Shown here: in pieces, positions 1 to 64,000 of the stretch
How positions within the stretch are numbered: position 1 is the first letter of the stretch
How the letters are laid out: every line of letters begins with the position of its first letter
Assembly: GCF_004362195.1 (NCBI RefSeq)
Contig: NZ_SNWG01000001.1
Span: 744,001-808,000 of the forward strand
Source: Microbacterium sp. BK668
GTDB taxonomy: Bacteria > Actinomycetota > Actinomycetes > Actinomycetales > Microbacteriaceae
DNA length: 64,000 nt
Reading direction: 5' to 3'
Notes under the pieces: model-generated
Database searches by the model: none
Told to the model about the DNA's origin: nothing
The model's input: the letters and a program-made list of their open reading frames with translations, nothing else
Program-made: the position numbers and the translations under genes

Positions 1-895
1 CTCCAACCAGGGGGATGCGGCATCCGAGGCGAAGTTCAAGGAGATCTCCGAGGCCTACTCGGTGCTGTCCGATCCCGAGCAGCGCAAGGAGTACGACCAG
101 ATCCGCGCCATGGGGTCGGGTGCGCGCTTCACAGCGGGGGGTCAGGGCGCCGGCGGATTCGAGGACGTCTTCTCGATGTTCGGCCAGGGCGGGCGGCCCG
201 GCAACGTGCGCTTCCAGACCTCGGGGACCGACTACGACGACATCTTCTCCATGTTCGAAGAGGCCCGAGGCGGCCGCGGCGGCACCTTCGGTTCCGGTCG
301 CTTCGGTCAGCCGACCGGCGGCTTCCGCGGGTACGGCGGACCGACGCGCGGTGCCGACGTCACCGCCCGGACGACGATCGACTTCGTCACCGCGACGAAG
401 GGCGAGACCATCACGCTGCAGGGCGAGGACGGCAAGCCCTTCAAGGTCAAGATCCCCGCGGGGGTCTCGGACGGCCAGAAGATCCGCCTGCGCGGCCGCG
501 GCCGCCCGTCGCCGGATGGCGGCGAGGCGGGTGACATCGTCGTGTCGGTGACCGTCCGGCCCCACCCCGTGTTCACGCGGGAGGGCCTCAACCTGCGTCT
601 CACGGTGCCGGTGACCTACACGGAGGCGGTCTTCGGCGCGACGATCGAGGTGCCGACGCTCGGCGGCGACCCGGTCAAGCTCCGTGTCGCACCCGGAACC
701 CCCTCGGGACGGGTGCTGCGCGTGAAGGGACGCGGCGTCGAAACGTCGAAGGGCACGGGCGACCTCCTCGCCGAGGTGCAGGTCGCCGTGCCGTCACACC
801 TCGACGACGCCGCGCGGGAAGCGCTCGAGCGCTTCCGTGCGACCGAGCCGAAGGAGAACCCCCGCGCCGACCTCATGTCGAAGGCGCGGGGCTGA
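1..895 (+). CDS. dnaJ: DnaJ-type co-chaperone, type II (no zinc finger), 5' end outside window
   Basis: Open in frame from base 2 with no start codon in view, so the N-terminus and the J-domain HPD motif lie to the left. The first residues (KFKEISEAYSVLSD) are the last helices of a J domain. A Gly/Phe-rich linker follows (to about base 340), then the double beta-sandwich client-binding region with GEDGKPFKVKIPAGV and VKLRVAPGTPSGRVLRVKG. There are no CxxCxGxG repeats between linker and C-terminal region, so this is a type II J protein. DnaJ delivers clients to DnaK and stimulates its ATPase. The hspR gene 150 bp downstream fits the actinobacterial dnaK-grpE-dnaJ-hspR order; dnaK and grpE would lie left of the window. 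Confidence 0.93.
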   Translation, partial: SNQGDAASEAKFKEISEAYSVLSDPEQRKEYDQIRAMGSGARFTAGGQGAGGFEDVFSMFGQGGRPGNVRFQTSGTDYDDIFSMFEEARGGRGGTFGSGRFGQPTGGFRGYGGPTRGADVTARTTIDFVTATKGETITLQGEDGKPFKVKIPAGVSDGQKIRLRGRGRPSPDGGEAGDIVVSVTVRPHPVFTREGLNLRLTVPVTYTEAVFGATIEVPTLGGDPVKLRVAPGTPSGRVLRVKGRGVETSKGTGDLLAEVQVAVPSHLDDAAREALERFRATEPKENPRADLMSKARG

Positions 896-906
896 GTGGA
901 AGCGCC

Positions 907-1006
907 CGGTCGTTGAGCGAGGAGCGGAGCGACGAGATGAAACGCCTCGAACCGAGGATGATCGTGGATGACGCGCATCTCGTCGCGGTTCGCTCGCTCA
1001 TCGACC
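907..1006. repeat. REP-like palindromic element between dnaJ and hspR
   Basis: The left arm (907-945) begins CGGTCGTTGAGCGA and ends ATGAAACGC. The right arm (973-1006) is its imperfect reverse complement. It belongs to the same family as the copies at 12859-12954, 13032-13065 and 29896-29929. Here the two arms could fold into a hairpin inside the heat-shock operon. Confidence 0.75.
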
Positions 1007-1045
1007 GAGAGTGAGGGAACAGACGACACGAGACGGAGGTGACCG

Positions 1046-1543
1046 ATGACGCACGACGAGCTGGACGAGGATGCCCCGATCTTCGCGATCGCCGTCGCCG
1101 CTGAGCTCTCCGGCATGCACCCCCAGACTCTCCGTCAATACGACCGGCTGGGACTGGTCGTGCCCGCACGCACGCAGGGCGGCTCTCGCCGCTACTCCCT
1201 CCGCCACGTGCAGCAGCTGCGCGAGGTCGCCCGCATGTCCGCCGACGGCATGGGCCTTCCGGCGATCGCCCGGATACTGGAGCTCGAGGACCGCGTGCGC
1301 GAGCTGCACCTGCGCGTGCGCGACCTGGAGGACCGCGTGCGCACCGAGCTCGACCGCCGCCCCGGTGCCCGCGTCTTCGCGGCGGGGGCGACGGGGTCGG
1401 TGGTGACCTTGAGGCACGGCACGCGCGTCCGACGGGCGACCGAGGTCGTGCTGTGGCGCCCGCGCCAGAGCATCGCGTCGACGTCCCTCGAGCGGGACGA
1501 GCCGGAGGATGCCGAGCCCCGCGACGATCCGTCAGGAGGGTGA
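1046..1543 (+). CDS. hspR: HspR heat-shock repressor (MerR family)
   Basis: 165 aa. The MerR winged helix sits at about residues 10-75 (MHPQTLRQYDRLGLVVPART, GGSRRYSLRHVQQLREV), followed by a coiled coil rich in Arg/Glu/Leu to about residue 110 and a polar tail. HspR represses heat-shock genes by binding the HAIR inverted repeat, with DnaK as co-repressor in the systems studied. The position after dnaJ and a HAIR site before clpB at 13113-13133 in this same window support the assignment. The start at 1046 is backed by a GGAGGTGA ribosome site. The 150-bp gap from dnaJ holds a REP-like element, which could dampen expression relative to dnaJ. Confidence 0.93.
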   Translation: MTHDELDEDAPIFAIAVAAELSGMHPQTLRQYDRLGLVVPARTQGGSRRYSLRHVQQLREVARMSADGMGLPAIARILELEDRVRELHLRVRDLEDRVRTELDRRPGARVFAAGATGSVVTLRHGTRVRRATEVVLWRPRQSIASTSLERDEPEDAEPRDDPSGG

Positions 1544-1547
1544 CGCG

Positions 1548-1964
1548 GTGCCGGCGAGCCTCGACGACGTCCGCGCGATCGCCCGCGGGCTTCCGGGGAC
1601 CCACGAGGCGGTCGACGGCCACCGCGGCGGGGCGACCTGGCGCACCAAGGACGGCCTGTTCGCGTGGGAGCGCGGGCCGAGCAAGGCCGATCTCTCCGCC
1701 CTCGAGGCACTCGGACGGGCGTGGCCCGACGGGGCGGTGATCGGCATCCGGACCGACGGCCTCGACGCGAAGCAGGCGCTCCTCGAGACGTTCCCCGAGG
1801 TCTTCTTCACCATCCCGCATTTCGACGGGTATCCGGCCGTCCTCGCGAGACTCGACGCGATCGAGGCCGATCTGCTGCGCGAGGTCGTGACCGACGCGTG
1901 GCTGGTCAAGGCGCCTCGCCGGATCGCGAAGGAGTGGCTCGCCGACAACGCTCCCGGCGGCTGA
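1548..1964 (+). CDS. MmcQ/YjbR family protein
   Basis: 138 aa from a GTG start chosen because AGGAGG stands 7-8 nt before it; an ATG at 1509 in the same frame would overlap hspR. The start is 4 nt after the hspR stop, so the gene probably rides on the heat-shock transcript. The fold signature is a small alpha/beta domain with ARGLPGTHEAV near the N-terminus, GAVIGIRTDGLDAK in the middle, and the TIPHFDGYPAVLARLD motif. YjbR-like proteins resemble DNA-binding CyaY-like folds but have no firm function. There is no obvious link to stress biology beyond its position. Confidence 0.75.
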   Translation: MPASLDDVRAIARGLPGTHEAVDGHRGGATWRTKDGLFAWERGPSKADLSALEALGRAWPDGAVIGIRTDGLDAKQALLETFPEVFFTIPHFDGYPAVLARLDAIEADLLREVVTDAWLVKAPRRIAKEWLADNAPGG

Positions 1965-1975
1965 GCGAACCGGCG

Positions 1976-3391
1976 TCAGCCGAGCCCGCGGACGGCCGCT
2001 CGCGCGGCCGCGGTCGCGTGATCGGGCCGCGGGTGGGCCGCGACGAAGGCCTCGTAGTCGGCCCGGGAGAGGTCGGCGTACGCGTATGCCCACTCCAGGA
2101 GCGCCTCTCCGACGATCCGGCCGTTGCCGATGTAGCCGGCGACCTCGGCGGCGTTGGGCGATTGGGCGTGGGCCCTCGCCAGCACCGAGGCGCAGATCTC
2201 GGCGTACTCGCGGAACACCGGATCCTCCAGCTGGTCCATGTCGACGCCGCCCTTCATGTCGTTGAACTGACGGACGTAGAAGTCGCCGGCGTAGGCCTGA
2301 AGGTGCCCGAGGAACGGGTCAGACACGGCCTGGAGGATCCGCTGCAGCGCGACGACGCGCCCGCCCTCGCCATGGGTGGCGATGTGGTCGATCACCGGCT
2401 GCGGCTGCGCGACGCCGCCGTACTGCTCCAGCACGCTCCGCGAGGCCTGCTTGCCCTGGAGGATGAGGGCGTTCCCGTCCCCGTCCTGCAGGAGGACCAG
2501 CGTGCAGAGCGTGCCGACGCTTCCGACACCCACCACGCGCAGGGCGATGTCCGAGACGGTGTACTGCGAGAGCACGAGCCGGACGTCGACCATCGCCGAC
2601 TCGGAGTATCTGCGCATGTTCTCGTGCAGCCGGCCCTCGATCTCGGGGGTCGTATGCGTCATGGTGGGCGGCCGCTCCACGAAGGTGAGGCGGCCGTTCT
2701 CGCCGAGCGTCGTGAGCTTGCGCGCCGCCCGGTCGCCGGTCCGCTTCTCGGCCGCGTGGATCGCCGCGCGCATCGTCCCCTGCGACTCCGGGTCCATCGC
2801 CGCCAACCCCGACTCGGCGTCGAAGTGCTCGAAGAAGCGGCGCACCGTGCTGCGTTTGGCGTTGGCCGCCATCGACCGCGCATAGGTGCGCACGGCCGCG
2901 AGCGCGGCATCCTGAACCACCCCATCGTCGCGCGACGTCGCCTGCCCGGCGATGACGATGCTCGTGACGAGCCGCTTGACGTCCCACTCCCACGGCGCCC
3001 AGGCCGCCTCGTCGAAGTCGTTGAGGTCGAACATGAGCGTGCGCTGCGGGGAGGCGAAGAACCCGAAGTTCGAGACGTGCGCGTCGCCGCACGAGGCGAC
3101 GAGGATGCCGCTGTTCTCATCGCGGGAGAGGTCGGCGGCCTGGATCGCGGCGGTCCCCCGGTAGAACGCGAAGGGGCTCGCCGACATGCGCTCGATGCGG
3201 AGCGGGACGAGCTCCTGCAGCCGCGTGGTGTTCTGCTCGTCGAGGATGGCGAGGGGATCGCGGGCCGTCGTCGTCAGATGCGCGAGCCCGCTGCGCGGTG
3301 CGTGTTCCCGCGCCTTCTTCCCCGCTGCCGTGCGCTCGGCGAGGGTCGAAGGGCGCGTCCACGGCAGGCTGGAGATGTAGGCCTCTGTCAT
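1976..3391 (-). CDS. DUF2252 family protein
   Basis: 471 aa from the ATG of MTEAYISSLPW; two upstream in-frame starts (to 3418) lie in poorly conserved-looking sequence and have no ribosome site. The protein shows the blocks typical of DUF2252: ERMSASPFAFYRGTA near residue 80, GDAHVSNFG, FDLNDFDEAAWAPWEWDVKRL and ARAHAQS near the C-terminus. The GDAHxxNFG and DFD motifs resemble the catalytic loop and metal-binding motif of kinase-like phosphotransferases (aminoglycoside phosphotransferase fold), so a kinase-like activity is possible but unproven. It converges on the YjbR-like gene with an 11-nt gap. There is no pathway context. Confidence 0.85.
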   Translation of the reverse strand: MTEAYISSLPWTRPSTLAERTAAGKKAREHAPRSGLAHLTTTARDPLAILDEQNTTRLQELVPLRIERMSASPFAFYRGTAAIQAADLSRDENSGILVASCGDAHVSNFGFFASPQRTLMFDLNDFDEAAWAPWEWDVKRLVTSIVIAGQATSRDDGVVQDAALAAVRTYARSMAANAKRSTVRRFFEHFDAESGLAAMDPESQGTMRAAIHAAEKRTGDRAARKLTTLGENGRLTFVERPPTMTHTTPEIEGRLHENMRRYSESAMVDVRLVLSQYTVSDIALRVVGVGSVGTLCTLVLLQDGDGNALILQGKQASRSVLEQYGGVAQPQPVIDHIATHGEGGRVVALQRILQAVSDPFLGHLQAYAGDFYVRQFNDMKGGVDMDQLEDPVFREYAEICASVLARAHAQSPNAAEVAGYIGNGRIVGEALLEWAYAYADLSRADYEAFVAAHPRPDHATAAARAAVRGLG

Positions 3392-3489
3392 GCGGCACAT
3401 CCTGCCACCGCGTCGCATCCGGCGGCCAGGTGCTCACGCGACGCGGATGAGGTCCGGCGATGCGTCCCGGACCGATCCGCGGGCGGCCC

Positions 3490-3495
3490 TAGAGT
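3490..3495 (+). promoter_or_regulatory. -10 hexamer TAGAGT of the K+ channel gene
   Basis: It ends 6 nt before the ATG at 3502, so transcription should begin at the start codon. No good -35 is visible. Confidence 0.55.
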
Positions 3496-3501
3496 TCAGC
3501 C

Positions 3502-4239
3502 ATGGCGCGGGACCCCATGACCCAGGAGAGATGGGCCCAGCTCACCCACTGGCCGCTCATCATCGCGTCGCTGCTGTGGCTGACGGCCTACTCCTGGAAG
3601 GTCATCGGCGACGTCACCGGGCCCGCCGGCATGGGGCTGTGGATCGTCATCGGAGTGACCTACATCGGCTTCGTCGTCGACTACCTCGTGCGCCTCTTCC
3701 TGGCGCGCCCGCGGGCGCCGTGGTTCCGCGCGCACCTGCTCGATCTCGCGATCGTGGCGATACCGATGCTCCGGATGCTGCGGCTGCTGCGCATCCTCAC
3801 GGAGTTCACCTTCGGCCAGCAGTCGGCGGGGACGGTCCTGCGCAGCCGCATCGCCATCTACGGCGCCGGGGCGTCGATCCTGGTGATCTACCTGTGCGCA
3901 CTCGCCGTGCTGGAGGCCGAGCGCGGCGCGCCGGGTGCCAACATCGAGCAGTTCGGCGACGCCATCTGGTGGGCCTTCGTGACGGTGGCCACCGTCGGCT
4001 ACGGCGATTTCTACCCGGTGACCCCGCTCGGGCGTATATGGGCCGTGGGCCTCATGGCCGGGGGCATCGCGATCGTCGGCACCGTCACGGCCACGGTGTC
4101 GTCGTGGGTCATCGAGAGAGCCGCACAGGGACGCGACGACGACGAGCCGGCCACCCGCGGCCAGATGCGCGGGCTCCTCCAGCAGATGGGCGAGCTCCGG
4201 AAGGAGCTGGCCGAGGCGAAGGAGATCGGCGAGAAATGA
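3502..4239 (+). CDS. Voltage-gated-type potassium channel
   Basis: 245 aa membrane protein. The selectivity filter TVGYGD is at residues 164-169, between the pore helix (FGDAIWWAFVTVA) and the last membrane helix. Upstream helices at about 18-35, 45-67 and 78-90 plus a short basic stretch (RMLRLLRIL, 91-99) resemble a reduced S1-S4 unit with a weak S4. The tail after residue 195 is hydrophilic and likely a coiled coil (QMRGLLQQMGELRKELAEAK) that could tetramerise the channel. It conducts K+ across the plasma membrane. It overlaps the next gene by ATGA, so the two are probably translated together. A start at Met6 is also possible. Confidence 0.92.
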   Translation: MARDPMTQERWAQLTHWPLIIASLLWLTAYSWKVIGDVTGPAGMGLWIVIGVTYIGFVVDYLVRLFLARPRAPWFRAHLLDLAIVAIPMLRMLRLLRILTEFTFGQQSAGTVLRSRIAIYGAGASILVIYLCALAVLEAERGAPGANIEQFGDAIWWAFVTVATVGYGDFYPVTPLGRIWAVGLMAGGIAIVGTVTATVSSWVIERAAQGRDDDEPATRGQMRGLLQQMGELRKELAEAKEIGEK

Positions 4240-5348
4240 CCGGGAAGACCCATCGCAGGCCGCCGCAGGGGATTCCCGCTGCGCCCGCGCCCGTCCTCTC
4301 GCCGACGCTGCGCGTGCTCCTCGGGCTCGCCGCCGCCGTCGTCGCGCTGGCCGGGCTGTACTTCGCACGCGATCTGGTGGGACCCCTCGTGCTCGGCGCG
4401 GTGATCGTCATCATCTGCCACCCCGTGCGCTTCCCCCTCGAGCGGCGGGGTTGGCCGACCTGGACCGCGACGACGGCCGTCATCGTCGTGGGCTACCTGA
4501 TCCTCGCCGTGCTCGTCGCACTGCTCTGGTACGCGGGGGTGCAGTTCGCGCAGCTCGTGGTCGACTACGAGGATCAGCTCAAGTCGACAGCCGAGGCCGT
4601 CATCTCGTGGCTGCAGTCGATCGGCATGGACGGTCAGGCGGCGGATGCCACGGCATCCATCCTCCGGCCCGCCAACGTGCTCGCATTCGCGACCTCACTC
4701 GGCGGCACGGTGCTCAGCGTCCTGACCGCGTTCTTCTTCGTCGTGGCCTACGTCATCTTCATGGCGGCCGACGGCGCCCGCTACTCCCGCGCGGAGGCCT
4801 CCTTCGGCCGCGGCGTGCGTCCCACCGTCCGCCGGTTCCAGATCTACAACTCGGGCGTCCGTCGCTACTACGTCGTCAACGCGACGTTCGGCGCCATCGT
4901 CGCGATCATCGACGGCCTGGCGCTGTGGGCCCTGGGGGTGCCCGCGCCGGCGGTCTGGGCGATCCTGGCGTTCGTGACGAACTTCATCCCGAACATCGGC
5001 TTCGTGCTCGGCCTCATCCCCCCGGCGCTGCTCGCACTCGTCGTGGGCGGCTGGCCGCTCATGCTGGTGGTCATCGCGGTCTACTGCGTCGTCAACGTGA
5101 CGCTTCAGGTGCTCGTCCAGCCGAAGTTCGTCAGCGACGCCGTGAGCCTCAGCCTCACGCTGAGCTTCTTCTCCGTCATCTTCTGGACGTTCATCATCGG
5201 GCCGCTCGGCGCGATCCTGTCGATCCCGCTGACGCTGCTCGTGCGCGCGCTCGTGCTCGAGGGCGACCCCGACGCGCGGTGGCTGCGCTGGCTCTCGGGT
5301 GATCACGAGGCCGCGCCCCTGCGCCCCGCCGCGGCGGAGCCGGATTAG
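4236..5348 (+). CDS. AI-2E family transporter (permease)
   Basis: 370 aa. The ATG overlaps the stop of the channel gene. About eight membrane helices have the family layout: two or three N-terminal helices, a soluble amphipathic stretch (about 100-150), then a helix bundle with NFIPNIGFVLGLIPPALLAL and a conserved QPKFVSDAVSLSLTLSFFSVIFW segment. The family was named after a proposed autoinducer-2 exporter, but members also include Na+/H+ antiporters, so the substrate is unknown. Coupling to a K+ channel gene hints at ion homeostasis. A second paralogue lies at 7722-8903. Confidence 0.85.
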   Translation: MTGKTHRRPPQGIPAAPAPVLSPTLRVLLGLAAAVVALAGLYFARDLVGPLVLGAVIVIICHPVRFPLERRGWPTWTATTAVIVVGYLILAVLVALLWYAGVQFAQLVVDYEDQLKSTAEAVISWLQSIGMDGQAADATASILRPANVLAFATSLGGTVLSVLTAFFFVVAYVIFMAADGARYSRAEASFGRGVRPTVRRFQIYNSGVRRYYVVNATFGAIVAIIDGLALWALGVPAPAVWAILAFVTNFIPNIGFVLGLIPPALLALVVGGWPLMLVVIAVYCVVNVTLQVLVQPKFVSDAVSLSLTLSFFSVIFWTFIIGPLGAILSIPLTLLVRALVLEGDPDARWLRWLSGDHEAAPLRPAAAEPD

Positions 5349-5465
5349 TCTCGCCGGCCGGGCGCGCGTCGGAGTCATCGCCCCTCGTCGGAGCGACCGG
5401 CGCGACGGGTCCGACGTTCGTGCGATTCTCCGACGTCGGGAGCGATGCCCGGCTCGCGCGCTCGG

Positions 5466-6065
5466 CTAGGGCCGCGGTGGCTCGATCCGCAGCACCGTCG
5501 GAGATTCGCCGACCGCCAGGTCGTCCACGACGCGGACCGTGCGGGCGAGGTCGTCGATGCTCCCCGTCACGATGCCGAAGCGCTCGCGGTCGGAGCACAC
5601 GGCCGTCACCGTGACGAAGTGAGTGCCGGTGTCCCACGTGTACGTCGCGAACGGCGGGGTGCGGGGGTCGCTCGGAAGCGGCATCGCGAGCTTCTCGCCC
5701 ATGCCGAGGTGAGGGTTGCGGAACGACTCCGTGTCGTCGTACTCCATCGGCATCATCGCGCGGGCGGCGCGCAGCTGCGCGGTCGCCTCCTGGATCTGCG
5801 CCATGACGACGAGCAGGTCGGGATCGGCCTTCCACACCCACACGAGCACGCGTCCGGCGGCCCGCCGCATGAGGAACGGCGCGACCTGGCTCATGCTCCA
5901 CGCGAGGAAGCCGCTGCCCTGACGCTCGGTCTGCCCGACGGCGCGGTTGGCCTGGGTCAGCAGCATCCTGATCGCCGTCCTGCGATGCCGGCGGCCGCGG
6001 AAGCCGAGCGAATCGGTCACGGGCACCCAGAGGGTGGCGTCGGCGTCCGCCTGCAGTCGGGGCAT
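5466..6065 (-). CDS. Conserved-looking protein of unknown function
   Basis: 199 aa, no family recognised. It has no signal peptide or clear membrane segment. The N-terminus is basic (GFRGRRHRRTAIRML), the middle holds WSMSQVAPFLMRRAAGRVLVWVW, and the C-terminal half reads as alternating beta strands (FATYTWDTGTHFVTVTAVCSDRERFGIVTGSID). The base composition and codon use match those of its neighbours, and a TACCCT hexamer lies 6 nt before the start, so I take it as real. It is convergent with the AI-2E gene and shares direction with the cardiolipin synthase gene, 40 nt upstream of it. Confidence 0.65.
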   Translation of the reverse strand: MPRLQADADATLWVPVTDSLGFRGRRHRRTAIRMLLTQANRAVGQTERQGSGFLAWSMSQVAPFLMRRAAGRVLVWVWKADPDLLVVMAQIQEATAQLRAARAMMPMEYDDTESFRNPHLGMGEKLAMPLPSDPRTPPFATYTWDTGTHFVTVTAVCSDRERFGIVTGSIDDLARTVRVVDDLAVGESPTVLRIEPPRP

Positions 6066-6071
6066 GCTCCC

Positions 6072-6077
6072 AGGGTA
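6072..6077 (-). promoter_or_regulatory. -10 hexamer TACCCT of the 5466-6065 gene
   Basis: On the minus strand, 6 nt before the ATG at 6065. It lies in the short gap after the cardiolipin synthase gene. Confidence 0.5.
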
Positions 6078-6105
6078 GGCCGTCGCACCCGGCCGTTCCT
6101 GAGGG

Positions 6106-7569
6106 CTAGTTGAGGGCGGAGGTGAGGCGGGCCACGCCGTCGGAGAAGGTAGCGCTGCGCGGCTCGCGGCGCCATTCGTCGAGGGTGAGCTCGCGCCCGG
6201 CCCGACGGTAGCCCTCCTCGACCTCGCGCATCCCGGCCACGAAGGAGGCGCCGCGCACGAGCACCGAGACCTCCGCGTTGAGGCTGAAGGAGCGGATGTC
6301 CATGTTGCTCGACCCGATCACGGCGATGTCGTCGTCGATCGAGAAGTGCTTCGAGTGCAGGATGTAAGGCGCCGGGTACAGGAAGATCCGCACCCCTGCC
6401 TGCAGGAGCACTTCGTAGTACGACCGCTGGGCATGCCACACGAGCCACTGGTCGCCGATCTCCGATACGAACAGCTGGACCTCGACGCCGCGCTCGCAGG
6501 CGGAGGTGATGGCGTAGACCATCGCCTCGTCCGGGACGAAGTAGGGGCTCGTCAGGATCACCTTCTCGGTCGCGCCGTAGATGAGCGAGAGGAAGAGGCG
6601 CAGGTTGTTCTCGGTGCTGTAGGTGGGGCCGCTCGGCACGACCTGGCACAGCAGATCGCCCTTGGCAGGCATGGAATCGACCGCGACGTGTTCGTCGGTG
6701 AGCGCTTCACCCGTCTCGATAGCCCAGTCCGAGAGGAAGACGACATTGAGGGCGGATGCCGCGGGCCCCTCCACGCGGGTCACGAGCTCCTGCCACTGCA
6801 GCCCCCGCTTGATGTTCTTCGGGGAGTCGTAGCTGCGGTCGATCATGTTCTGCGAGCCGGTGTACGCGACCGTGCCGTCCACGACGACGATCTTGCGGTG
6901 GTTGCGCAGATCGGGCCGTTGGTACTTGCCCTTGAAGGGCTGGACCGGCAGCATCCACGCCCATTCGGCGCCGATGCGGTCGAGGAACGCGATCACCTCC
7001 TTCGACGTGCCGACCTTGCGGGTCGCGATGTAGTCCGCGAGCACCCGCACCTTCACGCCGCGCTTCACGGCGTTCTCGAGCGCGGCGAAGAACGGACGCG
7101 TCGTGTCGTCGAGGCCGATGATGAAGAACTCGACGTGCACATAGCGCTTGGCACGGTCGACTTCGGCGGCCATCTGCAGAATCGACCCGTTGTAGTCGCC
7201 GTTGAGCGTCATCGCATTGCCGTGGAGGGCCGGGATGCCGGTGAGGGTCTCGGCTTGCTGCAGCACGCGCTGGAACCACCGCGGCTCGCCGTCGTGAGGG
7301 GGGTCGAGCTTCGCGAGAGCCACGCGCTCGCGGATCTGCGCATCGATCCTCGCCTGCTCGTCGACGCGGGACTTCGGCAGCTTGATGCTGCCGATGAGGA
7401 GGAACAGCAGGATGCCGAGATACGGCAGCAGGAAGATCGCGAGCAGCCACGCCATCGCCGCCGTCGGCTTGCGGCGCTTGGGCAGGATCAGCAGCGCCGC
7501 GATGATGATGACGAGGTTCACCACGACGCCCGCGATCCAGAGCAGGTTGGCGGTCAGCACGGGGTTCAT
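6106..7569 (-). CDS. cls: Cardiolipin synthase (phospholipase D family)
   Basis: 487 aa starting at MNPVLTANLLW; a longer frame to 7653 exists, but this start has a GGGAG site and puts a transmembrane helix at the N-terminus. Two membrane helices (about 5-30 and 40-62) precede two phospholipase D domains, each with an HKD motif: H224/K226/D231 (HRKIVVVD) and H405/K407/D412 (HSKHFSID). The enzyme joins two phosphatidylglycerol molecules to make cardiolipin and glycerol at the inner membrane. The length and two-helix anchor match bacterial ClsA types. Confidence 0.92.
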   Translation of the reverse strand: MNPVLTANLLWIAGVVVNLVIIIAALLILPKRRKPTAAMAWLLAIFLLPYLGILLFLLIGSIKLPKSRVDEQARIDAQIRERVALAKLDPPHDGEPRWFQRVLQQAETLTGIPALHGNAMTLNGDYNGSILQMAAEVDRAKRYVHVEFFIIGLDDTTRPFFAALENAVKRGVKVRVLADYIATRKVGTSKEVIAFLDRIGAEWAWMLPVQPFKGKYQRPDLRNHRKIVVVDGTVAYTGSQNMIDRSYDSPKNIKRGLQWQELVTRVEGPAASALNVVFLSDWAIETGEALTDEHVAVDSMPAKGDLLCQVVPSGPTYSTENNLRLFLSLIYGATEKVILTSPYFVPDEAMVYAITSACERGVEVQLFVSEIGDQWLVWHAQRSYYEVLLQAGVRIFLYPAPYILHSKHFSIDDDIAVIGSSNMDIRSFSLNAEVSVLVRGASFVAGMREVEEGYRRAGRELTLDEWRREPRSATFSDGVARLTSALN

Positions 7570-7709
7570 GGCGAGCGGCTCCCGATGTCGGAGGCGGGCC
7601 CGGTCCCCGCCGATGTCCGAAACGGTACCGCCCGGAAGGCCGGACGGGCTCATCCCGAGCGGGTGATCCGCCGGCGGCCCGGATCGCGCGCGCGCCGGGC
7701 GCCGAGCCC

Positions 7710-7715
7710 TAAAGT
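7710..7715 (+). promoter_or_regulatory. -10 hexamer TAAAGT of the second AI-2E gene
   Basis: It ends 6 nt before the ATG at 7722. There is no ribosome site in the gap. Confidence 0.55.
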
Positions 7716-7721
7716 GGCGCC

Positions 7722-8903
7722 ATGAGCGACTCGCCCGCCTCGTCCGGTGCGCCCCTCTCCGCGCCGGAGCAGCAGACAGCGGGGGTCATCGCCGCGCGCC
7801 CGGGCGAGGCATCCGTCCTCCATCCTGAAGCCGACGGCGGGATCCGGGCGAGGATCCTCGCCGTCATCGACCGCCCGCTGGTCGGCGGATTCGCCGCAAC
7901 GCTGGGGGTGCTCGGGGCGCTCCTCCTCGGCTCGGCGCTCATCTCGATCTCGACCATCCTCGTCTACATCGTGCTCGCTCTCTTCCTGTCGCTGGGCCTC
8001 GACCCCATCGTGCGGCTCCTCGAACGGCACGGCGTCAAGCGCGGCGCCGGCATCGGCATCGTCTTCGGCGCGTTCGCTCTGCTCATGGCGGCCTTCCTCG
8101 TCTTCGTGCTTCCGCCCGTGATCGCGCAGATCGGCCAGTTCGTGCGGGCCATCCCCGAAGCCCTCGACGAGATCCCGCAGACGGAGTGGTTCGTCGCCCT
8201 CCCCCCCGACTGGCAGGTCGGCCTCGGGGTCGCCATCGATCAGCTCGCCGCGACCCTGTCGGATCCGGCCTTCCTGGCCGCTCTCGGCGGCGGGGTGCTG
8301 TCGGTCGGCATCGGCGTGGTGTCCGCGATCTCGGGCGGGTTCATCGTGGTCGCGCTCACGCTGTACTTCCTCGCGTCGCTCACCGCGATGAAGGAGGCGC
8401 TCTACTCCCTCGCCCCGGCTCGCAGCCGGCCGAAGCTCGCGGACATGACGGAGCGGATCACGGCCTCGGTGGGAAGCGCGCTCATCGGCTCGGTGACGCT
8501 GTCGTCGCTCAACGCGCTCGTCGTCTTCGTGCTGCACATCGTGCTCGACCTGCCCTTCCCGGCCCTCATGGCGGTCGTCGCGTTCGTCATCACGCTGATC
8601 CCGCTCTTCGGGTCGGTGATCTTCTGGATCCTCGCCTCGGTCATCGCGCTCTTCTCCAGCCCGCAGCAGGCGCTCATCTTCTTCATCGCCTACCTCGTCT
8701 ACATCCAGATCGAGTCGTACGTCGTGAGCCCCCGCGTCATGAACCGCGCGATCTCCATCCCCGCGGCGCTCGTGCTCATCGCCGCGATGGTCGGGGGCAC
8801 CCTGATGGGCGTGCTCGGCGTCCTCGTCGCACTCCCCGTGACGGCGTCGATCCTCCTCATCATCCGCGAGGTCGTCGTGCCCAAGCAGGATCTCAAGACG
8901 TGA
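7722..8903 (+). CDS. AI-2E family transporter (permease), second copy
   Basis: 393 aa. A hydrophilic N-terminal tail of about 45 residues precedes two close helices (GFAATLGVLGALLLGSALIS, STILVYIVLALFLSLGLDP). After a soluble stretch come the helices with IGVVSAISGGFIVVALTLYF, FVITLIPLFGSVIFWILASV and the closing segment ISIPAALVLIAAMVGGTLMG. The order is the same as in the protein at 4236-5348, but the sequence has diverged, so the two are old paralogues. It is divergent from the cardiolipin synthase gene. The substrate is not predictable. Confidence 0.85.
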   Translation: MSDSPASSGAPLSAPEQQTAGVIAARPGEASVLHPEADGGIRARILAVIDRPLVGGFAATLGVLGALLLGSALISISTILVYIVLALFLSLGLDPIVRLLERHGVKRGAGIGIVFGAFALLMAAFLVFVLPPVIAQIGQFVRAIPEALDEIPQTEWFVALPPDWQVGLGVAIDQLAATLSDPAFLAALGGGVLSVGIGVVSAISGGFIVVALTLYFLASLTAMKEALYSLAPARSRPKLADMTERITASVGSALIGSVTLSSLNALVVFVLHIVLDLPFPALMAVVAFVITLIPLFGSVIFWILASVIALFSSPQQALIFFIAYLVYIQIESYVVSPRVMNRAISIPAALVLIAAMVGGTLMGVLGVLVALPVTASILLIIREVVVPKQDLKT

Positions 8904-9015
8904 GCCGGGGCCGCCCGGCGGTGCCTCCGGGAGTCGCACAGGCCCTCGGGTAGAGTGGACGAGCGCCTGCGCCCCCTCGCCGGCGCGCCGCAGAGATAGG
9001 CAGCCACCGATTCCC

Positions 9016-10236
9016 GTGACTCCCCCCGCGACTCCCGACAGTTCCGCTCCCCGCGCCGACGCGCCTCCCGAGCGCCTCACGATCCTCATCGGCGCCGACA
9101 CGTTCTACCCCGACGTGAACGGCGCCGCCCGCTTCGCCGAGCGACTCGCCGCCGGTCTCGTCACGCGAGGGCACGACGTGCACGTCAGCGCCCCCAGCAT
9201 GACCCACCGCCGGCACGGCACCTTCCGCGAGGTCATCGAGGGCGAGGAGATGACGGTCCACCGGCTGCCCTCGTGGCGCTGGTACCCGCACGACTGGCTG
9301 CGCTTCGTCATGCCCTTCCGATCGAAGCACTACGCGCGCCGCGTCCTGAGCGAGGTGCGCCCTGACGTCGTGCACATCCAGTCCCACATCGTGATCGGAC
9401 GCGGGCTCACGCGCATCGCACGGCAGCGCGGCATCCCCGTGGTCGCCACGAACCACGTCATGGCCGAGAACGTGCTGGACTTCACGATCCTCCCCAAGGC
9501 GGTGACCCGCCGAGCCGTCAAGATCGCGTGGGCGGACGCCAAGCGCACGTTCGACATGACGCGTGCCGTCACGACACCGACGCGCAAGGCGGCCGAGTTC
9601 CTCGAGACGACGATCGCGATCGACGGCGTCATCCCGGTCAGCTGCGGCATCGACCGGTCGAACTACACGCCCGACCTCACGCCGCGCGATGCGAACCGCA
9701 TCCTCTTCGTCGGCCGGCTCACGACCGAGAAGCGGATCGACGACGTCCTGCGCGCCATCGCGAAGCTCGACCCCGCCCTCGACGCGCACTTCGACGTCGT
9801 CGGAGGAGGCGATCAGCGGCGCAACCTCGAGCACCTGACGCATCAGCTCGGTCTCGAGGACCGCGTCGTCTTCCACGGCCACACGTCGGAGGAGGAGCTG
9901 CGCGCCCTGTACTCGAAGGCCAGCGTCTTCGCGATCGCCTCGATCGCCGAGCTGCAGTCGATCGCGACGATGGAGGCGATGGCATCGGGCCTCCCGGTCG
10001 TCGCGGCCGACGCGGTCGCGCTTCCGCACCTCGTCCACGACGGCGAGAACGGCTACCTCTTCGAGCCGGGCAACGTCGATGAGCTGACGGCACGTCTCAC
10101 GGACGTGCTCACCGCGAGCCCCGAGGAGCGGCTGCGCATGCAGCAGGCCTCGCTCGAGGGTGTGAAGGTGCACGACATCCACCGCACCCTCGACACGTTC
10201 GAGGCCCTCTACCGCGACGAACCGCTGCCCGAGTAG
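9016..10236 (+). CDS. GT4-family glycosyltransferase
   Basis: 406 aa from a GTG start. This is a GT-B fold enzyme with the N-terminal domain GADTFYPDVNGAARFAERLA and the C-terminal nucleotide-sugar domain RILFVGRLTTEKRIDDVL. The retaining GT4 signature E-x7-E is present in SIAELQSIATMEAMASGLPVV. It transfers a sugar from a nucleotide donor, probably at the inner face of the membrane. Relatives act on lipid acceptors such as phosphatidylinositol mannosides or glycosyl diacylglycerols, but the acceptor cannot be read here. It is followed by a second glycosyltransferase after 7 nt. The start is uncertain: no strong ribosome site is seen, and a TAGAGT at 8951-8956 would give a leader of about 55 nt. 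Confidence 0.88.
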   Translation: MTPPATPDSSAPRADAPPERLTILIGADTFYPDVNGAARFAERLAAGLVTRGHDVHVSAPSMTHRRHGTFREVIEGEEMTVHRLPSWRWYPHDWLRFVMPFRSKHYARRVLSEVRPDVVHIQSHIVIGRGLTRIARQRGIPVVATNHVMAENVLDFTILPKAVTRRAVKIAWADAKRTFDMTRAVTTPTRKAAEFLETTIAIDGVIPVSCGIDRSNYTPDLTPRDANRILFVGRLTTEKRIDDVLRAIAKLDPALDAHFDVVGGGDQRRNLEHLTHQLGLEDRVVFHGHTSEEELRALYSKASVFAIASIAELQSIATMEAMASGLPVVAADAVALPHLVHDGENGYLFEPGNVDELTARLTDVLTASPEERLRMQQASLEGVKVHDIHRTLDTFEALYRDEPLPE

Positions 10237-10243
10237 GCGTCGC

Positions 10244-11443
10244 GTGCACGTCGTGATGTTCGGCGACCAGCACGTCGAGTCTCTCGGCGGCGCCCAGGTC
10301 TCGATGCGGCTGCAGCGGCGGTTCCTGGAGCGCGCGGGGCACACCGTGACCGTCGTGGCGCCGGCGATGCACGGTCCGCGGGGGCGGGCTGTCGTCCCCG
10401 ATCGGGCCTATGTCGACCTTCCCTCGATCCCCCTCACGCTCGACCGCGAGTACTCGTTCTCGTGGCCTGGCAGGAGGACCGACAGGCGGGTGGATGCCGC
10501 GCTCCGCGGCCGCCCGCCGGTCGACGTCGTCCACGTCCAGGGTGACTTCTGGGGCGCCTACATCGGCCACCGCTTCGCGCATCGCCACGGCCTCCCGGTC
10601 GTCCATACGATGCACAACCGCGTCGACGTCGGCGTCGAGGCGACCACGCCGTTCCCCGGACTCGTCCTCCGTGTGCTCAACGCGTGGCAGGGCCGCGCCC
10701 TCGGTATACGTACGGGAGGCGCAGACGGGTGGGCGTACCTCCGCGGGCTCGCGGGTCGGAGCTCCGCCGTCACCGCGCCGTCCGCGCACTTCGCCCGGCG
10801 GCTCGAGGAGCACGGCGCCGTGCCGCGATCGGGTCGCGTCGACGTCGTCTGGAACGGGATCGACGACGACGTGCTCGACGCGGCCCTGGCCGCCGGTCCG
10901 GCTCTGCGCAAGCCGGGACCGCCGCGATTCGTGTGGCTCGGCCGGATGAGCCCCGAGAAGCGGCTGCTGCCCTTCCTCGAGGCTCTCTCGGAGTCCGGCG
11001 TCGCTGCTGACGTCGAGGTCATCGGCGGCGGCGCGCAGCTCGGCGCCGCACGGCGCCTGCTCGCGAAGCGGCGGCCGGACGCGACGGTCGTGTTCGCCGG
11101 TCGCCGGTCGTACTCCGAGACGCTGCGCCGCATCCGCGCGGCGGACGCGGTCGTGCAGACGTCGATCGGCTTCGAGACGCAGGGCATGACGGTGTTCGAG
11201 GCGGCCTCGCTCGGCACGCCGTCGGTCGTGAGCGACCCCGACATCGCCGCCGAGCTGGGATCGGGCCTCTGGGCGGTCCAGGATGCCTCGACAGCCGCGC
11301 TCGCGGATGCGCTGCGCCGGGCGGCCGCCGACGTCGAGGCCGGCACGGCGCCGGAGCCCGACGCGTCGATCCGGGAGCGGTTCCGCCAGTCCTCTCGGAC
11401 GGCGGCCATGATCGAGGTCTACGAGCGGGTGCGGGCGGGCTGA
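10244..11443 (+). CDS. GT4-family glycosyltransferase, second of pair
   Basis: 399 aa from a GTG 7 nt after the previous stop, so co-translated. The N-terminal domain starts VVMFGDQHVESLGGAQVSM with the usual GGAQ loop. The C-terminal domain carries RFVWLGRMSPEKRLLPFLEAL and the E-x7-E signature ETQGMTVFEAASLGTPSVV. It is the same class as its neighbour but only distantly similar, suggesting two successive sugar additions to one acceptor. The last codons are part of a 48-bp tandem duplication (11426-11521). Acceptor and donor are unknown. Confidence 0.87.
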   Translation: MHVVMFGDQHVESLGGAQVSMRLQRRFLERAGHTVTVVAPAMHGPRGRAVVPDRAYVDLPSIPLTLDREYSFSWPGRRTDRRVDAALRGRPPVDVVHVQGDFWGAYIGHRFAHRHGLPVVHTMHNRVDVGVEATTPFPGLVLRVLNAWQGRALGIRTGGADGWAYLRGLAGRSSAVTAPSAHFARRLEEHGAVPRSGRVDVVWNGIDDDVLDAALAAGPALRKPGPPRFVWLGRMSPEKRLLPFLEALSESGVAADVEVIGGGAQLGAARRLLAKRRPDATVVFAGRRSYSETLRRIRAADAVVQTSIGFETQGMTVFEAASLGTPSVVSDPDIAAELGSGLWAVQDASTAALADALRRAAADVEAGTAPEPDASIRERFRQSSRTAAMIEVYERVRAG

Positions 11444-11521
11444 GCCCGCCGGCAGGCGATCCGCCGGGCGGAGCGGGTGCGGGCGCGCTGAGCCCGCCGG
11501 CAGGCGATCCGCCGGGCACAG
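11426..11521. repeat. 48-bp tandem duplication at the end of the glycosyltransferase gene
   Basis: Two copies that start GAGCGGGTGCGGGCG and end GATCCGCCGGGC, differing at one or two bases. The first copy contains the last codons and stop of the upstream gene; the second lies wholly downstream and would encode the same last residues with its own stop. Confidence 0.85.
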
Positions 11522-11545
11522 GCCCTTCCGCGGGGGAACGGCCTG
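11519..11545 (+). terminator. Hairpin after the glycosyltransferase pair
   Basis: CAGGCC pairs with GGCCTG and the inner TTCC with GGAA around a GCGGG loop. There is no U-run, as is common in this GC range. Confidence 0.5.
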
Positions 11546-11591
11546 CGTGCGGCAGATCGCCTGTTTCCGACGGGGCGAGGCGGGCGGCGGA

Positions 11592-11708
11592 TCAGGGGAG
11601 GCGCGTCCGGTCCGTCGGCATCCGGCGGTAGCCGTCCCTCGAGAGGGCGGCGATCGTCGAGGCGAACGCGAGGACGGAGAGCGCTGCGAGAAGAATCACC
11701 ATCAACAT
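11592..11708 (-). CDS. Small single-helix membrane protein (38 aa)
   Basis: One membrane helix (about residues 3-21, MVILLAALSVLAFASTIAAL) is followed by a basic tail with the DGYRRMPTDR motif. Similar short proteins ending in a DGYRR-x-PT-like tail are, to my recollection, common in actinobacteria but have no known role. Reality is supported by a TAGCGT hexamer 7 nt before the ATG on the same strand and by its position opposite the regulator gene at 11829, with the operator region shared between them. It may be controlled by that regulator. Confidence 0.6.
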   Translation of the reverse strand: MLMVILLAALSVLAFASTIAALSRDGYRRMPTDRTRLP

Positions 11709-11715
11709 GGCAGAA

Positions 11716-11721
11716 ACGCTA
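11716..11721 (-). promoter_or_regulatory. -10 hexamer TAGCGT of the 38-aa gene
   Basis: On the minus strand, 7 nt before the ATG at 11708 and next to the TGCCAC operator cluster. Confidence 0.45.
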
Positions 11722-11735
11722 CGCTTGCGTCGGGA

Positions 11736-11789
11736 CTGCCACGAGTGGCAGGATTGACACGTACCGCACGAATCCTGCCACGGTGGCAC
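11736..11789. promoter_or_regulatory. Nested TGCCAC operator cluster
   Basis: Three overlapping inverted repeats: CTGCCAC-GA-GTGGCAG (11736-11751); a perfect 11-bp repeat GTGGCAGGATT / AATCCTGCCAC (11745-11755 and 11771-11781) with a 15-nt spacer; and TGCCAC-G-GTGGCA (11776-11788). The cluster lies between the 38-aa gene and the AraC-type regulator, so autoregulation is likely. Confidence 0.7.
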
Positions 11790-11828
11790 GTGCCGAGGCA
11801 TCCATTCGACTCGACCGGGGAGCAACGC

Positions 11829-12836
11829 ATGAAGACCGTCGCCGTCATCGTCCAGGAAGGCTTCGCGCCCTTCGAGTTCGGCCTCGCGTGCGAGGCGTTC
11901 GGGCTCGACCGGTCGGATGACGGCATCCCGAACTTCGACTTCCGGATCGTCACGCCCGAGCCCGGAGCGGTCCGCGCGAATCTCGCCTTCTCGATCAACG
12001 TCGAGCACGATCTCGCCTTCGCCGACGAGGCCGACCTCGTCGTCGTGACGCCGATACCGCGGCGCGCGTGGGGGAGCGTCGACCGGCGGGTCATCGACGT
12101 CGTCCGGCGCGCCGCGGACCGGGGCGCGTGGGTACTGAGCGTCTGCAGCGGCTCGTTCGTCATGGCGGCGGCGGGCGTCCTCGACGGGCGGAGGGCCACG
12201 ACGCACTGGAAGTACGCCGCGACGATGAAGGCGATGTACCCCTCCATCGACGTCGACCCCGATGTGCTCTACGTGCAGGACGGCCACCTCATCACGAGCG
12301 CCGGAACGGCGGCGGGGCTGGACGCCTGCCTGCACCTGCTCCGGCAGGAGCTCGGCGCCGAGATGACCAACAAGATCGCGCGGCGCATGGTCGTGCCGCC
12401 GCAGCGCGACGGCGGACAGGCGCAGTTCATCGATCGCCCCCTCCCCGAGGTGCAGAGCCTCTCGCTGACGCCGGTGACGGATTGGATGCTGGAGAACATC
12501 CGTCTCGAGCTCACGGTCGACCAGCTCGCGGCGAAGGCGCACATGTCTCCGCGCACGTTCGCCCGGCGCTTCAAGGCCGACTTCGGTGCGACGCCGGCGG
12601 CGTGGCTCGCGCGGCAGCGGATCATCCACGCCCAGCGCCTGCTCGAGAAGACCGACCTGGGGCTCGACCGCATCGCCTACGAGAGCGGGTTCGGCTCGGC
12701 AGCCGTGCTGCGGCAGAACTTCGCGCGCGTCCTCGGCATCACGCCGACGGCCTATCGCGCCCGCTTCTGCTGCACCGCGCCGGCGGCGGCGACGGATGCC
12801 GCAGCCGAGGCATCCGTCCTCGAACCCGTCGCTTGA
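11829..12836 (+). CDS. GATase1-like AraC-family transcriptional regulator
   Basis: 335 aa; ATG with a GGGGAG ribosome site. Residues 1-165 form a DJ-1/PfpI-like domain (VIVQEGFAPFEFGLACEAFG) with a Cys in the nucleophile elbow segment SVCSGSFVMAAAG. Residues about 215-320 hold two HTH motifs of the AraC class (LTVDQLAAKAHMSPRTFARRFK and LDRIAYESGFGSAAVLRQNF). This is the architecture of GlxA/FtrA-type regulators, which sense small molecules through the N-terminal domain. The operator cluster just upstream is the likely binding site. The C-terminal tail after residue 318 is Ala-rich and looks disordered. Confidence 0.9.
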   Translation: MKTVAVIVQEGFAPFEFGLACEAFGLDRSDDGIPNFDFRIVTPEPGAVRANLAFSINVEHDLAFADEADLVVVTPIPRRAWGSVDRRVIDVVRRAADRGAWVLSVCSGSFVMAAAGVLDGRRATTHWKYAATMKAMYPSIDVDPDVLYVQDGHLITSAGTAAGLDACLHLLRQELGAEMTNKIARRMVVPPQRDGGQAQFIDRPLPEVQSLSLTPVTDWMLENIRLELTVDQLAAKAHMSPRTFARRFKADFGATPAAWLARQRIIHAQRLLEKTDLGLDRIAYESGFGSAAVLRQNFARVLGITPTAYRARFCCTAPAAATDAAAEASVLEPVA

Positions 12837-12858
12837 CCCGGGGTTCCCGTCGGCGGGG

Positions 12859-12954
12859 GCGTTTCGTCTCGGTCGCTGCGCTCCCTCGCTCAACGACCGG
12901 GGTGAGCCGGGGGCGTTTCGTCTCGGTCGGTGCGCTCCCTCGCTCAACGACCGG
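12859..12954. repeat. Two direct copies of the REP-like element
   Basis: 12859-12900 and 12913-12954, each from GCGTTTCGTCTCGGTCG to CTCGCTCAACGACCGG, spaced 54 bp and differing at one base. They are in the opposite orientation to the copies at 13032 and 29896. Confidence 0.85.
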
Positions 12955-13031
12955 GGTGGGCTGGGTTACAGCGCGGGACGACCGGGGGTCGCCGAGCGGC
13001 AGCACGGCGCGGCCGAGGAGCATCCCGGTTC

Positions 13032-13065
13032 CCGGTCGTTGAGCGAGCGAAGCGAGACGAAACGC
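13032..13065. repeat. REP-like element, inverted relative to the pair at 12859
   Basis: CCGGTCGTTGAGCGAGCGAA followed by GCGAGACGAAACGC, itself an imperfect palindrome. Together with the pair upstream it could form a large stem. Confidence 0.8.
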
Positions 13066-13084
13066 ACCGGGCCCGCGAGCGGCA

Positions 13085-13114
13085 TTGCCCGCGGCATCCG
13101 ACACCTGGTAAACT
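13085..13114 (+). promoter_or_regulatory. Proposed clpB promoter
   Basis: TTGCCC (13085-13090), an 18-nt spacer, then TAAACT (13109-13114) preceded by TGG. The HAIR operator begins inside the -10, so HspR would block RNA polymerase. Confidence 0.55.
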
Positions 13115-13133
13115 TGAGCCGTAGCGACTCAAG
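13113..13133. promoter_or_regulatory. HAIR operator for HspR
   Basis: CTTGAGC (13113-13119), exactly 7 nt, ACTCAAG (13127-13133); the known HAIR consensus is CTTGAGT-N7-ACTCAAG, so one base differs. A further half site TTTGAGT follows at 13134-13140, making ACTCAAGTTTGAGT a second small palindrome. Confidence 0.92.
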
Positions 13134-13160
13134 TTTGAGTCCTCAGATCTCAGGAGTCCC

Positions 13161-15362
<2,202 letters not shown>

Positions 15363-15372
15363 CGCAGGACAG

Positions 15373-15413
15373 ACGGATGCCCCGTCCCACCGCGCGTGGG
15401 ACGGGGCATCCGT
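15373..15413. terminator. Bidirectional terminator hairpin
   Basis: Perfect 18-bp stem (15373-15390 with 15396-15413), loop CGCGC, between the convergent clpB and nitroreductase genes. The stem ends are themselves GGATGCC/GGCATCC words. Confidence 0.8.
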
Positions 15414-15431
15414 CGTCCTGGAGGACCGGCC

Positions 15432-16013
15432 TCAGTCGTCGACGAGCACGGACTCGGAGATCGGGCGGCGCACGCGGGGGGCGTTCTCGCGCGCCTGCAG
15501 CTCGTCGGAGGCGGTGCGGATGTCGCCCAGCTCGCCGACGGCCATGACCGTCACGGGCACGAAGCCCGCATCGAGGCCGAAGTCCGCCGCGATCGCCGAG
15601 GCGTCGAAGCCGCCCATCTGGTGCGTCGAGAGGCCGTCGGCGTGGGCCTGCACCGTGAAGTGCGCAGCGACCTGTCCCGCGTCGTACTCCGCCCAGCGCA
15701 GCGGCTTGCCCTCGCGCTCGGTCTCGGCGATGAAGACGACGAGCGCGGCGGCGTCTCCGGCCCACGCGCGGTTGAAGCCCGCGAGGGTCGCGAGGAGCTT
15801 CGCGTGCGACTGCGATCCGCGGCGCGCCACGATGACGCGCCACGCCTGCGAGTTGGCGGCGGTCGGAGTCCAGCGCGCGGCTTCGAGGGCGCTCGCGAGG
15901 GCGGCCTCGTCGATGGCGGCGTCGCGATCGAAGATGCGGGTGCTCCAGCGCTCGGCGAGGACGTCGAGGATCGGCGCGTCGGTCTCGGCGGGGCGGGCGG
16001 TGAGGGTGGACAT
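15432..16013 (-). CDS. Nitroreductase family protein
   Basis: 193 aa. FMN-dependent nitroreductase fold: N-terminal ERWSTRIFDRDAAID (the Arg-Ser-x-Arg region that grips FMN phosphate), then ALEAARWTPTAANSQAWRVIVA. The C-terminal GFVPVTVMAVGELGD stands at the expected place. The family reduces nitro groups, quinones or enones with NAD(P)H; the natural substrate cannot be told. An AAGGAG ribosome site precedes the ATG at 16013. Confidence 0.88.
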   Translation of the reverse strand: MSTLTARPAETDAPILDVLAERWSTRIFDRDAAIDEAALASALEAARWTPTAANSQAWRVIVARRGSQSHAKLLATLAGFNRAWAGDAAALVVFIAETEREGKPLRWAEYDAGQVAAHFTVQAHADGLSTHQMGGFDASAIAADFGLDAGFVPVTVMAVGELGDIRTASDELQARENAPRVRRPISESVLVDD

Positions 16014-16127
16014 GGCGTCTCCTTCGGTCTGTGCGATTGCCGGGACGCCGTCGGCCCGGGTCTATGCAACGGAATGCATCGATCCCGCATTCCCCGAGCC
16101 GGTCCCGGCCAGCGGGAGCGAGTGGAC

Positions 16128-16133
16128 TACGGT
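16128..16133 (+). promoter_or_regulatory. -10 hexamer TACGGT of the 16140 gene
   Basis: 6 nt before the ATG at 16140. This supports 16140 over the Met two codons later. Confidence 0.5.
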
Positions 16134-16139
16134 CGGAGC

Positions 16140-16604
16140 ATGCGCATGGCAGGCTCCGGCCGGTTCGTCTTCGTCGCCCAGTGGGTCGCGGCGGTGCTGC
16201 TGCCGGTGTTCTTCTTCCTCGGCCGCGGCGCGGTCGGGGCGGAGCTCGGATGGCTGGCGCTCCTCGGCATCGTCTACGGCCTCTTCGTCATCCTGATGCT
16301 GCTCGTGCCGCCCCTGCTGACCCTGTTCGACACCGAGGGACGCCGTGCGCGCTCGACCCGGCTCGGGTACGACATCTCGACCTTCGTGCTGTGGCTGGGG
16401 GTCGTCGTCGGGTCGCTCACCGTCCCCGACTCCGGTGACAGCGGGCACCTGGACTCCGCTTTGTCCACGTGGACCGGCATGTCGTACGAGACGTCGCAGG
16501 CCGTCTTCATCGGTGCGGCCGTCGTGATCGGCCTCGCCTACCTCGCACAGTTCGCGACGGCGATCGCCGGCATCGTCCGGGGCCGGCAGGCCGCAGCCAC
16601 GTGA
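16140..16604 (+). CDS. Four-helix integral membrane protein, unknown function
   Basis: 154 aa with four predicted membrane helices (about residues 8-26, 33-55, 73-90 and 117-140) and short loops; no conserved motif recognised. The stop overlaps the GTG start of the UbiA gene (GTGA), so both are made from one transcript. It might assist the prenyltransferase or merely share its promoter. Confidence 0.7.
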   Translation: MRMAGSGRFVFVAQWVAAVLLPVFFFLGRGAVGAELGWLALLGIVYGLFVILMLLVPPLLTLFDTEGRRARSTRLGYDISTFVLWLGVVVGSLTVPDSGDSGHLDSALSTWTGMSYETSQAVFIGAAVVIGLAYLAQFATAIAGIVRGRQAAAT

Positions 16605-17443
16605 GGGTCGTCCGCGCGCTCTGGGGCTCGACGCATCCGGGGCCCACGCTCGTCGTCTCGGGCCTCGCACTCGCGCTCGGCATCGCGGTCGGTCTGGAGC
16701 CCTGGCGCCTTCTGCTGCTGACCCTGGCCGTCTTCTTCGGCCAGCTCTCGATCGGCCTGTCCAACGATGCGATCGACGCTCCCCGCGACCGGGCCGTGGG
16801 CCGCACCGACAAGCCGATCGCCCGCGGCGACGTCACCGAGCGCACGGCGTGGGGAGCCGCGATCGCGACAGCGGGGATCGCGCTGCTGCTCTCCGCCCCG
16901 CTCGGGTTCGGGATGCTGGCCGCCCACGCGATCTTCCTCGCGTCGGCGTGGTCGTACAACGCCGGACTGAAGTCCACGCCGCTGTCGATCGTGCCCTTCC
17001 TCGTGAGCTTCGGGATCTTCCCCTCGCTCGCGACGCTGGCCGCGCCCGACCCCGGCGTCGCCGCGCCCTGGGGGTGGATCGCCGGCGCCGCGCTCGGAGC
17101 GGCCGTGCACCTGACGAACGTCCTGCCCGACCTCGACGACGACCGCCGCACGGGGGTGCGCGGCCTGCCCCACCGGATGGGCGCCCGGGCCTCGGCCGTC
17201 GTCGCAGCAGCGGGGATCGTCGCGGGGGCGGTGGCGGTGCTCGTCGGCTCCTCGGGAGGAGACCTCGCCGCCGTGCCGCTCGTCGGGTGGGTCTTCTTCG
17301 CCGCTGTGGTGATCGTGGCGGCGGCGACGGCCGTGCTCGCCCTCGTGCGGCCGCCCACCCGCGCGCTCTTCCGACTGGTGATGCTCGCCGCGCTGCTGCT
17401 CGCGGCGCAGCTCGTCGCGACGGGCGGCGCCGTCGCCGCCTGA
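16601..17443 (+). CDS. UbiA-family prenyltransferase
   Basis: 280 aa from a GTG overlapping the previous stop. About eight membrane helices. The two Asp-rich Mg/prenyl-diphosphate motifs of UbiA enzymes are present: NDAIDAPRD (residues 55-63, matching NDxxDxxxD) and DLDDDRRTG (177-185). UbiA enzymes transfer a prenyl chain to an aromatic or quinol acceptor within the membrane. It lies convergent to a type III PKS operon; in Actinoplanes missouriensis a UbiA-like enzyme (AgqD) prenylates the alkyl hydroquinone made by a type III PKS, methyltransferase and monooxygenase. The same use is likely here, although separate transcription leaves a quinone or lipid role in primary metabolism possible. 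Confidence 0.88.
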   Translation: MRVVRALWGSTHPGPTLVVSGLALALGIAVGLEPWRLLLLTLAVFFGQLSIGLSNDAIDAPRDRAVGRTDKPIARGDVTERTAWGAAIATAGIALLLSAPLGFGMLAAHAIFLASAWSYNAGLKSTPLSIVPFLVSFGIFPSLATLAAPDPGVAAPWGWIAGAALGAAVHLTNVLPDLDDDRRTGVRGLPHRMGARASAVVAAAGIVAGAVAVLVGSSGGDLAAVPLVGWVFFAAVVIVAAATAVLALVRPPTRALFRLVMLAALLLAAQLVATGGAVAA

Positions 17444-17465
17444 CGCCGCCGCCCGCGCCCGCCGG

Positions 17466-17848
17466 CCGTCTTCGCCGAACCCGCACATCCGTGGCCGAGT
17501 CCACACACTCGAGCTGCCCGGATGTGCGGGCTCGAGCACGAGTGTGCGGCCTCGGCAGGCTCGGCGGCGGCGCCCGCCGGCGGTGTGGCGTGCCCGCCGG
17601 CCGCGCCCGACGGCCGTCTTGCCGAACCCGCACATCCGTGGCCGAGCCCACACACTCGAGCTGCCCGGATGTGCGGGCTCGAGCACGAGTGTGCGGCCTC
17701 GGCAGGCTCGGCGGCGGCGCCCGCCGGCGGTGTGGCGTGCCCGACGGCGGCGCCCGCCGGCCGTCTTCGCCGAACCCGCACATCCGTGGCCGAGTCCACG
17801 CACTCGAGCTGCCCGGATGTGCGGGCTCGAGCACGAGTGTGTGGATTG
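17466..17848. repeat. Three tandem copies of a 147-148 bp hairpin-bearing repeat
   Basis: Copies begin at 17466, 17614 and 17761, each opening CCGTCTT, the last cut short after about 88 bp. In the first copy CCCGCACATCC (17480-17490) pairs with GGATGTGCGGG (17520-17530) and CACACTCG (17504-17511) with CGAGTGTG (17539-17546), so alternative hairpins compete. A diverged single copy lies at 56457-56530. Confidence 0.9.
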
Positions 17849-17849
17849 G

Positions 17850-18020
17850 GGGTCGGCGGGGTGGGGTAGACGTGGGGGAGCGCGGGGGGAGAGACGTGGG
17901 TGGGCGGGGGAGAGCGGTGGGTGGAGCGCGACAGGCGCGGGTGGGGCGGGGTGGAAGAGGGGGGAGCGCGAGAGGCGTGGAAGAGGGGTCGGTGAGGGCG
18001 TGGGTGAGAGAGGGCTCGGT
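17850..18020 (+). other. G-rich, strand-asymmetric tract
   Basis: Runs of three to six G recur every 5-12 nt on the plus strand (GGGGG, GGGG, GGGGGG), interrupted by A and T but with few C. This is the composition needed for G-quadruplexes. Confidence 0.6.
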
Positions 18021-18030
18021 GCGACGGGGG

Positions 18031-19152
18031 TCAGACGTCGCGGTCGAAGCCCATCGAGTAGGTGTGGGCGAGCAGGCGGGCCCCGGGCGGCAGCAGCGCG
18101 ACCCGCAGCCCGGCGCGCCGCGCGGCGTCGCCCGCCGTGCCGCGGGGACGACCGAGCGAGGTGTTGAGCCCGGCGATCGCGGCGGCGGTCCGCGCCGAGG
18201 CGACGCGGCGCCTCTCCCACTGCGCGAGCTCGACCTCGGGCGCCGTGCCCGAACGCGCCCAGGCGGCGAGGAGCGGGGCGAGGGTCGCGGCATCCAGCAG
18301 TCCGAGATTCATGCCCTGCCCGCCGATGGGACTCACCTCGTGGGCCGTGTCGCCGATGACGAAGAGCCGGTCGCGCCGCAGCGCCGGCGCCACCGCGCGA
18401 CGCACGGCGAACGACGTGGCGCTCGCGATGGACGAGGCATCCTGACCCCGTCGTTCCAGCGCTCGCCGCAAACGGGCTGCACGGGCCTCGGGCGAGGAAT
18501 CGGCCGGGGCGGCGTCCCACGCCACGAACCGGCGCCTCGCGCCCGGAAGCGGGAACGACTCGAGCACGCCCTCACGGCCGATGTCGATCACGGCGAGGTC
18601 GCTGCCGTCTAGGGCTGCGACATCCGTCATGAGATACCGATCCGCGTACGATCGCACGCGCACGACGCCGGGGCGGTAGACGAGCGCGCGGGCGCGCCAA
18701 CCGCCCGCGACGACGACGAGCGGGGCCGTCAGCTCCTCCTCGTCGGCCGTGCGGACGCGGACCGATCCGCTCCCGGGGGAGACCTGCGTCACCTCGGCCG
18801 CGCGCCGCGCGGGGGGTGCCCCGGCGCCGAGAGCCTGCTCGGTCGCCGCCTGCGGCAGAGCGGCGACGAAGGGGAAGCGCCGGTTCAGCCGGTCGAACCG
18901 GACGACGCCGAGGCTCCGGCCATCCGATCGCGCCTCGCCGCGGGACACCCGCACCGCCGAAGCGAGGAGTCGCTCCGTGAGGCCGGATGCCTCGAGCGCC
19001 GCGAGCACGGGGGAGTGCACGCCGATCGCCCGTGACCCGTCGCTCGGTGTCGCGCGCTGCTCGAGCAGAGTCACCGCGACATCCCGGCGGACGAGCTCCG
19101 CGGCCAGGAGGGTTCCGACGGGTCCGGCGCCGACGACGACGACCTCAGGCAC
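18031..19152 (-). CDS. FAD-dependent monooxygenase (PHBH/UbiH type)
   Basis: 373 aa from GTG. The FAD fold begins at once (VVVVGAGPVGTLLAAELVRR, GxGxxG at residues 8-13), and the second FAD motif GDTAHEVSPIGGQGMNLG stands near residue 265-282. It is last in the operon MFS-PKS-methyltransferase-monooxygenase. By analogy with SrsC of Streptomyces griseus and AgqC of Actinoplanes it would hydroxylate an alkylresorcinol ring, giving a hydroquinone that oxidises to a quinone. The start lies 23 nt after the methyltransferase stop; a 31-bp tandem duplication created that gap. Confidence 0.87.
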   Translation of the reverse strand: MPEVVVVGAGPVGTLLAAELVRRDVAVTLLEQRATPSDGSRAIGVHSPVLAALEASGLTERLLASAVRVSRGEARSDGRSLGVVRFDRLNRRFPFVAALPQAATEQALGAGAPPARRAAEVTQVSPGSGSVRVRTADEEELTAPLVVVAGGWRARALVYRPGVVRVRSYADRYLMTDVAALDGSDLAVIDIGREGVLESFPLPGARRRFVAWDAAPADSSPEARAARLRRALERRGQDASSIASATSFAVRRAVAPALRRDRLFVIGDTAHEVSPIGGQGMNLGLLDAATLAPLLAAWARSGTAPEVELAQWERRRVASARTAAAIAGLNTSLGRPRGTAGDAARRAGLRVALLPPGARLLAHTYSMGFDRDV

Positions 19153-19205
19153 GGGTGCCCGCCTCGGCGACGACCTCAGGCACGGGCGCCCGCCTCGGCG
19201 ACGAC
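19144..19205. repeat. 31-bp tandem duplication at the methyltransferase/monooxygenase junction
   Basis: Two copies of CTCAGGCACGGG(T/C)GCCCGCC and flanking bases, about 19144-19205, differing at one base. Each holds the methyltransferase stop and a GTG start signal. Without the duplication the stop and the next start would overlap as GTGCCTGA. Confidence 0.8.
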
Positions 19206-19868
19206 GCGGAACGGCGAGGCATCCGTAACGGTCCAGCGCGTGCCGAGTGCGGCGCCGAGCTCGGCGGCCCGGAAGCTCCGGCGGATCGACCTCAGCCCGT
19301 CGGTCCGGAGGAACGTCCCCGGCGCGAAGGGCGTGATCGCCACGGCGTACAGGCCGTACGCCCACCGGCTGCGGCGGATGTCGGAGTGCAGCGCGATGCC
19401 GTCGCTGAGCGCGAGCGAATCGGCGGCGAACGCGTCGAGATCCGCCGCACCGAGGTGGTGCAGCACGTGGTTGGACAGCACGGCGTCGAACCGCTCGCCC
19501 CCTGCGCGGAGCGCCGAGGCATCCGTCGCCCGGAACTCGATGCGCGACGACGCCCGCTCCTGCGCGACCGCGAGCGCCCGTTCGTCGGGATCGGCGCCGA
19601 CCCACCGCACGTCGATCCCGTCCCGCTCGGCTCTGCGGGCCAGGCGCGCGACGAGGTCTCCACCGCCCGACCCGAGATCGAGCACGCGCGCCGGACGCTC
19701 GAGCGAGGCGAGGAACGGCCCGAGCCGCGCGCGATACAGGGCGCCCCATCCGCTCCACAGCCGATTGACGACGTCGAAGCGGCGCAGGGTCGCAGCCAGG
19801 CGCGCGGGATCGCAGCGCGGGTCGTCCATCAGTTCGGCGACGACGGTGTCGCGCGCGCGGAGGCTCAC
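19176..19868 (-). CDS. Class I SAM-dependent methyltransferase
   Basis: 230 aa from a GTG that overlaps the PKS stop (GTGA). The SAM-binding motif I is VLDLGSGGGDLVARLA; motif II lies in WVGADPDERALAVAQ; NHVLHHLGAADL is the usual post-I stretch. In the type III PKS operons it resembles (SrsB, AgqB) the enzyme methylates the resorcinol product, at oxygen or carbon depending on the system. Tight coupling to the PKS gene indicates a dedicated substrate. Confidence 0.87.
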   Translation of the reverse strand: MSLRARDTVVAELMDDPRCDPARLAATLRRFDVVNRLWSGWGALYRARLGPFLASLERPARVLDLGSGGGDLVARLARRAERDGIDVRWVGADPDERALAVAQERASSRIEFRATDASALRAGGERFDAVLSNHVLHHLGAADLDAFAADSLALSDGIALHSDIRRSRWAYGLYAVAITPFAPGTFLRTDGLRSIRRSFRAAELGAALGTRWTVTDASPFRVVAEAGARA

Positions 19869-20974
19869 GCCGTCGTCCGGCGGAGGAGCGCCGATTCGAC
19901 CGTCAAGCCGGGCCCGAACGCCAGTGCGGCGACCTCGGAGTCGCCGAGGGCGTCGTCTTCGAGGAGGTCGCGCAGGATGAACAAAATGGTCGCGCTCGAC
20001 ATGTTGCCGTGGCGGCGGAGGACGTCGCGGGATGCCGCGAGCGCCGCGGGATCGAGCGCGAGGCCCGACTCGACGCGGTCGAGCACGCTCCGGCCGCCGG
20101 GGTGCACCGCCCACACCTGCGGTTCGTCACCGCCGAGGAACGAGCCGACGGCCTCCCGGATCTCGCGTCCGATGATGCGGGGCACCTCGGCGGTGAGGAT
20201 CATGTCGAAGCCCTGATCGCCGATGGTCCACACCATCTCCGATTCGCCCTCGCTCGTCAGCACCGTGCCGAAGCGGCCGAGCGCGAGCCGGGGACCGCCG
20301 GCGAACGACCGTGCGGAGACGACGGCGGCCGCCGCACCGTCGGCGAAGACGGATGCCGCGACGATCTGCTGCGGGTCCTCCGACGAGCGGATGTGCAGCG
20401 TGCACAGCTCCGCCGCCGCGACGAGCACGACGGCGTCGGGCTGCGAGTCGCAGATCCGCGCGGCGGCGCGCAGGCCCGGGATCGCGGCCGCGCATCCCAT
20501 GAATCCGATGTGGTACCGCTCGACCGCCGACGACAGCCCCAGGTCCTTCACGAGCCGGAAGTCGGGCCCCGGCGCGAACATCCCCGTGCACGACACCGTC
20601 ACGACGTGTGTCACCTCGTCCGGCCGCACTCCGGCGCCGGCGAGCGCGTGGGCGGATGCCTCGGCGAAGAGCGGCGGCGCCAGCCGGATGTACGCGTCGT
20701 TGCGGACCCCGGTCGAGGGTGCCTGGATCGTGCCGTCCTCGCCGGCCAGCGGCATCCCGCTCTCCGAGACGGCCGGCACGCCCGACGCGACGGCCACGAG
20801 GTCGGACAGGACGGTGTTGCGGTGCTCGATCGCCGAGGCGTCGAACGCGGCATGGATGAGCCTCTGCGTGACCCGGCTGAGGCCCGGCTGCGCCTGGAAG
20901 ACGTCTCGGGCCGCTTCTTGCGAAACGCGAGCCGGGGGGACGGCGGTGCCGATCGACAGGATGCTCGCGGCCAT
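19865..20974 (-). CDS. Type III polyketide synthase (chalcone/alkylresorcinol synthase-like)
   Basis: 369 aa, the standard length of the family. The Cys-His-Asn triad is present: C129 in VTVSCTGMFAPG, H291 in WAVHPGGRSVLD, N324 in RRHGNMSSATI, and the AFGPGLTVE loop stands near the C-terminus. Such enzymes extend an acyl-CoA starter with malonyl-CoA and cyclise it on one active site. Operon partners (methyltransferase, monooxygenase, exporter, nearby UbiA) favour an alkylresorcinol-type lipid over a small pyrone, but starter and cyclisation cannot be read. The ATG has AAGGTGG upstream; TAAGGT 5 nt before the start could also serve as an internal -10. Confidence 0.92.
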   Translation of the reverse strand: MAASILSIGTAVPPARVSQEAARDVFQAQPGLSRVTQRLIHAAFDASAIEHRNTVLSDLVAVASGVPAVSESGMPLAGEDGTIQAPSTGVRNDAYIRLAPPLFAEASAHALAGAGVRPDEVTHVVTVSCTGMFAPGPDFRLVKDLGLSSAVERYHIGFMGCAAAIPGLRAAARICDSQPDAVVLVAAAELCTLHIRSSEDPQQIVAASVFADGAAAAVVSARSFAGGPRLALGRFGTVLTSEGESEMVWTIGDQGFDMILTAEVPRIIGREIREAVGSFLGGDEPQVWAVHPGGRSVLDRVESGLALDPAALAASRDVLRRHGNMSSATILFILRDLLEDDALGDSEVAALAFGPGLTVESALLRRTTA

Positions 20975-21000
20975 GGTCCACCTTAGGCACGCGTGACCCG

Positions 21001-22470
21001 CTACCGGCGCGATTCCCCGCCATCCTCCAGGGGCTGCACGTCGGGGTCGGGAAGCTCGCCGAGGGTCCAGAAGGGGCCGGTCACGACGAACAGGGTCGCC
21101 AGCAGCTGGCCGACGGCGCCGATCCACAGGGTCGGGACGACGCCGATCCACTGGCCGAGCGCGCCGAAGACGAGGGCGCCGATCGGCATGACGCCCCACA
21201 CGACGAAGCGGATGGACGCGTTCATGCGCCCGAGGAGGCGCGTCGGCGTGATCCGCTGGCGGAACGTCACCTGCGTGATGTTGTAGAGCAGCACCGTGAA
21301 GCTGCCGAGGAAGAATGCCACCACGAGCATCGGCACCGCGAGCGACGGCACGAGCACGACGAGCGGCACGAGCAGCGGGGCGAGTCCGAACAGGATCGAC
21401 GCGACCGGGATCGCCCGCGCCTCGCCGATTCGCTCGACGATGTGCGGCGTCGCGATCGCGCCGAGGAGGCCGCCGACAGCGCCGAGCGAGAACACCAGGC
21501 CGAACGAGGCGACGCTCAGCCCGAGCTCCCGCAGCGCGAAGATGGCGATGAGGGTCGTCGAGGCCATGTTGAAGAAGTTCGAGACCGACGTCGTGCCGAC
21601 GATGCGCCGCAGCAGACGGTTGCGGAAGACCCACCTCAGGCCCTCGCCGATCTCCTTGATGAGCGGCTCGTGCTCGTGGGCGGGGCGCAGCGTCTCGCGG
21701 TCCTTCGTGAACAGCAGCGCCGCGAACGACACCAGATACGTGCCGCTGGTGATGAGGATGGCGAAGGGGGCCGCGATCACGCCGAGGAGCCACCCGCCGA
21801 ACGCGGGACCCGCCAGTCCCGCCAGCTGCTCCGTCGACTGCAGCTTTCCGTTGGCCTCGGCGATCTGATCGCGCCGCACGAGCGACGGGACGATGCTCTG
21901 ATTCGACACGTCGAAGAACACGGTGGCCACGCCCATGACCAGTGCGACGACGTAGATGTGCCACATCTGCAGCGCTCCGAGGACGGCGAGAAGGGGCAGC
22001 GCGCTGAGCGCGACCGCACGGACGAGGTCGGCCCAGATCATGACGTGCCGCTTGCGCACGCGGTCGATCCATGCCCCCGCCGGAAGCCCCACGACGAGGA
22101 AGGCCGCGACGTTGGCAGCCGTCAGCACGCCCACCTGCCACTCCGACGCGTTCAGCAGCAGCACGGCGAGCACGGGGATCGCGAGCTCGGTGATCTGGGC
22201 GCCGAACTGGCTGAGCGCCTGTCCGCTCCACATCGTGAGGAAGTTGCGGTCATGCCACAGCGAGCCCTTCGGCGCGGACGTGGCCGCCGGCGCTCCCGCG
22301 GTCCGCCTCTCGAGGTCCTGGTCGGCTTCGACGGCGTCGTCGGCCGATCCCCGGGACGTCGGGATGGATGCTTCGGCCCGCGCTTCGGCGAGCACCTCGC
22401 CCGCGGAGGGGGAGTCCGCTCCGGATGCGACACGGCCGTGGGCGCCGGCATCCCGGGGTGATTGAGACAT
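21001..22470 (-). CDS. MFS exporter of the PKS operon
   Basis: 489 aa; ATG at 22470. A hydrophilic N-terminal tail of about 75 residues precedes twelve membrane helices; the segment FLTMWSGQALSQFGAQITELAIPVL and the loop GLPAGAWIDRVRKRH are typical of the MFS_3 (EntS-like) exporter group. It stops 26 nt before the PKS start and runs in the same direction, so it heads the operon and probably exports the product or confers tolerance to it. The promoter is TTGACA-N17-CACACT ending 7 nt before the ATG and is embedded in GATTG/CAATC repeats, likely the operator of a regulator such as the ArsR-like protein at 23059. Confidence 0.88.
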   Translation of the reverse strand: MSQSPRDAGAHGRVASGADSPSAGEVLAEARAEASIPTSRGSADDAVEADQDLERRTAGAPAATSAPKGSLWHDRNFLTMWSGQALSQFGAQITELAIPVLAVLLLNASEWQVGVLTAANVAAFLVVGLPAGAWIDRVRKRHVMIWADLVRAVALSALPLLAVLGALQMWHIYVVALVMGVATVFFDVSNQSIVPSLVRRDQIAEANGKLQSTEQLAGLAGPAFGGWLLGVIAAPFAILITSGTYLVSFAALLFTKDRETLRPAHEHEPLIKEIGEGLRWVFRNRLLRRIVGTTSVSNFFNMASTTLIAIFALRELGLSVASFGLVFSLGAVGGLLGAIATPHIVERIGEARAIPVASILFGLAPLLVPLVVLVPSLAVPMLVVAFFLGSFTVLLYNITQVTFRQRITPTRLLGRMNASIRFVVWGVMPIGALVFGALGQWIGVVPTLWIGAVGQLLATLFVVTGPFWTLGELPDPDVQPLEDGGESRR

Positions 22471-22471
22471 G

Positions 22472-22508
22472 CCAATCAGTGTGCGGCGCCGATTGGGGAT
22501 TGTCAATC
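22472..22508 (-). promoter_or_regulatory. Promoter and GATTG/CAATC operator of the PKS operon
   Basis: On the minus strand TTGACA (22506-22501), 17 nt, CACACT (22483-22478), 7 nt, ATG. Overlaid are GATTG-T-CAATC (22498-22508) and CCAATC/GATTGG (22472-22477 and 22491-22496); CTGATTG occurs as a direct repeat on both sides of the promoter. Confidence 0.6.
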
Positions 22509-22598
22509 AGCGGTCTGCCGAGCGGGCTCCTCTCCTCTGGACACGTGCTCGCGGCAGGAGGATCGTGTGGAACGGCACAACTGTGTGGGGAGGATGCC

Positions 22599-23009
22599 AT
22601 GTTCACACCGGATCGACCGTTCTCGAGCTTCGCCGTCCCGGACCTGGAGGCCGCCGTCGCCTTCTACCGCGACACCCTGGGGCTCGACCTCACCGTCTAC
22701 GAGGAGATGGGGGGAGGCTTCACCATCACCCTCCCGCAAGGCGGCGCGATCTTCGTCTATCCCAAACCCGATCACGAGCCGGCCGTCTTCACCGTCCTCA
22801 ACTTCGACGTCGAGGACGTCGAGGCCGCGGTCGACGACCTCAACCAGCGCGGAGTCGTCACGAAGATCTACACCGACCCCGATTACGGCACCGACGAGAA
22901 GGGCATCTCGCGCGGGTTCGAGGGCGGCCCGGACATCGCGTGGTTCCGCGACCCGGCGGGCAACGTCATCGCCGTCGGCAGGATGATGCCCCCGATGATG
23001 GGCGGGTGA
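22599..23009 (+). CDS. VOC family (glyoxalase-like) protein
   Basis: 136 aa with two beta-alpha-beta-beta-beta modules: FSSFAVPDLEAAVAFYRDTLGL starts the first, AVFTVLNFDVEDVEAAVDDL the second, and IAWFRDPAGNVIAVGR closes it with the usual C-terminal metal-ligand region. The VOC family includes glyoxalases, dioxygenases and drug-binding proteins. It is divergent from the exporter and followed closely by the ArsR-like regulator, so it may take part in resistance or in handling the PKS product. An AGG site precedes the ATG. Confidence 0.82.
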   Translation: MFTPDRPFSSFAVPDLEAAVAFYRDTLGLDLTVYEEMGGGFTITLPQGGAIFVYPKPDHEPAVFTVLNFDVEDVEAAVDDLNQRGVVTKIYTDPDYGTDEKGISRGFEGGPDIAWFRDPAGNVIAVGRMMPPMMGG

Positions 23010-23046
23010 CGGATCGCCGACCGATCGGGAAACCTCGATCGGTCGC

Positions 23047-23052
23047 TAGAGT
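23047..23052 (+). promoter_or_regulatory. -10 hexamer TAGAGT of the ArsR-like gene
   Basis: 6 nt before the GTG at 23059, in the 49-nt gap after the VOC gene, so the regulator can be made separately. Confidence 0.5.
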
Positions 23053-23058
23053 CGGAGC

Positions 23059-23682
23059 GTGAGCGACCAGGAGCGGATCGAGCTGCGGCCGGGTGATCCC
23101 GACGCCGAAGCCCGGATGCGGGCGCTCAGCTCGCCTCTGCGCCTGCGCATCCTGCGCCTGTGCGCCTTCGAGTCGCGCACGAACAAGGAGCTCGCCGGCC
23201 TTCTGGGCGTCAACCCCGGCACGATGCTGCACCATGTGCGCACGCTCCTGAACACCGGCTATCTCGCCGCCGAGCCGGATCGGGCGGGAGCGCAGGGTGC
23301 CCGCGAAGTGCCCTATCGGGCGACGGGGCTCTCGTGGCGGACGTCGATGCCCGGCGGCTCGTACATCCTCGTCGAGACCTTCCTGCAGCAGATCGAGAGC
23401 GTGCGCGACGAGGACCTCGATACGACGTGGCTCGGCCTGAAGCTCAACGACGAGCACCGCGAGGAGCTGCAGAACCGGCTCATGCTCCTCGTGAACGAGT
23501 TCAAGGAGCGCGGCCCCGACCCGGACGGTGACACCTACTCGCTGTTCACGGCGTTCCACCCGGACGACAATCCGCCCGGCCCCGCACAGCCGCCTCAGAG
23601 CTCCGCACAGCCGCCTCAGAGCTCCGCACAGCCGCCTCAGAGCTCCGGCCAGGCCTCCGGCCCGGAAGAGCCCGCGGGGTAA
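23059..23682 (+). CDS. ArsR-like winged-helix regulator with repeat tail
   Basis: 207 aa from GTG. A winged helix occupies residues about 14-80 (RALSSPLRLRILRLCAFESRTNKELAGLLGVNPGTMLHHVRTL shows the recognition helix). The middle has no known fold. The C-terminus contains three identical AQPPQSS repeats coded by a 21-bp tandem repeat at 23584-23646 and is probably disordered. No metal-binding Cys cluster is visible, so this is not a metal sensor of the classical ArsR type. It is the best candidate for binding the GATTG/CAATC sites at 22472-22508. Its last 46 bp overlap the 3' end of zwf on the other strand. Confidence 0.82.
   Translation: MSDQERIELRPGDPDAEARMRALSSPLRLRILRLCAFESRTNKELAGLLGVNPGTMLHHVRTLLNTGYLAAEPDRAGAQGAREVPYRATGLSWRTSMPGGSYILVETFLQQIESVRDEDLDTTWLGLKLNDEHREELQNRLMLLVNEFKERGPDPDGDTYSLFTAFHPDDNPPGPAQPPQSSAQPPQSSAQPPQSSGQASGPEEPAG
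23584..23646 (+). repeat. 21-bp tandem repeat, three units
   Basis: Three identical units GCACAGCCGCCTCAGAGCTC+C in frame within the ArsR-like gene; the third unit runs into the zwf stop on the opposite strand. Confidence 0.9.
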
Positions 23683-25034
23683 TCCTCGAGTGGGACGGCG
23701 CCGCTGCGCCACGCGTCGATGACGGGCTGCACGATCCGCCAGCACTGCTCCGCCGTGTCGCCGCGGACCGACAGCGTCGGGTCGCCGTCGAGGATCCCCT
23801 CGAGCACTTCACTGTAGGCCCGCCGCTCGCCCTCGCCGAACTCGGACTCCAGTGCCGCGCGATCGAGGTGGAAGGGGTCGCCCGGCCCGTTGAGGTTGAG
23901 TTCGAGCGACATGCGGTCCGGGCCGAGCGAGAGCCGCAGCACGGACGGCTCGGTGGAGCCCTCGAAGCCCGTCGGCAGATGCGAGACGTCCTTGAAGCGC
24001 ATGACGATCTCGCTCACCTTGACCCCGAGGGCCTTCCCCGATCGCAGCGTGAAGGGCACCCCGGCCCAGCGCGATGTTCCGACCTCGACCGTCACCTCGG
24101 CGAGCGTCTCCGTGTCGTGCGCAGGGTCGACCCCCGGTTCGTCGACATAGCTCGGCAGCTCACGTCCGGCGACCGCGCCGGCGGTGTAGCGCGCCCGGCG
24201 CGAGTTCGCCGCGGCATCCTCGTCCCAGACACGCGTCGCACGCAGGGCCGCGGCCTTCGCATCGCGGAAGTCCACGGCGTCGAGGGTCGCCGGCGGGTCC
24301 ATGGCGACGACGGCGAGCACCTGGAGCAGGTGGCTCTGGATCATGTCGACCATGGCTCCCGCCGTGTCGTAGTATCCGGCACGCCCCTCCAGGCCGAGGG
24401 TCTCGTCGTACCGGATCGCGACGGACTCGATGTGCTCGTTGGACCACACCGGCTCGAAGACGCGGTTCGCGAAGCGCAGGCCGAGCACGTTGAGCACGGT
24501 GGAGCGGCCCATGAAGTGGTCGATGCGGTAGATCTGCTCCTCGGGCACGAGCGTCGTGAGCTGCTCGTTGAGCGCGTGCGCGCCGGCCTGGTCGCTGCCG
24601 AACGGCTTCTCGAGGGCCAGGATGAGCCTCGGGGGGAGGTCGACCTCCTCGAGCGCGCGACACCCCTTGGCGGCGATCGCGGGCGGGACGGCGAAGTAGA
24701 GCGCCACCCGCCCCGCGCACTCGCTCAGCAGGCCCGCGAAGTCGTGAGGATCCGTGATGTCGGTGCGGCGATAGGTCGTGTGCTCCCGCACGCCTTCGAC
24801 CGTCGGTCCCTCGGCGTCGGCCGAGGCGAACGCCTTCTCGACCACCCCGCGCCACCTCTCGTCGTCCCAGTCGTCCATGCCCGCCCCGATGAGCCGGACG
24901 CGACGGTGCGGGTCCTCGGTGAGAAGCTGCGCGAGCGCCGGCAGGAGGAGGCGGGATGTGAGGTCGCCCGACGCGCCGAGGATGCACAGCGTCGTGTCGA
25001 TCGTTTCGGTCGGTTCGGTCGCGGAGCCGCTCAT
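23637..25034 (-). CDS. zwf: Glucose-6-phosphate 1-dehydrogenase
   Basis: 465 aa. The NADP-binding GASGDLTSRLL is at the N-terminus and the substrate motif RIDHFMGR carries the catalytic H173. It oxidises glucose 6-phosphate to 6-phosphogluconolactone and yields NADPH, the entry to the oxidative pentose phosphate pathway. It is unusual in standing alone, without tkt, tal or opcA beside it, so it may be a second copy. ATG at 25034 is supported by a TACAGT hexamer 6 nt before it; a longer frame to 25058 is unlikely. The stop lies inside the convergent ArsR-like gene. Confidence 0.93.
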   Translation of the reverse strand: MSGSATEPTETIDTTLCILGASGDLTSRLLLPALAQLLTEDPHRRVRLIGAGMDDWDDERWRGVVEKAFASADAEGPTVEGVREHTTYRRTDITDPHDFAGLLSECAGRVALYFAVPPAIAAKGCRALEEVDLPPRLILALEKPFGSDQAGAHALNEQLTTLVPEEQIYRIDHFMGRSTVLNVLGLRFANRVFEPVWSNEHIESVAIRYDETLGLEGRAGYYDTAGAMVDMIQSHLLQVLAVVAMDPPATLDAVDFRDAKAAALRATRVWDEDAAANSRRARYTAGAVAGRELPSYVDEPGVDPAHDTETLAEVTVEVGTSRWAGVPFTLRSGKALGVKVSEIVMRFKDVSHLPTGFEGSTEPSVLRLSLGPDRMSLELNLNGPGDPFHLDRAALESEFGEGERRAYSEVLEGILDGDPTLSVRGDTAEQCWRIVQPVIDAWRSGAVPLEDYPAGSSGPEAWPEL

Positions 25035-25040
25035 GGCGTC

Positions 25041-25046
25041 ACTGTA
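25041..25046 (-). promoter_or_regulatory. -10 hexamer TACAGT of zwf
   Basis: Minus strand, 6 nt before the ATG at 25034. Confidence 0.55.
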
Positions 25047-25096
25047 GTCCCGCGGCATCCGGCCCCCACGGGGCTTGCGCTGGGAGAATCTCCCCT

Positions 25097-26917
25097 GTGC
25101 CGACGCCTATCGAGGACTACGCCCTGCTCAGCGACTGCCACTCGGCTGCCCTGGTCTCCCGAGAGGGGTCGATCGACTGGCTCTGCCTTCCGCGCTACGA
25201 CTCGCCCTCGATGTTCGGGGCCCTGGTGGGGACGAAGGACCACGGACGGTGGCGGCTGCGTCCCTCCGATCCCGATGCGCGTGCCACCCGCCGGTACGAC
25301 GGGCCCACGTTCGTCCTCGTCACGCGCTGGGAGACGTCGACGGGGGTCGCCGAGGTGATCGACCTCATGCCGCACGCGGGAGGGCGGGCCGACGTCATCC
25401 GTCGCGTGCGCGGTGTCTCGGGAACCGTGCGATTCCATGAGGAGCTGCGCATCCGCTTCGACTACGCGCGGGCGCTGCCGTGGGTCCGCCAGGTCGGAAC
25501 GGCGGAGGCTCCGGCCCTGGTCGCGACGGCCGGGCCGGATGCCATCGTCGTACGCGGCCCGCGGCTGCGCCGCGCCGACCATTCGCACACCGCCTCGTTC
25601 GACGTGGCGGCGGGGGAGACCGTCGACCTGCAGCTCACCTGGTTCCGGTCGCACAAGTCGGTGCCCGAGCCGGCCGACGTCGACGAGGCGATCGACGAGA
25701 CGATCGAGTGGTGGAACGAGTGGGCCGGCCGCATCGACTACGAGGGTCCGCACCGCGACCGGGTCATCCGGTCGCTCCTCGTCCTCCGGGCCCTCACGCA
25801 CGAGGCGACCGGCGGGATCGTCGCCGCGGTGTCGACGTCGCTCCCCGAGGACTTCGGCGGCGTCCGCAACTGGGACTACCGGTACGTGTGGCTGCGGGAT
25901 GCCTCGCTGACGCTCGAAGTGCTGCTCGACCACGGCTTCGTGCACGAGGGACACGAGTGGCGGCGCTGGCTGCTGCGCGCCGTCGCGGGGGACCCCGCCG
26001 ACGTGCAGATCATGTACGGCATCGCGGGCGAGCGCGACCTCGCCGAGCGGATCCTCCCGGAGCTGCCCGGATACGACGGCGCGGCGCCGGTGCGGATCGG
26101 CAACGGCGCGGTGGAGCAGTACCAGGCCGACGTGATGGGGGAGGTCATGGTCGGCCTCGAGGCGGCCCGGATGGCGGGCGCCGAGGAGACGAGGTTCTCG
26201 TGGCCGCTGCAGCGTGCGCTGCTGGCCTTCGTCGAGGCCAACCTCGACCGGCCGGACAACGGCATCTGGGAGGTCCGCGGCGAGCCCCGCTACTTCACGC
26301 AGTCCAGGGTCATGATCTGGGCCGCCTTCGACCGCGGCGTGCGCGCCGTCCGGGAAGGAGGGCTCGACGGCCCCGCCGACCGCTGGGAGCGGCTCCGGAA
26401 CCGAATGAAGGATGAGATCGACAAGCACGGGTACGACGAGAGCGTCGGGCACTTCGTTCAGGCGTACGGATCGACGGAGGTCGACGCGAGCCTTCTCCTC
26501 CTCCCCGAGGTCGGCTACTGCCGGCCGGACGATCCGCGGATGCTGCGGACCGTCGTCGCGATGGAGCGCGACCTCCTGCACGACGGGCTCCTGCACCGCT
26601 ACCGGACGACGACGGGCGTCGACGGCATCCCGGGGCACGAGCATCCCTTCCTCGCGTGCTCGTTCTGGCTGGTCGAGCAGTACGCCACGAGCGGACGACA
26701 GGAGGAGGCTGCGCAGCTGATGGACCGCCTGTGCGCTCTCGCCAACGACGTCGGCCTCCTCTCGGAGGAGTACGACGTCGAGGCGGGCCGTCATGCCGGG
26801 AACACACCCCAGGCCCTGTCGCATCTCGCGCTCGTCCGCGCCGCCGACGCCCTGATGGGCGCCCGCGGCCGCGCCGCCGACCGGCGTCGATACGACGGTC
26901 ACGCCTCCGATCGCTGA
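25097..26917 (+). CDS. GH15 family glycoside hydrolase (glucoamylase/trehalase-like)
   Basis: 606 aa from GTG. An N-terminal beta-sandwich domain (residues about 1-230, opening PIEDYALLSDCHSAALVSREGSIDWLC) precedes an alpha/alpha-barrel. The GH15 active-site motif NWDYRYVWLRD is at 258-268, and the C-terminal part has the conserved GIPGHEHPFLACSFWLVE-like stretch. No signal peptide, so it acts in the cytoplasm. Actinobacterial cytoplasmic GH15 proteins of this size include trehalases (as in mycobacteria) and glucoamylases; trehalose or maltodextrins are likely substrates. Divergent from zwf, with which it shares a 62-bp intergenic region. Confidence 0.9.
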   Translation: MPTPIEDYALLSDCHSAALVSREGSIDWLCLPRYDSPSMFGALVGTKDHGRWRLRPSDPDARATRRYDGPTFVLVTRWETSTGVAEVIDLMPHAGGRADVIRRVRGVSGTVRFHEELRIRFDYARALPWVRQVGTAEAPALVATAGPDAIVVRGPRLRRADHSHTASFDVAAGETVDLQLTWFRSHKSVPEPADVDEAIDETIEWWNEWAGRIDYEGPHRDRVIRSLLVLRALTHEATGGIVAAVSTSLPEDFGGVRNWDYRYVWLRDASLTLEVLLDHGFVHEGHEWRRWLLRAVAGDPADVQIMYGIAGERDLAERILPELPGYDGAAPVRIGNGAVEQYQADVMGEVMVGLEAARMAGAEETRFSWPLQRALLAFVEANLDRPDNGIWEVRGEPRYFTQSRVMIWAAFDRGVRAVREGGLDGPADRWERLRNRMKDEIDKHGYDESVGHFVQAYGSTEVDASLLLLPEVGYCRPDDPRMLRTVVAMERDLLHDGLLHRYRTTTGVDGIPGHEHPFLACSFWLVEQYATSGRQEEAAQLMDRLCALANDVGLLSEEYDVEAGRHAGNTPQALSHLALVRAADALMGARGRAADRRRYDGHASDR

Positions 26918-26946
26918 GCCGGGCACCTCGTGATCGAGCGACCGCT

Positions 26947-26998
26947 GCACTTTCCTGCGAGCGCTACGCAGATTCGTGGCCCGCTCGCAGGAAAGTGC
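26947..26998. terminator. Perfect 17-bp inverted repeat between convergent genes
   Basis: GCACTTTCCTGCGAGCG (26947-26963) with its exact reverse complement at 26982-26998, loop 18 nt. It ends 5 bp from the stop of the permease gene, so it can serve both directions. Confidence 0.75.
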
Positions 26999-27003
26999 TG
27001 CGC

Positions 27004-28119
27004 TCAGCGGCCGGAGGCGCTCAGCGCCTCCCGCAGCGAGACCCGTCCGCCCATGCGGAGGAGCGAGTTCTCGTAGATCCGCGCGCCGAGGAGGATCGCG
27101 CCGACGCACGTCGCGATGAGGATCGCGAGCGAGAGGAGCGGCTCCCACCACTGCGCCTCGCCGAGGAAGAGGCGCATGGGCATGCCGACGGGCGCCGAGA
27201 ACGGCACATACGACATGATCGCGAGCACCACCGGGTTGTCGTTGAAGAAGATCACGAGGAAGTACGGAGCCATGACGAGCATCGTCAGAGGCGTCGTGGT
27301 CGAGCCGATGTCCTCCTGACGCGAGACCATCGACGCCGCCGCCGCGAAGAGCGACGCGAGCAGGATGAAGCCGAAGAGGAAGAACACGGCGAACCACGCG
27401 ATGGGACCGCCGAGCCCCTGCAGAAGCGCGGTCTGGCCCGTGATGGTGAGGCCGACGACCGCGATCGCGGCGAGCACGAGGATCTGCGCCATCGCGAGGA
27501 CGGTGTTGCCGATGACCTTGCCGGCCAGCAGCACCCGCACCGGGATTGCGGAGATGAGGAGCTCCACCACCCGCGTCTGTTTCTCCTCGACGACGCTCTG
27601 CGCGATCGTGCCGCCGAACAGCGACGCGGCGAGCAGGAACACCACGCCGAACCCGACCGCGACGAGGTAGCCGAGCGCCGGGTTGCCTTCCTCGGGCTCG
27701 AGCAGCACGACCGGGGGCACCTGCGCGAGCTGCAGGAGCAGCTGCGTCGGGGCGCTGGAGTCGGCCACGACCGCGAAGCCGAGGGGCGACGAGGCGTCCG
27801 CCACGACGGCGGCCTCGACGTCGCCGCTCTCGACGGCGGCTTCGGCGGCGGTGCGATCGGCCACCGCCGTCACCTCCAGGCCCGGCACGTCGGCGACGTA
27901 CTGCTCGGCGTCCGGGGTCACGGCGATCGGCGTGCCGGCGTTGTTCGCAGCGGCGAATCCGCCCCAGATCACGAGAGCGAGAGCCGCGAGGAGGAGGATC
28001 GCCGTCGAGATGACGAACGCCTTGCTGCGCAGCTTCGAACCGATCTCGCGCTCGGCGACGAGCCAGATGCCCTGCGCCGCGGTGAGTCCGGCGGACGGGC
28101 GCGTCGGGGGAGTGCTCAT
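27004..28119 (-). CDS. ABC-2 type export permease (NatB-like)
   Basis: 371 aa. One N-terminal helix (FVISTAILLLAALALVIWGGF), an extracytoplasmic domain of about 130 residues (TPIAVTPDAEQYV ... LLLQLAQVPP), then five or six helices with the ABC-2 motif SVVEEKQTRVVELLIS. It is the membrane half of an exporter. The ATG overlaps the ATPase stop (ATGA). NatAB-type systems export Na+ or drugs; the substrate is not known here. Confidence 0.88.
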   Translation of the reverse strand: MSTPPTRPSAGLTAAQGIWLVAEREIGSKLRSKAFVISTAILLLAALALVIWGGFAAANNAGTPIAVTPDAEQYVADVPGLEVTAVADRTAAEAAVESGDVEAAVVADASSPLGFAVVADSSAPTQLLLQLAQVPPVVLLEPEEGNPALGYLVAVGFGVVFLLAASLFGGTIAQSVVEEKQTRVVELLISAIPVRVLLAGKVIGNTVLAMAQILVLAAIAVVGLTITGQTALLQGLGGPIAWFAVFFLFGFILLASLFAAAASMVSRQEDIGSTTTPLTMLVMAPYFLVIFFNDNPVVLAIMSYVPFSAPVGMPMRLFLGEAQWWEPLLSLAILIATCVGAILLGARIYENSLLRMGGRVSLREALSASGR

Positions 28120-29000
28120 CGGATGACCTCCTTGAAGATCTGGGCGAGAGACGGATGCTGCGGCGCGAAGCTCGCGACATCCCCCTCCGCGACGGCGCGG
28201 CGCAGGACGCGCTGCGCCGTCTCGTCGCTGTCGGCGTCGAAGACGGCGTAGCCGCCGTCGAAGTCGAGCACCCGGATACCGGGCTCGGATCGCAGCCATC
28301 CCGCGTCGCCGGCCGACACGAGCTCGAAGCGGCGCGTGGAGTGCTGCGCGCGCAGCGCGTCGCGAGCACCCGCCGCGCGGATGGTTCCGCCGGCGATGAT
28401 CACGAGGTCGTCGCACAGGCGCTCGACGACGTCGAGCTGATGCGAGGAGAAGAGCACGCGCGCGCCCGCCGCCGCGCGCTCCTGAAGGACCCCCGCGACG
28501 ACGTCGACGGCGAGCGGGTCGAGCCCCGAGAACGGCTCGTCGAGGATCAGGACCTCGGGGTCGTGCACGAGCGCCGCCGCGATCTGGGCGCGCTGCTGGT
28601 TGCCGAGCGACAGCGTCTCGACGTTGTCGTCCAGCCGCTCGCCCAGTCCCAGCTGCTCGAGCAGCGCGCGGGCACGGGCCGCGGCATCCGTCCTGGGGAA
28701 TCCGTGCAGGCGCGCGAGGTAGGTGATGTGCTCGTGGACCTTCATCTTCGGATAGAGCCCGCGCTCCTCCGGCATGTAGCCGAAGCGTCGGCGGTCGTTC
28801 GCGCCGACCTCCTCGCCGTCGAGCGTCACCGAGCCGGCGTCCTTCGCCAGCACACCGAGGACGATCCGCATGGTCGTGGTCTTGCCGGCGCCGTTGCCTC
28901 CGACGAAGCCCGTGAGCCGCCCCGGATGGACGGCGAACGACACGTCGTGGAGCACGCGCCTGCCTCCGTAGCTCTTCGTGATCCCGGTCAGCTGCAGCAT
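28116..29000 (-). CDS. ABC transporter ATP-binding protein
   Basis: 294 aa. Walker A GGNGAGKTT, the signature LSLGNQQRAQIAAAL (a variant, with LSLGNQQR rather than LSGGQ) and Walker B VLILDEPFSGLDP with H-loop SSHQ. A C-terminal extension of about 80 residues (RRFELVSAGDAGW onwards) is typical of ABC-2 exporter ATPases. It energises the permease encoded next. The ATG has a GAGGAGG site. It is the first gene of the pair and faces the FMN reductase across 240 bp. Confidence 0.92.
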   Translation of the reverse strand: MLQLTGITKSYGGRRVLHDVSFAVHPGRLTGFVGGNGAGKTTTMRIVLGVLAKDAGSVTLDGEEVGANDRRRFGYMPEERGLYPKMKVHEHITYLARLHGFPRTDAAARARALLEQLGLGERLDDNVETLSLGNQQRAQIAAALVHDPEVLILDEPFSGLDPLAVDVVAGVLQERAAAGARVLFSSHQLDVVERLCDDLVIIAGGTIRAAGARDALRAQHSTRRFELVSAGDAGWLRSEPGIRVLDFDGGYAVFDADSDETAQRVLRRAVAEGDVASFAPQHPSLAQIFKEVIR

Positions 29001-29184
29001 CCGCTCCTCCTCGTCGCCGGGGCGGTGCGCCGCCCTCGAATGTCACGGTACGCAGTCCGCACCGCGGGGACCTCCCCCGGCAGGAGGAGATCGCCGGCCC
29101 GTCCCGCGGCGGAGCGCCCGTCATCGGACGTAACAATCCATGCATGGGAATAGAACTGCGCGGGCGGCGCTTGCAGGCGTCAGG

Positions 29185-29215
29185 AACGTCCATGGTGGTC
29201 TCCGCCGTGGACGTT
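29185..29215 (+). promoter_or_regulatory. Leader hairpin before the FMN reductase gene
   Basis: AACGTCCATGG (29185-29195) pairs with CCGTGGACGTT (29205-29215) with one T-G wobble, 9-nt loop. It ends 17 bp before the GGAGGA ribosome site, so it could act on message stability or initiation. Confidence 0.5.
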
Positions 29216-29241
29216 CGCCGTTCTCTAGAGGAGGAATACAC

Positions 29242-29811
29242 ATGACCGAGCGGACCATCGGCTACATCGTCGGCAGCATCTCGTCGACCTCGATCAACCG
29301 ACGCCTCGCGAAGGCGCTCGAGCGTCTCGCCCCCGAGGGGACGACCCTCGTCGAGATCCCCATCGCCGACCTGCCCTTCTACTCGCCCGACTTCGACGCC
29401 GACTTCCCCCCGGTAGCGCGCGACTTCAAGCAGGCGATCGACGACGTCGACGGCGTGATCATCGTCACGCCCGAGTACAGCCGATCGGTCCCGGGTGTGC
29501 TCAAGAACGCCCTCGACTGGGCCGCCCGCCCGTGGGGTCAGGGCTCGTTCAACGGCAAGCCCACGGCCGTCATCGGCACATCGGGCGGACCCATCGCAAC
29601 GGCCGCGGCGCAGCAGCACCTCAAGGCGATCCTCAGCCACTTCAACGCCCCGACGCTCGGACAGCCGGAGGGCTATGTGCAGACGACGCCCGGTCTGTTC
29701 ACCGAGACCGGCGAGGTCACGAACGACCAGACGGCCGAGTTCCTCGTCGGCTACCTGGAGGCGTTCGGCGCCCTCGTCGACCGCTACACGCGGGTCGCCG
29801 TCGCGGCCTGA
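29242..29811 (+). CDS. NAD(P)H-dependent FMN reductase
   Basis: 189 aa flavodoxin-like fold. The FMN phosphate loop is GSISSTSINRRLAKAL, and the flavin-binding VTPEYSRSVPGVLKNALDW is the family signature (PEYN usually, PEYS here). Members reduce FMN, quinones, chromate or azo dyes. It has an unusually strong ribosome site (GAGGAGG, 8 nt) and a stable leader hairpin, suggesting high or regulated expression. A strong terminator hairpin follows. Confidence 0.9.
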   Translation: MTERTIGYIVGSISSTSINRRLAKALERLAPEGTTLVEIPIADLPFYSPDFDADFPPVARDFKQAIDDVDGVIIVTPEYSRSVPGVLKNALDWAARPWGQGSFNGKPTAVIGTSGGPIATAAAQQHLKAILSHFNAPTLGQPEGYVQTTPGLFTETGEVTNDQTAEFLVGYLEAFGALVDRYTRVAVAA

Positions 29812-29822
29812 CCTTCGCGGTG

Positions 29823-29870
29823 ACGGATGCCGCGGACCGGCGCTCCTCGCGCGCCGGCCGCGGCATCCGT
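29823..29870 (+). terminator. 20-bp hairpin after the FMN reductase gene
   Basis: ACGGATGCCGCGG plus CCGGCGC pair with GCGCCGG plus CCGCGGCATCCGT, with a single bulged A. It carries GGATGCC and GGCATCC in its arms. Confidence 0.75.
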
Positions 29871-29895
29871 CCCTCCCGGTTCGTCACGCATGCCT

Positions 29896-29929
29896 CCGGT
29901 CGTTGAGCGAGCGAAGCGAGACGAGACGC
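29896..29929. repeat. REP-like element
   Basis: CCGGTCGTTGAGCGAGCGAA followed by GCGAGACGAGACGC, one base different from the copy at 13032-13065. It lies between the FMN reductase and response regulator genes. Confidence 0.8.
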
Positions 29930-29984
29930 GGCGGACCTTCGCGGAGGCGCGGCGTCGGTTGCGGCCTCCGTCCCTCCCGGTTCG

Positions 29985-30743
29985 TCACGCGAGCCCGTGG
30001 CGGTGCGCGTACACAACGGCCGCCACCCGGTCCCTCGCCCCGAGCTTCTGCAGCACATTCGAGACGTGCGTCTTCACCGTCGCCTCGCCGATGTGGAGGC
30101 GTGCCGCGATCTCCGCGTTGCTGAGCGCCTGCGCCACGAGCCGCAGCACCTCGCCCTCGCGCTCGGTCAGGTCGACGGGAATGCGCTCCGGGTCTCCGGC
30201 CCGCGCGGGAGCGGCGCCCGGCACCGCCGAGCCGGCCGAGCCCGTCGTTGCGCAGCCTGCCGATCCCGCCGAGGCCGGTGCCGCCTCGGCGGGAATCGTC
30301 GCGGCGAACCGCGCGATGACGCGCCGAGTGACCTCGGGGGCGAGGAGGGCATCGCCCGCTGCCGCCACCCGAACGGCGTTGACGAGCTCCTCCGGTCCCG
30401 CGTTCTTGAGCAGGAATCCGGTCGCGCCCGCTCCGAGGGCCTCGAAGAGGTAGTCGTCGCGGTCGAACGTCGTCACGACCACGACGGCGGCGTCGACGGA
30501 CGTGTCGGCCACGATGCGGCGCGTCGCCTCGAGTCCGTCCATATCGGGCATCTGCACGTCCATCGTCACGACGTCCGGCCGCAGAGCGGATGCTGCGGCG
30601 ACCGCCTCCCTGCCGTTCGCGGCCTCGCCGACGACGACGATGTCGCCTGCCGCCTCGAGGATCATCCGGAACCCGGCTCGCATGACGGCGTGGTCGTCGA
30701 CCAGCAGGACGCGGGTGCGGTCCTCGCCGTCGGCGGCGCTCAC
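29985..30743 (-). CDS. NarL/LuxR-family response regulator
   Basis: 252 aa from a GTG overlapping the kinase stop. Receiver domain: acidic pair VDDH (16-19), phosphorylated Asp D62 in MDVQMPDMDG, then VVTTFDRDDYLFEALGAGATGFLLKN. The C-terminal LuxR helix-turn-helix is LTEREGEVLRLVAQALSNAEIAARLHIGEATVKTHVSNVLQKLG. The linker between them (about 145-185) is unusually long and rich in Ala, Gly, Ser and Pro. It responds to the kinase encoded just upstream; targets are unknown. Confidence 0.92.
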   Translation of the reverse strand: MSAADGEDRTRVLLVDDHAVMRAGFRMILEAAGDIVVVGEAANGREAVAAASALRPDVVTMDVQMPDMDGLEATRRIVADTSVDAAVVVVTTFDRDDYLFEALGAGATGFLLKNAGPEELVNAVRVAAAGDALLAPEVTRRVIARFAATIPAEAAPASAGSAGCATTGSAGSAVPGAAPARAGDPERIPVDLTEREGEVLRLVAQALSNAEIAARLHIGEATVKTHVSNVLQKLGARDRVAAVVYAHRHGLA

Positions 30744-32008
30744 GGCTCCACCCGCTCGGCGACCGGTACGCGCAGCCGCACGAGGAAGCCGCCTCGTGCG
30801 CGGGGGCCGATCTCGATGGCGCCCCCCGACGCGATCGCGCGTTCCCTCATCCCGACGATCCCGAGGCCCGGGCGGTGCAGCGCCGAGGCTCGTCCGGTGT
30901 CGGTCACCTCCAGCTCGATCGCGTCGCCGCCGTAGCGCAGGCGCATGTCGGCCGTGGCATCCGTCCCCGCATGGCGGCGCGCGTTCGTCAGCGCCTCCTG
31001 CGCGATGCGGTAGACGTTCACCTGCACGAGGTCGGGGAGCGGCTGCGGCTCGCCGACGATCGTGAGGGTCGTGGGGAGCCCGTTGGCGTTGGCGTGGGCG
31101 ACGAGCTCTTCGAGGCCGCCGAGGCTCAGGATCGAGCCGCTGGGCGTCTCGGCAGTCGACGTGCGCAGCGTCTCCAGCAGCTGCCGCAGCTCGGCCAGAG
31201 CAGTGCGGGAGGATGCCTCGACGCCGAGGAGCGCCGCGCGCGCCGCGTCCGGGTCGCGGTCCATGACGGCGCGCGCGGCGCCCGCCTGCACCCCCATCGC
31301 CGAGACGTGGTGGGCGACGACGTCGTGCAGCTCGCGGGCGATCCGCACGCGATCGAGTGCGACGGCCTGCGCGGCCGTCACCTCGCGCTCGCGCTCGAGC
31401 TCGCGGGTGCGCTCCTCGAGCGTCGCGCGCTCGAGGGCCGAGGCGTAGGCGCGGTCGCCCATGTAGTACGCGCCGCCGAAGAAGGCGGCGTTGATGAGGA
31501 ACTGGATGAGCATGAACGCCACGAAGGGGGAGAAGAGGCCTTCGCGCGACAGGCCCTCCTCGGTGTCTGCCGTCGCAGACCGGAAGGTCGTCACGAGGAG
31601 CCAGACGAACATCCCGACGATGATGCCGATCCGCACGTACATCGCTCGGCGGCGGTCGTCCACCCATGCGCCGATGGTGTACATGCCGATGAAGACGGCG
31701 ATGTTGCCGACGTAGATCTCGGGGATGCGCAGTGTCACCCCGACGAAGAACACGACGGCCACCGTCACGCCGACGAGCTCGGGGAACCGCCGCCGGAGCG
31801 CGAGGGGTGCCGTGAGGGCGACCGAGTAGACCAGCGCCCAGCCGAGGCCCTGCGCCGTATCGGTGCCGTACACGCCCGCGACGCTTCCCAGGGCGGCGCT
31901 GAGGATCGCGCACAGGAGCAGCCCGGCGGCGAGCCAGAGGTCGTTGCGGCGATCGCGGGCGGTCGGCGCCGGGCGCCGGCGGGGTTCCGCGGACGGGGGA
32001 GCGGACAT
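30740..32008 (-). CDS. Histidine kinase (HisKA_3 type)
   Basis: 422 aa. Five or six membrane helices in the first 185 residues, little extracytoplasmic sequence, so the signal is likely in or at the membrane. Dimerisation and phosphoacceptor: RVRIARELHDVVAHHVSAMGVQ with H228. The ATP-binding domain has QEALTNARRHAG (N box) and GLGIVGMRERA (G box). DesK/LiaS-like architecture; such kinases often watch cell-envelope stress. TAGCGT stands 6 nt before the ATG. Confidence 0.9.
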   Translation of the reverse strand: MSAPPSAEPRRRPAPTARDRRNDLWLAAGLLLCAILSAALGSVAGVYGTDTAQGLGWALVYSVALTAPLALRRRFPELVGVTVAVVFFVGVTLRIPEIYVGNIAVFIGMYTIGAWVDDRRRAMYVRIGIIVGMFVWLLVTTFRSATADTEEGLSREGLFSPFVAFMLIQFLINAAFFGGAYYMGDRAYASALERATLEERTRELEREREVTAAQAVALDRVRIARELHDVVAHHVSAMGVQAGAARAVMDRDPDAARAALLGVEASSRTALAELRQLLETLRTSTAETPSGSILSLGGLEELVAHANANGLPTTLTIVGEPQPLPDLVQVNVYRIAQEALTNARRHAGTDATADMRLRYGGDAIELEVTDTGRASALHRPGLGIVGMRERAIASGGAIEIGPRARGGFLVRLRVPVAERVEP

Positions 32009-32014
32009 CCCTCC

Positions 32015-32020
32015 ACGCTA
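32015..32020 (-). promoter_or_regulatory. -10 hexamer TAGCGT of the two-component operon
   Basis: Minus strand, 6 nt before the ATG at 32008. Confidence 0.5.
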
Positions 32021-32048
32021 CGGCGGAGGCTGGGCCCCGGCATCCCCC

Positions 32049-32096
32049 GCGAGACGGAGCGAGAGGAGGGCGGTCCCCGAGCGAGCGGAGCGAGAG
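32049..32096. repeat. Degenerate REP-like direct repeat
   Basis: GCGAGACGGAGCGAGAGGAGG and GCGAGCGGAGCGAGAGGAGG-like units in tandem, with part of the GAGCGAGCGAAGCGAGA core of the REP-like family. Confidence 0.5.
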
Positions 32097-32111
32097 GAGG
32101 GGCACTTGTTA

Positions 32112-32138
32112 TTGACAAGCATGCTTGCTTCTTGCAAC
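32112..32138. promoter_or_regulatory. Palindromic operator before the VOC/HxlR pair
   Basis: CAAGCATGCTTG (32116-32127) is a perfect 12-bp palindrome overlapping a TTGACA -35 (32112-32117); TTGC half sites repeat on its right side. A likely site for the HxlR-type protein encoded at 32641. Confidence 0.55.
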
Positions 32139-32197
32139 CATGAGACAGCCCACCGACCGGCGGGCGGCAAGGAAGCCGACCGGCTAGGAGCCCCGAA

Positions 32198-32638
32198 ATG
32201 ACCACGAACATCTTCGTCAACATCCCGACGTCGGACCTCGAGCGTGCCAAGGCCTACTACACGGCCCTGGGGTGCGACATCAACCCGTTCTTCACCGATG
32301 ACAACGCCGCGTGCATCGTGTGGAGCGACGACATCTACTTCATGGTCCTCACGCGGGAGTACTTCTCCACCTTCACCGACAAGGAGTTCGCCGACCCCCG
32401 CACCCACGCGCAGGTGCTGCTCTCGATCAGCCGCGAATCACGGGATGCCGTCGACCGCACCATCGAGGCGGGCGTCGCCGCCGGCGGCACGGCGCCCGGC
32501 GACCCGCAGGACTACGGCTTCATGTACGCGCGCGACCTCATCGACCCCGACGGCAACGGGGTGCAGTTCATGTGGATGGCTCCCGAGGCGGCGGCGAACG
32601 GGCCCGAGGCCTACCTGGCGGAGCAGGCCCGAGCGTAG
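32198..32638 (+). CDS. VOC family protein
   Basis: 146 aa. FVNIPTSDLERAKAYYTALGC starts the first module; the C-terminal half has YGFMYARDLIDPDGNGVQFMWM. Such lactoylglutathione-lyase-like proteins are frequently co-encoded with regulators of stress or drug response. The ATG follows TAGGAG with 7-nt spacing. The HxlR regulator gene starts 2 nt after its stop, so the pair is one operon with a shared palindromic operator. Confidence 0.86.
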   Translation: MTTNIFVNIPTSDLERAKAYYTALGCDINPFFTDDNAACIVWSDDIYFMVLTREYFSTFTDKEFADPRTHAQVLLSISRESRDAVDRTIEAGVAAGGTAPGDPQDYGFMYARDLIDPDGNGVQFMWMAPEAAANGPEAYLAEQARA

Positions 32639-32640
32639 TC

Positions 32641-33348
32641 ATGGCCTCCCGCAGCTACGGGCAGTACTGCGGAGTGACGTCGGCCGTCGAGCTGATCGGC
32701 GAGCGGTGGGCACTGCTCATCGTGCGCGATCTGCTCGTCGGCCCGCGCCGTTACACCGACCTGAAGCAGGGGCTGCCGAAGATCCCGACGAACATCCTCT
32801 CCACGCGCCTGAAGGAGCTGCAGGAGAGCGGGGTCGTCCGTCGGGTGCCGCTCCTGCACTGCGGACTCGTGTACGAGCTCACCGACTACGGGCGGATGCT
32901 CGAGCCGATCGTCCTCGCGCTCGGTCGGTGGGGCTTCCAGGCGATGGGCGAGCCGGGCCCCGACGACGTCGTGACGGCCGACTCCCTGACGATGGCGCTC
33001 CGGACGTCCTTTCGGGCGGATGCCGCGGCATCCCTCCCTCCCGCCGTCTACGAGCTGCACGTCGGCGACATCGTCCTGCGCGTCCAGGTGGACGGCGACG
33101 ACCTCTTCATCACGCAGGTGGCGCCGGCCGGGCGTCCGATCGATCCTCGGGCTCCGAGGCCGCCGGGCGGCGCGCCGGAGCTGGTCTTCGCGGCCGGCCC
33201 GGGCATCCGTCGCCTGATCTCGGGCGAGCTGACGCCGGGGGAGGCGATCGACCGGGACGTGCTCGCCGTCGTCGCGGGCGACGCCACGCTGCTCGACCGC
33301 TTCGCCGCGACCTTCCGCATCGACGCGGCGGGCGTGGCGGCGGCTTGA
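32641..33348 (+). CDS. HxlR-family transcriptional regulator
   Basis: 235 aa. The N-terminal winged helix has the HxlR signature SYGQYCGVTSAVELIGERWALLIVRDLLVGPRRYTDLKQGLPKIPTNILSTRL, beginning with the conserved Cys (C10) that in some members senses electrophiles or disulfide stress. The C-terminal 120 residues form an extra SCP2-like or sterol-carrier-like domain of unclear ligand, so it is longer than the usual 110-130 aa HxlR proteins. It probably represses its own operon. Confidence 0.87.
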   Translation: MASRSYGQYCGVTSAVELIGERWALLIVRDLLVGPRRYTDLKQGLPKIPTNILSTRLKELQESGVVRRVPLLHCGLVYELTDYGRMLEPIVLALGRWGFQAMGEPGPDDVVTADSLTMALRTSFRADAAASLPPAVYELHVGDIVLRVQVDGDDLFITQVAPAGRPIDPRAPRPPGGAPELVFAAGPGIRRLISGELTPGEAIDRDVLAVVAGDATLLDRFAATFRIDAAGVAAA

Positions 33349-33394
33349 GCCGGGGGGCCTGGTGAGGGCCGGTGCGCGAATTCAGGATGTCGGC

Positions 33395-34048
33395 ATGACG
33401 AACGCGAGCACCGGCCGCGGCCGGATCTTCATCGATCTCTTCACGACGCTCGACGGCGTGGCACAGGCGCCGGGCGGTCCCGAGGAGGACACGTCGGGCG
33501 GCTTCCCCTTCGGCGGCTGGCAGGCGCCGTTCCGCGACGAGAAGATCGGCCACGAGATCATGGCGGGGATCTCGCGCCTCGACGCACTGCTGCTCGGTCG
33601 CCGGACCTACGACATCTTCGCCTCGTACTGGCCGCACTACCGGACGGGCGAGGACAGCCCGATCGCCGAGAAGTTCAACGCCGTGGCGAAGTACGTCGTG
33701 TCGCGGGACAGGCTGTCCCCGACGTGGGAGGGCACGACGCAGCTCGGCCCGGACGTGCTGTCCGAGGTCGACGCCCTGCGCGATCGGCATCGTGAGATCC
33801 ATGTGATCGGCAGCGTCGAGCTCGCGCACAGCCTCATCGACGCGCAGCTCTTCGACGAGCTGGTGCTGTGGGTCTATCCCGTCGTGCTGGGTCAGGGCAA
33901 GAAGGTCTTCCCCGACGGCGTCGCACCGACGGCCCTCCGCCTCGTCGCTCCGGCCGTCACGGGCGACTCGGGCGCCGTGTCGCTGCGGTACGCGCCCGCC
34001 GGCACGCCGACGACAGGCGACATGACGCTGCCCGATCGAGGCGTCTGA
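33395..34048 (+). CDS. Dihydrofolate reductase-fold protein (RibD C-terminal type)
   Basis: 217 aa. Opens with RIFIDLFTTLDGVAQAPGG, and has LLGRRTYDIFASYWP and HVIGSVELAHSLIDAQLFDELVLWVYPVVLGQGKKVF, the blocks of the YyaP/YwjB-like dihydrofolate reductase superfamily. It is probably an NADPH-dependent reductase but lacks evidence for folate or riboflavin use, and no biosynthetic partners lie nearby. The start was taken at MTNASTG; the upstream GTG at 33362 would add 11 unsupported residues. Confidence 0.85.
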   Translation: MTNASTGRGRIFIDLFTTLDGVAQAPGGPEEDTSGGFPFGGWQAPFRDEKIGHEIMAGISRLDALLLGRRTYDIFASYWPHYRTGEDSPIAEKFNAVAKYVVSRDRLSPTWEGTTQLGPDVLSEVDALRDRHREIHVIGSVELAHSLIDAQLFDELVLWVYPVVLGQGKKVFPDGVAPTALRLVAPAVTGDSGAVSLRYAPAGTPTTGDMTLPDRGV

Positions 34049-34326
34049 CGCTAGGGGCGGCGTGGCCGGCGCGCTTCACCTGGCGCGAATAGCCGGTTGC
34101 GCGGCATCCATCCGACCGTTTGCGTCAACCGAGCCCCCGGGGTCTGGGGGCCTGGATGCGGTGCCGCGTGGGGCGGCGCTTCACCTGGCCCGAATGGTCG
34201 GTTGCGCGGCATCCATCCGTCCGTTTGCGCCGACTGAAGGGCGTCGGGCCGGGGTCGGGGCCCGGGGCCCTGCGCCCGGCGGGGGCGTGCGCTCGTGTCG
34301 GGGCGCTCGCTCCAGGATGCCTGGTC
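34049..34326. other. Gene-free stretch with a duplicated 54-bp element
   Basis: Apart from the direct repeat listed separately, only GC-rich sequence; no credible gene on either strand. Confidence 0.7.
34071..34229. repeat. 54-bp direct repeat, two copies 105 bp apart
   Basis: 34071-34124 and 34176-34229, from GCGCTTCACCTGGC to CATCCATCCG(A/T)CCGTTTGCG, about five mismatches. Each contains a GGCATCC word. No inverted arms. Confidence 0.85.
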
Positions 34327-35166
34327 TCAGAAGATCATCGGGCGGTCGTCGTCGTCATCACCGGCCAGGTCGAGATCGACGACGACGGGGACGTGGTCGC
34401 TCGGCGCCTCGCCCTTGCGCTCCTCGCGGTGGATCGACGCGCCCGCGACGGCATCGGTGAAGGCGGGGGAGCCGAGGACGAAGTCGATGCGCATGCCCTC
34501 GTTGCGGGGGAAGCGCAGGCGCTTGTAGTCCCAGTACGTGAAGCCGGTCGGAACGAACGGCCGCACGGCGTCGGAGAGCCCGGCCGACTCGAGGGCGGCG
34601 AACGCCGCCCGCTCGGGGTGCGACACGTGCGTCGAGAAGCCCACGACGACGGCGGGGTCGCCGTTGTCGGCGTCCGTCGGAGCGATGTTGAAGTCTCCCA
34701 CCAGCGCGAGGGCGAGGTCGGGGTCCGCCGCGAGGCTCGCGCGCGTGTACTCCTCGAGGGCGGTCAGCCACTCGAGCTTGTAGTCGTAGTGCGGGTCGCC
34801 GAGCGCACGGCCGTTGGGCACGTAGAGGCTCCACACGCGCACGCCCCCGACCGTCGCCCCGATCGCTCGCGCCTCCGGCGGGATGTCGGGGCCGAAGCGG
34901 CCCTTGTCGAAGCCGGGCATCGCGGGGAACGCGTGCGCGACGTCGGCCATCGGCTCACGGCTTGCGATCGCGACGCCGTTCCACTGCGAGAAGCCGTGCG
35001 CCTCCACGTGATACCCCGCGTCGTGGAACGCCTCGTAGGGGAACTGCTCGGCCTTGCACTTGATCTCCTGCATGGCCAGGACGTCGATGCTCTCCCGGAC
35101 GGCGAAGCCGACGATGCGGTCGACGCGAGCGCGGATGGAGTTGACGTTCCAGGTGGCCAGACGCAT
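34327..35166 (-). CDS. xthA: Exodeoxyribonuclease III
   Basis: 279 aa, the usual length. The catalytic motifs are intact: E34 in MQEIKCK, GDFNIAPTDADNGDP and the closing SDHVPVVVDLDL. The enzyme cuts abasic sites and removes 3' blocking groups in base excision repair. The C-terminus ends in an acidic tail (GDDDDDRPMIF). The start at MRLATWNVNS fits the family; TAGGCT lies 7 nt before it. Confidence 0.94.
   Translation of the reverse strand: MRLATWNVNSIRARVDRIVGFAVRESIDVLAMQEIKCKAEQFPYEAFHDAGYHVEAHGFSQWNGVAIASREPMADVAHAFPAMPGFDKGRFGPDIPPEARAIGATVGGVRVWSLYVPNGRALGDPHYDYKLEWLTALEEYTRASLAADPDLALALVGDFNIAPTDADNGDPAVVVGFSTHVSHPERAAFAALESAGLSDAVRPFVPTGFTYWDYKRLRFPRNEGMRIDFVLGSPAFTDAVAGASIHREERKGEAPSDHVPVVVDLDLAGDDDDDRPMIF
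35074..35079 (-). other. No separate feature: interior of xthA near the N-terminus
   Basis: Placed only to note that GTG codons just before the chosen xthA start (at 35172) are also in frame; the ATG at 35166 is preferred because of family length. Confidence 0.2.
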
Positions 35167-35173
35167 GGAGACC

Positions 35174-35179
35174 AGCCTA
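35174..35179 (-). promoter_or_regulatory. -10 hexamer TAGGCT of xthA
   Basis: Minus strand, 7 nt before the ATG at 35166. Confidence 0.5.
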
Positions 35180-35350
35180 GATCGGCTGCCTGACGTCGCC
35201 CCCGGCTGTCGGCTCGCCAGGGGAGCCGAGATGACGCGGACGAGCCGACGAGAGCGAGCCGTCACCGGCCGGTGAGAGGGATGCCGCGACCCGGCGCCTC
35301 GGCGTGCTCGGGTCGTGATCTCCCGCCCGATCGGGCCGAAAGGGGTCGGG

Positions 35351-35356
35351 TACAGT
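35351..35356 (+). promoter_or_regulatory. -10 hexamer TACAGT of the ROK regulator gene
   Basis: 6 nt before the GTG at 35363, which decides that start against the ATG at 35315. Confidence 0.55.
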
Positions 35357-35362
35357 GTGGGT

Positions 35363-36550
35363 GTGGTGCGCCGCACGTCTCCTCCCGGCTCGCAGAGCTC
35401 GCTCCGCGAGGCCAATCGTGCGCGCCTGGTCGAGTCGCTCAAGCGCCACGGGCGCCTGACGCAGGTCGAGCTCGCCGGCAGCACGGGCCTGTCGCCGGCG
35501 ACGGTCTCGAACATCGTAAAGGAGCTGACGGCGGCGGGGCTGCTGCACACGTCGATCACCTCGAGCAACGGCCGCCGGGCGACCCTGGTGTCGCTCGCCC
35601 GCCAGCTCGGGCTCGTCGCGGGTGCGCACTACACCTCGCGCCAGCTGCACATCGCGATCGCCGATGTCACCCGCACGGTCGTGAGCCAGACGTCGCTGCC
35701 GCTGCCGCTCGACCACCGCCACGACGCCCAGCTCGACCGGCTCGCGATCCTCCTCGGCGAGCTCATGGAGTCGCTCGGCGGCTCGGTCGGCGACCTCCTC
35801 GCCGTCGGCCTCGCGCTTCCCGCCTCCATCGACCCGCGCACCGGCATGGTCTCGACCCCGGGCCTCCTCCGCGGGTGGGAGGGCGTCGACGTCGCCGCGA
35901 GCCTGACCGAGCGCATCGGACGCCCCGTCTACGTCGACAGCGAGGCGAATCTCGGCGGTCTCGCCGAGGCGCGCGAGGGAAGCGGTCGGGCGGCCTCGTC
36001 ATCCGTCTTCATCCGCGTGGGCCACACGATCAGCGCCGGGCTAATCGTCGGCGGCGACCTCTTCCGAGGCGTGAACGGCAAGGCCGGCCAGATCGGGCAC
36101 GTCACGATCGACGAGAACGGCCCGATCTGCCGGTGCAGCAACCGCGGCTGTCTCGAGACGTACGCAGGGGGCCCCGCGCTGCTGTCACTCTTCCCGCCCG
36201 ACGCGGGGATGCAGCGCATCAGCGACCTGCTGCAGGCGGCCGAGGACGGCGACGGCAGCTCGCGCCGGGTCATCGCGGATGCGGGCCGGCACATCGGCAT
36301 CGCCGCCGCGAGCCTGTGCAACCTCATCGACCCCGAGCTCATCGTCGTGGGCGGTGAGCTCGCGCAGGCGGGTGAGATCCTCATGGCTCCCATGCGCCAC
36401 TCCCTCGAACGGACGGCGCTCGCCTCGGCGGACGGCCTGCCCGAGATCGTGGGCGCGTCCTTCGGCGAATGGGCCGAGACGCGCGGCGCGATCGCGATCG
36501 CCCTCGACCACGTGACCGTCGACGCGGAAGTCATTCCCGTCTCGGCATGA
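35363..36550 (+). CDS. ROK-family sugar-responsive repressor (Rok7B7/XylR-like)
   Basis: 395 aa. N-terminal winged helix at about 13-75 (LTQVELAGSTGLSPATVSNIVKELTAAGL), then a ROK domain with the zinc motif C256-x-C258-x4-C263 (CRCSNRGCLETYAG). It heads the genes of a xylose-type ABC transporter, the same order as Streptomyces rok7B7-xylFGH, so it should control them in response to a pentose or other sugar. The gene overlaps the substrate-binding protein gene by ATGA. Confidence 0.9.
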   Translation: MVRRTSPPGSQSSLREANRARLVESLKRHGRLTQVELAGSTGLSPATVSNIVKELTAAGLLHTSITSSNGRRATLVSLARQLGLVAGAHYTSRQLHIAIADVTRTVVSQTSLPLPLDHRHDAQLDRLAILLGELMESLGGSVGDLLAVGLALPASIDPRTGMVSTPGLLRGWEGVDVAASLTERIGRPVYVDSEANLGGLAEAREGSGRAASSSVFIRVGHTISAGLIVGGDLFRGVNGKAGQIGHVTIDENGPICRCSNRGCLETYAGGPALLSLFPPDAGMQRISDLLQAAEDGDGSSRRVIADAGRHIGIAAASLCNLIDPELIVVGGELAQAGEILMAPMRHSLERTALASADGLPEIVGASFGEWAETRGAIAIALDHVTVDAEVIPVSA

Positions 36551-37644
36551 GCCGGGGGCGATGGATGCCGCGGTCCCGGCGACGACTTCCGAGGCCGCCC
36601 CTGCGCGGGGTGGCCGCCGCTGCGGCGATCGCGCTCGCCGCGACGCTGCTCGTGGCGTGCGGCGGGGCGCGGTCCGGCACCGAGGGCACGATCGCGCTCC
36701 TTCTGCCGGAGGCCAAGACGGCGCGGTACGAGACGTTCGACCGGCCGTTCTTCGAGGAGCGCGTCGCCGAGCTCGGCGACTTCTCGGTGCTCTACTCCAA
36801 CGCCGACCAGGACGCCGCGAAGCAGCAGCAGCAGGCCGAGTCGGCCCTCGCGGCCGGAGCCGGCGTCCTCGTGCTGGACCCCGTCGACGCGAAGGCGGCC
36901 GTGAGCATCGTCGAGGAGGCGACCGCCCAGAACGTCCCGGTCGTGTCGTACGACCGGCTCATCGCGGGGGGCGACCTCGCCTACTACGTCTCGTTCGACA
37001 ACGAGAAGGTGGGCGTTCTGCAGGCCACCGCGCTGGTCGACGCGCTCGACCGACGCGGCGAGGCCGGCGGCGGCATCCTGATGGTCAACGGCTCGCCTAC
37101 CGACAGCAACGCGGCCCTCTTCCGCGACGGAGCCGCGACGATCCTCGACGACAGCGGGCTCCGGGTGCTCGCGGAGTACGACACGCCCGACTGGAGCCCC
37201 GACAAGGCCCAGGAGTGGGTGGCGGGCCAGATCGCCCAGTACGGCGACGAGATCGCCGGGGTCTACGCCGCGAACGACGGGACGGCGGGCGGTGCGATCT
37301 CGGCCCTGCGGGCGGCTGCGGCCGATCCGCTCCCGGTCGTGACCGGTCAGGATGCCGAGCTCTCGGCGCTGCAGCGGATCGTGACGGGCGACCAGTACAT
37401 GACGGTCTACAAGGCGATCAAGCCGCAGGCCGAGCTCGCTGCCGAGGTCGCCGTGACCCTCCTGCGCGGGGGCGCCGTGACGGCGCCGATGGAGATCGAC
37501 GGCGTGCCGACGACGCTCCTTCAGCCGGTCGCCGTGACGAAGGAGAACATCCTGCAGACGGTCGTGGCCGACGGATTCTGGACCCTCGACGACATCTGCA
37601 CGCCCGACTACGCCGAGGCGTGCCGAGCGGCTGGCATCCTGTAG
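36547..37644 (+). CDS. Sugar ABC transporter substrate-binding lipoprotein (XylF-like), copy 1
   Basis: 365 aa. A long basic N-terminus and hydrophobic core end in the lipobox LLVAC with lipidated C38. A periplasmic-binding-protein type I fold follows, with EKVGVLQATALVDAL and VYAANDGTAGGAISAL. It binds sugar at the outer face of the membrane for the ATPase/permease next door; xylose is the best guess from family and regulator. It is about as long as copy 2 at 40056, with the conserved ending DDICTPDYAEACRAAGIL. Confidence 0.9.
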   Translation: MSRGRWMPRSRRRLPRPPLRGVAAAAAIALAATLLVACGGARSGTEGTIALLLPEAKTARYETFDRPFFEERVAELGDFSVLYSNADQDAAKQQQQAESALAAGAGVLVLDPVDAKAAVSIVEEATAQNVPVVSYDRLIAGGDLAYYVSFDNEKVGVLQATALVDALDRRGEAGGGILMVNGSPTDSNAALFRDGAATILDDSGLRVLAEYDTPDWSPDKAQEWVAGQIAQYGDEIAGVYAANDGTAGGAISALRAAAADPLPVVTGQDAELSALQRIVTGDQYMTVYKAIKPQAELAAEVAVTLLRGGAVTAPMEIDGVPTTLLQPVAVTKENILQTVVADGFWTLDDICTPDYAEACRAAGIL

Positions 37645-37648
37645 GGCG

Positions 37649-38521
37649 ATGTCGAACCCGATCACCTCCCCACCCCGGCGCAGCCGCGTGCTCACGATGC
37701 GCGGCATCGGCAAGCACTTCGGGGCCGTCAAGGCGCTCACCGACGTGGACTTCTGGGTCAATGAGGGCGAGGTCGTAGCCCTCATCGGCGACAACGGTGC
37801 GGGCAAGTCGACGCTCGTGAAGATCCTCGCGGGCGTGCACCCGCCCGATGCGGGCACCGTCGAGTTCGACGGCGAGGAGGTTGAGATCCACACCCCCGCC
37901 GACTCGCAGGCCCTCGGGATCGAGACGATCTTCCAGGACCTCGCGCTGTGCGACAACCTCGACGTCGTCGCGAACCTCTGGCTCGGCCGCGAGCTCACCG
38001 CGAGCGGCGGTCTCGACGAGGTCGAGATGGAGCAGCGCACGTGGACGCTGCTGCGCGAGCTCTCGGCCAAGGTGCCCTCGGTCCGCGTTCCCGTCGCATC
38101 GCTTTCGGGAGGGCAGCGCCAGACGGTGGCCATCGCCCGGTCGCTCATCGGCGACCCGCGCATCGTGATCCTCGACGAGCCGACGGCTGCGCTGGGCGTC
38201 GCGCAGACGGCGGAGGTCCTGAACCTCATCGAACGCCTCCGCGAGCGGGGTCACGGCGTCATCCTCATCAGTCACAACATGGCGGATGTGCTCGCCGTCG
38301 CCGATCGGGTCGTCGTCCTGCGTCTCGGCCGGAACAACGGGATGTTCAACGCCGTCGACGTGACGAGCGAGACCCTCGTCGCCGCGATCACGGGCGCGAC
38401 GGGCGGCGCGCGACGGGACGTGGATCCGGAACCGGCGCCCGAGACCGGAGACGGCAAGATCATCCGCCTGTCGCCGGGCACGAAGCGCCGCGGTCCCGGG
38501 GCAGGAGAGCGGAGCCGATGA
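37649..38521 (+). CDS. Sugar ABC transporter ATP-binding protein, single domain, copy 1
   Basis: 290 aa with one ABC cassette: Walker A GDNGAGKS (47-54), signature LSGGQRQTVAIARS, Walker B IVILDEPTAALGV, H-loop ISHN. Most XylG/RbsA proteins carry two fused cassettes of about 500 aa; this one is half that size, like FrcA or Streptomyces XylG, so it must act as a homodimer. A C-terminal tail of about 45 residues after the cassette is polar and basic. The gene starts 4 nt after the preceding one and overlaps the permease by ATGA. Confidence 0.9.
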   Translation: MSNPITSPPRRSRVLTMRGIGKHFGAVKALTDVDFWVNEGEVVALIGDNGAGKSTLVKILAGVHPPDAGTVEFDGEEVEIHTPADSQALGIETIFQDLALCDNLDVVANLWLGRELTASGGLDEVEMEQRTWTLLRELSAKVPSVRVPVASLSGGQRQTVAIARSLIGDPRIVILDEPTAALGVAQTAEVLNLIERLRERGHGVILISHNMADVLAVADRVVVLRLGRNNGMFNAVDVTSETLVAAITGATGGARRDVDPEPAPETGDGKIIRLSPGTKRRGPGAGERSR

Positions 38522-39777
38522 GCGGAGCGCAGGACGACCGGACGGCCCTCCTCGGCGACCGCCGGCGGCAGGGCGAGCGGATGCTGAGTCCCGGTGCCGT
38601 CCGTCGCGCCGGCGCCGCGCTCGTCGACCGCGTGCGCGGCGGCGATCTCGGGTCGCTGCCGGTCATCATCGGGCTGATCGTCATCTGGACGGCCTTCCAG
38701 CTGCTCAACCCCGTCTTCCTCTCCAGCCGCAACCTCGTCAACCTCGCGATGCAGTGCGCCGCGACGGGGACCATCGCGCTCGGGATCGTCCTCGTGCTGC
38801 TGCTCGGCGAGATAGACCTGTCGGTGGGTTCGGTATCGGGCCTGGCCGCCGCGATCCTCGCCGTGACGTTCGCGCAGCTGCAGTGGGGTCTGGTGCTCGC
38901 GATCGGCGCGGCGATCCTCGCCGGCGTGCTCGTCGGCCTGCTCTACGGGTTCCTGTTCACGAGATTCGGTTTGCCGAGCTTCGTGATCACCCTCGCGGGC
39001 CTCCTGGGCTTCCTCGGCCTGCAGCTGTGGGTGCTGGGCTCGTCCGGGTCGATCAACCTCCCGACCGACTCCTGGCTGGTGCAGTTCGCGCAGCAGATGT
39101 TCCTGCCGGCCTGGGCGTCCTACGTCGTCGCCGTGCTCGCGGTGGCGGCCTACGCCTGGTCGCTCGTGTCGCGCGCGCGCCGCCGGGCGGCTGCGAACCT
39201 CGCGAGTCAGGGCTACGCCGAGATCGCCGTGCGGTGCGCCGCGCTGCTGGCCTTCCTGCTCGTGTCGGCCTGGTACCTCAACCTCTCGCGAGGCGTCGGG
39301 CTCATGTTCCTGTTCTTCGTGGCACTCGTGGTCGCGCTGCACCTCGTCCTGACGCGCACGCGGTGGGGCCGCTCGGTCTACGCCGTCGGCGGATCCGTCG
39401 AAGCCGCGCGTCGCGCCGGCATCCGCGTCGACCGGATCTATCTCTCGGTCTTCGCGCTGTGCTCGAGCCTCGCGGCGATCGGAGGCATCCTCGCGGCGTC
39501 CCGCCTGGGCGCCGCCAACCAGAGCACGGGCGGCGGCGACGTGAACCTCAACGCGATCGCGGCCGCCGTGATCGGCGGCGCCAGCCTGTTCGGAGGGCGG
39601 GGCACCGCCTTCTCCGCGCTTCTGGGCATCATCGTCATCCAGTCGATCTCGTCGGGGCTGACCCTCCTCAACCTCGACTCCTCCGTGCGCTTCATGGTCA
39701 CGGGCGTCGTGCTCGTGCTCGCGGTCATCGTCGACTCGATCTCGCGCCGCACGCGCGCCGCGACCGGGCGCGCGTGA
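38518..39777 (+). CDS. Sugar ABC transporter permease (XylH-like), copy 1
   Basis: 419 aa, ten or more membrane helices. The family motif LGEIDLSVGSVSG follows the second or third helix, and the C-terminal part contains GGASLFGGRGTAFSALLG. Length fits XylH rather than the shorter RbsC. It pairs with the half-size ATPase. The N-terminal 45 residues are hydrophilic. Confidence 0.9.
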   Translation: MSGAQDDRTALLGDRRRQGERMLSPGAVRRAGAALVDRVRGGDLGSLPVIIGLIVIWTAFQLLNPVFLSSRNLVNLAMQCAATGTIALGIVLVLLLGEIDLSVGSVSGLAAAILAVTFAQLQWGLVLAIGAAILAGVLVGLLYGFLFTRFGLPSFVITLAGLLGFLGLQLWVLGSSGSINLPTDSWLVQFAQQMFLPAWASYVVAVLAVAAYAWSLVSRARRRAAANLASQGYAEIAVRCAALLAFLLVSAWYLNLSRGVGLMFLFFVALVVALHLVLTRTRWGRSVYAVGGSVEAARRAGIRVDRIYLSVFALCSSLAAIGGILAASRLGAANQSTGGGDVNLNAIAAAVIGGASLFGGRGTAFSALLGIIVIQSISSGLTLLNLDSSVRFMVTGVVLVLAVIVDSISRRTRAATGRA

Positions 39778-40055
39778 AGATGTCGATTCGATTCGATGCC
39801 TTCACTTGACGAATACGACGGCGCTCAACCCCAAGTTCGTCTCAGCATTCTGCGCACCGCGTAGCCGAAAGTCCGTCAATCTGCATGTTCGGCGGCTGAT
39901 CGATCGCCCGAACGAAACTCACTCGTCGCGCTTGATCCGCCGTTGCAAAAGCGTTACGTTCACAACTTGACGACAAGAAGCCGCCTCGCGATGATCGGTC
40001 GTAGCGCGAAAGCCCGCGATGGCGCGCTCGCAAATTCAAGGATGAAAGGCGAACG
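39778..40055. promoter_or_regulatory. 278-bp AT-richer control region before transporter copy 2
   Basis: It is visibly less GC-rich than the flanks. TTGACG (39967-39972), 17 nt, then GATGAT (39990-39995) is a possible promoter. ACTTGACGA occurs twice (39804-39812 and 39965-39973), and CTTGACGACAAG is a short palindrome; these are candidate ROK operator parts. Confidence 0.45.
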
Positions 40056-41141
40056 ATGAGGAAATCATCTCTTCTCGCCACGGTTGCACTCGGTGGTGCG
40101 GCTGTGGCCCTTCTGGCCGGGTGTTCCACGTCCGGCGGAGGGACCTCGACCGGTGAGGCCAGCGGGGGTGGCGGCGACGCCGCCGGCCGCGCGTGCGTCA
40201 TCCTCCCCGACGCGGCCTCGTCGCCTCGCTGGGAGAACTTCGACCGCAAGTACCTGCAGGAGGGACTCGAGGCCGCCGGCTTCGAGGCCGACATCCAGAA
40301 CGCGCAGGGCGACGTCAACAAGTACGCCACGATCGCCGACCAGCAGCTCACGAAGGGCTGCGGCGTGATGCTCCTCGTCGACTACCAGGGTGCCGCGGAG
40401 GGCGTCGCGTCGAAGGCGAAGGGCGAGGGCATCCCCGTCATCGCCTACGACCGTCCCTTCGACGGCGCTGACTACTACGTCTCGTTCGACAACGTCGAGG
40501 TCGGGCGCCTCGAGGGCCAGACGGTCCTCGACGGACTCCAGGCCGCCGGCAAGGACCCGGCCAGCGCCGTCGTCGTCTACATGGGCGGCGACCCGACGGA
40601 CGGGAACGCGGCGATGTTCAAGGAGGGCGCTGTCGAGGTCATGGAGGCCGCCGGCATCAAGCCCGCCGCCGAGCCTCCGGGGGTGTGGGACCAGGCCAAG
40701 TCGCAGACGAACTTCGAGCAGGCCCTCACGGGTCTGGGCGGGAAGGTCGACGGCGTGTGGGTCGCGAACGACACGAACGCCGCCGGCGTCATCAAGGTGC
40801 TGCAGGACAACAACCTGACCGGCGTCGCCGTGTCGGGTCAGGACGCCAACGTCGCGGGCCTGCAGAACATCCTCCTCGGCTGGCAGACCGCCACGGTCTA
40901 CAAGCCGGTCAAGGACGAGGCGGATGCCGCGGTCGCGACCGCCATCTCGCTGCTGAAGGGCGAGCAGGTCGACGCCCAGGCGGAGCTCGACGACGGCACG
41001 CCGTACATCCAGGTCACCCCGATCCTCGTCGGCCCCGACAAGGTCAAGGATGTCGTCGCCGCCGGTGACGCCGCGTACGACGACGTCTGCACGCCGGACG
41101 TCGAGGCCAAGTGCACGGAGTACGGAGTCGTGGCACCGTAG
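40056..41141 (+). CDS. Sugar ABC transporter substrate-binding lipoprotein (XylF-like), copy 2
   Basis: 361 aa; lipobox LLAGC with C23 followed by a Gly/Ser/Thr-rich linker, then RACVILPDAASSPRWENFDR, YYVSFDNVEVGRLEG and DGVWVANDTNAAGVIKVL. Same family as the protein at 36547, sharing the C-terminal DDVCTPDVEAKCTEYGV pattern, so the pair arose by duplication or they were acquired as sister systems. An AAAGG ribosome site precedes the ATG. A strong hairpin follows, which should raise its level over the downstream genes. Confidence 0.92.
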   Translation: MRKSSLLATVALGGAAVALLAGCSTSGGGTSTGEASGGGGDAAGRACVILPDAASSPRWENFDRKYLQEGLEAAGFEADIQNAQGDVNKYATIADQQLTKGCGVMLLVDYQGAAEGVASKAKGEGIPVIAYDRPFDGADYYVSFDNVEVGRLEGQTVLDGLQAAGKDPASAVVVYMGGDPTDGNAAMFKEGAVEVMEAAGIKPAAEPPGVWDQAKSQTNFEQALTGLGGKVDGVWVANDTNAAGVIKVLQDNNLTGVAVSGQDANVAGLQNILLGWQTATVYKPVKDEADAAVATAISLLKGEQVDAQAELDDGTPYIQVTPILVGPDKVKDVVAAGDAAYDDVCTPDVEAKCTEYGVVAP

Positions 41142-41153
41142 GAAGTGCAACCG

Positions 41154-41186
41154 AGGGGCGCCACGACAGCGCGTCGTGGCGCCCCT
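41154..41186 (+). terminator. Intra-operon terminator/attenuator hairpin
   Basis: Perfect 14-bp stem AGGGGCGCCACGAC (41154-41167) with 41173-41186, 5-nt loop, then TTT. It sits between the binding-protein and ATPase genes, as in many ABC operons where the binding protein is needed in excess. Confidence 0.8.
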
Positions 41187-41215
41187 TTCACGCACGACAG
41201 CGCAAGGAAGCGAGC

Positions 41216-42004
41216 ATGTCAGAACCCATCATCGAACTGCGGGGCGTGAAGAAGTCCTTCGGCCCCGTGAGCGTCTTGAAAGGGGTCGATCTCACGGTCC
41301 GCCCCGGCAAGGTGACGGCGCTCGTCGGCGACAACGGCGCCGGCAAGTCGACCCTCATCAAGGGCCTCGCCGGCGTGCAGCCGTACGACGAGGGCGAGGT
41401 CCTCATCGACGGCGAGCATCGGGGCCTGCACACCCCGCGCGAGGCGGCCGCGCTCGGCATCGAGGTCGTGTACCAGGACCTCGCCCTGTGCGACAACCTC
41501 GACATCGTCCAGAACATGTTCCTCGGTCGCGAAGAGCTCTCGTTCGGCACGTTCGACGAGGGCCGCATGGAGAAGGAGGCCTCCGACACTCTGAGGTCGC
41601 TGTCCGTGCGCACCGTCAAGTCCGTCCGTCAGAAGGTGTCGAGCCTCTCCGGCGGCCAGCGCCAGACGGTCGCGATCGCGCGCGCCGTGCTCAAGAAGGC
41701 GCGTGTGGTGATCCTCGACGAGCCGACGGCGGCTCTGGGCGTCGCGCAGACCGAGCAGGTGCTGCACCTCGTCGAGCGCCTCGCCGAGCAGGGTGTGGCC
41801 GTCGTCCTCATCAGCCACAACCTGGCCGACGTGTTCGCCGTGGCCGACGACATCGCCGTGCTGTACCTGGGGCAGATGGTGGCGCAGATCGACACGAAGG
41901 ACACCAACCGCGACGACGTCGTGGGCTACATCACCGGCACGAAGACGATGGGCGTCGAGCTCATCGGCACCACGAACATCGAGACCAACGGGGGTGCGGC
42001 ATGA
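41216..42004 (+). CDS. Sugar ABC transporter ATP-binding protein, single domain, copy 2
   Basis: 262 aa, again one cassette only: Walker A GDNGAGKST from residue 38, signature LSGGQRQTVAIARA, Walker B VVILDEPTAALGV, H-loop ISHN. It is close to the ATPase at 37649 across the core (both read LCDNLD and LGRE in the Q-loop region) but lacks its long tail. The AAGGA site precedes the ATG, and the stop overlaps the permease start (ATGA). Confidence 0.92.
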   Translation: MSEPIIELRGVKKSFGPVSVLKGVDLTVRPGKVTALVGDNGAGKSTLIKGLAGVQPYDEGEVLIDGEHRGLHTPREAAALGIEVVYQDLALCDNLDIVQNMFLGREELSFGTFDEGRMEKEASDTLRSLSVRTVKSVRQKVSSLSGGQRQTVAIARAVLKKARVVILDEPTAALGVAQTEQVLHLVERLAEQGVAVVLISHNLADVFAVADDIAVLYLGQMVAQIDTKDTNRDDVVGYITGTKTMGVELIGTTNIETNGGAA

Positions 42005-43269
42005 CCGTCTCGACGACCACGAACGCCGGGCCCGATCCCGTCGCGGGCGACCTCATCGGCAGCGGCGTCGAAGGCGGCGTCGGCGACCAGATCGGCGCGT
42101 GGTGGCAGCGGGTGCGCAGCGGTGACATGGGCGCGCTGCCCGCCGTCGGCGGCCTCGTCGTGCTCACCATCCTCTTCGCCTCGTTGAGCCCCTTCTTCCT
42201 CACGGAGCGGAACTTCGCGAACCTGCTGAACCAGGCGGCGACCCTCGTCATGCTCGGCATGGCGCTCGTCTTCGTCCTGCTCCTGGGCGAGATCGACCTG
42301 TCGGCCGGCGTCACGGGCGGTGTGGCGATGGCGCTGTTCGTCGTGCTCAACGCCCAGTTCGGTCTGCCCTGGCCGCTCGCGCTGCTGATCGGCTTCGGCT
42401 TCGGCATCGCCACAGGCGCCCTCATCGGCTTCTTCGTCGCGAGGGTCGGCATCCCATCGTTCGTCGTGACGCTGGGCCTGTTCCTGGGATACCAGGGCCT
42501 GGCGCTGCTCATCATCGGGTCGGGCGGTCTGTTCCGGCTCGAGGTGCCCGAGCTCATCGCGCTGCAGAACGGCAACCTGCCCCCGTGGGCCGGCTGGGCG
42601 ATGCTCATCGTCATCCTGCTCGTCTCGGGAGGCACGTCGTTCTGGGACCGCGCGCGGCGGCGCCGCGCCGGCGTGCCGAACCGGACGATCGCCCTGGTGT
42701 GGGCGAAGCTCGCCGTCATCGCGGTCATCGGCGGCATCGCGGTATTCATCCTCAACCAGAACCGCGGCCAGTCGATCGTGGCGGTCGAGGGCGTGCCGAT
42801 CATCGTCCCGATCGTGCTCGCGATCCTCTGGATCGGCACCTTCATGCTCGACCGCACGAAGTTCGGCCGGTACATCTACGCGATCGGCGGAAACGCCGAG
42901 GCGGCACGCCGCTCGGGCGTCAAGGTGCGCTGGGTGAAGTGGTGGGCGTTCGTCATCTGCTCGAGCCTGGCCGTCGTCTCGGCGCTGTTCAGCGTCTCGC
43001 GCGTCGGATCGGTGGATGCCACCGTCGGCCGTGACATCGTGCTGAGCGGCGTGGCCGCAGCCGTCGTCGGCGGCGTCAGCCTCTTCGGCGGACGCGGTCG
43101 TCTGATGCACGCGGCGATCGGTGCCCTCGTGATCGCCGTCATCACGAACGGTCTCGGTCTGCTGAACCTCGGCGCCGGCATCAACCTCATGGTCACCGGC
43201 GCGGTGCTGATCCTCGCCGCGACCGTCGACGCTCTGTCGCGCCTGCGCGGCAACGGCGTCAGAACCTGA
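42001..43269 (+). CDS. Sugar ABC transporter permease (XylH-like), copy 2
   Basis: 422 aa with about ten to twelve helices. LLGEIDLSAGVTGGV and GVSLFGGRGRLMHAAIG match the paralogue at 38518. A hydrophilic loop (about 210-235, WDRARRRRAGVPNR) divides the helices in the middle as in XylH. It probably imports the same class of sugar as copy 1 but may differ in specificity. A strong terminator follows. Confidence 0.92.
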   Translation: MTVSTTTNAGPDPVAGDLIGSGVEGGVGDQIGAWWQRVRSGDMGALPAVGGLVVLTILFASLSPFFLTERNFANLLNQAATLVMLGMALVFVLLLGEIDLSAGVTGGVAMALFVVLNAQFGLPWPLALLIGFGFGIATGALIGFFVARVGIPSFVVTLGLFLGYQGLALLIIGSGGLFRLEVPELIALQNGNLPPWAGWAMLIVILLVSGGTSFWDRARRRRAGVPNRTIALVWAKLAVIAVIGGIAVFILNQNRGQSIVAVEGVPIIVPIVLAILWIGTFMLDRTKFGRYIYAIGGNAEAARRSGVKVRWVKWWAFVICSSLAVVSALFSVSRVGSVDATVGRDIVLSGVAAAVVGGVSLFGGRGRLMHAAIGALVIAVITNGLGLLNLGAGINLMVTGAVLILAATVDALSRLRGNGVRT

Positions 43270-43287
43270 CGGAGCCCGACCGTCACC

Positions 43288-43319
43288 GAGGGAGCCCGGC
43301 CGCGAGGCCGGGCTCCCTC
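43288..43319 (+). terminator. Terminator after transporter copy 2
   Basis: Perfect 14-bp stem GAGGGAGCCCGGCC (43288-43301) with 43306-43319, GCGA loop. Serves also the convergent pntB. Confidence 0.8.
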
Positions 43320-43343
43320 TCCATTCCGCCGGATCCCTCGGGG

Positions 43344-44744
43344 TCAGAGGGCGCGCAGGATGTCCTCGACCCGGTCCTTGGCATCGCCGAAGAGCATCTG
43401 GGCGTTCTCCCGGAAGAACAGCGGGTTCTGAACGCCGGCATACCCCGACGCCATCGAGCGCTTGAAGACGACGACGTTCTCGGCATCCCACACGCGCAGC
43501 ACCGGCATCCCGGCGATCGGGGACGACGGGTCCTCCGACGCTGCCGGGTTGACCGTGTCGTTCGCCCCGATGACCAGCACGACCGACGTGTCGGAGAAGT
43601 CGTCGTTGATCTCATCCATCTCGAGGACGATGTCGTACGGCACCTTCGCCTCGGCCAGGAGGACGTTCATGTGCCCCGGGAGGCGACCGGCGACGGGATG
43701 GATGCCGAACCGCACGTCGACGCCGCGCTCGCGCAGCTGCGACGCGAGCTCTGCGACCGGGTACTGCGCTTGCGCGACGGCCATGCCGTACCCCGGCGTG
43801 ATGACGACGCTCGACGCCGAGGCGAGGAGCTCGGCGACGCCCTGCGCGTCGATCTCCCGGTGCTCGCCCACCTCGTCGTCCGACGAGCGCGGGGCCTCGA
43901 TGCCGAAGCCGCCCGCGATGACCGACAGGAACGAGCGGTTCATCGCCTTGCACATGATGTAGCTCAGGTACGCGCCCGACGAGCCGACGAGGGCGCCCGT
44001 CACGATCAGCAGGTCGTTGTCGAGGAGGAAGCCCGCGGCCGCCGCCGCCCAGCCGGAGTAGCTGTTGAGCATCGACACGACGACGGGCATGTCGCCCCCG
44101 CCGATCGAGGCGACCAGATGCCAGCCGAGGGCGAGCGCGAGGATCGTCACGACGATCAGGAGCCAGAGCTCGGGCGTGATGACGTACCAGACCGTCAGGG
44201 CGATGAAGACGACCAGAGCGCCGAGGTTGAGCGCGTTCCTGCCCGGCAGCATGAGGGGCTTCGACGACATCCGGGCCGAGAGCTTGAGGAAGGCGACGAT
44301 CGACCCTGTGAACGTCACGCCGCCGATGAAGACCCCGATGAAGACCTCGGCGTGGTGGATGTCGGCCAGCGTCCCGGTCAGTCCGGTGTCGTACAGCGCG
44401 CCGTTCCAGCCGACGAGCACGGCGGCCAGACCCACGAAGCTGTGCAGCAGTGCGATGAGCTCCGGCATCCCGGTCATCTCGACCACCCGCGCCCGCCACA
44501 GGCCGATCGACCCGCCGATCAGCACCGCCACGACGAGCAGCACCAGCCCCAGTGGCGCACCCGGGGTGGTCCAGGCATCCTCAGCCGTGAGCCACGCCGT
44601 CGCGACCAGGGCGATCGCCATTCCGGCAATGCCGTAGACGACACCGCCGCGCGCCGTCTCGTGCTTGCTGAGTCCGTGCAGGCTCAGGATGAACAGGATC
44701 GCCGCGACGAGGTAGGCCGCGGTCGCGATCGACGCCGCGGTCAC
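43344..44744 (-). CDS. pntB: NAD(P) transhydrogenase beta subunit
   Basis: 466 aa from a GTG overlapping the pntA stop. Nine or so membrane helices form the proton channel domain; the C-terminal NADP(H)-binding domain III has [19 protein letters not shown] and [12 protein letters not shown]. The enzyme couples hydride transfer from NADH to NADP+ with proton entry, supplying NADPH. Length matches E. coli PntB (462 aa). Confidence 0.94.
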
Positions 44745-46291
44745 CTGTCGACGCCCTTGGAGAACATCGCGAGCATGCGGCGGGTGACCGCGAAGCCGCC
44801 GAAGATGTTGATGCTCGCCAGCAGCACCGCCGCCGTCGCCAGGACCTGCACCGTCGGATCCGGGACGGTGATCTGCACCATCGCGCCGACGATGATGATG
44901 CCCGAGATCGCGTTGGTCACGCTCATGAGCGGGGTGTGCAGGGCGTGGTGGACGTGCCCGATCACGTAGAAGCCGACGACGACCGACAGCACGAGCACCG
45001 TCAGGTGCTGCGGCAGGGGCGGCGGCGCGACGGCCGCGAGGGCGAAGAGCACCGCGACTCCGGCGACGAGGAGGCCGATGCGCGCGCCCCGCGAGATCCC
45101 CGCGCGCTTCGCGGGCGGCGTCGGGGGAACGGATGCCGCGGCCGCCGCACCGGCAGGCGCGGCCGACACGGCGACAGGCGGAGGCGGCCACGTCGACTCG
45201 CCGTCGCGGACGACGGTGATCGAACGCTGGACGACGTCGTCGAAGTCGAGGACGAGCGCGCCGTCCTTGCCCGGCGTCAGGAGCTTGACGAGATTGAGGA
45301 GGTTCGTCGCGTAGAGCTGCGAGGCCTGCGTCGGCAACCGCCCGGCCAGGTCGGTGTACCCGAGGATGACGACGCCGTTGCCGGTCACGACGCGCTCGCC
45401 GGCGACCGAGCCCTCGACGTTGCCGCCCTGCGAGGCGGCCATGTCGACGATGACGCTTCCGGGGCGCATCGCCGCGACATCCGCGGCCGTGACAAGCCGG
45501 GGCGCGGCGCGACCCGGGATCAGCGCCGTGGTGATGATGATGTCGACGTCTCGCGCCTGCGCCGAGTACAGGTCGGCCGCGGCGCGGTCGTAGGCCTCGC
45601 TCGTCGCGCGGGCATAGCCGTCGGCGGTCTGCATGTTCTCGTCCACCTCGACGGGGAGGTACTCGCCGCCGATCGAGCGCACCTGGTCGGCCACCTCCGG
45701 GCGGGGGTCCGTCGCCCGGACGATCGCGCCGAGGCTCGAGGCCGCGCCGATCGCCGCGAGTCCAGCGACGCCGGCACCCGCGACGAGCACCTTGGCCGGC
45801 GGCACCTTGCCGGCGGCGGTCACCTGGCCGGTGAAGAAGCGGCCGAACTCGTGCGCCGCCTCCACGACGGCGCGGTAGCCGGCGATGTTCGCCATCGAGC
45901 TGAGCACGTCCATCGACTGCGCGCGGGAGATGCGGGGCACGGCGTCGAGTGCGAGCGCCGTGATGCCGCGGGTGGTGAGCGACTCGCGGACGTCGGGGCG
46001 CAGGGCCGGGCTCAGCATTCCGAGAAGCGTCGCGCCGTCGGCGAGCAGGGCGACCTCGTCGGGCGTGGGCGGGTCGACCTTCAGCACGATGGGCGACGAC
46101 CAGGCCGTCACGCGATCGACGATCTCGGCGCCGGCCCCCTCGAAGTCGGTGTCGGGGAACGCGGATGCCTCGCCCGCACTCCTTTCGACCACGACCTCGT
46201 ACCCGAGCCCGCGCAGCTTGCCGACGGTGACGGGCGTCGCGGCGACGCGGTTCTCTCCGGGCTGTTCAGCGACGATGCCGATGCGGGTCAT
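44741..46291 (-). CDS. pntA: NAD(P) transhydrogenase alpha subunit
   Basis: 516 aa starting at [16 protein letters not shown], chosen for its AGGAG site and family fit (E. coli PntA is 510 aa); a longer frame to 46405 exists. NAD-binding domain [28 protein letters not shown]. After a Pro/Ala-rich linker (about 375-400) come the membrane helices of domain II, so the cytosolic and membrane parts are fused as in E. coli rather than split into PntAA and PntAB. Operon with pntB. Confidence 0.94.
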
Positions 46292-46418
46292 CCAGGCTCC
46301 TGTGCTCACGTCCGAGCGCCGGCGCAGCAGCCGGGGCGGGCTGCGTCGGCGCACTTCCTCCGACTCTAGGAGCCGCCCGGACCCGGAGGCGCTCGGAACG
46401 CTCACGAACGTGTTTCGA

Positions 46419-46424
46419 TACCCT
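46419..46424 (+). promoter_or_regulatory. -10 hexamer TACCCT of pyrE
   Basis: 7 nt before the ATG at 46432. Confidence 0.5.
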
Positions 46425-46431
46425 CGGACGT

Positions 46432-47010
46432 ATGACCGTCGCCTCGACGCCCGACCTCGAACTCGACCGCCACAACCTCATCGCCCTCATCAAGGCGGAG
46501 GCGGTCTTCCACGGCGACTTCACGCTGTCGAGCGGCAAGAAGGCCTCGTACTACGTCGACATGCGCAAGCTCACCCTCGACCACCGCGCTGCGCCCGCGA
46601 TCGGCCGCATCATGCTCGACCTCATCCGCGACATCGACGGCGTCGTCGCGGTGGGCGGCCTGACGCTCGGCGCCGACCCCATCGCCAACGCCGTCATGCA
46701 CGAGTCCGCCCGGACCAACACGCCCCTCGACGCCTTCGTCGTCCGCAAGGAGCCCAAGGACCACGGGCGCGGCCGCCAGGTGGAGGGGGCGGATGTCGTA
46801 GGCAAGCGCGTCGTCGTCGTCGAAGACACCTCGACCACGGGCCAGTCGGCGCTGAAGGCCGTCGAGGCGCTGCGGCGCGAGGGCGCCGAGCCCGTCGCGG
46901 TCGCCGTCGTCGTCGACCGCAGGACCGGCGCCCAGGCCGCGGTCGAGGCGGAGGGCCTGCAGTGGCTTGCCGCGGTCGACCTCGACGACCTCGGCCTGCA
47001 GCCGCAGTGA
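46432..47010 (+). CDS. pyrE: Orotate phosphoribosyltransferase
   Basis: 192 aa. The PRPP-binding motif [15 protein letters not shown] is clear, and [19 protein letters not shown] plus the flexible-loop motif [16 protein letters not shown] fit OPRTase. It joins orotate and PRPP to form orotidine 5'-phosphate in pyrimidine synthesis. It stands alone, away from other pyr genes, as is common in actinobacteria. Divergent from pntA. Confidence 0.94.
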
Positions 47011-47050
47011 GCCCTGAAGCCCGCGCCACACTCGAACCCGCTGGGCGGCG

Positions 47051-47176
47051 TCAGTCGTCGCCGCGGCCGTCCTTGTCGCGACGATTCATGCGGACGAGCT
47101 GCACGACGAACACGACCAGGGTCGCGGCGAGTACGACGATCGTCACGCCGTAGAGGAGCGCTTGCTCGGTGGCCAT
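47051..47176 (-). CDS. Small single-helix membrane protein (41 aa)
   Basis: One helix (about residues 8-29, LYGVTIVVLAATLVVFVVQLV) then a charged tail RMNRRDKDGRGDD. The ATG shares its A with the stop of the preceding gene (TGATG), so translation is coupled to it. Function unknown; too short for family assignment. Inside orientation of the tail is expected from its positive charge. Confidence 0.55.
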   Translation of the reverse strand: MATEQALLYGVTIVVLAATLVVFVVQLVRMNRRDKDGRGDD

Positions 47177-47751
47177 CAGCCCGGCCTCTTCCCCTCGGCG
47201 GCGTCGCCGACGATCCGTGCGATCCGCGCAGCGCGCGTCTCTGGCCGCCGCGCCGAGTCGACCGCCGAGATCCCGAACTTGCGCGCAGACGGCGGGAACG
47301 CGTCCCACTTCTCGCGCGCGATCGGGTCGGCGTCGAGGGCAGCCGCGAGGTCATCGGGCTCGCGCAGCGCCTCCGCGTTGTCGAGGATCGTCCACGACCC
47401 GTTGGCCTTCGCGACCTGGACGGCCTTGATCCCCGCGGGGGCCATGAGCCCTTCGCGCTCGAGGATCTCGAGCCGCGCCTTGTTCGTCGCGGCCCACCCG
47501 CTCGAGGGGCGGCGGGGCGCGAACCACAGTCCGCCCGTCTGCTCGTCGAACGACCGGACGGGACCGTCGATCCACCCGAAGCACAGCGCCTGCATGATGG
47601 CATCCTCGTACGCGACGAGCTCGAGGCCCGAGCCGGGCCGGGGCCGCACGAGCCAGGCCCCCGTGGAGGTCGCGTGATTGTCTTCGAGCCACGCGCGCCA
47701 GGCCGCGGCATCCGTCGCCATGACCCTCTCGCCGTCGTCGAGCGCGCCCAT
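47176..47751 (-). CDS. YdeI/OmpD-associated family protein
   Basis: 191 aa. The YdeI motif set is present: WRAWLEDNHATSTGAWLV, YEDAIMQALCFGWIDGPVRSFD, FAPRRPSSGWAATNKARLEILEREGLM, and the helical C-terminus KWDAFPPSARKFGIS. These proteins are linked with tolerance to antimicrobial peptides in a few bacteria, but no activity is proven. The first Met is supported by TAAGGT 6 nt upstream. Confidence 0.88.
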   Translation of the reverse strand: MGALDDGERVMATDAAAWRAWLEDNHATSTGAWLVRPRPGSGLELVAYEDAIMQALCFGWIDGPVRSFDEQTGGLWFAPRRPSSGWAATNKARLEILEREGLMAPAGIKAVQVAKANGSWTILDNAEALREPDDLAAALDADPIAREKWDAFPPSARKFGISAVDSARRPETRAARIARIVGDAAEGKRPG

Positions 47752-47757
47752 GCAGGG

Positions 47758-47763
47758 ACCTTA
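47758..47763 (-). promoter_or_regulatory. -10 hexamer TAAGGT of the YdeI-like gene
   Basis: Minus strand, 6 nt before the ATG at 47751. Confidence 0.5.
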
Positions 47764-47795
47764 TCGCGAACAGCCGACAGGGCAGCGGGTCGACG

Positions 47796-48605
47796 TCACA
47801 GCCCTTCGGGCAGCTCCGACTCGATCGGCTCGGCCGACAGCAGGTCGGCGACGGAGTCGAGCACCTCGTCGGGCCGGAAGGGGTAGCGCTCGATCTCGGC
47901 GGGGTCGCTGATGCCGGTGAGCACGAGCACGGTGTGCAAGCCCGCCTCGATGCCGGCGACGACGTCGGTGTCCATCCGATCGCCGATCATCCCGGTCGTC
48001 TCGGAGTGCGCGCCGATGCGGTTGAGCGCCGAGCGGAACATCATGGGGTTCGGCTTGCCGACGACGTACGGCTCCTTGCCCGTGGCCTTCGTGATGAGGG
48101 CGGCGAACGACCCCGTCGCGGGCACGACGCCGCTCGGCGTCGGCCCCGTCGCGTCGGGGTTCGTCACGATGAACCGCGCACCGGCGTTGATGAAGCGGAT
48201 GGCCTTGGTGATCGCCTCGAACGAGTACTGCCGGGTCTCGCCGACCACGACGTAGTCCGGCTGCGACTCGGTCATGATGAAGCCGGCCTCGTGGAGCGCC
48301 GTGGTGAGGCCGGCCTCGCCGATCACGAACGCGGTGCCGCCCGGAAGCTGCGAGTGCAGGAAGTCCGCGGTCGCGAGGGCCGATGTCCAGATGCTCTCCT
48401 CGGGGACGTCCAGGCCAGACCGCCGCAGCCGGGCGCTCAGGTCGCGCGGCGTGAAGATCGGATTGTTCGTCAGGACGAGGAAGGGCGTCCCGGAGTCGCG
48501 CCACTGCGCCAGCAGCTCACTGGCGCCCGGGATCGGGCGGTTCTCGTGGACGAGGACGCCGTCCATGTCGGTGAGCCAGCACTCGATGTCGGCGCGTGTC
48601 CGCAT
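47796..48605 (-). CDS. HAD-IIA family phosphatase (NagD-like)
   Basis: 269 aa. Catalytic Asp pair D13/D15 in LTDMDGVLVHENRPIPGA, second motif LVLTNNPIFTPRDLS, a C2-type cap (about 85-185) and the closing KPNPMMFRSAL and MIGDRMDTDVVAGIEAGL. NagD-type enzymes dephosphorylate nucleotides or sugar phosphates; the exact substrate is open. TAGGCT lies 6 nt before the ATG. Divergent from the SDR gene. Confidence 0.9.
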   Translation of the reverse strand: MRTRADIECWLTDMDGVLVHENRPIPGASELLAQWRDSGTPFLVLTNNPIFTPRDLSARLRRSGLDVPEESIWTSALATADFLHSQLPGGTAFVIGEAGLTTALHEAGFIMTESQPDYVVVGETRQYSFEAITKAIRFINAGARFIVTNPDATGPTPSGVVPATGSFAALITKATGKEPYVVGKPNPMMFRSALNRIGAHSETTGMIGDRMDTDVVAGIEAGLHTVLVLTGISDPAEIERYPFRPDEVLDSVADLLSAEPIESELPEGL

Positions 48606-48611
48606 GGGCCC

Positions 48612-48617
48612 AGCCTA
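48612..48617 (-). promoter_or_regulatory. -10 hexamer TAGGCT of the HAD gene
   Basis: Minus strand, 6 nt before the ATG at 48605; faces the SDR promoter 18 bp away. Confidence 0.5.
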
Positions 48618-48635
48618 TCCGGCGGCCCCGCGCCG

Positions 48636-48641
48636 TAATCT
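48636..48641 (+). promoter_or_regulatory. -10 hexamer TAATCT of the SDR gene
   Basis: 7 nt before the GTG at 48649. Confidence 0.5.
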
Positions 48642-48648
48642 CGAACCC

Positions 48649-49596
48649 GTGGCCCGCCCCGACTGGGATCCCCAGCTCCTTCCCGACCTGCACGGACGCA
48701 CCTACCTCGTCACCGGCGCCAACGCCGGGCTCGGCTACTTCTCGACCGAGCAGCTGGCGAGGGCCGGTGCGCACGTCGTCATGACCGGACGGCATCCGAA
48801 CCGGCTCTCGGCGGCGCGCAGCGCGCTTCTGCGGCGGGTTCCGGATGCCTCGGTCGAGAGCATGCTGATCGACACGAGCAATCTCGGCTCCGTGCGGGCC
48901 GCGGCCGCCTCGGTGCGCGGTCGCGGCGAGCTCGACGGCCTCCTCCTCAACGCCGGAATCGTGCACCCCCCGAGGCAGCGCGAGCAGACGCAGGACGGCA
49001 GCGAGCTCGTCCTCGCGACGAACGCCCTCGGGCACTACGCGCTGGCCGGCGAGCTGCTGCCGACGCTGGCCGCAGCATCCGGCCGCATGGTCTGGGTCGG
49101 CAGCATGTCGACGACGATCAGCCCCTACGACCCGGTCGACCCGCAGCTGGTGGACTCCTACACCCCGTGGCGCGCCTACGTGCAGTCCAAGATCGCCACG
49201 AGCGTGCTCGGCTTCGAGGCGGACCGCCGGCTCCGCGACGCCGGCGTGCACGTCGCGAGCCTCGTCACCCACCCCGGCTACTCCACGAGCGGGCGGACCC
49301 CCGGCATCCATGGAGTCAACGAGCCGTCGCGGATGACGCGCTTCGTCGACAACCTCCAGGCGGTGGTCGCGCAGTCCAAGGAGCACGGCGCGTGGCCGCT
49401 CGTGCGGGCGCTCGTCGACCGCGACATCGAGGGAGGCGCGTTCGTCGGCCCCAGGGCCGGCACGCGCGGTGCTCCGGTCATCGCGAAGCCGTCGCGCATC
49501 GTGCGCCGCACCGACATCGCGGAACGCCTCTGGAGTCTCGCCGAGGAGGCGACCCGGGTGAGCTGGCCCTTCGCCCGGGCGGCTCGCGTGCGCTGA
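48649..49596 (+). CDS. Short-chain dehydrogenase/reductase
   Basis: 315 aa from GTG. Rossmann start LVTGANAGLGYFSTEQLARAG with TGxxxGxG, NAG motif LLNAGIVHPP, and the active-site Ser/Tyr/Lys in GSMSTTIS and YVQSKIA (here the Tyr-x-x-x-Lys is Y-V-Q-S-K). The family resembles retinol-dehydrogenase-like SDRs with a C-terminal extension. Substrate unknown. Confidence 0.88.
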   Translation: MARPDWDPQLLPDLHGRTYLVTGANAGLGYFSTEQLARAGAHVVMTGRHPNRLSAARSALLRRVPDASVESMLIDTSNLGSVRAAAASVRGRGELDGLLLNAGIVHPPRQREQTQDGSELVLATNALGHYALAGELLPTLAAASGRMVWVGSMSTTISPYDPVDPQLVDSYTPWRAYVQSKIATSVLGFEADRRLRDAGVHVASLVTHPGYSTSGRTPGIHGVNEPSRMTRFVDNLQAVVAQSKEHGAWPLVRALVDRDIEGGAFVGPRAGTRGAPVIAKPSRIVRRTDIAERLWSLAEEATRVSWPFARAARVR

Positions 49597-49639
49597 TCGG
49601 CCCGCCGGGCTGCCCGCGCACGCCCGCCCGATCGGCGGG

Positions 49640-50275
49640 TCAGGCGGTCAGCCACACCGCCGATGCCGCTCCGTCGGGCAGATGCACGTCGGTGTCCGCG
49701 ATGCGGAGGGTCGCGGCATCCCGGACCGTCGCGGCAGCGCCGACCGTGACGCCGGCGCTCTCGATCTCGCGCAGGAGGGCGCCGTCGCGATCGCTCACCC
49801 GCAGCACGCGACCCGAGTGCCCGGGAGCCGCGGCGGCGAGCAGCACGAACGGCTCGCGGTGCACGCGGCCGGAGGCGTCGGGGATCGCGTCGCCGTGCGG
49901 GTCGTGAGTCGGGCGCCCGAGGCGCTCGTCGATGCCCTCGAGCAGACGGTCGCTGATCGCGTGCTCGAGCACCTCGGCCTCGTCGTGCACCTCGTCCCAC
50001 CCGTAGCCGAACTCCCGCACGAGCCACGTCTCGATGAGGCGATGACGACGGATGATCGCCGCGGCGCGCAGCTGCCCCGCCTCGGTCAGCGCGATGGGAC
50101 CGTACGGCCGGTGCGCCACGAGGGCGTGCGCGGCGAGCTTCTGCACCATCTCGGTCACGCTCGACGGTGCGAGACCGAGCTCGGCGGCCAGCTGCGACGG
50201 CGTGATGCGCTCGTCCTGCCACTCGGTGTGGTGGTAGATCGTCTTCAGGTAGTCGTCGACGGCGGGGGACGGCAC
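49640..50275 (-). CDS. mntR: Manganese-responsive DtxR/MntR-family repressor
   Basis: 211 aa from GTG. N-terminal winged helix YLKTIYHHTEWQDERITPSQLAAELGLAPSSVTEMVQKLA, dimerisation/metal region HRLIETWLVREFGYGWDEVHDEAEVLEHAISD with the usual His/Glu ligands, and a C-terminal FeoA/SH3-like domain, as in DtxR and the longer actinobacterial MntR. It lies directly downstream of mntH and in the same direction, so it should repress mntH when Mn2+ is plentiful, acting at the palindromes 51637-51683. TAGCCT lies 6 nt before its start, giving its own promoter. Confidence 0.9.
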   Translation of the reverse strand: MPSPAVDDYLKTIYHHTEWQDERITPSQLAAELGLAPSSVTEMVQKLAAHALVAHRPYGPIALTEAGQLRAAAIIRRHRLIETWLVREFGYGWDEVHDEAEVLEHAISDRLLEGIDERLGRPTHDPHGDAIPDASGRVHREPFVLLAAAAPGHSGRVLRVSDRDGALLREIESAGVTVGAAATVRDAATLRIADTDVHLPDGAASAVWLTA

Positions 50276-50281
50276 GGGAAC

Positions 50282-50287
50282 AGGCTA
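50282..50287 (-). promoter_or_regulatory. -10 hexamer TAGCCT of mntR
   Basis: Minus strand, 6 nt before the GTG at 50275, inside the 38-bp gap after mntH. Confidence 0.5.
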
Positions 50288-50313
50288 CCCGCGCGGGCGC
50301 CGGCCCTCCGGCG

Positions 50314-51648
50314 TCAGGCGCCCGTGAAGACGAGCCACAGGAGCGTCGCGTTCAGGGCGATGAGGAACACGGATGCCGCGACCCCCGCCGCCGTCGTCAC
50401 CGCGCGATTGCGGAACCGGCCGAGCACCTCGCGCTTGGACGTCAGCGCGACCAGCGGGATGAGTGCGAACGGGATCCCGAACGAGAGGACGACCTGGCTC
50501 AGCACGAGCGCGAGCGTCGGGTCGAACCCGGCCGCGAGGATGACCAGCGCCGGGATCAGCGTCACCAGCCGCCGGGCGAGGAGCGGCACGCGGACGCGCA
50601 GCAGGCCGTGCATGATCTCGGCCCCCGCGTACGCGCCGACCGAGGTCGAGGCGAGTCCGCTCGCGAGGAGGCCCACGGCGAACAGCGTGGCGACGGCGGG
50701 GCCGAGGCCGGCGTACAGCGCCGCATAGGCGCCCTCGAGGGAGTCGGTGCCCGGCACGCCCGCGAGGTTCGCCGCCGCGAGCAGCAGGATGCAGAGATTC
50801 ACCGTGCCCGCGATGATCATCGCGATCGAGACGTCCCACCGCGTCGCCCGCAGCAGCCGGCTCGTGGGGATGCCGCGGAGCTCGGCCAGGTCGGAGGGCT
50901 GCGGCGACGGGCGGGACGCGCCCGTTCCGGCGGCCGTTCCGGCGCCCGCCGGAGCGAACCGGTCGCGGGCCAGCGCGCTGTGCGCGTAGATCGCGTGGGG
51001 CATGATCGTCGCGCCGAGGATGGATGCCGCGAGCAGCACCGACCCGGCCCCCTCGAAGCGCGGAACGAGGCCTTCGATCACTCCGGCCGCGTCGGGAGGC
51101 GCCACGAGCACGCCGAACGTGAACCCGATCGCGATGACGGCGAGGAGGCCGATGACGACGAACTCGAACATCCTCGGCCCGCGGCGGGACTGGATGAGCA
51201 GGAGCACGATCGAGACCGTGCCCGTGATCGCGCCGCCCCACAGGAGCGGGAGGCCGAAGAGCAGGTTCAGGGCGACGGCGCCCCCGATGACCTCGGCGAT
51301 GTCGGTCGCCATGGCCACGAGCTCGGCCTGCAGCCAGTACGCGCGTCGGGCCCACGGATTGCGGATGCGGCCGCCGAGGGTCTCGGGGAGGCTCCGCCCG
51401 GTGACGATGCCGAGCTTCGCCGAGAGGTACTGGATGAGCCAGGCCATGACGTTCCCGAGCACGACGACCCAGACGAGCAGGTAGCCGTACACGGCGCCGG
51501 CGGTCATGTTGCTCGCGACGTTGCCGGGGTCGAGGTAGGCGACCCCCGCGACGAGGGCAGGACCGATGAGCCACGCGAGCCGGGGCATGCCGACGCGGCG
51601 CGCAGGCGCGTCGCCCAGCGCCGCTGGCCCCATCGCGGTTTTCGGCAT
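50314..51648 (-). CDS. mntH: NRAMP-family Mn2+ transporter
   Basis: 444 aa, about eleven membrane helices. The metal-binding TM1 motif DPGN is at 40-43 (YLDPGNVASNMTAGA) and the TM6 motif is IMPHAIYAHSAL, in which the usual MPHN Asn is Ala. It imports Mn2+ (and possibly Fe2+) with protons. The ATG at 51648 lies in the centre of a 22-bp palindrome, and TAGGTT stands 6 nt before it, so the message is probably leaderless and the repressor would sit on the transcription start. Met6 is an alternative start. Confidence 0.92.
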   Translation of the reverse strand: MPKTAMGPAALGDAPARRVGMPRLAWLIGPALVAGVAYLDPGNVASNMTAGAVYGYLLVWVVVLGNVMAWLIQYLSAKLGIVTGRSLPETLGGRIRNPWARRAYWLQAELVAMATDIAEVIGGAVALNLLFGLPLLWGGAITGTVSIVLLLIQSRRGPRMFEFVVIGLLAVIAIGFTFGVLVAPPDAAGVIEGLVPRFEGAGSVLLAASILGATIMPHAIYAHSALARDRFAPAGAGTAAGTGASRPSPQPSDLAELRGIPTSRLLRATRWDVSIAMIIAGTVNLCILLLAAANLAGVPGTDSLEGAYAALYAGLGPAVATLFAVGLLASGLASTSVGAYAGAEIMHGLLRVRVPLLARRLVTLIPALVILAAGFDPTLALVLSQVVLSFGIPFALIPLVALTSKREVLGRFRNRAVTTAAGVAASVFLIALNATLLWLVFTGA

Positions 51649-51683
51649 GCCGAAAACCTACGCGATTTTTCGGCGTACCGAAA
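51637..51683. promoter_or_regulatory. MntR-type operator pair over the mntH start
   Basis: A perfect 22-bp palindrome (51637-51658, core TTTTCGGCATGCCGAAAA) covers the -10 TAGGTT and the ATG of mntH. A second, weaker site has arms TTTCGG (51668-51673) and CCGAAA (51678-51683), centred 28 bp upstream. Paired palindromes are typical of DtxR-family control. Confidence 0.8.
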
Positions 51684-51704
51684 GCCCGCGATCGCGCCAC
51701 CTCG

Positions 51705-51777
51705 CGCCGAGTCGAGGTTGCGGGGTCGAGTCGAGCCACCGCGGGGCATGCCTCACGCCCGGAATCTCGACTCGGCG
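51705..51777 (-). terminator. 12-bp inverted repeat after the anti-sigma-like gene
   Basis: CGCCGAGTCGAG (51705-51716) and CTCGACTCGGCG (51766-51777) with a 49-nt loop; possible terminator separating the PP2C/GT2 operon from mntH. Confidence 0.5.
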
Positions 51778-51827
51778 AAACGAGGCAGGGCGCGGAGCGC
51801 CGGGCGGGGGTGGCGCGGGACGGCGGA

Positions 51828-52244
51828 CTACGGGCGCAGGGTGCGGCGGAGCCGCCACACGTTGCCCCCCGACCCCTCGTGGGTGAAGGCGTCCAGCGCC
51901 GCGAGGGCGAGCGCGAGCCCCCGGCCGGACTCGGCATCCGTCCCCGGCATCGTGGCGTTGAGGAGGCTCACGGGAGCGGGATCGGCGTTGTCGGTGAACG
52001 CCGCCTCGATGGCGCCGGAGGCGACGGATGCCTCGAACGCGGCCTCGATCGGATGCCCCGCCGACGCGTGCGTCACGATGTTCGTCGCGACCTCGCTCGC
52101 CGCAAGGGTGAACAGGAGCCGGTCTTCGTCGCGCACCTCCGGTGCGGCGAGCCACAGCTGCTCGAGGGCGTCGTGGATCCCGTCGATGAAGCGCGGGTCG
52201 GCCGCGCCCTCGACGCGCACCGCGGGCGTCCGGTCAGGCGTCAT
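51828..52244 (-). CDS. RsbW-like anti-sigma/ATP-binding protein
   Basis: 138 aa GHKL-fold ATPase (HATPase_c_2 type): ASEVATNIVTHASAGHPIEA is the N box region, and the SGRGLALALAALD stretch is the G box. Such kinases phosphorylate a STAS antagonist and bind a partner, usually a sigma factor. No sigma gene lies nearby, so the partner is either elsewhere or not a sigma factor. It overlaps the STAS gene by 11 bp and closes the four-gene operon. Confidence 0.86.
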   Translation of the reverse strand: MTPDRTPAVRVEGAADPRFIDGIHDALEQLWLAAPEVRDEDRLLFTLAASEVATNIVTHASAGHPIEAAFEASVASGAIEAAFTDNADPAPVSLLNATMPGTDAESGRGLALALAALDAFTHEGSGGNVWRLRRTLRP

Positions 52245-52566
52245 CGAACGCCGACGCCGCTGTCGGGTGATCGCGGAGCACCCGGTCGAGGTTGGTGAGC
52301 TTCAGTACCTTGCGAACGGCGTCGGGCGTGGCGGCGATGCGGAGGTCGCCGCCGGCCAGGCGGGCCGACTTCAGGCCGCCGATGAGCGCCCCGAGACCCG
52401 ACGAGTCGACGAACTGGGTGCCGGCGAGGTCGACGACGATCCTGGCCGTCCCGCCTGCGATGAGGTCGTCGACGGCGGAGCGCAGCTGCGGCGCTCCCGT
52501 CGCGGTGAGGCGGCCGAGGGGCGAGATGACGGCGTAGCCGTCGGCGTGCGTGACGTTCAGCTCCAT
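52234..52566 (-). CDS. STAS-domain anti-sigma factor antagonist (RsbV-like)
   Basis: 110 aa. The phosphorylation site region reads VDLAGTQFVDSSGLGALIGGL with the DSSG motif (Ser about 56-57). In partner switching the unphosphorylated form binds the RsbW-like kinase and frees its target; a PP2C phosphatase restores it. Both partners are encoded in the same operon. The start is 7 nt after the GT2 stop. Confidence 0.9.
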   Translation of the reverse strand: MELNVTHADGYAVISPLGRLTATGAPQLRSAVDDLIAGGTARIVVDLAGTQFVDSSGLGALIGGLKSARLAGGDLRIAATPDAVRKVLKLTNLDRVLRDHPTAASAFDDA

Positions 52567-52573
52567 AGTGCTC

Positions 52574-54538
52574 CTAAGTGTCCGACGGATCCGACGCGGC
52601 CAGCGGCTGCGGCGCGGGGCCGCGATAGAGCGCGGCCTGGATGATGACGCTCAGAACGGCGAGGTCGTAGATCACCCAGGCGGTGTTGACGAGGGTGCCG
52701 GTGCCGTCCGCCGTGCCGAGGCCCAGGCGCACGAGACCGATCACGAGGGCGACCGTCAGCACCGCGATGGCGGTCAGCTGCGGCCAGATCTCGCGCCACG
52801 GCGGGCCGCCCTCGGCGCGGCCGTCCTTCTTGGTCACGGCGAAGCTCAGAGGCTTGCCGAACACGACGTTCGCGAACGCGCTCGTGCACGCCTTGATCCA
52901 CACCGGGAAGAGGGCGAGGGAGTACTGCTGGCCGCGCCACGTCTTGATGCCGCGTGCCACGACGAGGAAGAGGATCTGGTTGACGAGGAAGTATGGGAGG
53001 AACCGGATGAAGAAGTCCAGGCTCCATGCGGTGACCGGCATGACCCCGAACACGAGGTAGATGACGGGCGCCGCGAGGTAGATGATCGCGGTGAATCCGG
53101 ACAGGTAGCTCCACATCGTCGCGAAGTACATGAGTCGCTGACCGGCGGTGAGGCCCTTCTTGACGAGGGGATTGTCGCGCAGCATGACCTGGAGCGTGCC
53201 CTGCGCCCACCGCAGGCGCTGGGTGAGCATCGTGCGGAGGTCCTCGGGGGCGAGGCCGTGCGCGAGGATCTCGTGGTGGTAGACGCTTCGCCACCCGAGC
53301 GAGTGCAGCTGCATGGCCGTGGCCATGTCCTCGGTGACCGAGATCGTGGCGAGGGGCTGGACGGGCTGCGCCTCGCCGGGGCGGTCCACGCGGAGCGCCT
53401 CGACGAGCGCCGACACCGACTCCACCGTGCCGAGGGGGGACAGCTCGCGCGCCGACAGCGCGTCGAGGCCCTCGTCGTCGATCACGATCGCGTCGAGCTC
53501 GGCATCCCGCTCGACCGGCAGCTCGCCGATGGCGGCGAGGTCGGCGCGGACGCCGGCGAGGTCTCGCGCGACGAGCCGCTTGGATGCCGAATGCACGGCC
53601 GCCTGGACCCGGTAGGTGACATCGGCGATCGGCGCACCGCCCGCGATCTCCGCGCGCGCACGGCCCACCTCGGCGCCGAGCGTCACGAGCTCGCCGCGGA
53701 TCGCGGCATCCGTCGACGACTTCTTCGACGCGCGCACGAGCATCGTCTCGGCGGCCCTGAGGGTCTGAACCGTCGACTTCTCGAGGTCGCGGACGTACCC
53801 GACGACGCCGAGCTGCATGAGCGCGTCCCGGCGGAGGATGGCGTTGGAGCCGCAGAAGAAGGCCGCGTTCCAGCCGTCCTTGCCCTGCTGGATCGGACCG
53901 TAGAACAGCGGCGCCTGGCTGCCGAGCGGATCGGCCTCGTCGACGTTGCTGAACCACTGCGGCGTCTGCACGAGCGCGACCTCGGGGTCGTCGGCGAAGT
54001 ACCCCAGCGTGCGATGCAGGATGAGGGGGTCGGGCACCTGATCGGCGTCGAGGATGAGGAGGAACTCCCCCTCGGTCTGGAAGAGGGCGTTGTTGAGATT
54101 GCCCGCCTTGGCGTGGCGCGGCTTGTCCTTCCAGTCCGCCGAGCGCGTGATGTAGCCGATCCCCGCGGCGCGCGCCGCCCCCTCCATGTCGGGCCGTGCG
54201 CCGTCGTCGAGGATCCACGTCCGGTGGGGGTAGGCGATGCGCTTCGCGGCGGTCGACGTCGCCATCACGAGGTCGATCGGCTCGTTGTACGTGGTGATGA
54301 AGACGTCGACCGTCCCGGTCGGCGGCGAGGTGGGCGCCGGCCTCTCCTTCGCGCGCCACATCGTCGCGGCGAAGAGGAAGGTGTCGATGAGGCTGTAGGT
54401 CTCGGCGATGACGAGCGGCACGGCGATCCACCACGCCGACCAGTTCACCGAATCCAGCCAGCGCCACGCGATGTAGTTGACGCCGAGGATCACCGAGAGC
54501 GCCGCGAGGATGCGGATCGTGGCGAAGCGCGCGGTCAC
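52574..54538 (-). CDS. Membrane GT2 glycosyltransferase (cellulose synthase-like)
   Basis: 654 aa from a GTG overlapping the phosphatase stop. Two N-terminal helices (about 5-57) precede a cytoplasmic catalytic domain: FITTYNEP, ILDDGARPD, ILDADQVPD (DxD), TEDMAT and the product-binding QRLRWAQG (Q-x-x-R-W). Four or five helices follow from about residue 440. These are the features of processive polysaccharide synthases that polymerise and export a glycan. A helical insert of about 130 residues (about 255-385, with many Ala/Glu/Arg) between the DxD and TED motifs is unusual. No PilZ domain is seen. Confidence 0.9.
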   Translation of the reverse strand: MTARFATIRILAALSVILGVNYIAWRWLDSVNWSAWWIAVPLVIAETYSLIDTFLFAATMWRAKERPAPTSPPTGTVDVFITTYNEPIDLVMATSTAAKRIAYPHRTWILDDGARPDMEGAARAAGIGYITRSADWKDKPRHAKAGNLNNALFQTEGEFLLILDADQVPDPLILHRTLGYFADDPEVALVQTPQWFSNVDEADPLGSQAPLFYGPIQQGKDGWNAAFFCGSNAILRRDALMQLGVVGYVRDLEKSTVQTLRAAETMLVRASKKSSTDAAIRGELVTLGAEVGRARAEIAGGAPIADVTYRVQAAVHSASKRLVARDLAGVRADLAAIGELPVERDAELDAIVIDDEGLDALSARELSPLGTVESVSALVEALRVDRPGEAQPVQPLATISVTEDMATAMQLHSLGWRSVYHHEILAHGLAPEDLRTMLTQRLRWAQGTLQVMLRDNPLVKKGLTAGQRLMYFATMWSYLSGFTAIIYLAAPVIYLVFGVMPVTAWSLDFFIRFLPYFLVNQILFLVVARGIKTWRGQQYSLALFPVWIKACTSAFANVVFGKPLSFAVTKKDGRAEGGPPWREIWPQLTAIAVLTVALVIGLVRLGLGTADGTGTLVNTAWVIYDLAVLSVIIQAALYRGPAPQPLAASDPSDT

Positions 54539-55683
54539 GCCTGCCTCCTCACGACGACGACCGTGACGTCGTCGGGCGCGTGCTCGGCGCGGGCGAGGCG
54601 CGCCGCCTCCTCGACGGCGCCCTGCGGGCCGAGGTCGCGCAGGACGTCCCGGACGTGGCCGAACGGATCGGCCGGATCGAGCACGTCGAGCAGTCCGTCG
54701 CTGCAGCACACGAACGTGTCGCCGGGCTGCAGCGCGATGGTCGCCTCGACGCGCTCCTCGCCGAGTCCCATCCCGAGCGGCAGTCCCGTCGACCGCAGCT
54801 GCTCCCAGTCGTCGTCGGCGCGCAGCACGAAGGCGAGACTGTGGCCGGCGTCGATGAACGAAAGGCGCCCCGACGGGATGTCGAGATCGACGTGGACTGC
54901 CGTGACGAAGGTGCTCGTGTCGCCGATGTCCTGCTCCAGCAGCCGGTCGACATCGCCGACCGAGGCGGCCAGCGACCGGTCGGGCGCGGTGCGCAGCGAC
55001 GCCCGGACCCCCGAGGCGATGATGGCGGGCCCCGCGCCCTTGCCCATGACGTCGGCCAGCGTGAGCCGGAGGCTGTCGCCGTGCAGATACCAGTCGTAGA
55101 TGTCGCCGAGGATCTGCCCGGCGGGGACCGCCGTCGCGGCGAGGACGTAGCCGGGGACGACCGGCGTGCGGCGCGGCAGGAGCGCGCGCTGCAGGAGGGA
55201 TGCCTCGTCCAGCTCCCGGTCGCGCGCGAGCTCGCCCTGCACCCACTGGGCGAGGTCGCGCAGCAGATCGCGCTGATGCGCGTCGAGGGCGCGCGGCTCG
55301 ACGTCGAGCAGGCAGAGGGTGCCGACCTGCTCGCCGCTGGGAGCCTGGAGCGGATGCCCGGCGTAGAACCGCAGGTGCGGATCTCCGACGACGAAGGGGT
55401 TCGTCGCGAAGAGCTCGTCGGAAGATGCGTCCTCCACCACGTAGGTGCCGCCCTGGCGGATCGTCAGGTCGCAGAAGGCACCCTCGCGGGGCGCCTCGTC
55501 GCTCAGCCCGATCTGCGACTTCCGCCACTGCCGGTCGCGATCGATCAGCGTGACGCTCACCATCGGCACGTGGAAGAGCTCTTGCGCCAGGCGGGTCACG
55601 CGGTCCACGCGTTCGTCCGGCGGCGTATCGAGCACCCCCATCGCATCGAGCGCGCGCTGGCGCCTGCTCTCATCGATCGACAT
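54535..55683 (-). CDS. GAF-PP2C (SpoIIE/RsbU-like) serine phosphatase
   Basis: 382 aa. A GAF domain (about 15-155, with VSVTLIDRDRQWRKSQIGL and HLRFYAGHPLQAPSGEQVGTLCLLD) is followed by a PP2C/SpoIIE domain with ILGDIYDWYL, LADVMGKGAGPAII and CCSDGLLDVLDP, all Mn-binding Asp residues in place. It should dephosphorylate the STAS protein in response to a signal bound by the GAF domain. It heads the operon. The start was set at MSIDESR; nine residues upstream are in frame to 55710. Confidence 0.9.
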   Translation of the reverse strand: MSIDESRRQRALDAMGVLDTPPDERVDRVTRLAQELFHVPMVSVTLIDRDRQWRKSQIGLSDEAPREGAFCDLTIRQGGTYVVEDASSDELFATNPFVVGDPHLRFYAGHPLQAPSGEQVGTLCLLDVEPRALDAHQRDLLRDLAQWVQGELARDRELDEASLLQRALLPRRTPVVPGYVLAATAVPAGQILGDIYDWYLHGDSLRLTLADVMGKGAGPAIIASGVRASLRTAPDRSLAASVGDVDRLLEQDIGDTSTFVTAVHVDLDIPSGRLSFIDAGHSLAFVLRADDDWEQLRSTGLPLGMGLGEERVEATIALQPGDTFVCCSDGLLDVLDPADPFGHVRDVLRDLGPQGAVEEAARLARAEHAPDDVTVVVVRRQA

Positions 55684-55781
55684 GGGCCCCCCGTCCGGTG
55701 ACAGATGCACTTCCCAGTATGTTCAGATCTTCGGAGCCGGTCGATCGGCCGTTCGGGGGACGAGCCGGATTGCGATGCGGA

Positions 55782-55787
55782 TAGCCT
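55782..55787 (+). promoter_or_regulatory. -10 hexamer TAGCCT of the TrmH-like gene
   Basis: 6 nt before the GTG at 55794. Confidence 0.5.
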
Positions 55788-55793
55788 GAGCCG

Positions 55794-56438
55794 GTGACAG
55801 ACGCCGCCGAGCCCCGCGAGCCGGCCGAGCCGCGGCTGCCGCACGGCGTCGGCCCGTGGCCCGGCGGCCGGGAGGCGTGGCCCGCCGACCCGCGGTACGA
55901 CCCCGACCTGCTTGCGCACGGCGACACCCGCAACGTGGTCGACGGCTATCGCTACTGGTCGATGGACGCGATCGTGGCAGATCTCGACGGGAAGCGGCAT
56001 CCGTTCCATGTCGCGATCGAGAACTGGCAGCACGACATGAACATCGGCTCGATCGTGCGCAGCGCCAACGCGTTCCTCGCCGCCGAGGTGCACATCGTCG
56101 GCCGGCGACGCTGGAACCGCCGCGGCGCGATGGTGACGGACCGCTACCAGCATGTGCGCCACCACGAGGACGTCGCCGCCTTCGCGCGGTGGGCGGATGC
56201 CGCGGGCCTGCCGGTCGTCGCGATCGACAACGTCGAGGGGTCGATCCCGCTCGGCCGCGCCGACCTGCCCGAGCGGTGCGTCCTGCTGTTCGGCCAGGAA
56301 GGACCGGGGCTCTCGCGCGAGGCGCTCGCCGCGGCATCCCGGACCGTCGAGATCACGCAGTACGGCTCGACCCGCTCGATCAACGCCAGCGCGGCCGCCG
56401 CCGTCGTGATGTACGAGTGGTGCCGCCGCTGGGCCTGA
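55794..56438 (+). CDS. TrmH/SpoU-family RNA 2'-O-methyltransferase
   Basis: 214 aa SPOUT enzyme with all three motifs: NIGSIVRSANAF (motif 1), VLLFGQEGPGLS (motif 2) and the knotted YGSTRSINASAAAAVVMYEW (motif 3). It methylates a ribose 2'-OH in tRNA or rRNA with SAM; without an extra domain the target cannot be told. The first 50 residues are acidic, Pro-rich and variable-looking. Confidence 0.9.
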   Translation: MTDAAEPREPAEPRLPHGVGPWPGGREAWPADPRYDPDLLAHGDTRNVVDGYRYWSMDAIVADLDGKRHPFHVAIENWQHDMNIGSIVRSANAFLAAEVHIVGRRRWNRRGAMVTDRYQHVRHHEDVAAFARWADAAGLPVVAIDNVEGSIPLGRADLPERCVLLFGQEGPGLSREALAAASRTVEITQYGSTRSINASAAAAVVMYEWCRRWA

Positions 56439-56456
56439 GCCGAGTCAGGCGAGTCA

Positions 56457-56530
56457 GCACATCGGTGCCCGAGTTCGCACCCCGGGACAGGCCGCGAGTG
56501 CGAGGTGGCGCCCGAGTGTGCGAGGTCGAG
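56457..56530. repeat. Diverged copy of the 147-bp repeat core
   Basis: GCACATCGGTGCCCGAGTTC resembles GCACATCCGTGGCCGAGTCC of the array at 17466, and CGAGTGTGCGAGGTCGAG matches CGAGTGTGCGGCCTCGG. It again lies between convergent genes. Confidence 0.6.
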
Positions 56531-56551
56531 CCGCGCTGAGCCGACGCCCGG

Positions 56552-57871
56552 TCATGCGCCGACGGTCATCCAGGCGGCGCCGCGGACACGCCAGCCCAGG
56601 GTCGCGAGCCTCGCGAGCATGTAGACGCCGAAGAACGCGACCGCGAGCCACGCGAGCCCCGCCGCACCCGTCGGCTGCAGCCACGCCAGGACGAAGAGGC
56701 ACGGCAGGAACGGCACGAGGTTCACCAGCCCCACGATCGCGAGGTAACGGCCGTCTCCCGCGCCGATGAGCACCCCGTCGAGCACGAACACGACGCCGCA
56801 GACCGGCTGTGCGACGGCGAGCACGAGCAGCGCGGGCTGGATGAGCGCGGCAATCGCGGCATCCCCTGTGAAGAGCAGCCCGATGACCCCCGACAGCAGC
56901 GCGATGCCGCCGCCCACGGCGACGCCGAACCACGCGCCCCACGCGACCGTCCGCCCGAGGACCCGGTGGACCAGCGGCGCGTCGTCGGCCCCGAGCCCCT
57001 TGCCGATGAGGGCCTGCGCCGCGATCGCCAGGGCGTCCAGCGCGAACGCGGCCGTCGAGAAGATCGTGAAGGCGACCTGCCAGCCGGCGAGCTCGGCGGT
57101 GCCGAGTCCCGTCGCGACGAGCACCGTCGCCAGCAGCGCGATGCGGAGGGTCACGGTGCGCAGGAACAGCCATCCGCCCGAGCGCGCAGACCCGCGCACC
57201 CCTTCCCGCTGCGGGCGAACGGATGCCTCGTGCCGCCGCGCGAGCCGGCCGACCACGAGGACGTAGGCGGCCACCATGCCCCACTGGGCCACGACGGTCC
57301 CCGCGGCGGAGCCGGAGATGCCCCAGCCGAGGCCGTAGATGAATGCCCAGTTGAGCACGGCGTTCGCCGCGAAGCCGAGGCCCGCGATCCACAGCGGGGT
57401 GACCGTGTCCTGCATGCCGCGCAGGAGGCCCGTCGCGGCGAAGACGACGAGCATCGCGGGAAGACCCCACATCGAGATGCCGAGGTACGCCTCCGCCTCG
57501 GCCGCGACCTCGGGCGTCGCGCCGAAGAGGCCGACGAGGAAGGGCGTCGCGACGAACCCGGCGAGCGCGAGCGCCGCGCCGAGGCCGAGGGCGAGCCACA
57601 TGCCGTCGATCCCGACCGAGACGGCCCTCGTGGGGTCGCCCGCGCCGAAGCGCCGCGCGACGGCGGGCGTCGTCGAGTAGGCGAGGAAGACCATGAGCCC
57701 GACGATGGTCTGCAGGACCGCTGAGGCGATCCCGAGGCCGGCCAGCGGCACGACCCCGAGATGCCCGACGAGGGCGGCGTCGACGATGAGGAACAGCGGT
57801 TCGGCGACGAGTGCGCCGAGGGCGGGCACCGCGAGCCGCAGGATGTCGCGGTTCAGCGTGTCGACGGCCAC
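56552..57871 (-). CDS. MATE-family efflux transporter (DinF-like)
   Basis: 439 aa, twelve helices. N-terminal LRLAVPALGALVAEPLFLIVDAALVGHLG is the family signature, with an equivalent second half beginning near residue 225. It exports organic cations or drugs in exchange for Na+ or H+; the DinF subgroup has also been linked to oxidative stress. GTG start supported by TAGGCT 6 nt upstream. Divergent from the M13 peptidase. Confidence 0.92.
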   Translation of the reverse strand: MAVDTLNRDILRLAVPALGALVAEPLFLIVDAALVGHLGVVPLAGLGIASAVLQTIVGLMVFLAYSTTPAVARRFGAGDPTRAVSVGIDGMWLALGLGAALALAGFVATPFLVGLFGATPEVAAEAEAYLGISMWGLPAMLVVFAATGLLRGMQDTVTPLWIAGLGFAANAVLNWAFIYGLGWGISGSAAGTVVAQWGMVAAYVLVVGRLARRHEASVRPQREGVRGSARSGGWLFLRTVTLRIALLATVLVATGLGTAELAGWQVAFTIFSTAAFALDALAIAAQALIGKGLGADDAPLVHRVLGRTVAWGAWFGVAVGGGIALLSGVIGLLFTGDAAIAALIQPALLVLAVAQPVCGVVFVLDGVLIGAGDGRYLAIVGLVNLVPFLPCLFVLAWLQPTGAAGLAWLAVAFFGVYMLARLATLGWRVRGAAWMTVGA

Positions 57872-57877
57872 CCTCCG

Positions 57878-57883
57878 AGCCTA
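57878..57883 (-). promoter_or_regulatory. -10 hexamer TAGGCT of the MATE gene
   Basis: Minus strand, 6 nt before the GTG at 57871. Confidence 0.5.
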
Positions 57884-58017
57884 CGGCGGGGAGATCGCGG
57901 CATCCGCTCCCCGTCGTCGGAGGATCGCGGCGACGTCGGAGGATCCGGCGCGAAACGCCCGACGTCCGTTGCAGACTCCGACCGTCGCGCGCACGGCTGG
58001 CAGGCGGCCCGACCGCA

Positions 58018-58023
58018 TATCCT
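58018..58023 (+). promoter_or_regulatory. -10 hexamer TATCCT of the M13 peptidase gene
   Basis: 6 nt before the ATG at 58030; the best match to TATAAT among these sites. Confidence 0.55.
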
Positions 58024-58029
58024 GGACGG

Positions 58030-60045
58030 ATGACCGAGACCCCCCGATCCGGTCTCATGCTCGATGAGCTGAGCGCTGAGATCCGCCCGCAGGACGACCT
58101 CTTCCGTCACGTCAACGGCGCGTGGCTCGACCGCACCGAGATCCCCGAGGACAAGGCCCGCTGGGGCTCCTTCCACCTCATCGCCGAGCAGGCGGAGAAG
58201 GACGTCCGCGCCATCGTCGAGGAGTCGCAGCGGGCCGAGCACGGCAGCGAGGCACGCAAGATCGGCGACCTCTACACGAGCTTCATGGACACGGAGCGGA
58301 TCGCCGAGCTGGGCGCCCAGCCGCTCGCGGAGCGTCTGGCCCGGGTCGACGCGATCTCGTCGATCCCCGAGCTGCTCCAGACCGTCGGCGAGTTCGAGCG
58401 CGACGGCCTCGGCGGCATGGTGACCCTCTACGTCGAGCCCGATCCCGGCAACCCCACCCGGTATCTGCCCTTCCTGGTCCAGGGCGGGCTGTCGCTGCCC
58501 GACGAGTCGTACTACCGGCTCGACAACTTCGCCGAGCCCCGCATCGCCTTCCGCGAGCACGTCGAGCGGATGCTGGGGCTCGCCGGCATCGCGGACCCCG
58601 CGGCGACCGCCGACCGCATCACGACGCTCGAGACCGAGCTCGCCGAGCACCACTGGGACAACGTCCGCAGCCGCGACGCGGTCGCGACCTACAACCTCCG
58701 GACGTGGGCCGAGGTACAGGAGCTCGTGGGCGTCGACCTCCAGCCGTGGCTCGACGGGATCGCGCCGCGGCATCCCGACGCCTTCGCGGAGGTCGTCGTC
58801 TACCAGCCGAGCTTCCTCGAGGGTCTCGGGACGCTCCTCACCGAGGAGCGCCTCGAGGACTGGAAGGCGTGGCTGCGCTTCTCGGTCGTCCACGCGGCCG
58901 CCCCGTTCCTCACCGACGATTTCGTCGACGAGAACTTCTCGTTCTACGGCACGCAGCTCACCGGCGTCCCCGTCATCCGCGAGCGGTGGAAGCGCGGCGT
59001 CGGGCTCGCCGAGGCGGCCATGGGCGAGGCGATCGGCAAGGTCTACGTCGAGCGCCACTTCCCGCCCGCGGCCAAGGAGGCGATGGACGAGCTCGTCCAG
59101 AACCTCATCGAGGCGTACCGGCAGAGCATCCGGGGCCTCGAGTGGATGAGCCCCGAGACGCGCGAGCGAGCGCTCGCGAAGCTCGACGCCTTCACCCCCA
59201 AGATCGGCTACCCGGTGAAGTGGAAGGACTACTCGGGCCTCGAGATCGACCCCGCCGACCTGGTGGGCAACGTGGGTCGCTCGCACGTGCTGGAGCACGA
59301 CCGCCAGCTCGACAAGGTCGGCAAGCCCATCGACCGCGACGAGTGGTACATGACGCCGCAGACGGTCAACGCCTACTACAACCCGCTCATGAACGAGATC
59401 GTCTTCCCCGCCGCGATCCTGCAGTACCCCTTCTTCGAGGTGGACCGGGATGCCGCGGCCAACTACGGCGGCATCGGCGCAGTGATCGGGCACGAGATCG
59501 GTCACGGGTTCGACGACCAGGGGAGCCGCTTCGACGGCGACGGGTCGCTGCGGGACTGGTGGACCGACGAGGACCGCGCCGCCTTCGAGGAGCGCACGAA
59601 GAACCTCATCGAGCAGTTCAACGGCCTCACGCCGCGCGGTCTGTCGGACGAGCACAAGGTCAACGGCGCGCTCACGATCGGCGAGAACATCGGCGACCTC
59701 GGCGGCCTCGGCATCGCGATCAAGGCCTACGAGCTGTCGCTGGGGAGCACGGCGGACTCGGACACCGAATCGTCGTCGACCGACGACGCCCCGCGGCCCG
59801 TCGAGGCGCCCGAGATCGACGGGTTCACCGGCATCCAGCGGCTCCTGCTCAGCTGGGCGCAGATCTGGCAGCAGAAGGGCCGGGATGCCGAGACCATCCG
59901 CCTCCTGACGATCGACCCGCACTCGCCGAACGAGTTCCGGTGCAATCAGATCGTCCGCAACATCGACGCGTTCTACGATGCATTCGGTGTGACCGACGCG
60001 GATGCCCTGTGGCTCCCGGAGGACTCACGCGTCACCATCTGGTGA
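58030..60045 (+). CDS. M13-family zinc metallopeptidase (PepO/neprilysin-like)
   Basis: 671 aa, family length. Zinc site H488-E-I-G-H492 in VIGHEIGHGFDDQGSRFDGDG and third ligand E552 in ENIGDLGGLGIAIKAY (ENxxD, D556 helping). The NAYYNPLMNEIVFPAAILQ substrate-binding stretch and the C-terminal SPNEFRCN motif are present. It has no signal peptide, so it is a cytoplasmic oligopeptidase unlike the membrane-bound eukaryotic forms. A short acidic insert (DSDTESSSTDDAPRPVE) lies after residue 575. Confidence 0.94.
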   Translation: MTETPRSGLMLDELSAEIRPQDDLFRHVNGAWLDRTEIPEDKARWGSFHLIAEQAEKDVRAIVEESQRAEHGSEARKIGDLYTSFMDTERIAELGAQPLAERLARVDAISSIPELLQTVGEFERDGLGGMVTLYVEPDPGNPTRYLPFLVQGGLSLPDESYYRLDNFAEPRIAFREHVERMLGLAGIADPAATADRITTLETELAEHHWDNVRSRDAVATYNLRTWAEVQELVGVDLQPWLDGIAPRHPDAFAEVVVYQPSFLEGLGTLLTEERLEDWKAWLRFSVVHAAAPFLTDDFVDENFSFYGTQLTGVPVIRERWKRGVGLAEAAMGEAIGKVYVERHFPPAAKEAMDELVQNLIEAYRQSIRGLEWMSPETRERALAKLDAFTPKIGYPVKWKDYSGLEIDPADLVGNVGRSHVLEHDRQLDKVGKPIDRDEWYMTPQTVNAYYNPLMNEIVFPAAILQYPFFEVDRDAAANYGGIGAVIGHEIGHGFDDQGSRFDGDGSLRDWWTDEDRAAFEERTKNLIEQFNGLTPRGLSDEHKVNGALTIGENIGDLGGLGIAIKAYELSLGSTADSDTESSSTDDAPRPVEAPEIDGFTGIQRLLLSWAQIWQQKGRDAETIRLLTIDPHSPNEFRCNQIVRNIDAFYDAFGVTDADALWLPEDSRVTIW

Positions 60046-60193
60046 CGTCCCTGCGCCGACGGCCGGGTTCCCGGTCGGTCGTCGACGCGCGCCAGCCGTT
60101 CCAGCACCCACAACCGAACAACGGATGCCCTGCATCGGCGCCTCGCCGCGCACCCTTTCCGTTTTCCCGGACACCACGAAAGGACACGCCCTC

Positions 60194-61114
60194 GTGGGCA
60201 CGCCCCCAGAGCCCGAACGGGCCATGAACTCGCTGCGGGGGTCGAGAAGAAGCAATCGGAGACTGCCGAAGAGGGCAGCCATCGGACGCCGGTCGTTCAC
60301 ATCGACTCTGAAGTCGCTCGACGAGCTCGCCGCTTTCGGCGCGCGCATCTCGGTGCGGGTGAACGACCTCGACCGCGGCACGTCGGTCCTCGCCGGCGAC
60401 GACTTCGTGACGCTCCCCGTCGCGGGACTCGGCGTCGTCCCCCTGCTCATCGAGCTGGCCTCGGCATTCGAGACCGGAGACCTGGACCCGCTGGAGATCG
60501 TCGAGCGCTCCTCCGTCGCGCCGGTCGGCGTCGGCGGCGTGTGGCAGCACCTCAAGGCACCCGCCTTCCCCCTCGCCGATCTCGCCGTGCTCGCGGCCGC
60601 GACGGGCGACGCGACCGCGGCCAATGCGCTCATGGCGCGGGTCGGTCTCGAGGCCGTGCGCGCCCGGATCGAGGACCTCGGCCTGTCCCGAGCCGCTCTG
60701 CTCGATCGCTTCCGCGACGAGCGCGGCCCGGACGACGCGCCGCACGTCGCACTGGGGTCCGCACGCGAGCTCGCGGAGGTGTTCGCCGCTCTCGTCAACG
60801 CCGAGGCGGTGTCGCCGAGCGTGAGTGCGCAGGTGGCCGAGTGGCTGAGCCTCAACCACGACCTCTCGCTCGTCGCGTCGGCGACCGGCCTCGACCCGTT
60901 CGCACACGAGAACGACGAGCACGGGCTGCTCTTCATCAACAAGACGGGCCGGGATGCCGGCATCCGCGTCGAGGCGGGCGTCATCGCCGGTCCGCGCGCG
61001 GGGCTCTCGTACGCGCTCATCGTGTGCTTCGACGACCTGTCGATCCAGCACCGGCTCCGGGTCCACGAGGCGTTCCGCACGCTGGGGGTCGATCTCATGG
61101 AGTACGTGTTCTGA
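60194..61114 (+). CDS. Class A beta-lactamase-like protein lacking the catalytic serine
   Basis: 306 aa from a GTG with AAAGGA upstream; Met11 is a fallback. The fold pattern is that of serine beta-lactamases and related hydrolases, but the SxxK nucleophile motif is replaced by G78-L-G-V81 in LPVAGLGVVPLLIELA, and the SDN loop reads GDA (138-140). Only the KTG triad (250-252, INKTGRDAGIRVEAGV) survives. No signal peptide is seen. It is therefore probably a non-catalytic relative, perhaps a binding protein; no partner is visible nearby. Confidence 0.75.
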   Translation: MGTPPEPERAMNSLRGSRRSNRRLPKRAAIGRRSFTSTLKSLDELAAFGARISVRVNDLDRGTSVLAGDDFVTLPVAGLGVVPLLIELASAFETGDLDPLEIVERSSVAPVGVGGVWQHLKAPAFPLADLAVLAAATGDATAANALMARVGLEAVRARIEDLGLSRAALLDRFRDERGPDDAPHVALGSARELAEVFAALVNAEAVSPSVSAQVAEWLSLNHDLSLVASATGLDPFAHENDEHGLLFINKTGRDAGIRVEAGVIAGPRAGLSYALIVCFDDLSIQHRLRVHEAFRTLGVDLMEYVF

Positions 61115-61156
61115 CGCGCCGCGGCCGCGCTCCGCGCCGGTGCCATGATGTGACCC

Positions 61157-62044
61157 ATGACTCTCGATGAGGACGGCGCCGCCTCTCCCGGATTCCGCCG
61201 GACCTCGCCCGTCCGTCAGGTGCTCACGATCTTCGGGGACTACTGGTGGCACGTCGCCGAGCCCATGCCCACGGGTGCGATCGTGACGGCGCTCACTGAT
61301 CTCGGCCTGAAGGAGGCCGCCGCGCGCGCCACCCTGACGCGCATGGTCCGCGGCGACCTGCTGCGGGCGGACCGGGTCGGACGCCGCACGACGCACCGGC
61401 TGACGCCTCGCGCACGGGAGGTCGTCGACGAGGAGGGCGCATGGCTCGACGCGTTCGGGCTGGTCGAGGTGCCCTGGGACGGGCTGTGGAGCGTCCTGGC
61501 CTTCTCGATCCCGGAAGCCGAGCGGTCGTCGCGTCACCTCGCGCGGGCGCGCCTGCGCTGGCTGGGCTTCGCGCCGCTCTACGACGGGGTTTGGCTGTCT
61601 CCGCGTGACCGGGCGGGCGAGGCGATGGCGCAGCTGCAGGAGCTCGGCGTCCGCGACGTCACCTCGATGCGCGCGACGCTCGAGACGTCGATCGCCGGCG
61701 GACCGCAGTCGGCGTGGGATCTCGACGACGTCGCCGCGGAGTACCGCCGCTTCGCGGCGAGCGTCGGCGGGGAGGTGGAGCTCGGCGATCCGGTCGCGGC
61801 ATTCCGGGAGCGCATGCGGATCATGCTCGGATGGCAGGCGTTCCGGGTCCGGGACACCGGGATGCCGGCCGAGCTCGTACCGGCGGACTGGCCGCGGGTC
61901 TCGACGCGACGCGCGTGGGCCCGTCGATACAACGCGCTGGGCGAATGCGCGGAGCAGCGCATGCGCGGGCTCGTCGCCGAGATCGACGCGGGCCTCGCGG
62001 AGCTCGTCAGCCGTCGTCGCATGCGCGAGGAGTCCAATACTTGA
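61157..62044 (+). CDS. PaaX-family transcriptional regulator
   Basis: 295 aa. N-terminal winged helix (SPVRQVLTIFGDYWWHVAEPMPTGAIVTALTDLGLKEAAARATLTRMVRGDLLRADRVGR) followed by the PaaX central domain (WSVLAFSIPEAERSSRHLARARLRWLGFAPLYDGVWLSP) and the C-terminal domain. PaaX represses phenylacetate catabolism genes and is released by phenylacetyl-CoA. No paa genes lie in the window, so it may instead act on the DUF6351-like gene 95 bp downstream. A CATGAT hexamer 7 nt before the ATG is a weak -10. Confidence 0.88.
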   Translation: MTLDEDGAASPGFRRTSPVRQVLTIFGDYWWHVAEPMPTGAIVTALTDLGLKEAAARATLTRMVRGDLLRADRVGRRTTHRLTPRAREVVDEEGAWLDAFGLVEVPWDGLWSVLAFSIPEAERSSRHLARARLRWLGFAPLYDGVWLSPRDRAGEAMAQLQELGVRDVTSMRATLETSIAGGPQSAWDLDDVAAEYRRFAASVGGEVELGDPVAAFRERMRIMLGWQAFRVRDTGMPAELVPADWPRVSTRRAWARRYNALGECAEQRMRGLVAEIDAGLAELVSRRRMREESNT

Positions 62045-62051
62045 ACTTTCA

Positions 62052-62080
62052 TTGACGAGCGTTATCGAAACTTCTACTCT
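62052..62080 (+). promoter_or_regulatory. Promoter of the DUF6351-like gene
   Basis: TTGACG (62052-62057), exactly 17 nt, TACTCT (62075-62080): one of the best -35/-10 pairs in the window. It gives a leader of about 53 nt in a locally AT-rich stretch. Confidence 0.7.
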
Positions 62081-62139
62081 GTCGCCTAAGGCGGGCGACG
62101 ATGCCGCGCCGTGACGACGACGTCGACGGAGGATGCCAC

Positions 62140-64000
62140 ATGAGAAGTTCCCGATCCGGTCCGCTCGCGATGGGAGTGCTCGCCGTCGCAGGCCTGCTGC
62201 TGTCCGGGCTGTCGATCCCGACGATGGCCGGCGCCGCGCAGCCGGTGACGATCGCCGTCGAGTCCGGCCGCGCCGACAGCGTCTCGGGCGGCGACGCGCT
62301 CGTCTCCGTCGAGGGGGCGCGCAGCGACTTCCGCATCCTCGCCGCGGGCGTCGACGTCACCGAGGGGTTCCAGCTCGTCGGCGACCGCCTGATCGGGCTC
62401 GTCGAGGGCCTGCCCCTCGGGACGAGCGAGGTCGAGGTGACCAAGAAGAACGGCCAGGTCCAGGCCGCTCTCGAGGTCGAGAACCACCCCATCACGGGTC
62501 CCGTCTTCTCGGGGCCGCAGCATCCGATGTACTGCACCGCCTCCGGACAGCCCTGGTTCCTCGGCCCGGTCGACGAGAACTGTCACATCGCTGCGCCCGT
62601 CGTGAGCTACCGCTACCGCACCACCGCCGGGACGTTCGCGAACTACCCGACCGACGGCTCGACGCCGGCGAACCTGGCGACGACCACCGTGAACGGGCAG
62701 ACGGTGCCCTACGTCGTGCGCATCGAGCGCGGCACGATCAACCGGGCCGTCTACGAGACCGCCGTCCTGCACACGCCGGGCTCGGCCGAGCCGACCCCGT
62801 GGGCGCCGCTGCCGGGCTGGAACGGCAAGCTCGCCTACACCTTCGGCGGCGCGTGCGGCGTCGGCTACTGGCAGGGCCGGGAGACCGGCAATGTGCAGAA
62901 CGACCTCTTCCTCAGCCGCGGATATGCCGTGGCATCCGCGACCCTCAACGTGTTCGCCCAGAACTGCAACGACGTCACGAGCGCCGAGACGGCGATGATG
63001 GTCAGGGAGCACGTCATCGAGCAGCTCGGACCCGTGACCTACACGGTCGGCTCGGGCGGTTCGGCCGGCACGATGCAGCAGCTGCTGCTGTCGAACAACT
63101 ACCCCGGCATCCTGGACGGCGTGCTCGGTGAGATCGGCTACCCCGACGAGCGGTCCACGACGATCGGGGGCCACGACTGCCGCGGTCTGCTGAACTACTG
63201 GAACTCGCCCGCGGGTGCCGGATGGACCGACGCGCAGAAGATCGCCGTGACCGGCCACGCCGTGCCGTCCACGTGCTTCGGCTTCACGTTCTTCGACGGC
63301 GTCGACGACCCCAACCGCGGCTGCAACGCCGCGATCCCGGTGGCCGACCGCTGGTCTGCGTCGAACCCCGACGGACTGCGCTGCACCATCGCCGACATGG
63401 TCAAGAACGTGTACGGGACGGATGCCGAGGGCCGCGGTCTGCGCGTCGAGCCCGACAACGTCGGCGTGCAGTACGGCTGGAACGCGTTGCAGAGCGGCGC
63501 CATCACGGTGGAGCAGTTCGTCTCGCTCAACGAGAGCGTCGGCGGCATGAACGTCGACGGGCAGCGCACGGCTGCTCGCTCGGAGGCGAGCCTCGAGGCG
63601 ATCGAGCGGGCGTACGCGACCGGCCGCATCAACATGATGACGGGCGGCCTCGCCTGGATCCCGGTGATCGAGATCCGCAACTACACCGACCCGACGGGCG
63701 ACTTCCACGAGCGCTATCGGTCGGCCATCATCCGCGAGCGGATGCTGGCTGCCCACGGAGATGCCGACACGCATGTCAGCTGGACGGGCGCCAACATCAC
63801 CGCCAACACCGGCAAGATGCGCGAGCAGGCGCTTGCTCAGCTCGAGAAGTGGCTCGACGCGATCGAGGCGGCGGGAGGACCGGGGGACCGGGAGCGCACG
63901 GTGGCCGCACGGCCCGCGGGGCTGTCGGATGGCTGCTTCGACGCGCAGATGACGTTCATCGCCGAGCCGGTCGACTACGACGACCCGACCACGGCGTGCA
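62140..64000 (+). CDS. Secreted DUF6351-like alpha/beta-hydrolase-type protein, 3' end outside window
   Basis: 620 codons are visible with no stop. GGAGG precedes the ATG at 7 nt. Residues 1-33 form a Sec signal peptide (basic start, LAVAGLLLSGLSIP core, cleavage near AGA-AQ). The mature part begins with a short beta domain (to about 110), then a large domain with a GGSAG nucleophile-elbow-like motif in YTVGSGGSAGTMQQ near residue 307-320 and many Cys (likely disulfides). I believe it matches DUF6351, whose members are large secreted proteins of unknown substrate, sometimes compared with polyhydroxybutyrate-oligomer hydrolases or tannases. The family name is from memory and should be verified. 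Confidence 0.7.
   Translation, partial: MRSSRSGPLAMGVLAVAGLLLSGLSIPTMAGAAQPVTIAVESGRADSVSGGDALVSVEGARSDFRILAAGVDVTEGFQLVGDRLIGLVEGLPLGTSEVEVTKKNGQVQAALEVENHPITGPVFSGPQHPMYCTASGQPWFLGPVDENCHIAAPVVSYRYRTTAGTFANYPTDGSTPANLATTTVNGQTVPYVVRIERGTINRAVYETAVLHTPGSAEPTPWAPLPGWNGKLAYTFGGACGVGYWQGRETGNVQNDLFLSRGYAVASATLNVFAQNCNDVTSAETAMMVREHVIEQLGPVTYTVGSGGSAGTMQQLLLSNNYPGILDGVLGEIGYPDERSTTIGGHDCRGLLNYWNSPAGAGWTDAQKIAVTGHAVPSTCFGFTFFDGVDDPNRGCNAAIPVADRWSASNPDGLRCTIADMVKNVYGTDAEGRGLRVEPDNVGVQYGWNALQSGAITVEQFVSLNESVGGMNVDGQRTAARSEASLEAIERAYATGRINMMTGGLAWIPVIEIRNYTDPTGDFHERYRSAIIRERMLAAHGDADTHVSWTGANITANTGKMREQALAQLEKWLDAIEAAGGPGDRERTVAARPAGLSDGCFDAQMTFIAEPVDYDDPTTAC

Follow-up and report, generated by a model that had tools for sequence, protein, structure and literature searches.

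A type III polyketide synthase locus in Microbacterium predicted to make a prenylated alkylresorcinol-derived lipid

In the 64,000-nucleotide stretch of the Microbacterium sp. BK668 genome analyzed here (the window), genes for a type III polyketide synthase (PKS), a methyltransferase (MT), an FAD-dependent monooxygenase (FAD), and a UbiA-family prenyltransferase likely constitute a four-gene biosynthetic unit for a prenylated membrane lipid derived from an alkylresorcinol. This assignment is based on which genes are present, on their conserved catalytic residues, on how they co-occur, are linked, and are missing together, and on phylogeny. The initial annotation had linked the type III PKS to a prenylated alkylquinone-like lipid; a prenylated lipid of alkylresorcinol or hydroquinone kind is supported by the placement of the PKS apart from tetrahydroxynaphthalene synthases (THNS) and, within the genus, by the co-occurrence of UbiA with the PKS.

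Gene content and layout

The gene content and coordinates originally proposed hold in the open reading frames and Pfam matches, with PKS, MT, and FAD in one operon and UbiA convergent to it (Table 1). Pfam E-values are 2.8e-25 (Chal_sti_synt_N) and 4.4e-22 (Chal_sti_synt_C) for the PKS, 3.4e-15 for the MT (Methyltransf_25), 3.1e-34 for the monooxygenase (FAD_binding_3), 1.5e-25 for the prenyltransferase (UbiA), and 7.8e-33 for the exporter (MFS_1). Start codons were picked by homology. The genes had been described as contiguous with GTGA overlaps; such an overlap does join the PKS stop and the MT start, but gaps separate MFS from PKS (26 bp) and MT from FAD (23 bp). A second GTGA overlap links UbiA with a preceding small membrane-protein frame (stop 16604). 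Elsewhere in the genome, the 147-bp repeat has only short or weak matches.

Table 1. Features of the locus and its flanks (window coordinates)
Feature	Position	Strand	Basis or remark
Type III PKS, 369 aa, alkylresorcinol-synthase-like	19865..20974	-	Pfam PF00195/PF02797, PDB CHS-fold relatives, trees
Class I SAM MT, 230 aa	19176..19868	-	NCBIfam PRK06202/NF004851
FAD-dependent monooxygenase, 373 aa, group A type	18031..19152	-	PF01494
UbiA-family intramembrane prenyltransferase, 280 aa	16601..17443	+	PF01040; convergent to PKS operon
147-bp tandem repeat, 2.7 copies	17446..17841	.	TRF; separates two convergent gene ends
MFS exporter, neighbor	21001..22470	-	MFS_1
VOC/glyoxalase-fold protein, neighbor	22599..23009	+	PF00903
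ArsR-like winged-helix regulator, neighbor	23059..23682	+	PF01022
ClpB/ClpL-type AAA chaperone, usual left flank of block	13161..15362	+	in 18/20 group-A loci

The PKS has the CHS fold of its PDB relatives, and its Cys161, His291, and Asn324, each kept in 95% or more of the 64 rows aligned, make up the Cys-His-Asn triad of chalcone synthase. Its sequence places it among enzymes of the alkylresorcinol-synthase kind, predicted to make a 5-alkylresorcinol from long-chain acyl-CoA. In UbiA, both Asp motifs of the superfamily are conserved (NDAIDAPRD and LPDLDDD), and the structure model (pLDDT 95.3) predicts an all-helical intramembrane fold that matches UbiA folds.

Co-occurrence and linkage of the block

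A type III PKS is present in 125 of the 149 Microbacterium genomes compared, and the PKS groups with the prenyltransferase (group A, that of the window) and without it (group B) never occur together in any of them. A UbiA orthologue accompanies the group-A PKS in 74 of 78 genomes and is found in 0 of the other 71 (0/47 with group B, 0/24 with no PKS); the compared genomes are related, and these counts do not represent 149 independent events. UbiA lies less than 10 kb from the PKS in 71 of the 74. The arrangement of PKS-MT-FAD with a convergent UbiA recurred in all 20 group-A loci read (20 chosen of 78) and is therefore not attributable to chance; none of 20 group-B loci read contained UbiA. 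The same arrangement extends beyond the genus within the family (L097, L098, L099, L100, L101, L105), with UbiA on the opposite side in L102. At two PKS-less loci, L134 and L135, ClpB, MFS, and ArsR are retained and the whole PKS-MT-FAD-UbiA block is absent between ClpB and MFS. Four group-A genomes are missing UbiA; G057 and G148 keep PKS-MT-FAD without it, and UbiA is therefore dispensable in some lineages. Overall, the block behaves like a single unit of four genes.

A quite unlikely reading of these data is that UbiA is a mere neighbor from another pathway (menaquinone, heme, C50 carotenoid, or an unlinked lipid), the PKS operon alone yielding a methylated alkylresorcinol or quinone in the manner of Deinococcus and group-B Microbacterium. 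UbiA is indeed missing from many relatives of the core, including the group-B loci and the Deinococcus stretches, where none is annotated. Additionally, among 105 class-level UbiA rows from outside the family (those matching at about 6e-37 or better), at least 37 lie within 10 kb of a PKS, while 68 have no PKS row within that distance and 49 are in genomes with no PKS row, among the matches listed. However, the orthologue is confined within the genus to genomes with the group-A PKS, and the absence of the block at L134 and L135 takes UbiA along. The genome also encodes three further UbiA proteins; the UbiA profile did not match the CtaB-like one and gave the remaining two only 17 and 28 bits. 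The initial annotation had raised the case of a menaquinone- or heme-type UbiA shared by all relatives without the PKS; within the genus this candidate was rejected, as the window UbiA is distinct from the genome's CtaB- or MenA-like protein and has no orthologue in the 71 genomes without this PKS group.

The MFS, VOC, and ArsR genes look like flank rather than cluster, because the two PKS-less genomes keep MFS and ArsR without the block. An MFS no more than 10 kb from the PKS was seen in 26 of 78 group-A genomes and never in group B; a VOC match appears in 13 of 20 group-A loci, at varying positions. The ArsR-like regulator pairs with MFS rather than with the PKS, adjoining it in 6/6 loci read where MFS is away from any PKS. 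The exporter and regulator, originally assigned to the locus as its own, were rejected as cluster members on the evidence of these PKS-independent pairs and the two empty sites.

Relationship to described clusters

By sequence comparison, the PKS-MT-FAD core belongs with operons of Deinococcus, and then probably with hierridin-type clusters of planctomycetes. D. radiodurans (NZ_OV024759.1) and D. proteolyticus (NC_015169.1) carry these three genes, ordered as in the window, with PKS/MT/FAD identities of 49/43/40% and 48/44/37%, respectively. Unlike the window, these loci have no UbiA annotated in the 6 kb of flank covered on each side, and their FAD protein keeps a DG-motif Asp that the window enzyme lacks. 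We know of no product for the Deinococcus operon. The window and Deinococcus PKSs form one clade in two trees (support 100/100 and 100/99), grouped with Paludisphaera at 97/88 and 93/86; a quick tree left the latter grouping unresolved.

The hierridin clusters of cyanobacteria (hidCAB/hidABC) and the MT-FAD-PKS operon of Planctomycetota likewise combine a PKS, an MT, and an FAD oxidoreductase. The available text on hierridin clusters reports the order hidC>hidA>hidB and a prenyltransferase in one hierridin-like cluster only (PMC8086630). The gene kinds and order of hierridin clusters agree with those of the window. With Paludisphaera as stand-in for the Hid proteins, identity is 41% for PKS and 36% for MT, and the FAD proteins are barely similar (34% over 56 residues only). 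Relatives in planctomycetes have been demonstrated to yield alkylresorcinols, methylated once when the MT and FAD genes were co-expressed; that study left the role of the FAD gene unsettled (PMC10896814).

That result stands against the PKS making alkylpyrones or another non-resorcinol product as substrate for the tailoring enzymes, as does the presence of a ring-hydroxylating FAD enzyme and a UbiA, which fit a phenol. Though Microbacterium PKSs have been annotated as Pks11/Pks18 alpha-pyrone types (PMC7438953), and our PKS trees were built without any Pks11 or Pks18 row, we consider this alternative very improbable. The same survey found type III PKS in 79% of 70 Microbacterium genomes, its cluster types A-D being named independently of our groups A and B. 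In its available text, type III PKS clusters rank among the most frequent kinds of biosynthetic cluster in the genus and are assigned no product, and the word "prenyltransferase" is absent from the main text (PMC7438953).

Descent from Srs or Agq clusters, with which the locus had first been matched in kind, is not supported: only UbiA appears Agq-like, the MT is not the Srs-type ICMT, and the core is Deinococcus/hierridin-like. The Agq cluster of Actinoplanes missouriensis, which makes alkyl-O-dihydrogeranyl-methoxyhydroquinones, and the loseolamycin locus resemble the window in pairing a type III PKS with UbiA. The window UbiA is 43% identical to that of an Agq-like UbiA-MT-acyl-CoA dehydrogenase-PKS locus in Frankia (L076, whose family code L077 and L078 share), a stand-in for AgqD with which a tree was also made; by sequence, UbiA alone among the block genes appears to be of Agq-like kind. 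Related UbiA enzymes are found next to three distinct sets of tailoring enzymes. However, Actinoplanes PKSs, stand-ins for AgqA of A. missouriensis, share 33-35% identity with the window PKS; Actinoplanes and Frankia PKSs form a different clade, and their grouping with the window PKS was rejected (AU p 1.6e-36, for a set defined with knowledge of an earlier tree). BLAST gave no match between the window MT and the Frankia MT, again as an Agq stand-in, and the Frankia and loseolamycin loci have an acyl-CoA dehydrogenase in place of the window's FAD_binding_3 protein.

SrsABC-type clusters (Streptomyces griseus; Microbacteriaceae relatives) do place a PKS, an MT, and an FAD enzyme in one operon. 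However, the MT in two such loci tested by Pfam is an ICMT membrane protein, published as SrsB for M. antarctica, whereas that of the window is class I and so not of SrsB type. The PKS of Srs-type L112 is 35% identical to the window PKS over 285 residues, and none of seven Srs-type family loci (L109-L115) contains UbiA. The initial annotation had also raised branching with RppA-type THNS; the window PKS instead lies apart from L121, the sole THNS reference, which has a long branch and falls with Srs-type PKSs (98/94). The best PDB match of L121 is 1u0m (5.9e-164), a THNS. On the trees and the AU result, a close relationship to Agq or Srs PKSs, represented by these stand-ins, was rejected. A cluster of Agq/Srs type that has a dedicated exporter and regulator and makes alkyl-O-prenyl-methoxyhydroquinones would be consistent with the UbiA identity, with MFS directly preceding the PKS in the window and lying near it in other group-A genomes, and with a Methylobacterium plasmid that also carries MFS-PKS-MT-FAD; given the PKS placement, the ICMT of the two Srs-type loci, and the MFS/ArsR pairs without a PKS, we judge it quite improbable.

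Tailoring enzymes and predicted product

The MT scores 246.5 bits against NF004851 (PRK06202; cut-off 243) and is 43-44% identical to the two Deinococcus MTs. As its nearest tested relative appears to methylate carbon, "methoxy" is not a safe description of the product.

The monooxygenase, whose best PDB match is rifampin monooxygenase, keeps the GxGxxG and GD motifs of group A flavoprotein monooxygenases; its DG motif reads AGG, with Asp replaced by Gly, leaving the full set (GxGxxG, DG, GD) incomplete (motif roles after PMC3546652). The clade of the window enzyme has lost this Asp, and standard NAD(P)H-driven hydroxylation is therefore not assured. Among 93 FAD proteins (the best profile match of each locus at E 1e-40, counting only loci that gave one), the Asp is absent from 63 of 66 linked to UbiA and present in 24 of 27 others. 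L138 and L139 have lost it without UbiA; L099, L100, and L177 have both the Asp and UbiA. Each trait needs three changes on the tree (L096 set by hand as UbiA-bearing), giving at most three independent pairs, too few for a statistical test of the linkage.

The product is most likely a prenylated, methylated alkylresorcinol or alkylhydroquinone. The PKS would condense a long-chain acyl thioester with malonyl-CoA units into a 5-alkylresorcinol; the MT would add one methyl, on carbon or oxygen; the monooxygenase may hydroxylate the ring to a hydroquinone, oxidizable to a quinone; and UbiA would attach a prenyl chain in the membrane. We infer all of these reactions, their order, the prenyl length, and the role of the product. 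The locus probably combines a Deinococcus-like enzyme core with a prenyl-attaching enzyme of a kind used in other actinobacteria. An unlikely extension is that this core and an Agq-type UbiA were joined in Microbacteriaceae and that the resulting pathway, spread through nearly the whole lineage, makes a new alkyl(hydro)quinone that is C-methylated and prenylated and resembles plastoquinone or tocopherol in outline. Its DG-less flavoenzyme would then no longer take NAD(P)H hydride in the usual way and would act on a prenylated, membrane-bound substrate or as an oxidase.

These data caution that gene kinds alone are no ground for naming such loci "alkyl-O-dihydrogeranyl-methoxyhydroquinone" clusters. 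Additionally, the split between UbiA-bearing and UbiA-less Microbacterium poses a specific question: whether a prenylated phenolic lipid occurs only in the UbiA-bearing strains.

Organization and descent of the PKS core

All genes named in the initial annotation were confirmed in place, including a type III PKS, a class I methyltransferase, an FAD monooxygenase, and a UbiA prenyltransferase converging on these three. The described contiguity with GTGA-type overlaps holds in part: the methyltransferase overlaps the PKS stop by four bases (GTGA), whereas gaps of 26 bp separate the end of the MFS gene from the PKS start and 23 bp the methyltransferase from the monooxygenase. The rest of the genome contains only short or weak matches to the 147-bp tandem repeat between the converging UbiA and monooxygenase genes (2.7 copies, partly self-inverted). 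PF02797, the type III PKS family, has a single match in the genome, and the UbiA family has four; the closest named relatives of the PKS and UbiA are Microbacterium proteins, one named "Microbacter," which fits the genus assignment.

Features of the locus and other observations in the window
Feature	Position	Strand	Remark
PKS	20974-19865	minus	
Methyltransferase	19868-19176	minus	
FAD monooxygenase	19152-18031	minus	
UbiA	16601-17443	opposite strand	
Tandem repeat	17446-17841		
Direct duplication, ~31 bp	about 19139-19200		methyltransferase/monooxygenase junction, by eye
NAD(P) transhydrogenase subunits	43344-46405		PNTB; AlaDh/PNT, adjoining each other

Phylogenies of the PKS comprised a careful tree of 37 rows, a quick tree of 72 rows, and a further tree to which three named Actinoplanes PKSs were added. 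The window PKS groups with those of other UbiA-bearing Microbacteriaceae (support 100/100 in the 37-row tree; 94/100 with Actinoplanes added), and in the 37-row tree these join Deinococcus, group B of the genus, and others (100/100), followed outward by Methylobacterium and Sphingobium (92/89). The PKS of the planctomycete Paludisphaera comes next (97/88 in the 37-row tree, 93/86 with Actinoplanes added), a position without resolution in the quick tree. Agq-like PKSs, from Frankia and a same-family genome, fall outside the clade of the window, Deinococcus, and Paludisphaera (97/91); Srs-type PKSs and the single tetrahydroxynaphthalene synthase (THNS) reference lie still further out (98/94). 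The RppA-type affiliation raised as a check on the initial annotation was not recovered, as the THNS reference groups with the Srs-type PKSs and not with the window PKS. Forcing the Actinoplanes and Frankia-family PKSs together with the window's group cost 316 log units, and this constrained tree is rejected (p-AU 1.6e-36).

Identities to Deinococcus radiodurans are 49%, 43%, and 40% for PKS, methyltransferase, and monooxygenase, respectively; Paludisphaera matches the PKS at 41%, the methyltransferase at 36%, and the monooxygenase barely (34% over 56 residues). The window PKS is 33–35% identical to four Actinoplanes PKSs and 35% to an Srs-type PKS. The tailoring genes differ as well: the window methyltransferase, which scores above the NCBIfam PRK06202 cut-off, is of class I, whereas an ICMT occupies its slot in both Srs-type loci tested and, according to the accessible text of PMC6669644, in Marisediminicola. 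The position of the FAD enzyme is taken by an acyl-CoA dehydrogenase in the Agq-like Frankia locus and in the loseolamycin locus (PMC7587189). Three Deinococcus PKS-methyltransferase-monooxygenase operons (L116, L117, L127) lie on records classed as plasmids; in two of the three, a glycosyltransferase gene comes after the operon.

Among 93 aligned FAD proteins, the GD motif is kept in all, and the GxGxxG glycines in all 92 with letters at that site. The DG-motif aspartate is missing from 63 of 66 UbiA-linked proteins, including that of the window, where Gly replaces it, and is kept in 24 of the 27 remaining proteins; one of the three that depart from this latter pattern (L096) has its UbiA on another contig. 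Because this change is a clade trait, with few changes on the tree, we take it only to suggest a tie to prenylation.

Linkage of the four genes in Microbacterium

The PKS query matches 125 of 149 genus genomes, divided by best-match identity into group A (≥58%; 78 genomes) and group B (≤54%; 47 genomes); none has both, and 24 have neither. A UbiA orthologue (E < 1e-70; next match 2.7e-7) is present in 74/78 group-A genomes, 0/47 group-B genomes, and 0/24 PKS-less genomes, and in 71 of the 74 genomes having both, the two genes are no more than 10 kb apart. Two of the four group-A genomes without it (G044, G132) are assemblies of hundreds of contigs; the other two (G057, G148) have the PKS, methyltransferase, and monooxygenase, with no UbiA in the 15–16 kb read. 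Gene order was read in 20 of the 78 group-A and 20 of the 47 group-B loci. All 20 group-A loci contain PKS-methyltransferase-monooxygenase with a convergent UbiA; the group-B loci contain PKS-methyltransferase (20/20), a monooxygenase in 16, and no UbiA (0/20). Since kinship among genomes inflates any p-value drawn from such presence/absence counts, weight is put instead on linkage and on two PKS-less loci (L134, L135) in which the UbiA-monooxygenase-methyltransferase-PKS block alone is missing.

Group-B operons adjoin a dihydrolipoamide-dehydrogenase-like gene in 19 of 20 loci, and most also adjoin apparent DNA-repair polymerase genes (all names by eye), at a site different from that of group A. 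A Microbacterium plasmid (L118, NZ_CP072877.1) carries a group-B-like region in which the PKS, absent from an incomplete gene table, matched in two pieces and is perhaps broken.

Prenyltransferase, exporter, and regulator

The window UbiA retains both Asp motifs, and its structure model (pLDDT 95.3) matches UbiA structures (TM 0.74 to 7bpu). Against the family profile, one of the genome's other three UbiA proteins (CtaB-, CrtEb-, and MenA-like by eye) has no match and two score just 17 and 28 bits. In the UbiA tree, the placement of the long outgroup branches is not reliable. Related UbiA proteins adjoin type III PKSs in actinobacteria beside quite different tailoring genes: a methyltransferase and acyl-CoA dehydrogenase in Frankia, ICMT and FAD genes in Srs-type loci such as L085, and class I methyltransferase and FAD genes in the window. 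Of the 105 UbiA rows compared at class level, at least 37 have a listed PKS row no more than 10 kb away, 19 have one elsewhere in the genome, and 49 have none listed. A menaquinone/haem-type UbiA shared with relatives lacking the PKS is contradicted within the genus, where 0/71 genomes without a group-A PKS have the orthologue; in the wider class, the family also occurs in the genomes of those 49 rows.

The MFS and ArsR genes, described in the initial annotation as the cluster's own exporter and regulator, do not bear out that role. Both occur in the same 9 of 20 group-A loci; the adjacent VOC gene occurs in 13, in variable position. An MFS orthologue (≥63% identity) is found in 36/149 genomes (30/78 group A, 0/47 group B, 6/24 PKS-less); in 26 of these, 10 kb or less separates it from the PKS. 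In all six loci read where the MFS lies away from the PKS, three of them from the six PKS-less genomes with an MFS, a divergent ArsR adjoins it. In L134 and L135, ClpB is followed by MFS and ArsR, directly or past one small membrane gene; in L136, also PKS-less, the pair lies ~5 kb from a ClpB match. Because ArsR accompanies the PKS-distant MFS throughout, and the pair remains where the block alone is absent, MFS/ArsR looks like a module of its own. Co-transcription of MFS and PKS across their short gap is possible in BK668. A Methylobacterium oryzae plasmid (L123, NZ_CP090350.1) carries MFS, PKS, methyltransferase, and FAD monooxygenase in the same order as the window.

Expected product

A methoxyhydroquinone, reportedly the kind of product made by the Agq cluster, is one of several options. 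Microbacterium type III PKS clusters have been published in four types, and the word "prenyltransferase" is absent from the main text of that publication (PMC7438953). Full-text searches, judged by titles and abstract openings and with subscription literature mostly outside their scope, returned no description of the UbiA-bearing variant. Planctomycete relatives expressed in Corynebacterium glutamicum gave alkylresorcinols, and adding the methyltransferase and FAD genes gave one methylation, probably on carbon according to the authors; the role of the FAD gene was left open in the accessible text (PMC10896814). By analogy with that alkylresorcinol and its single methylation, the window block would be expected to yield an alkylresorcinol bearing one methyl, which may be a C-methyl, and a prenyl chain, with the ring possibly hydroxylated.
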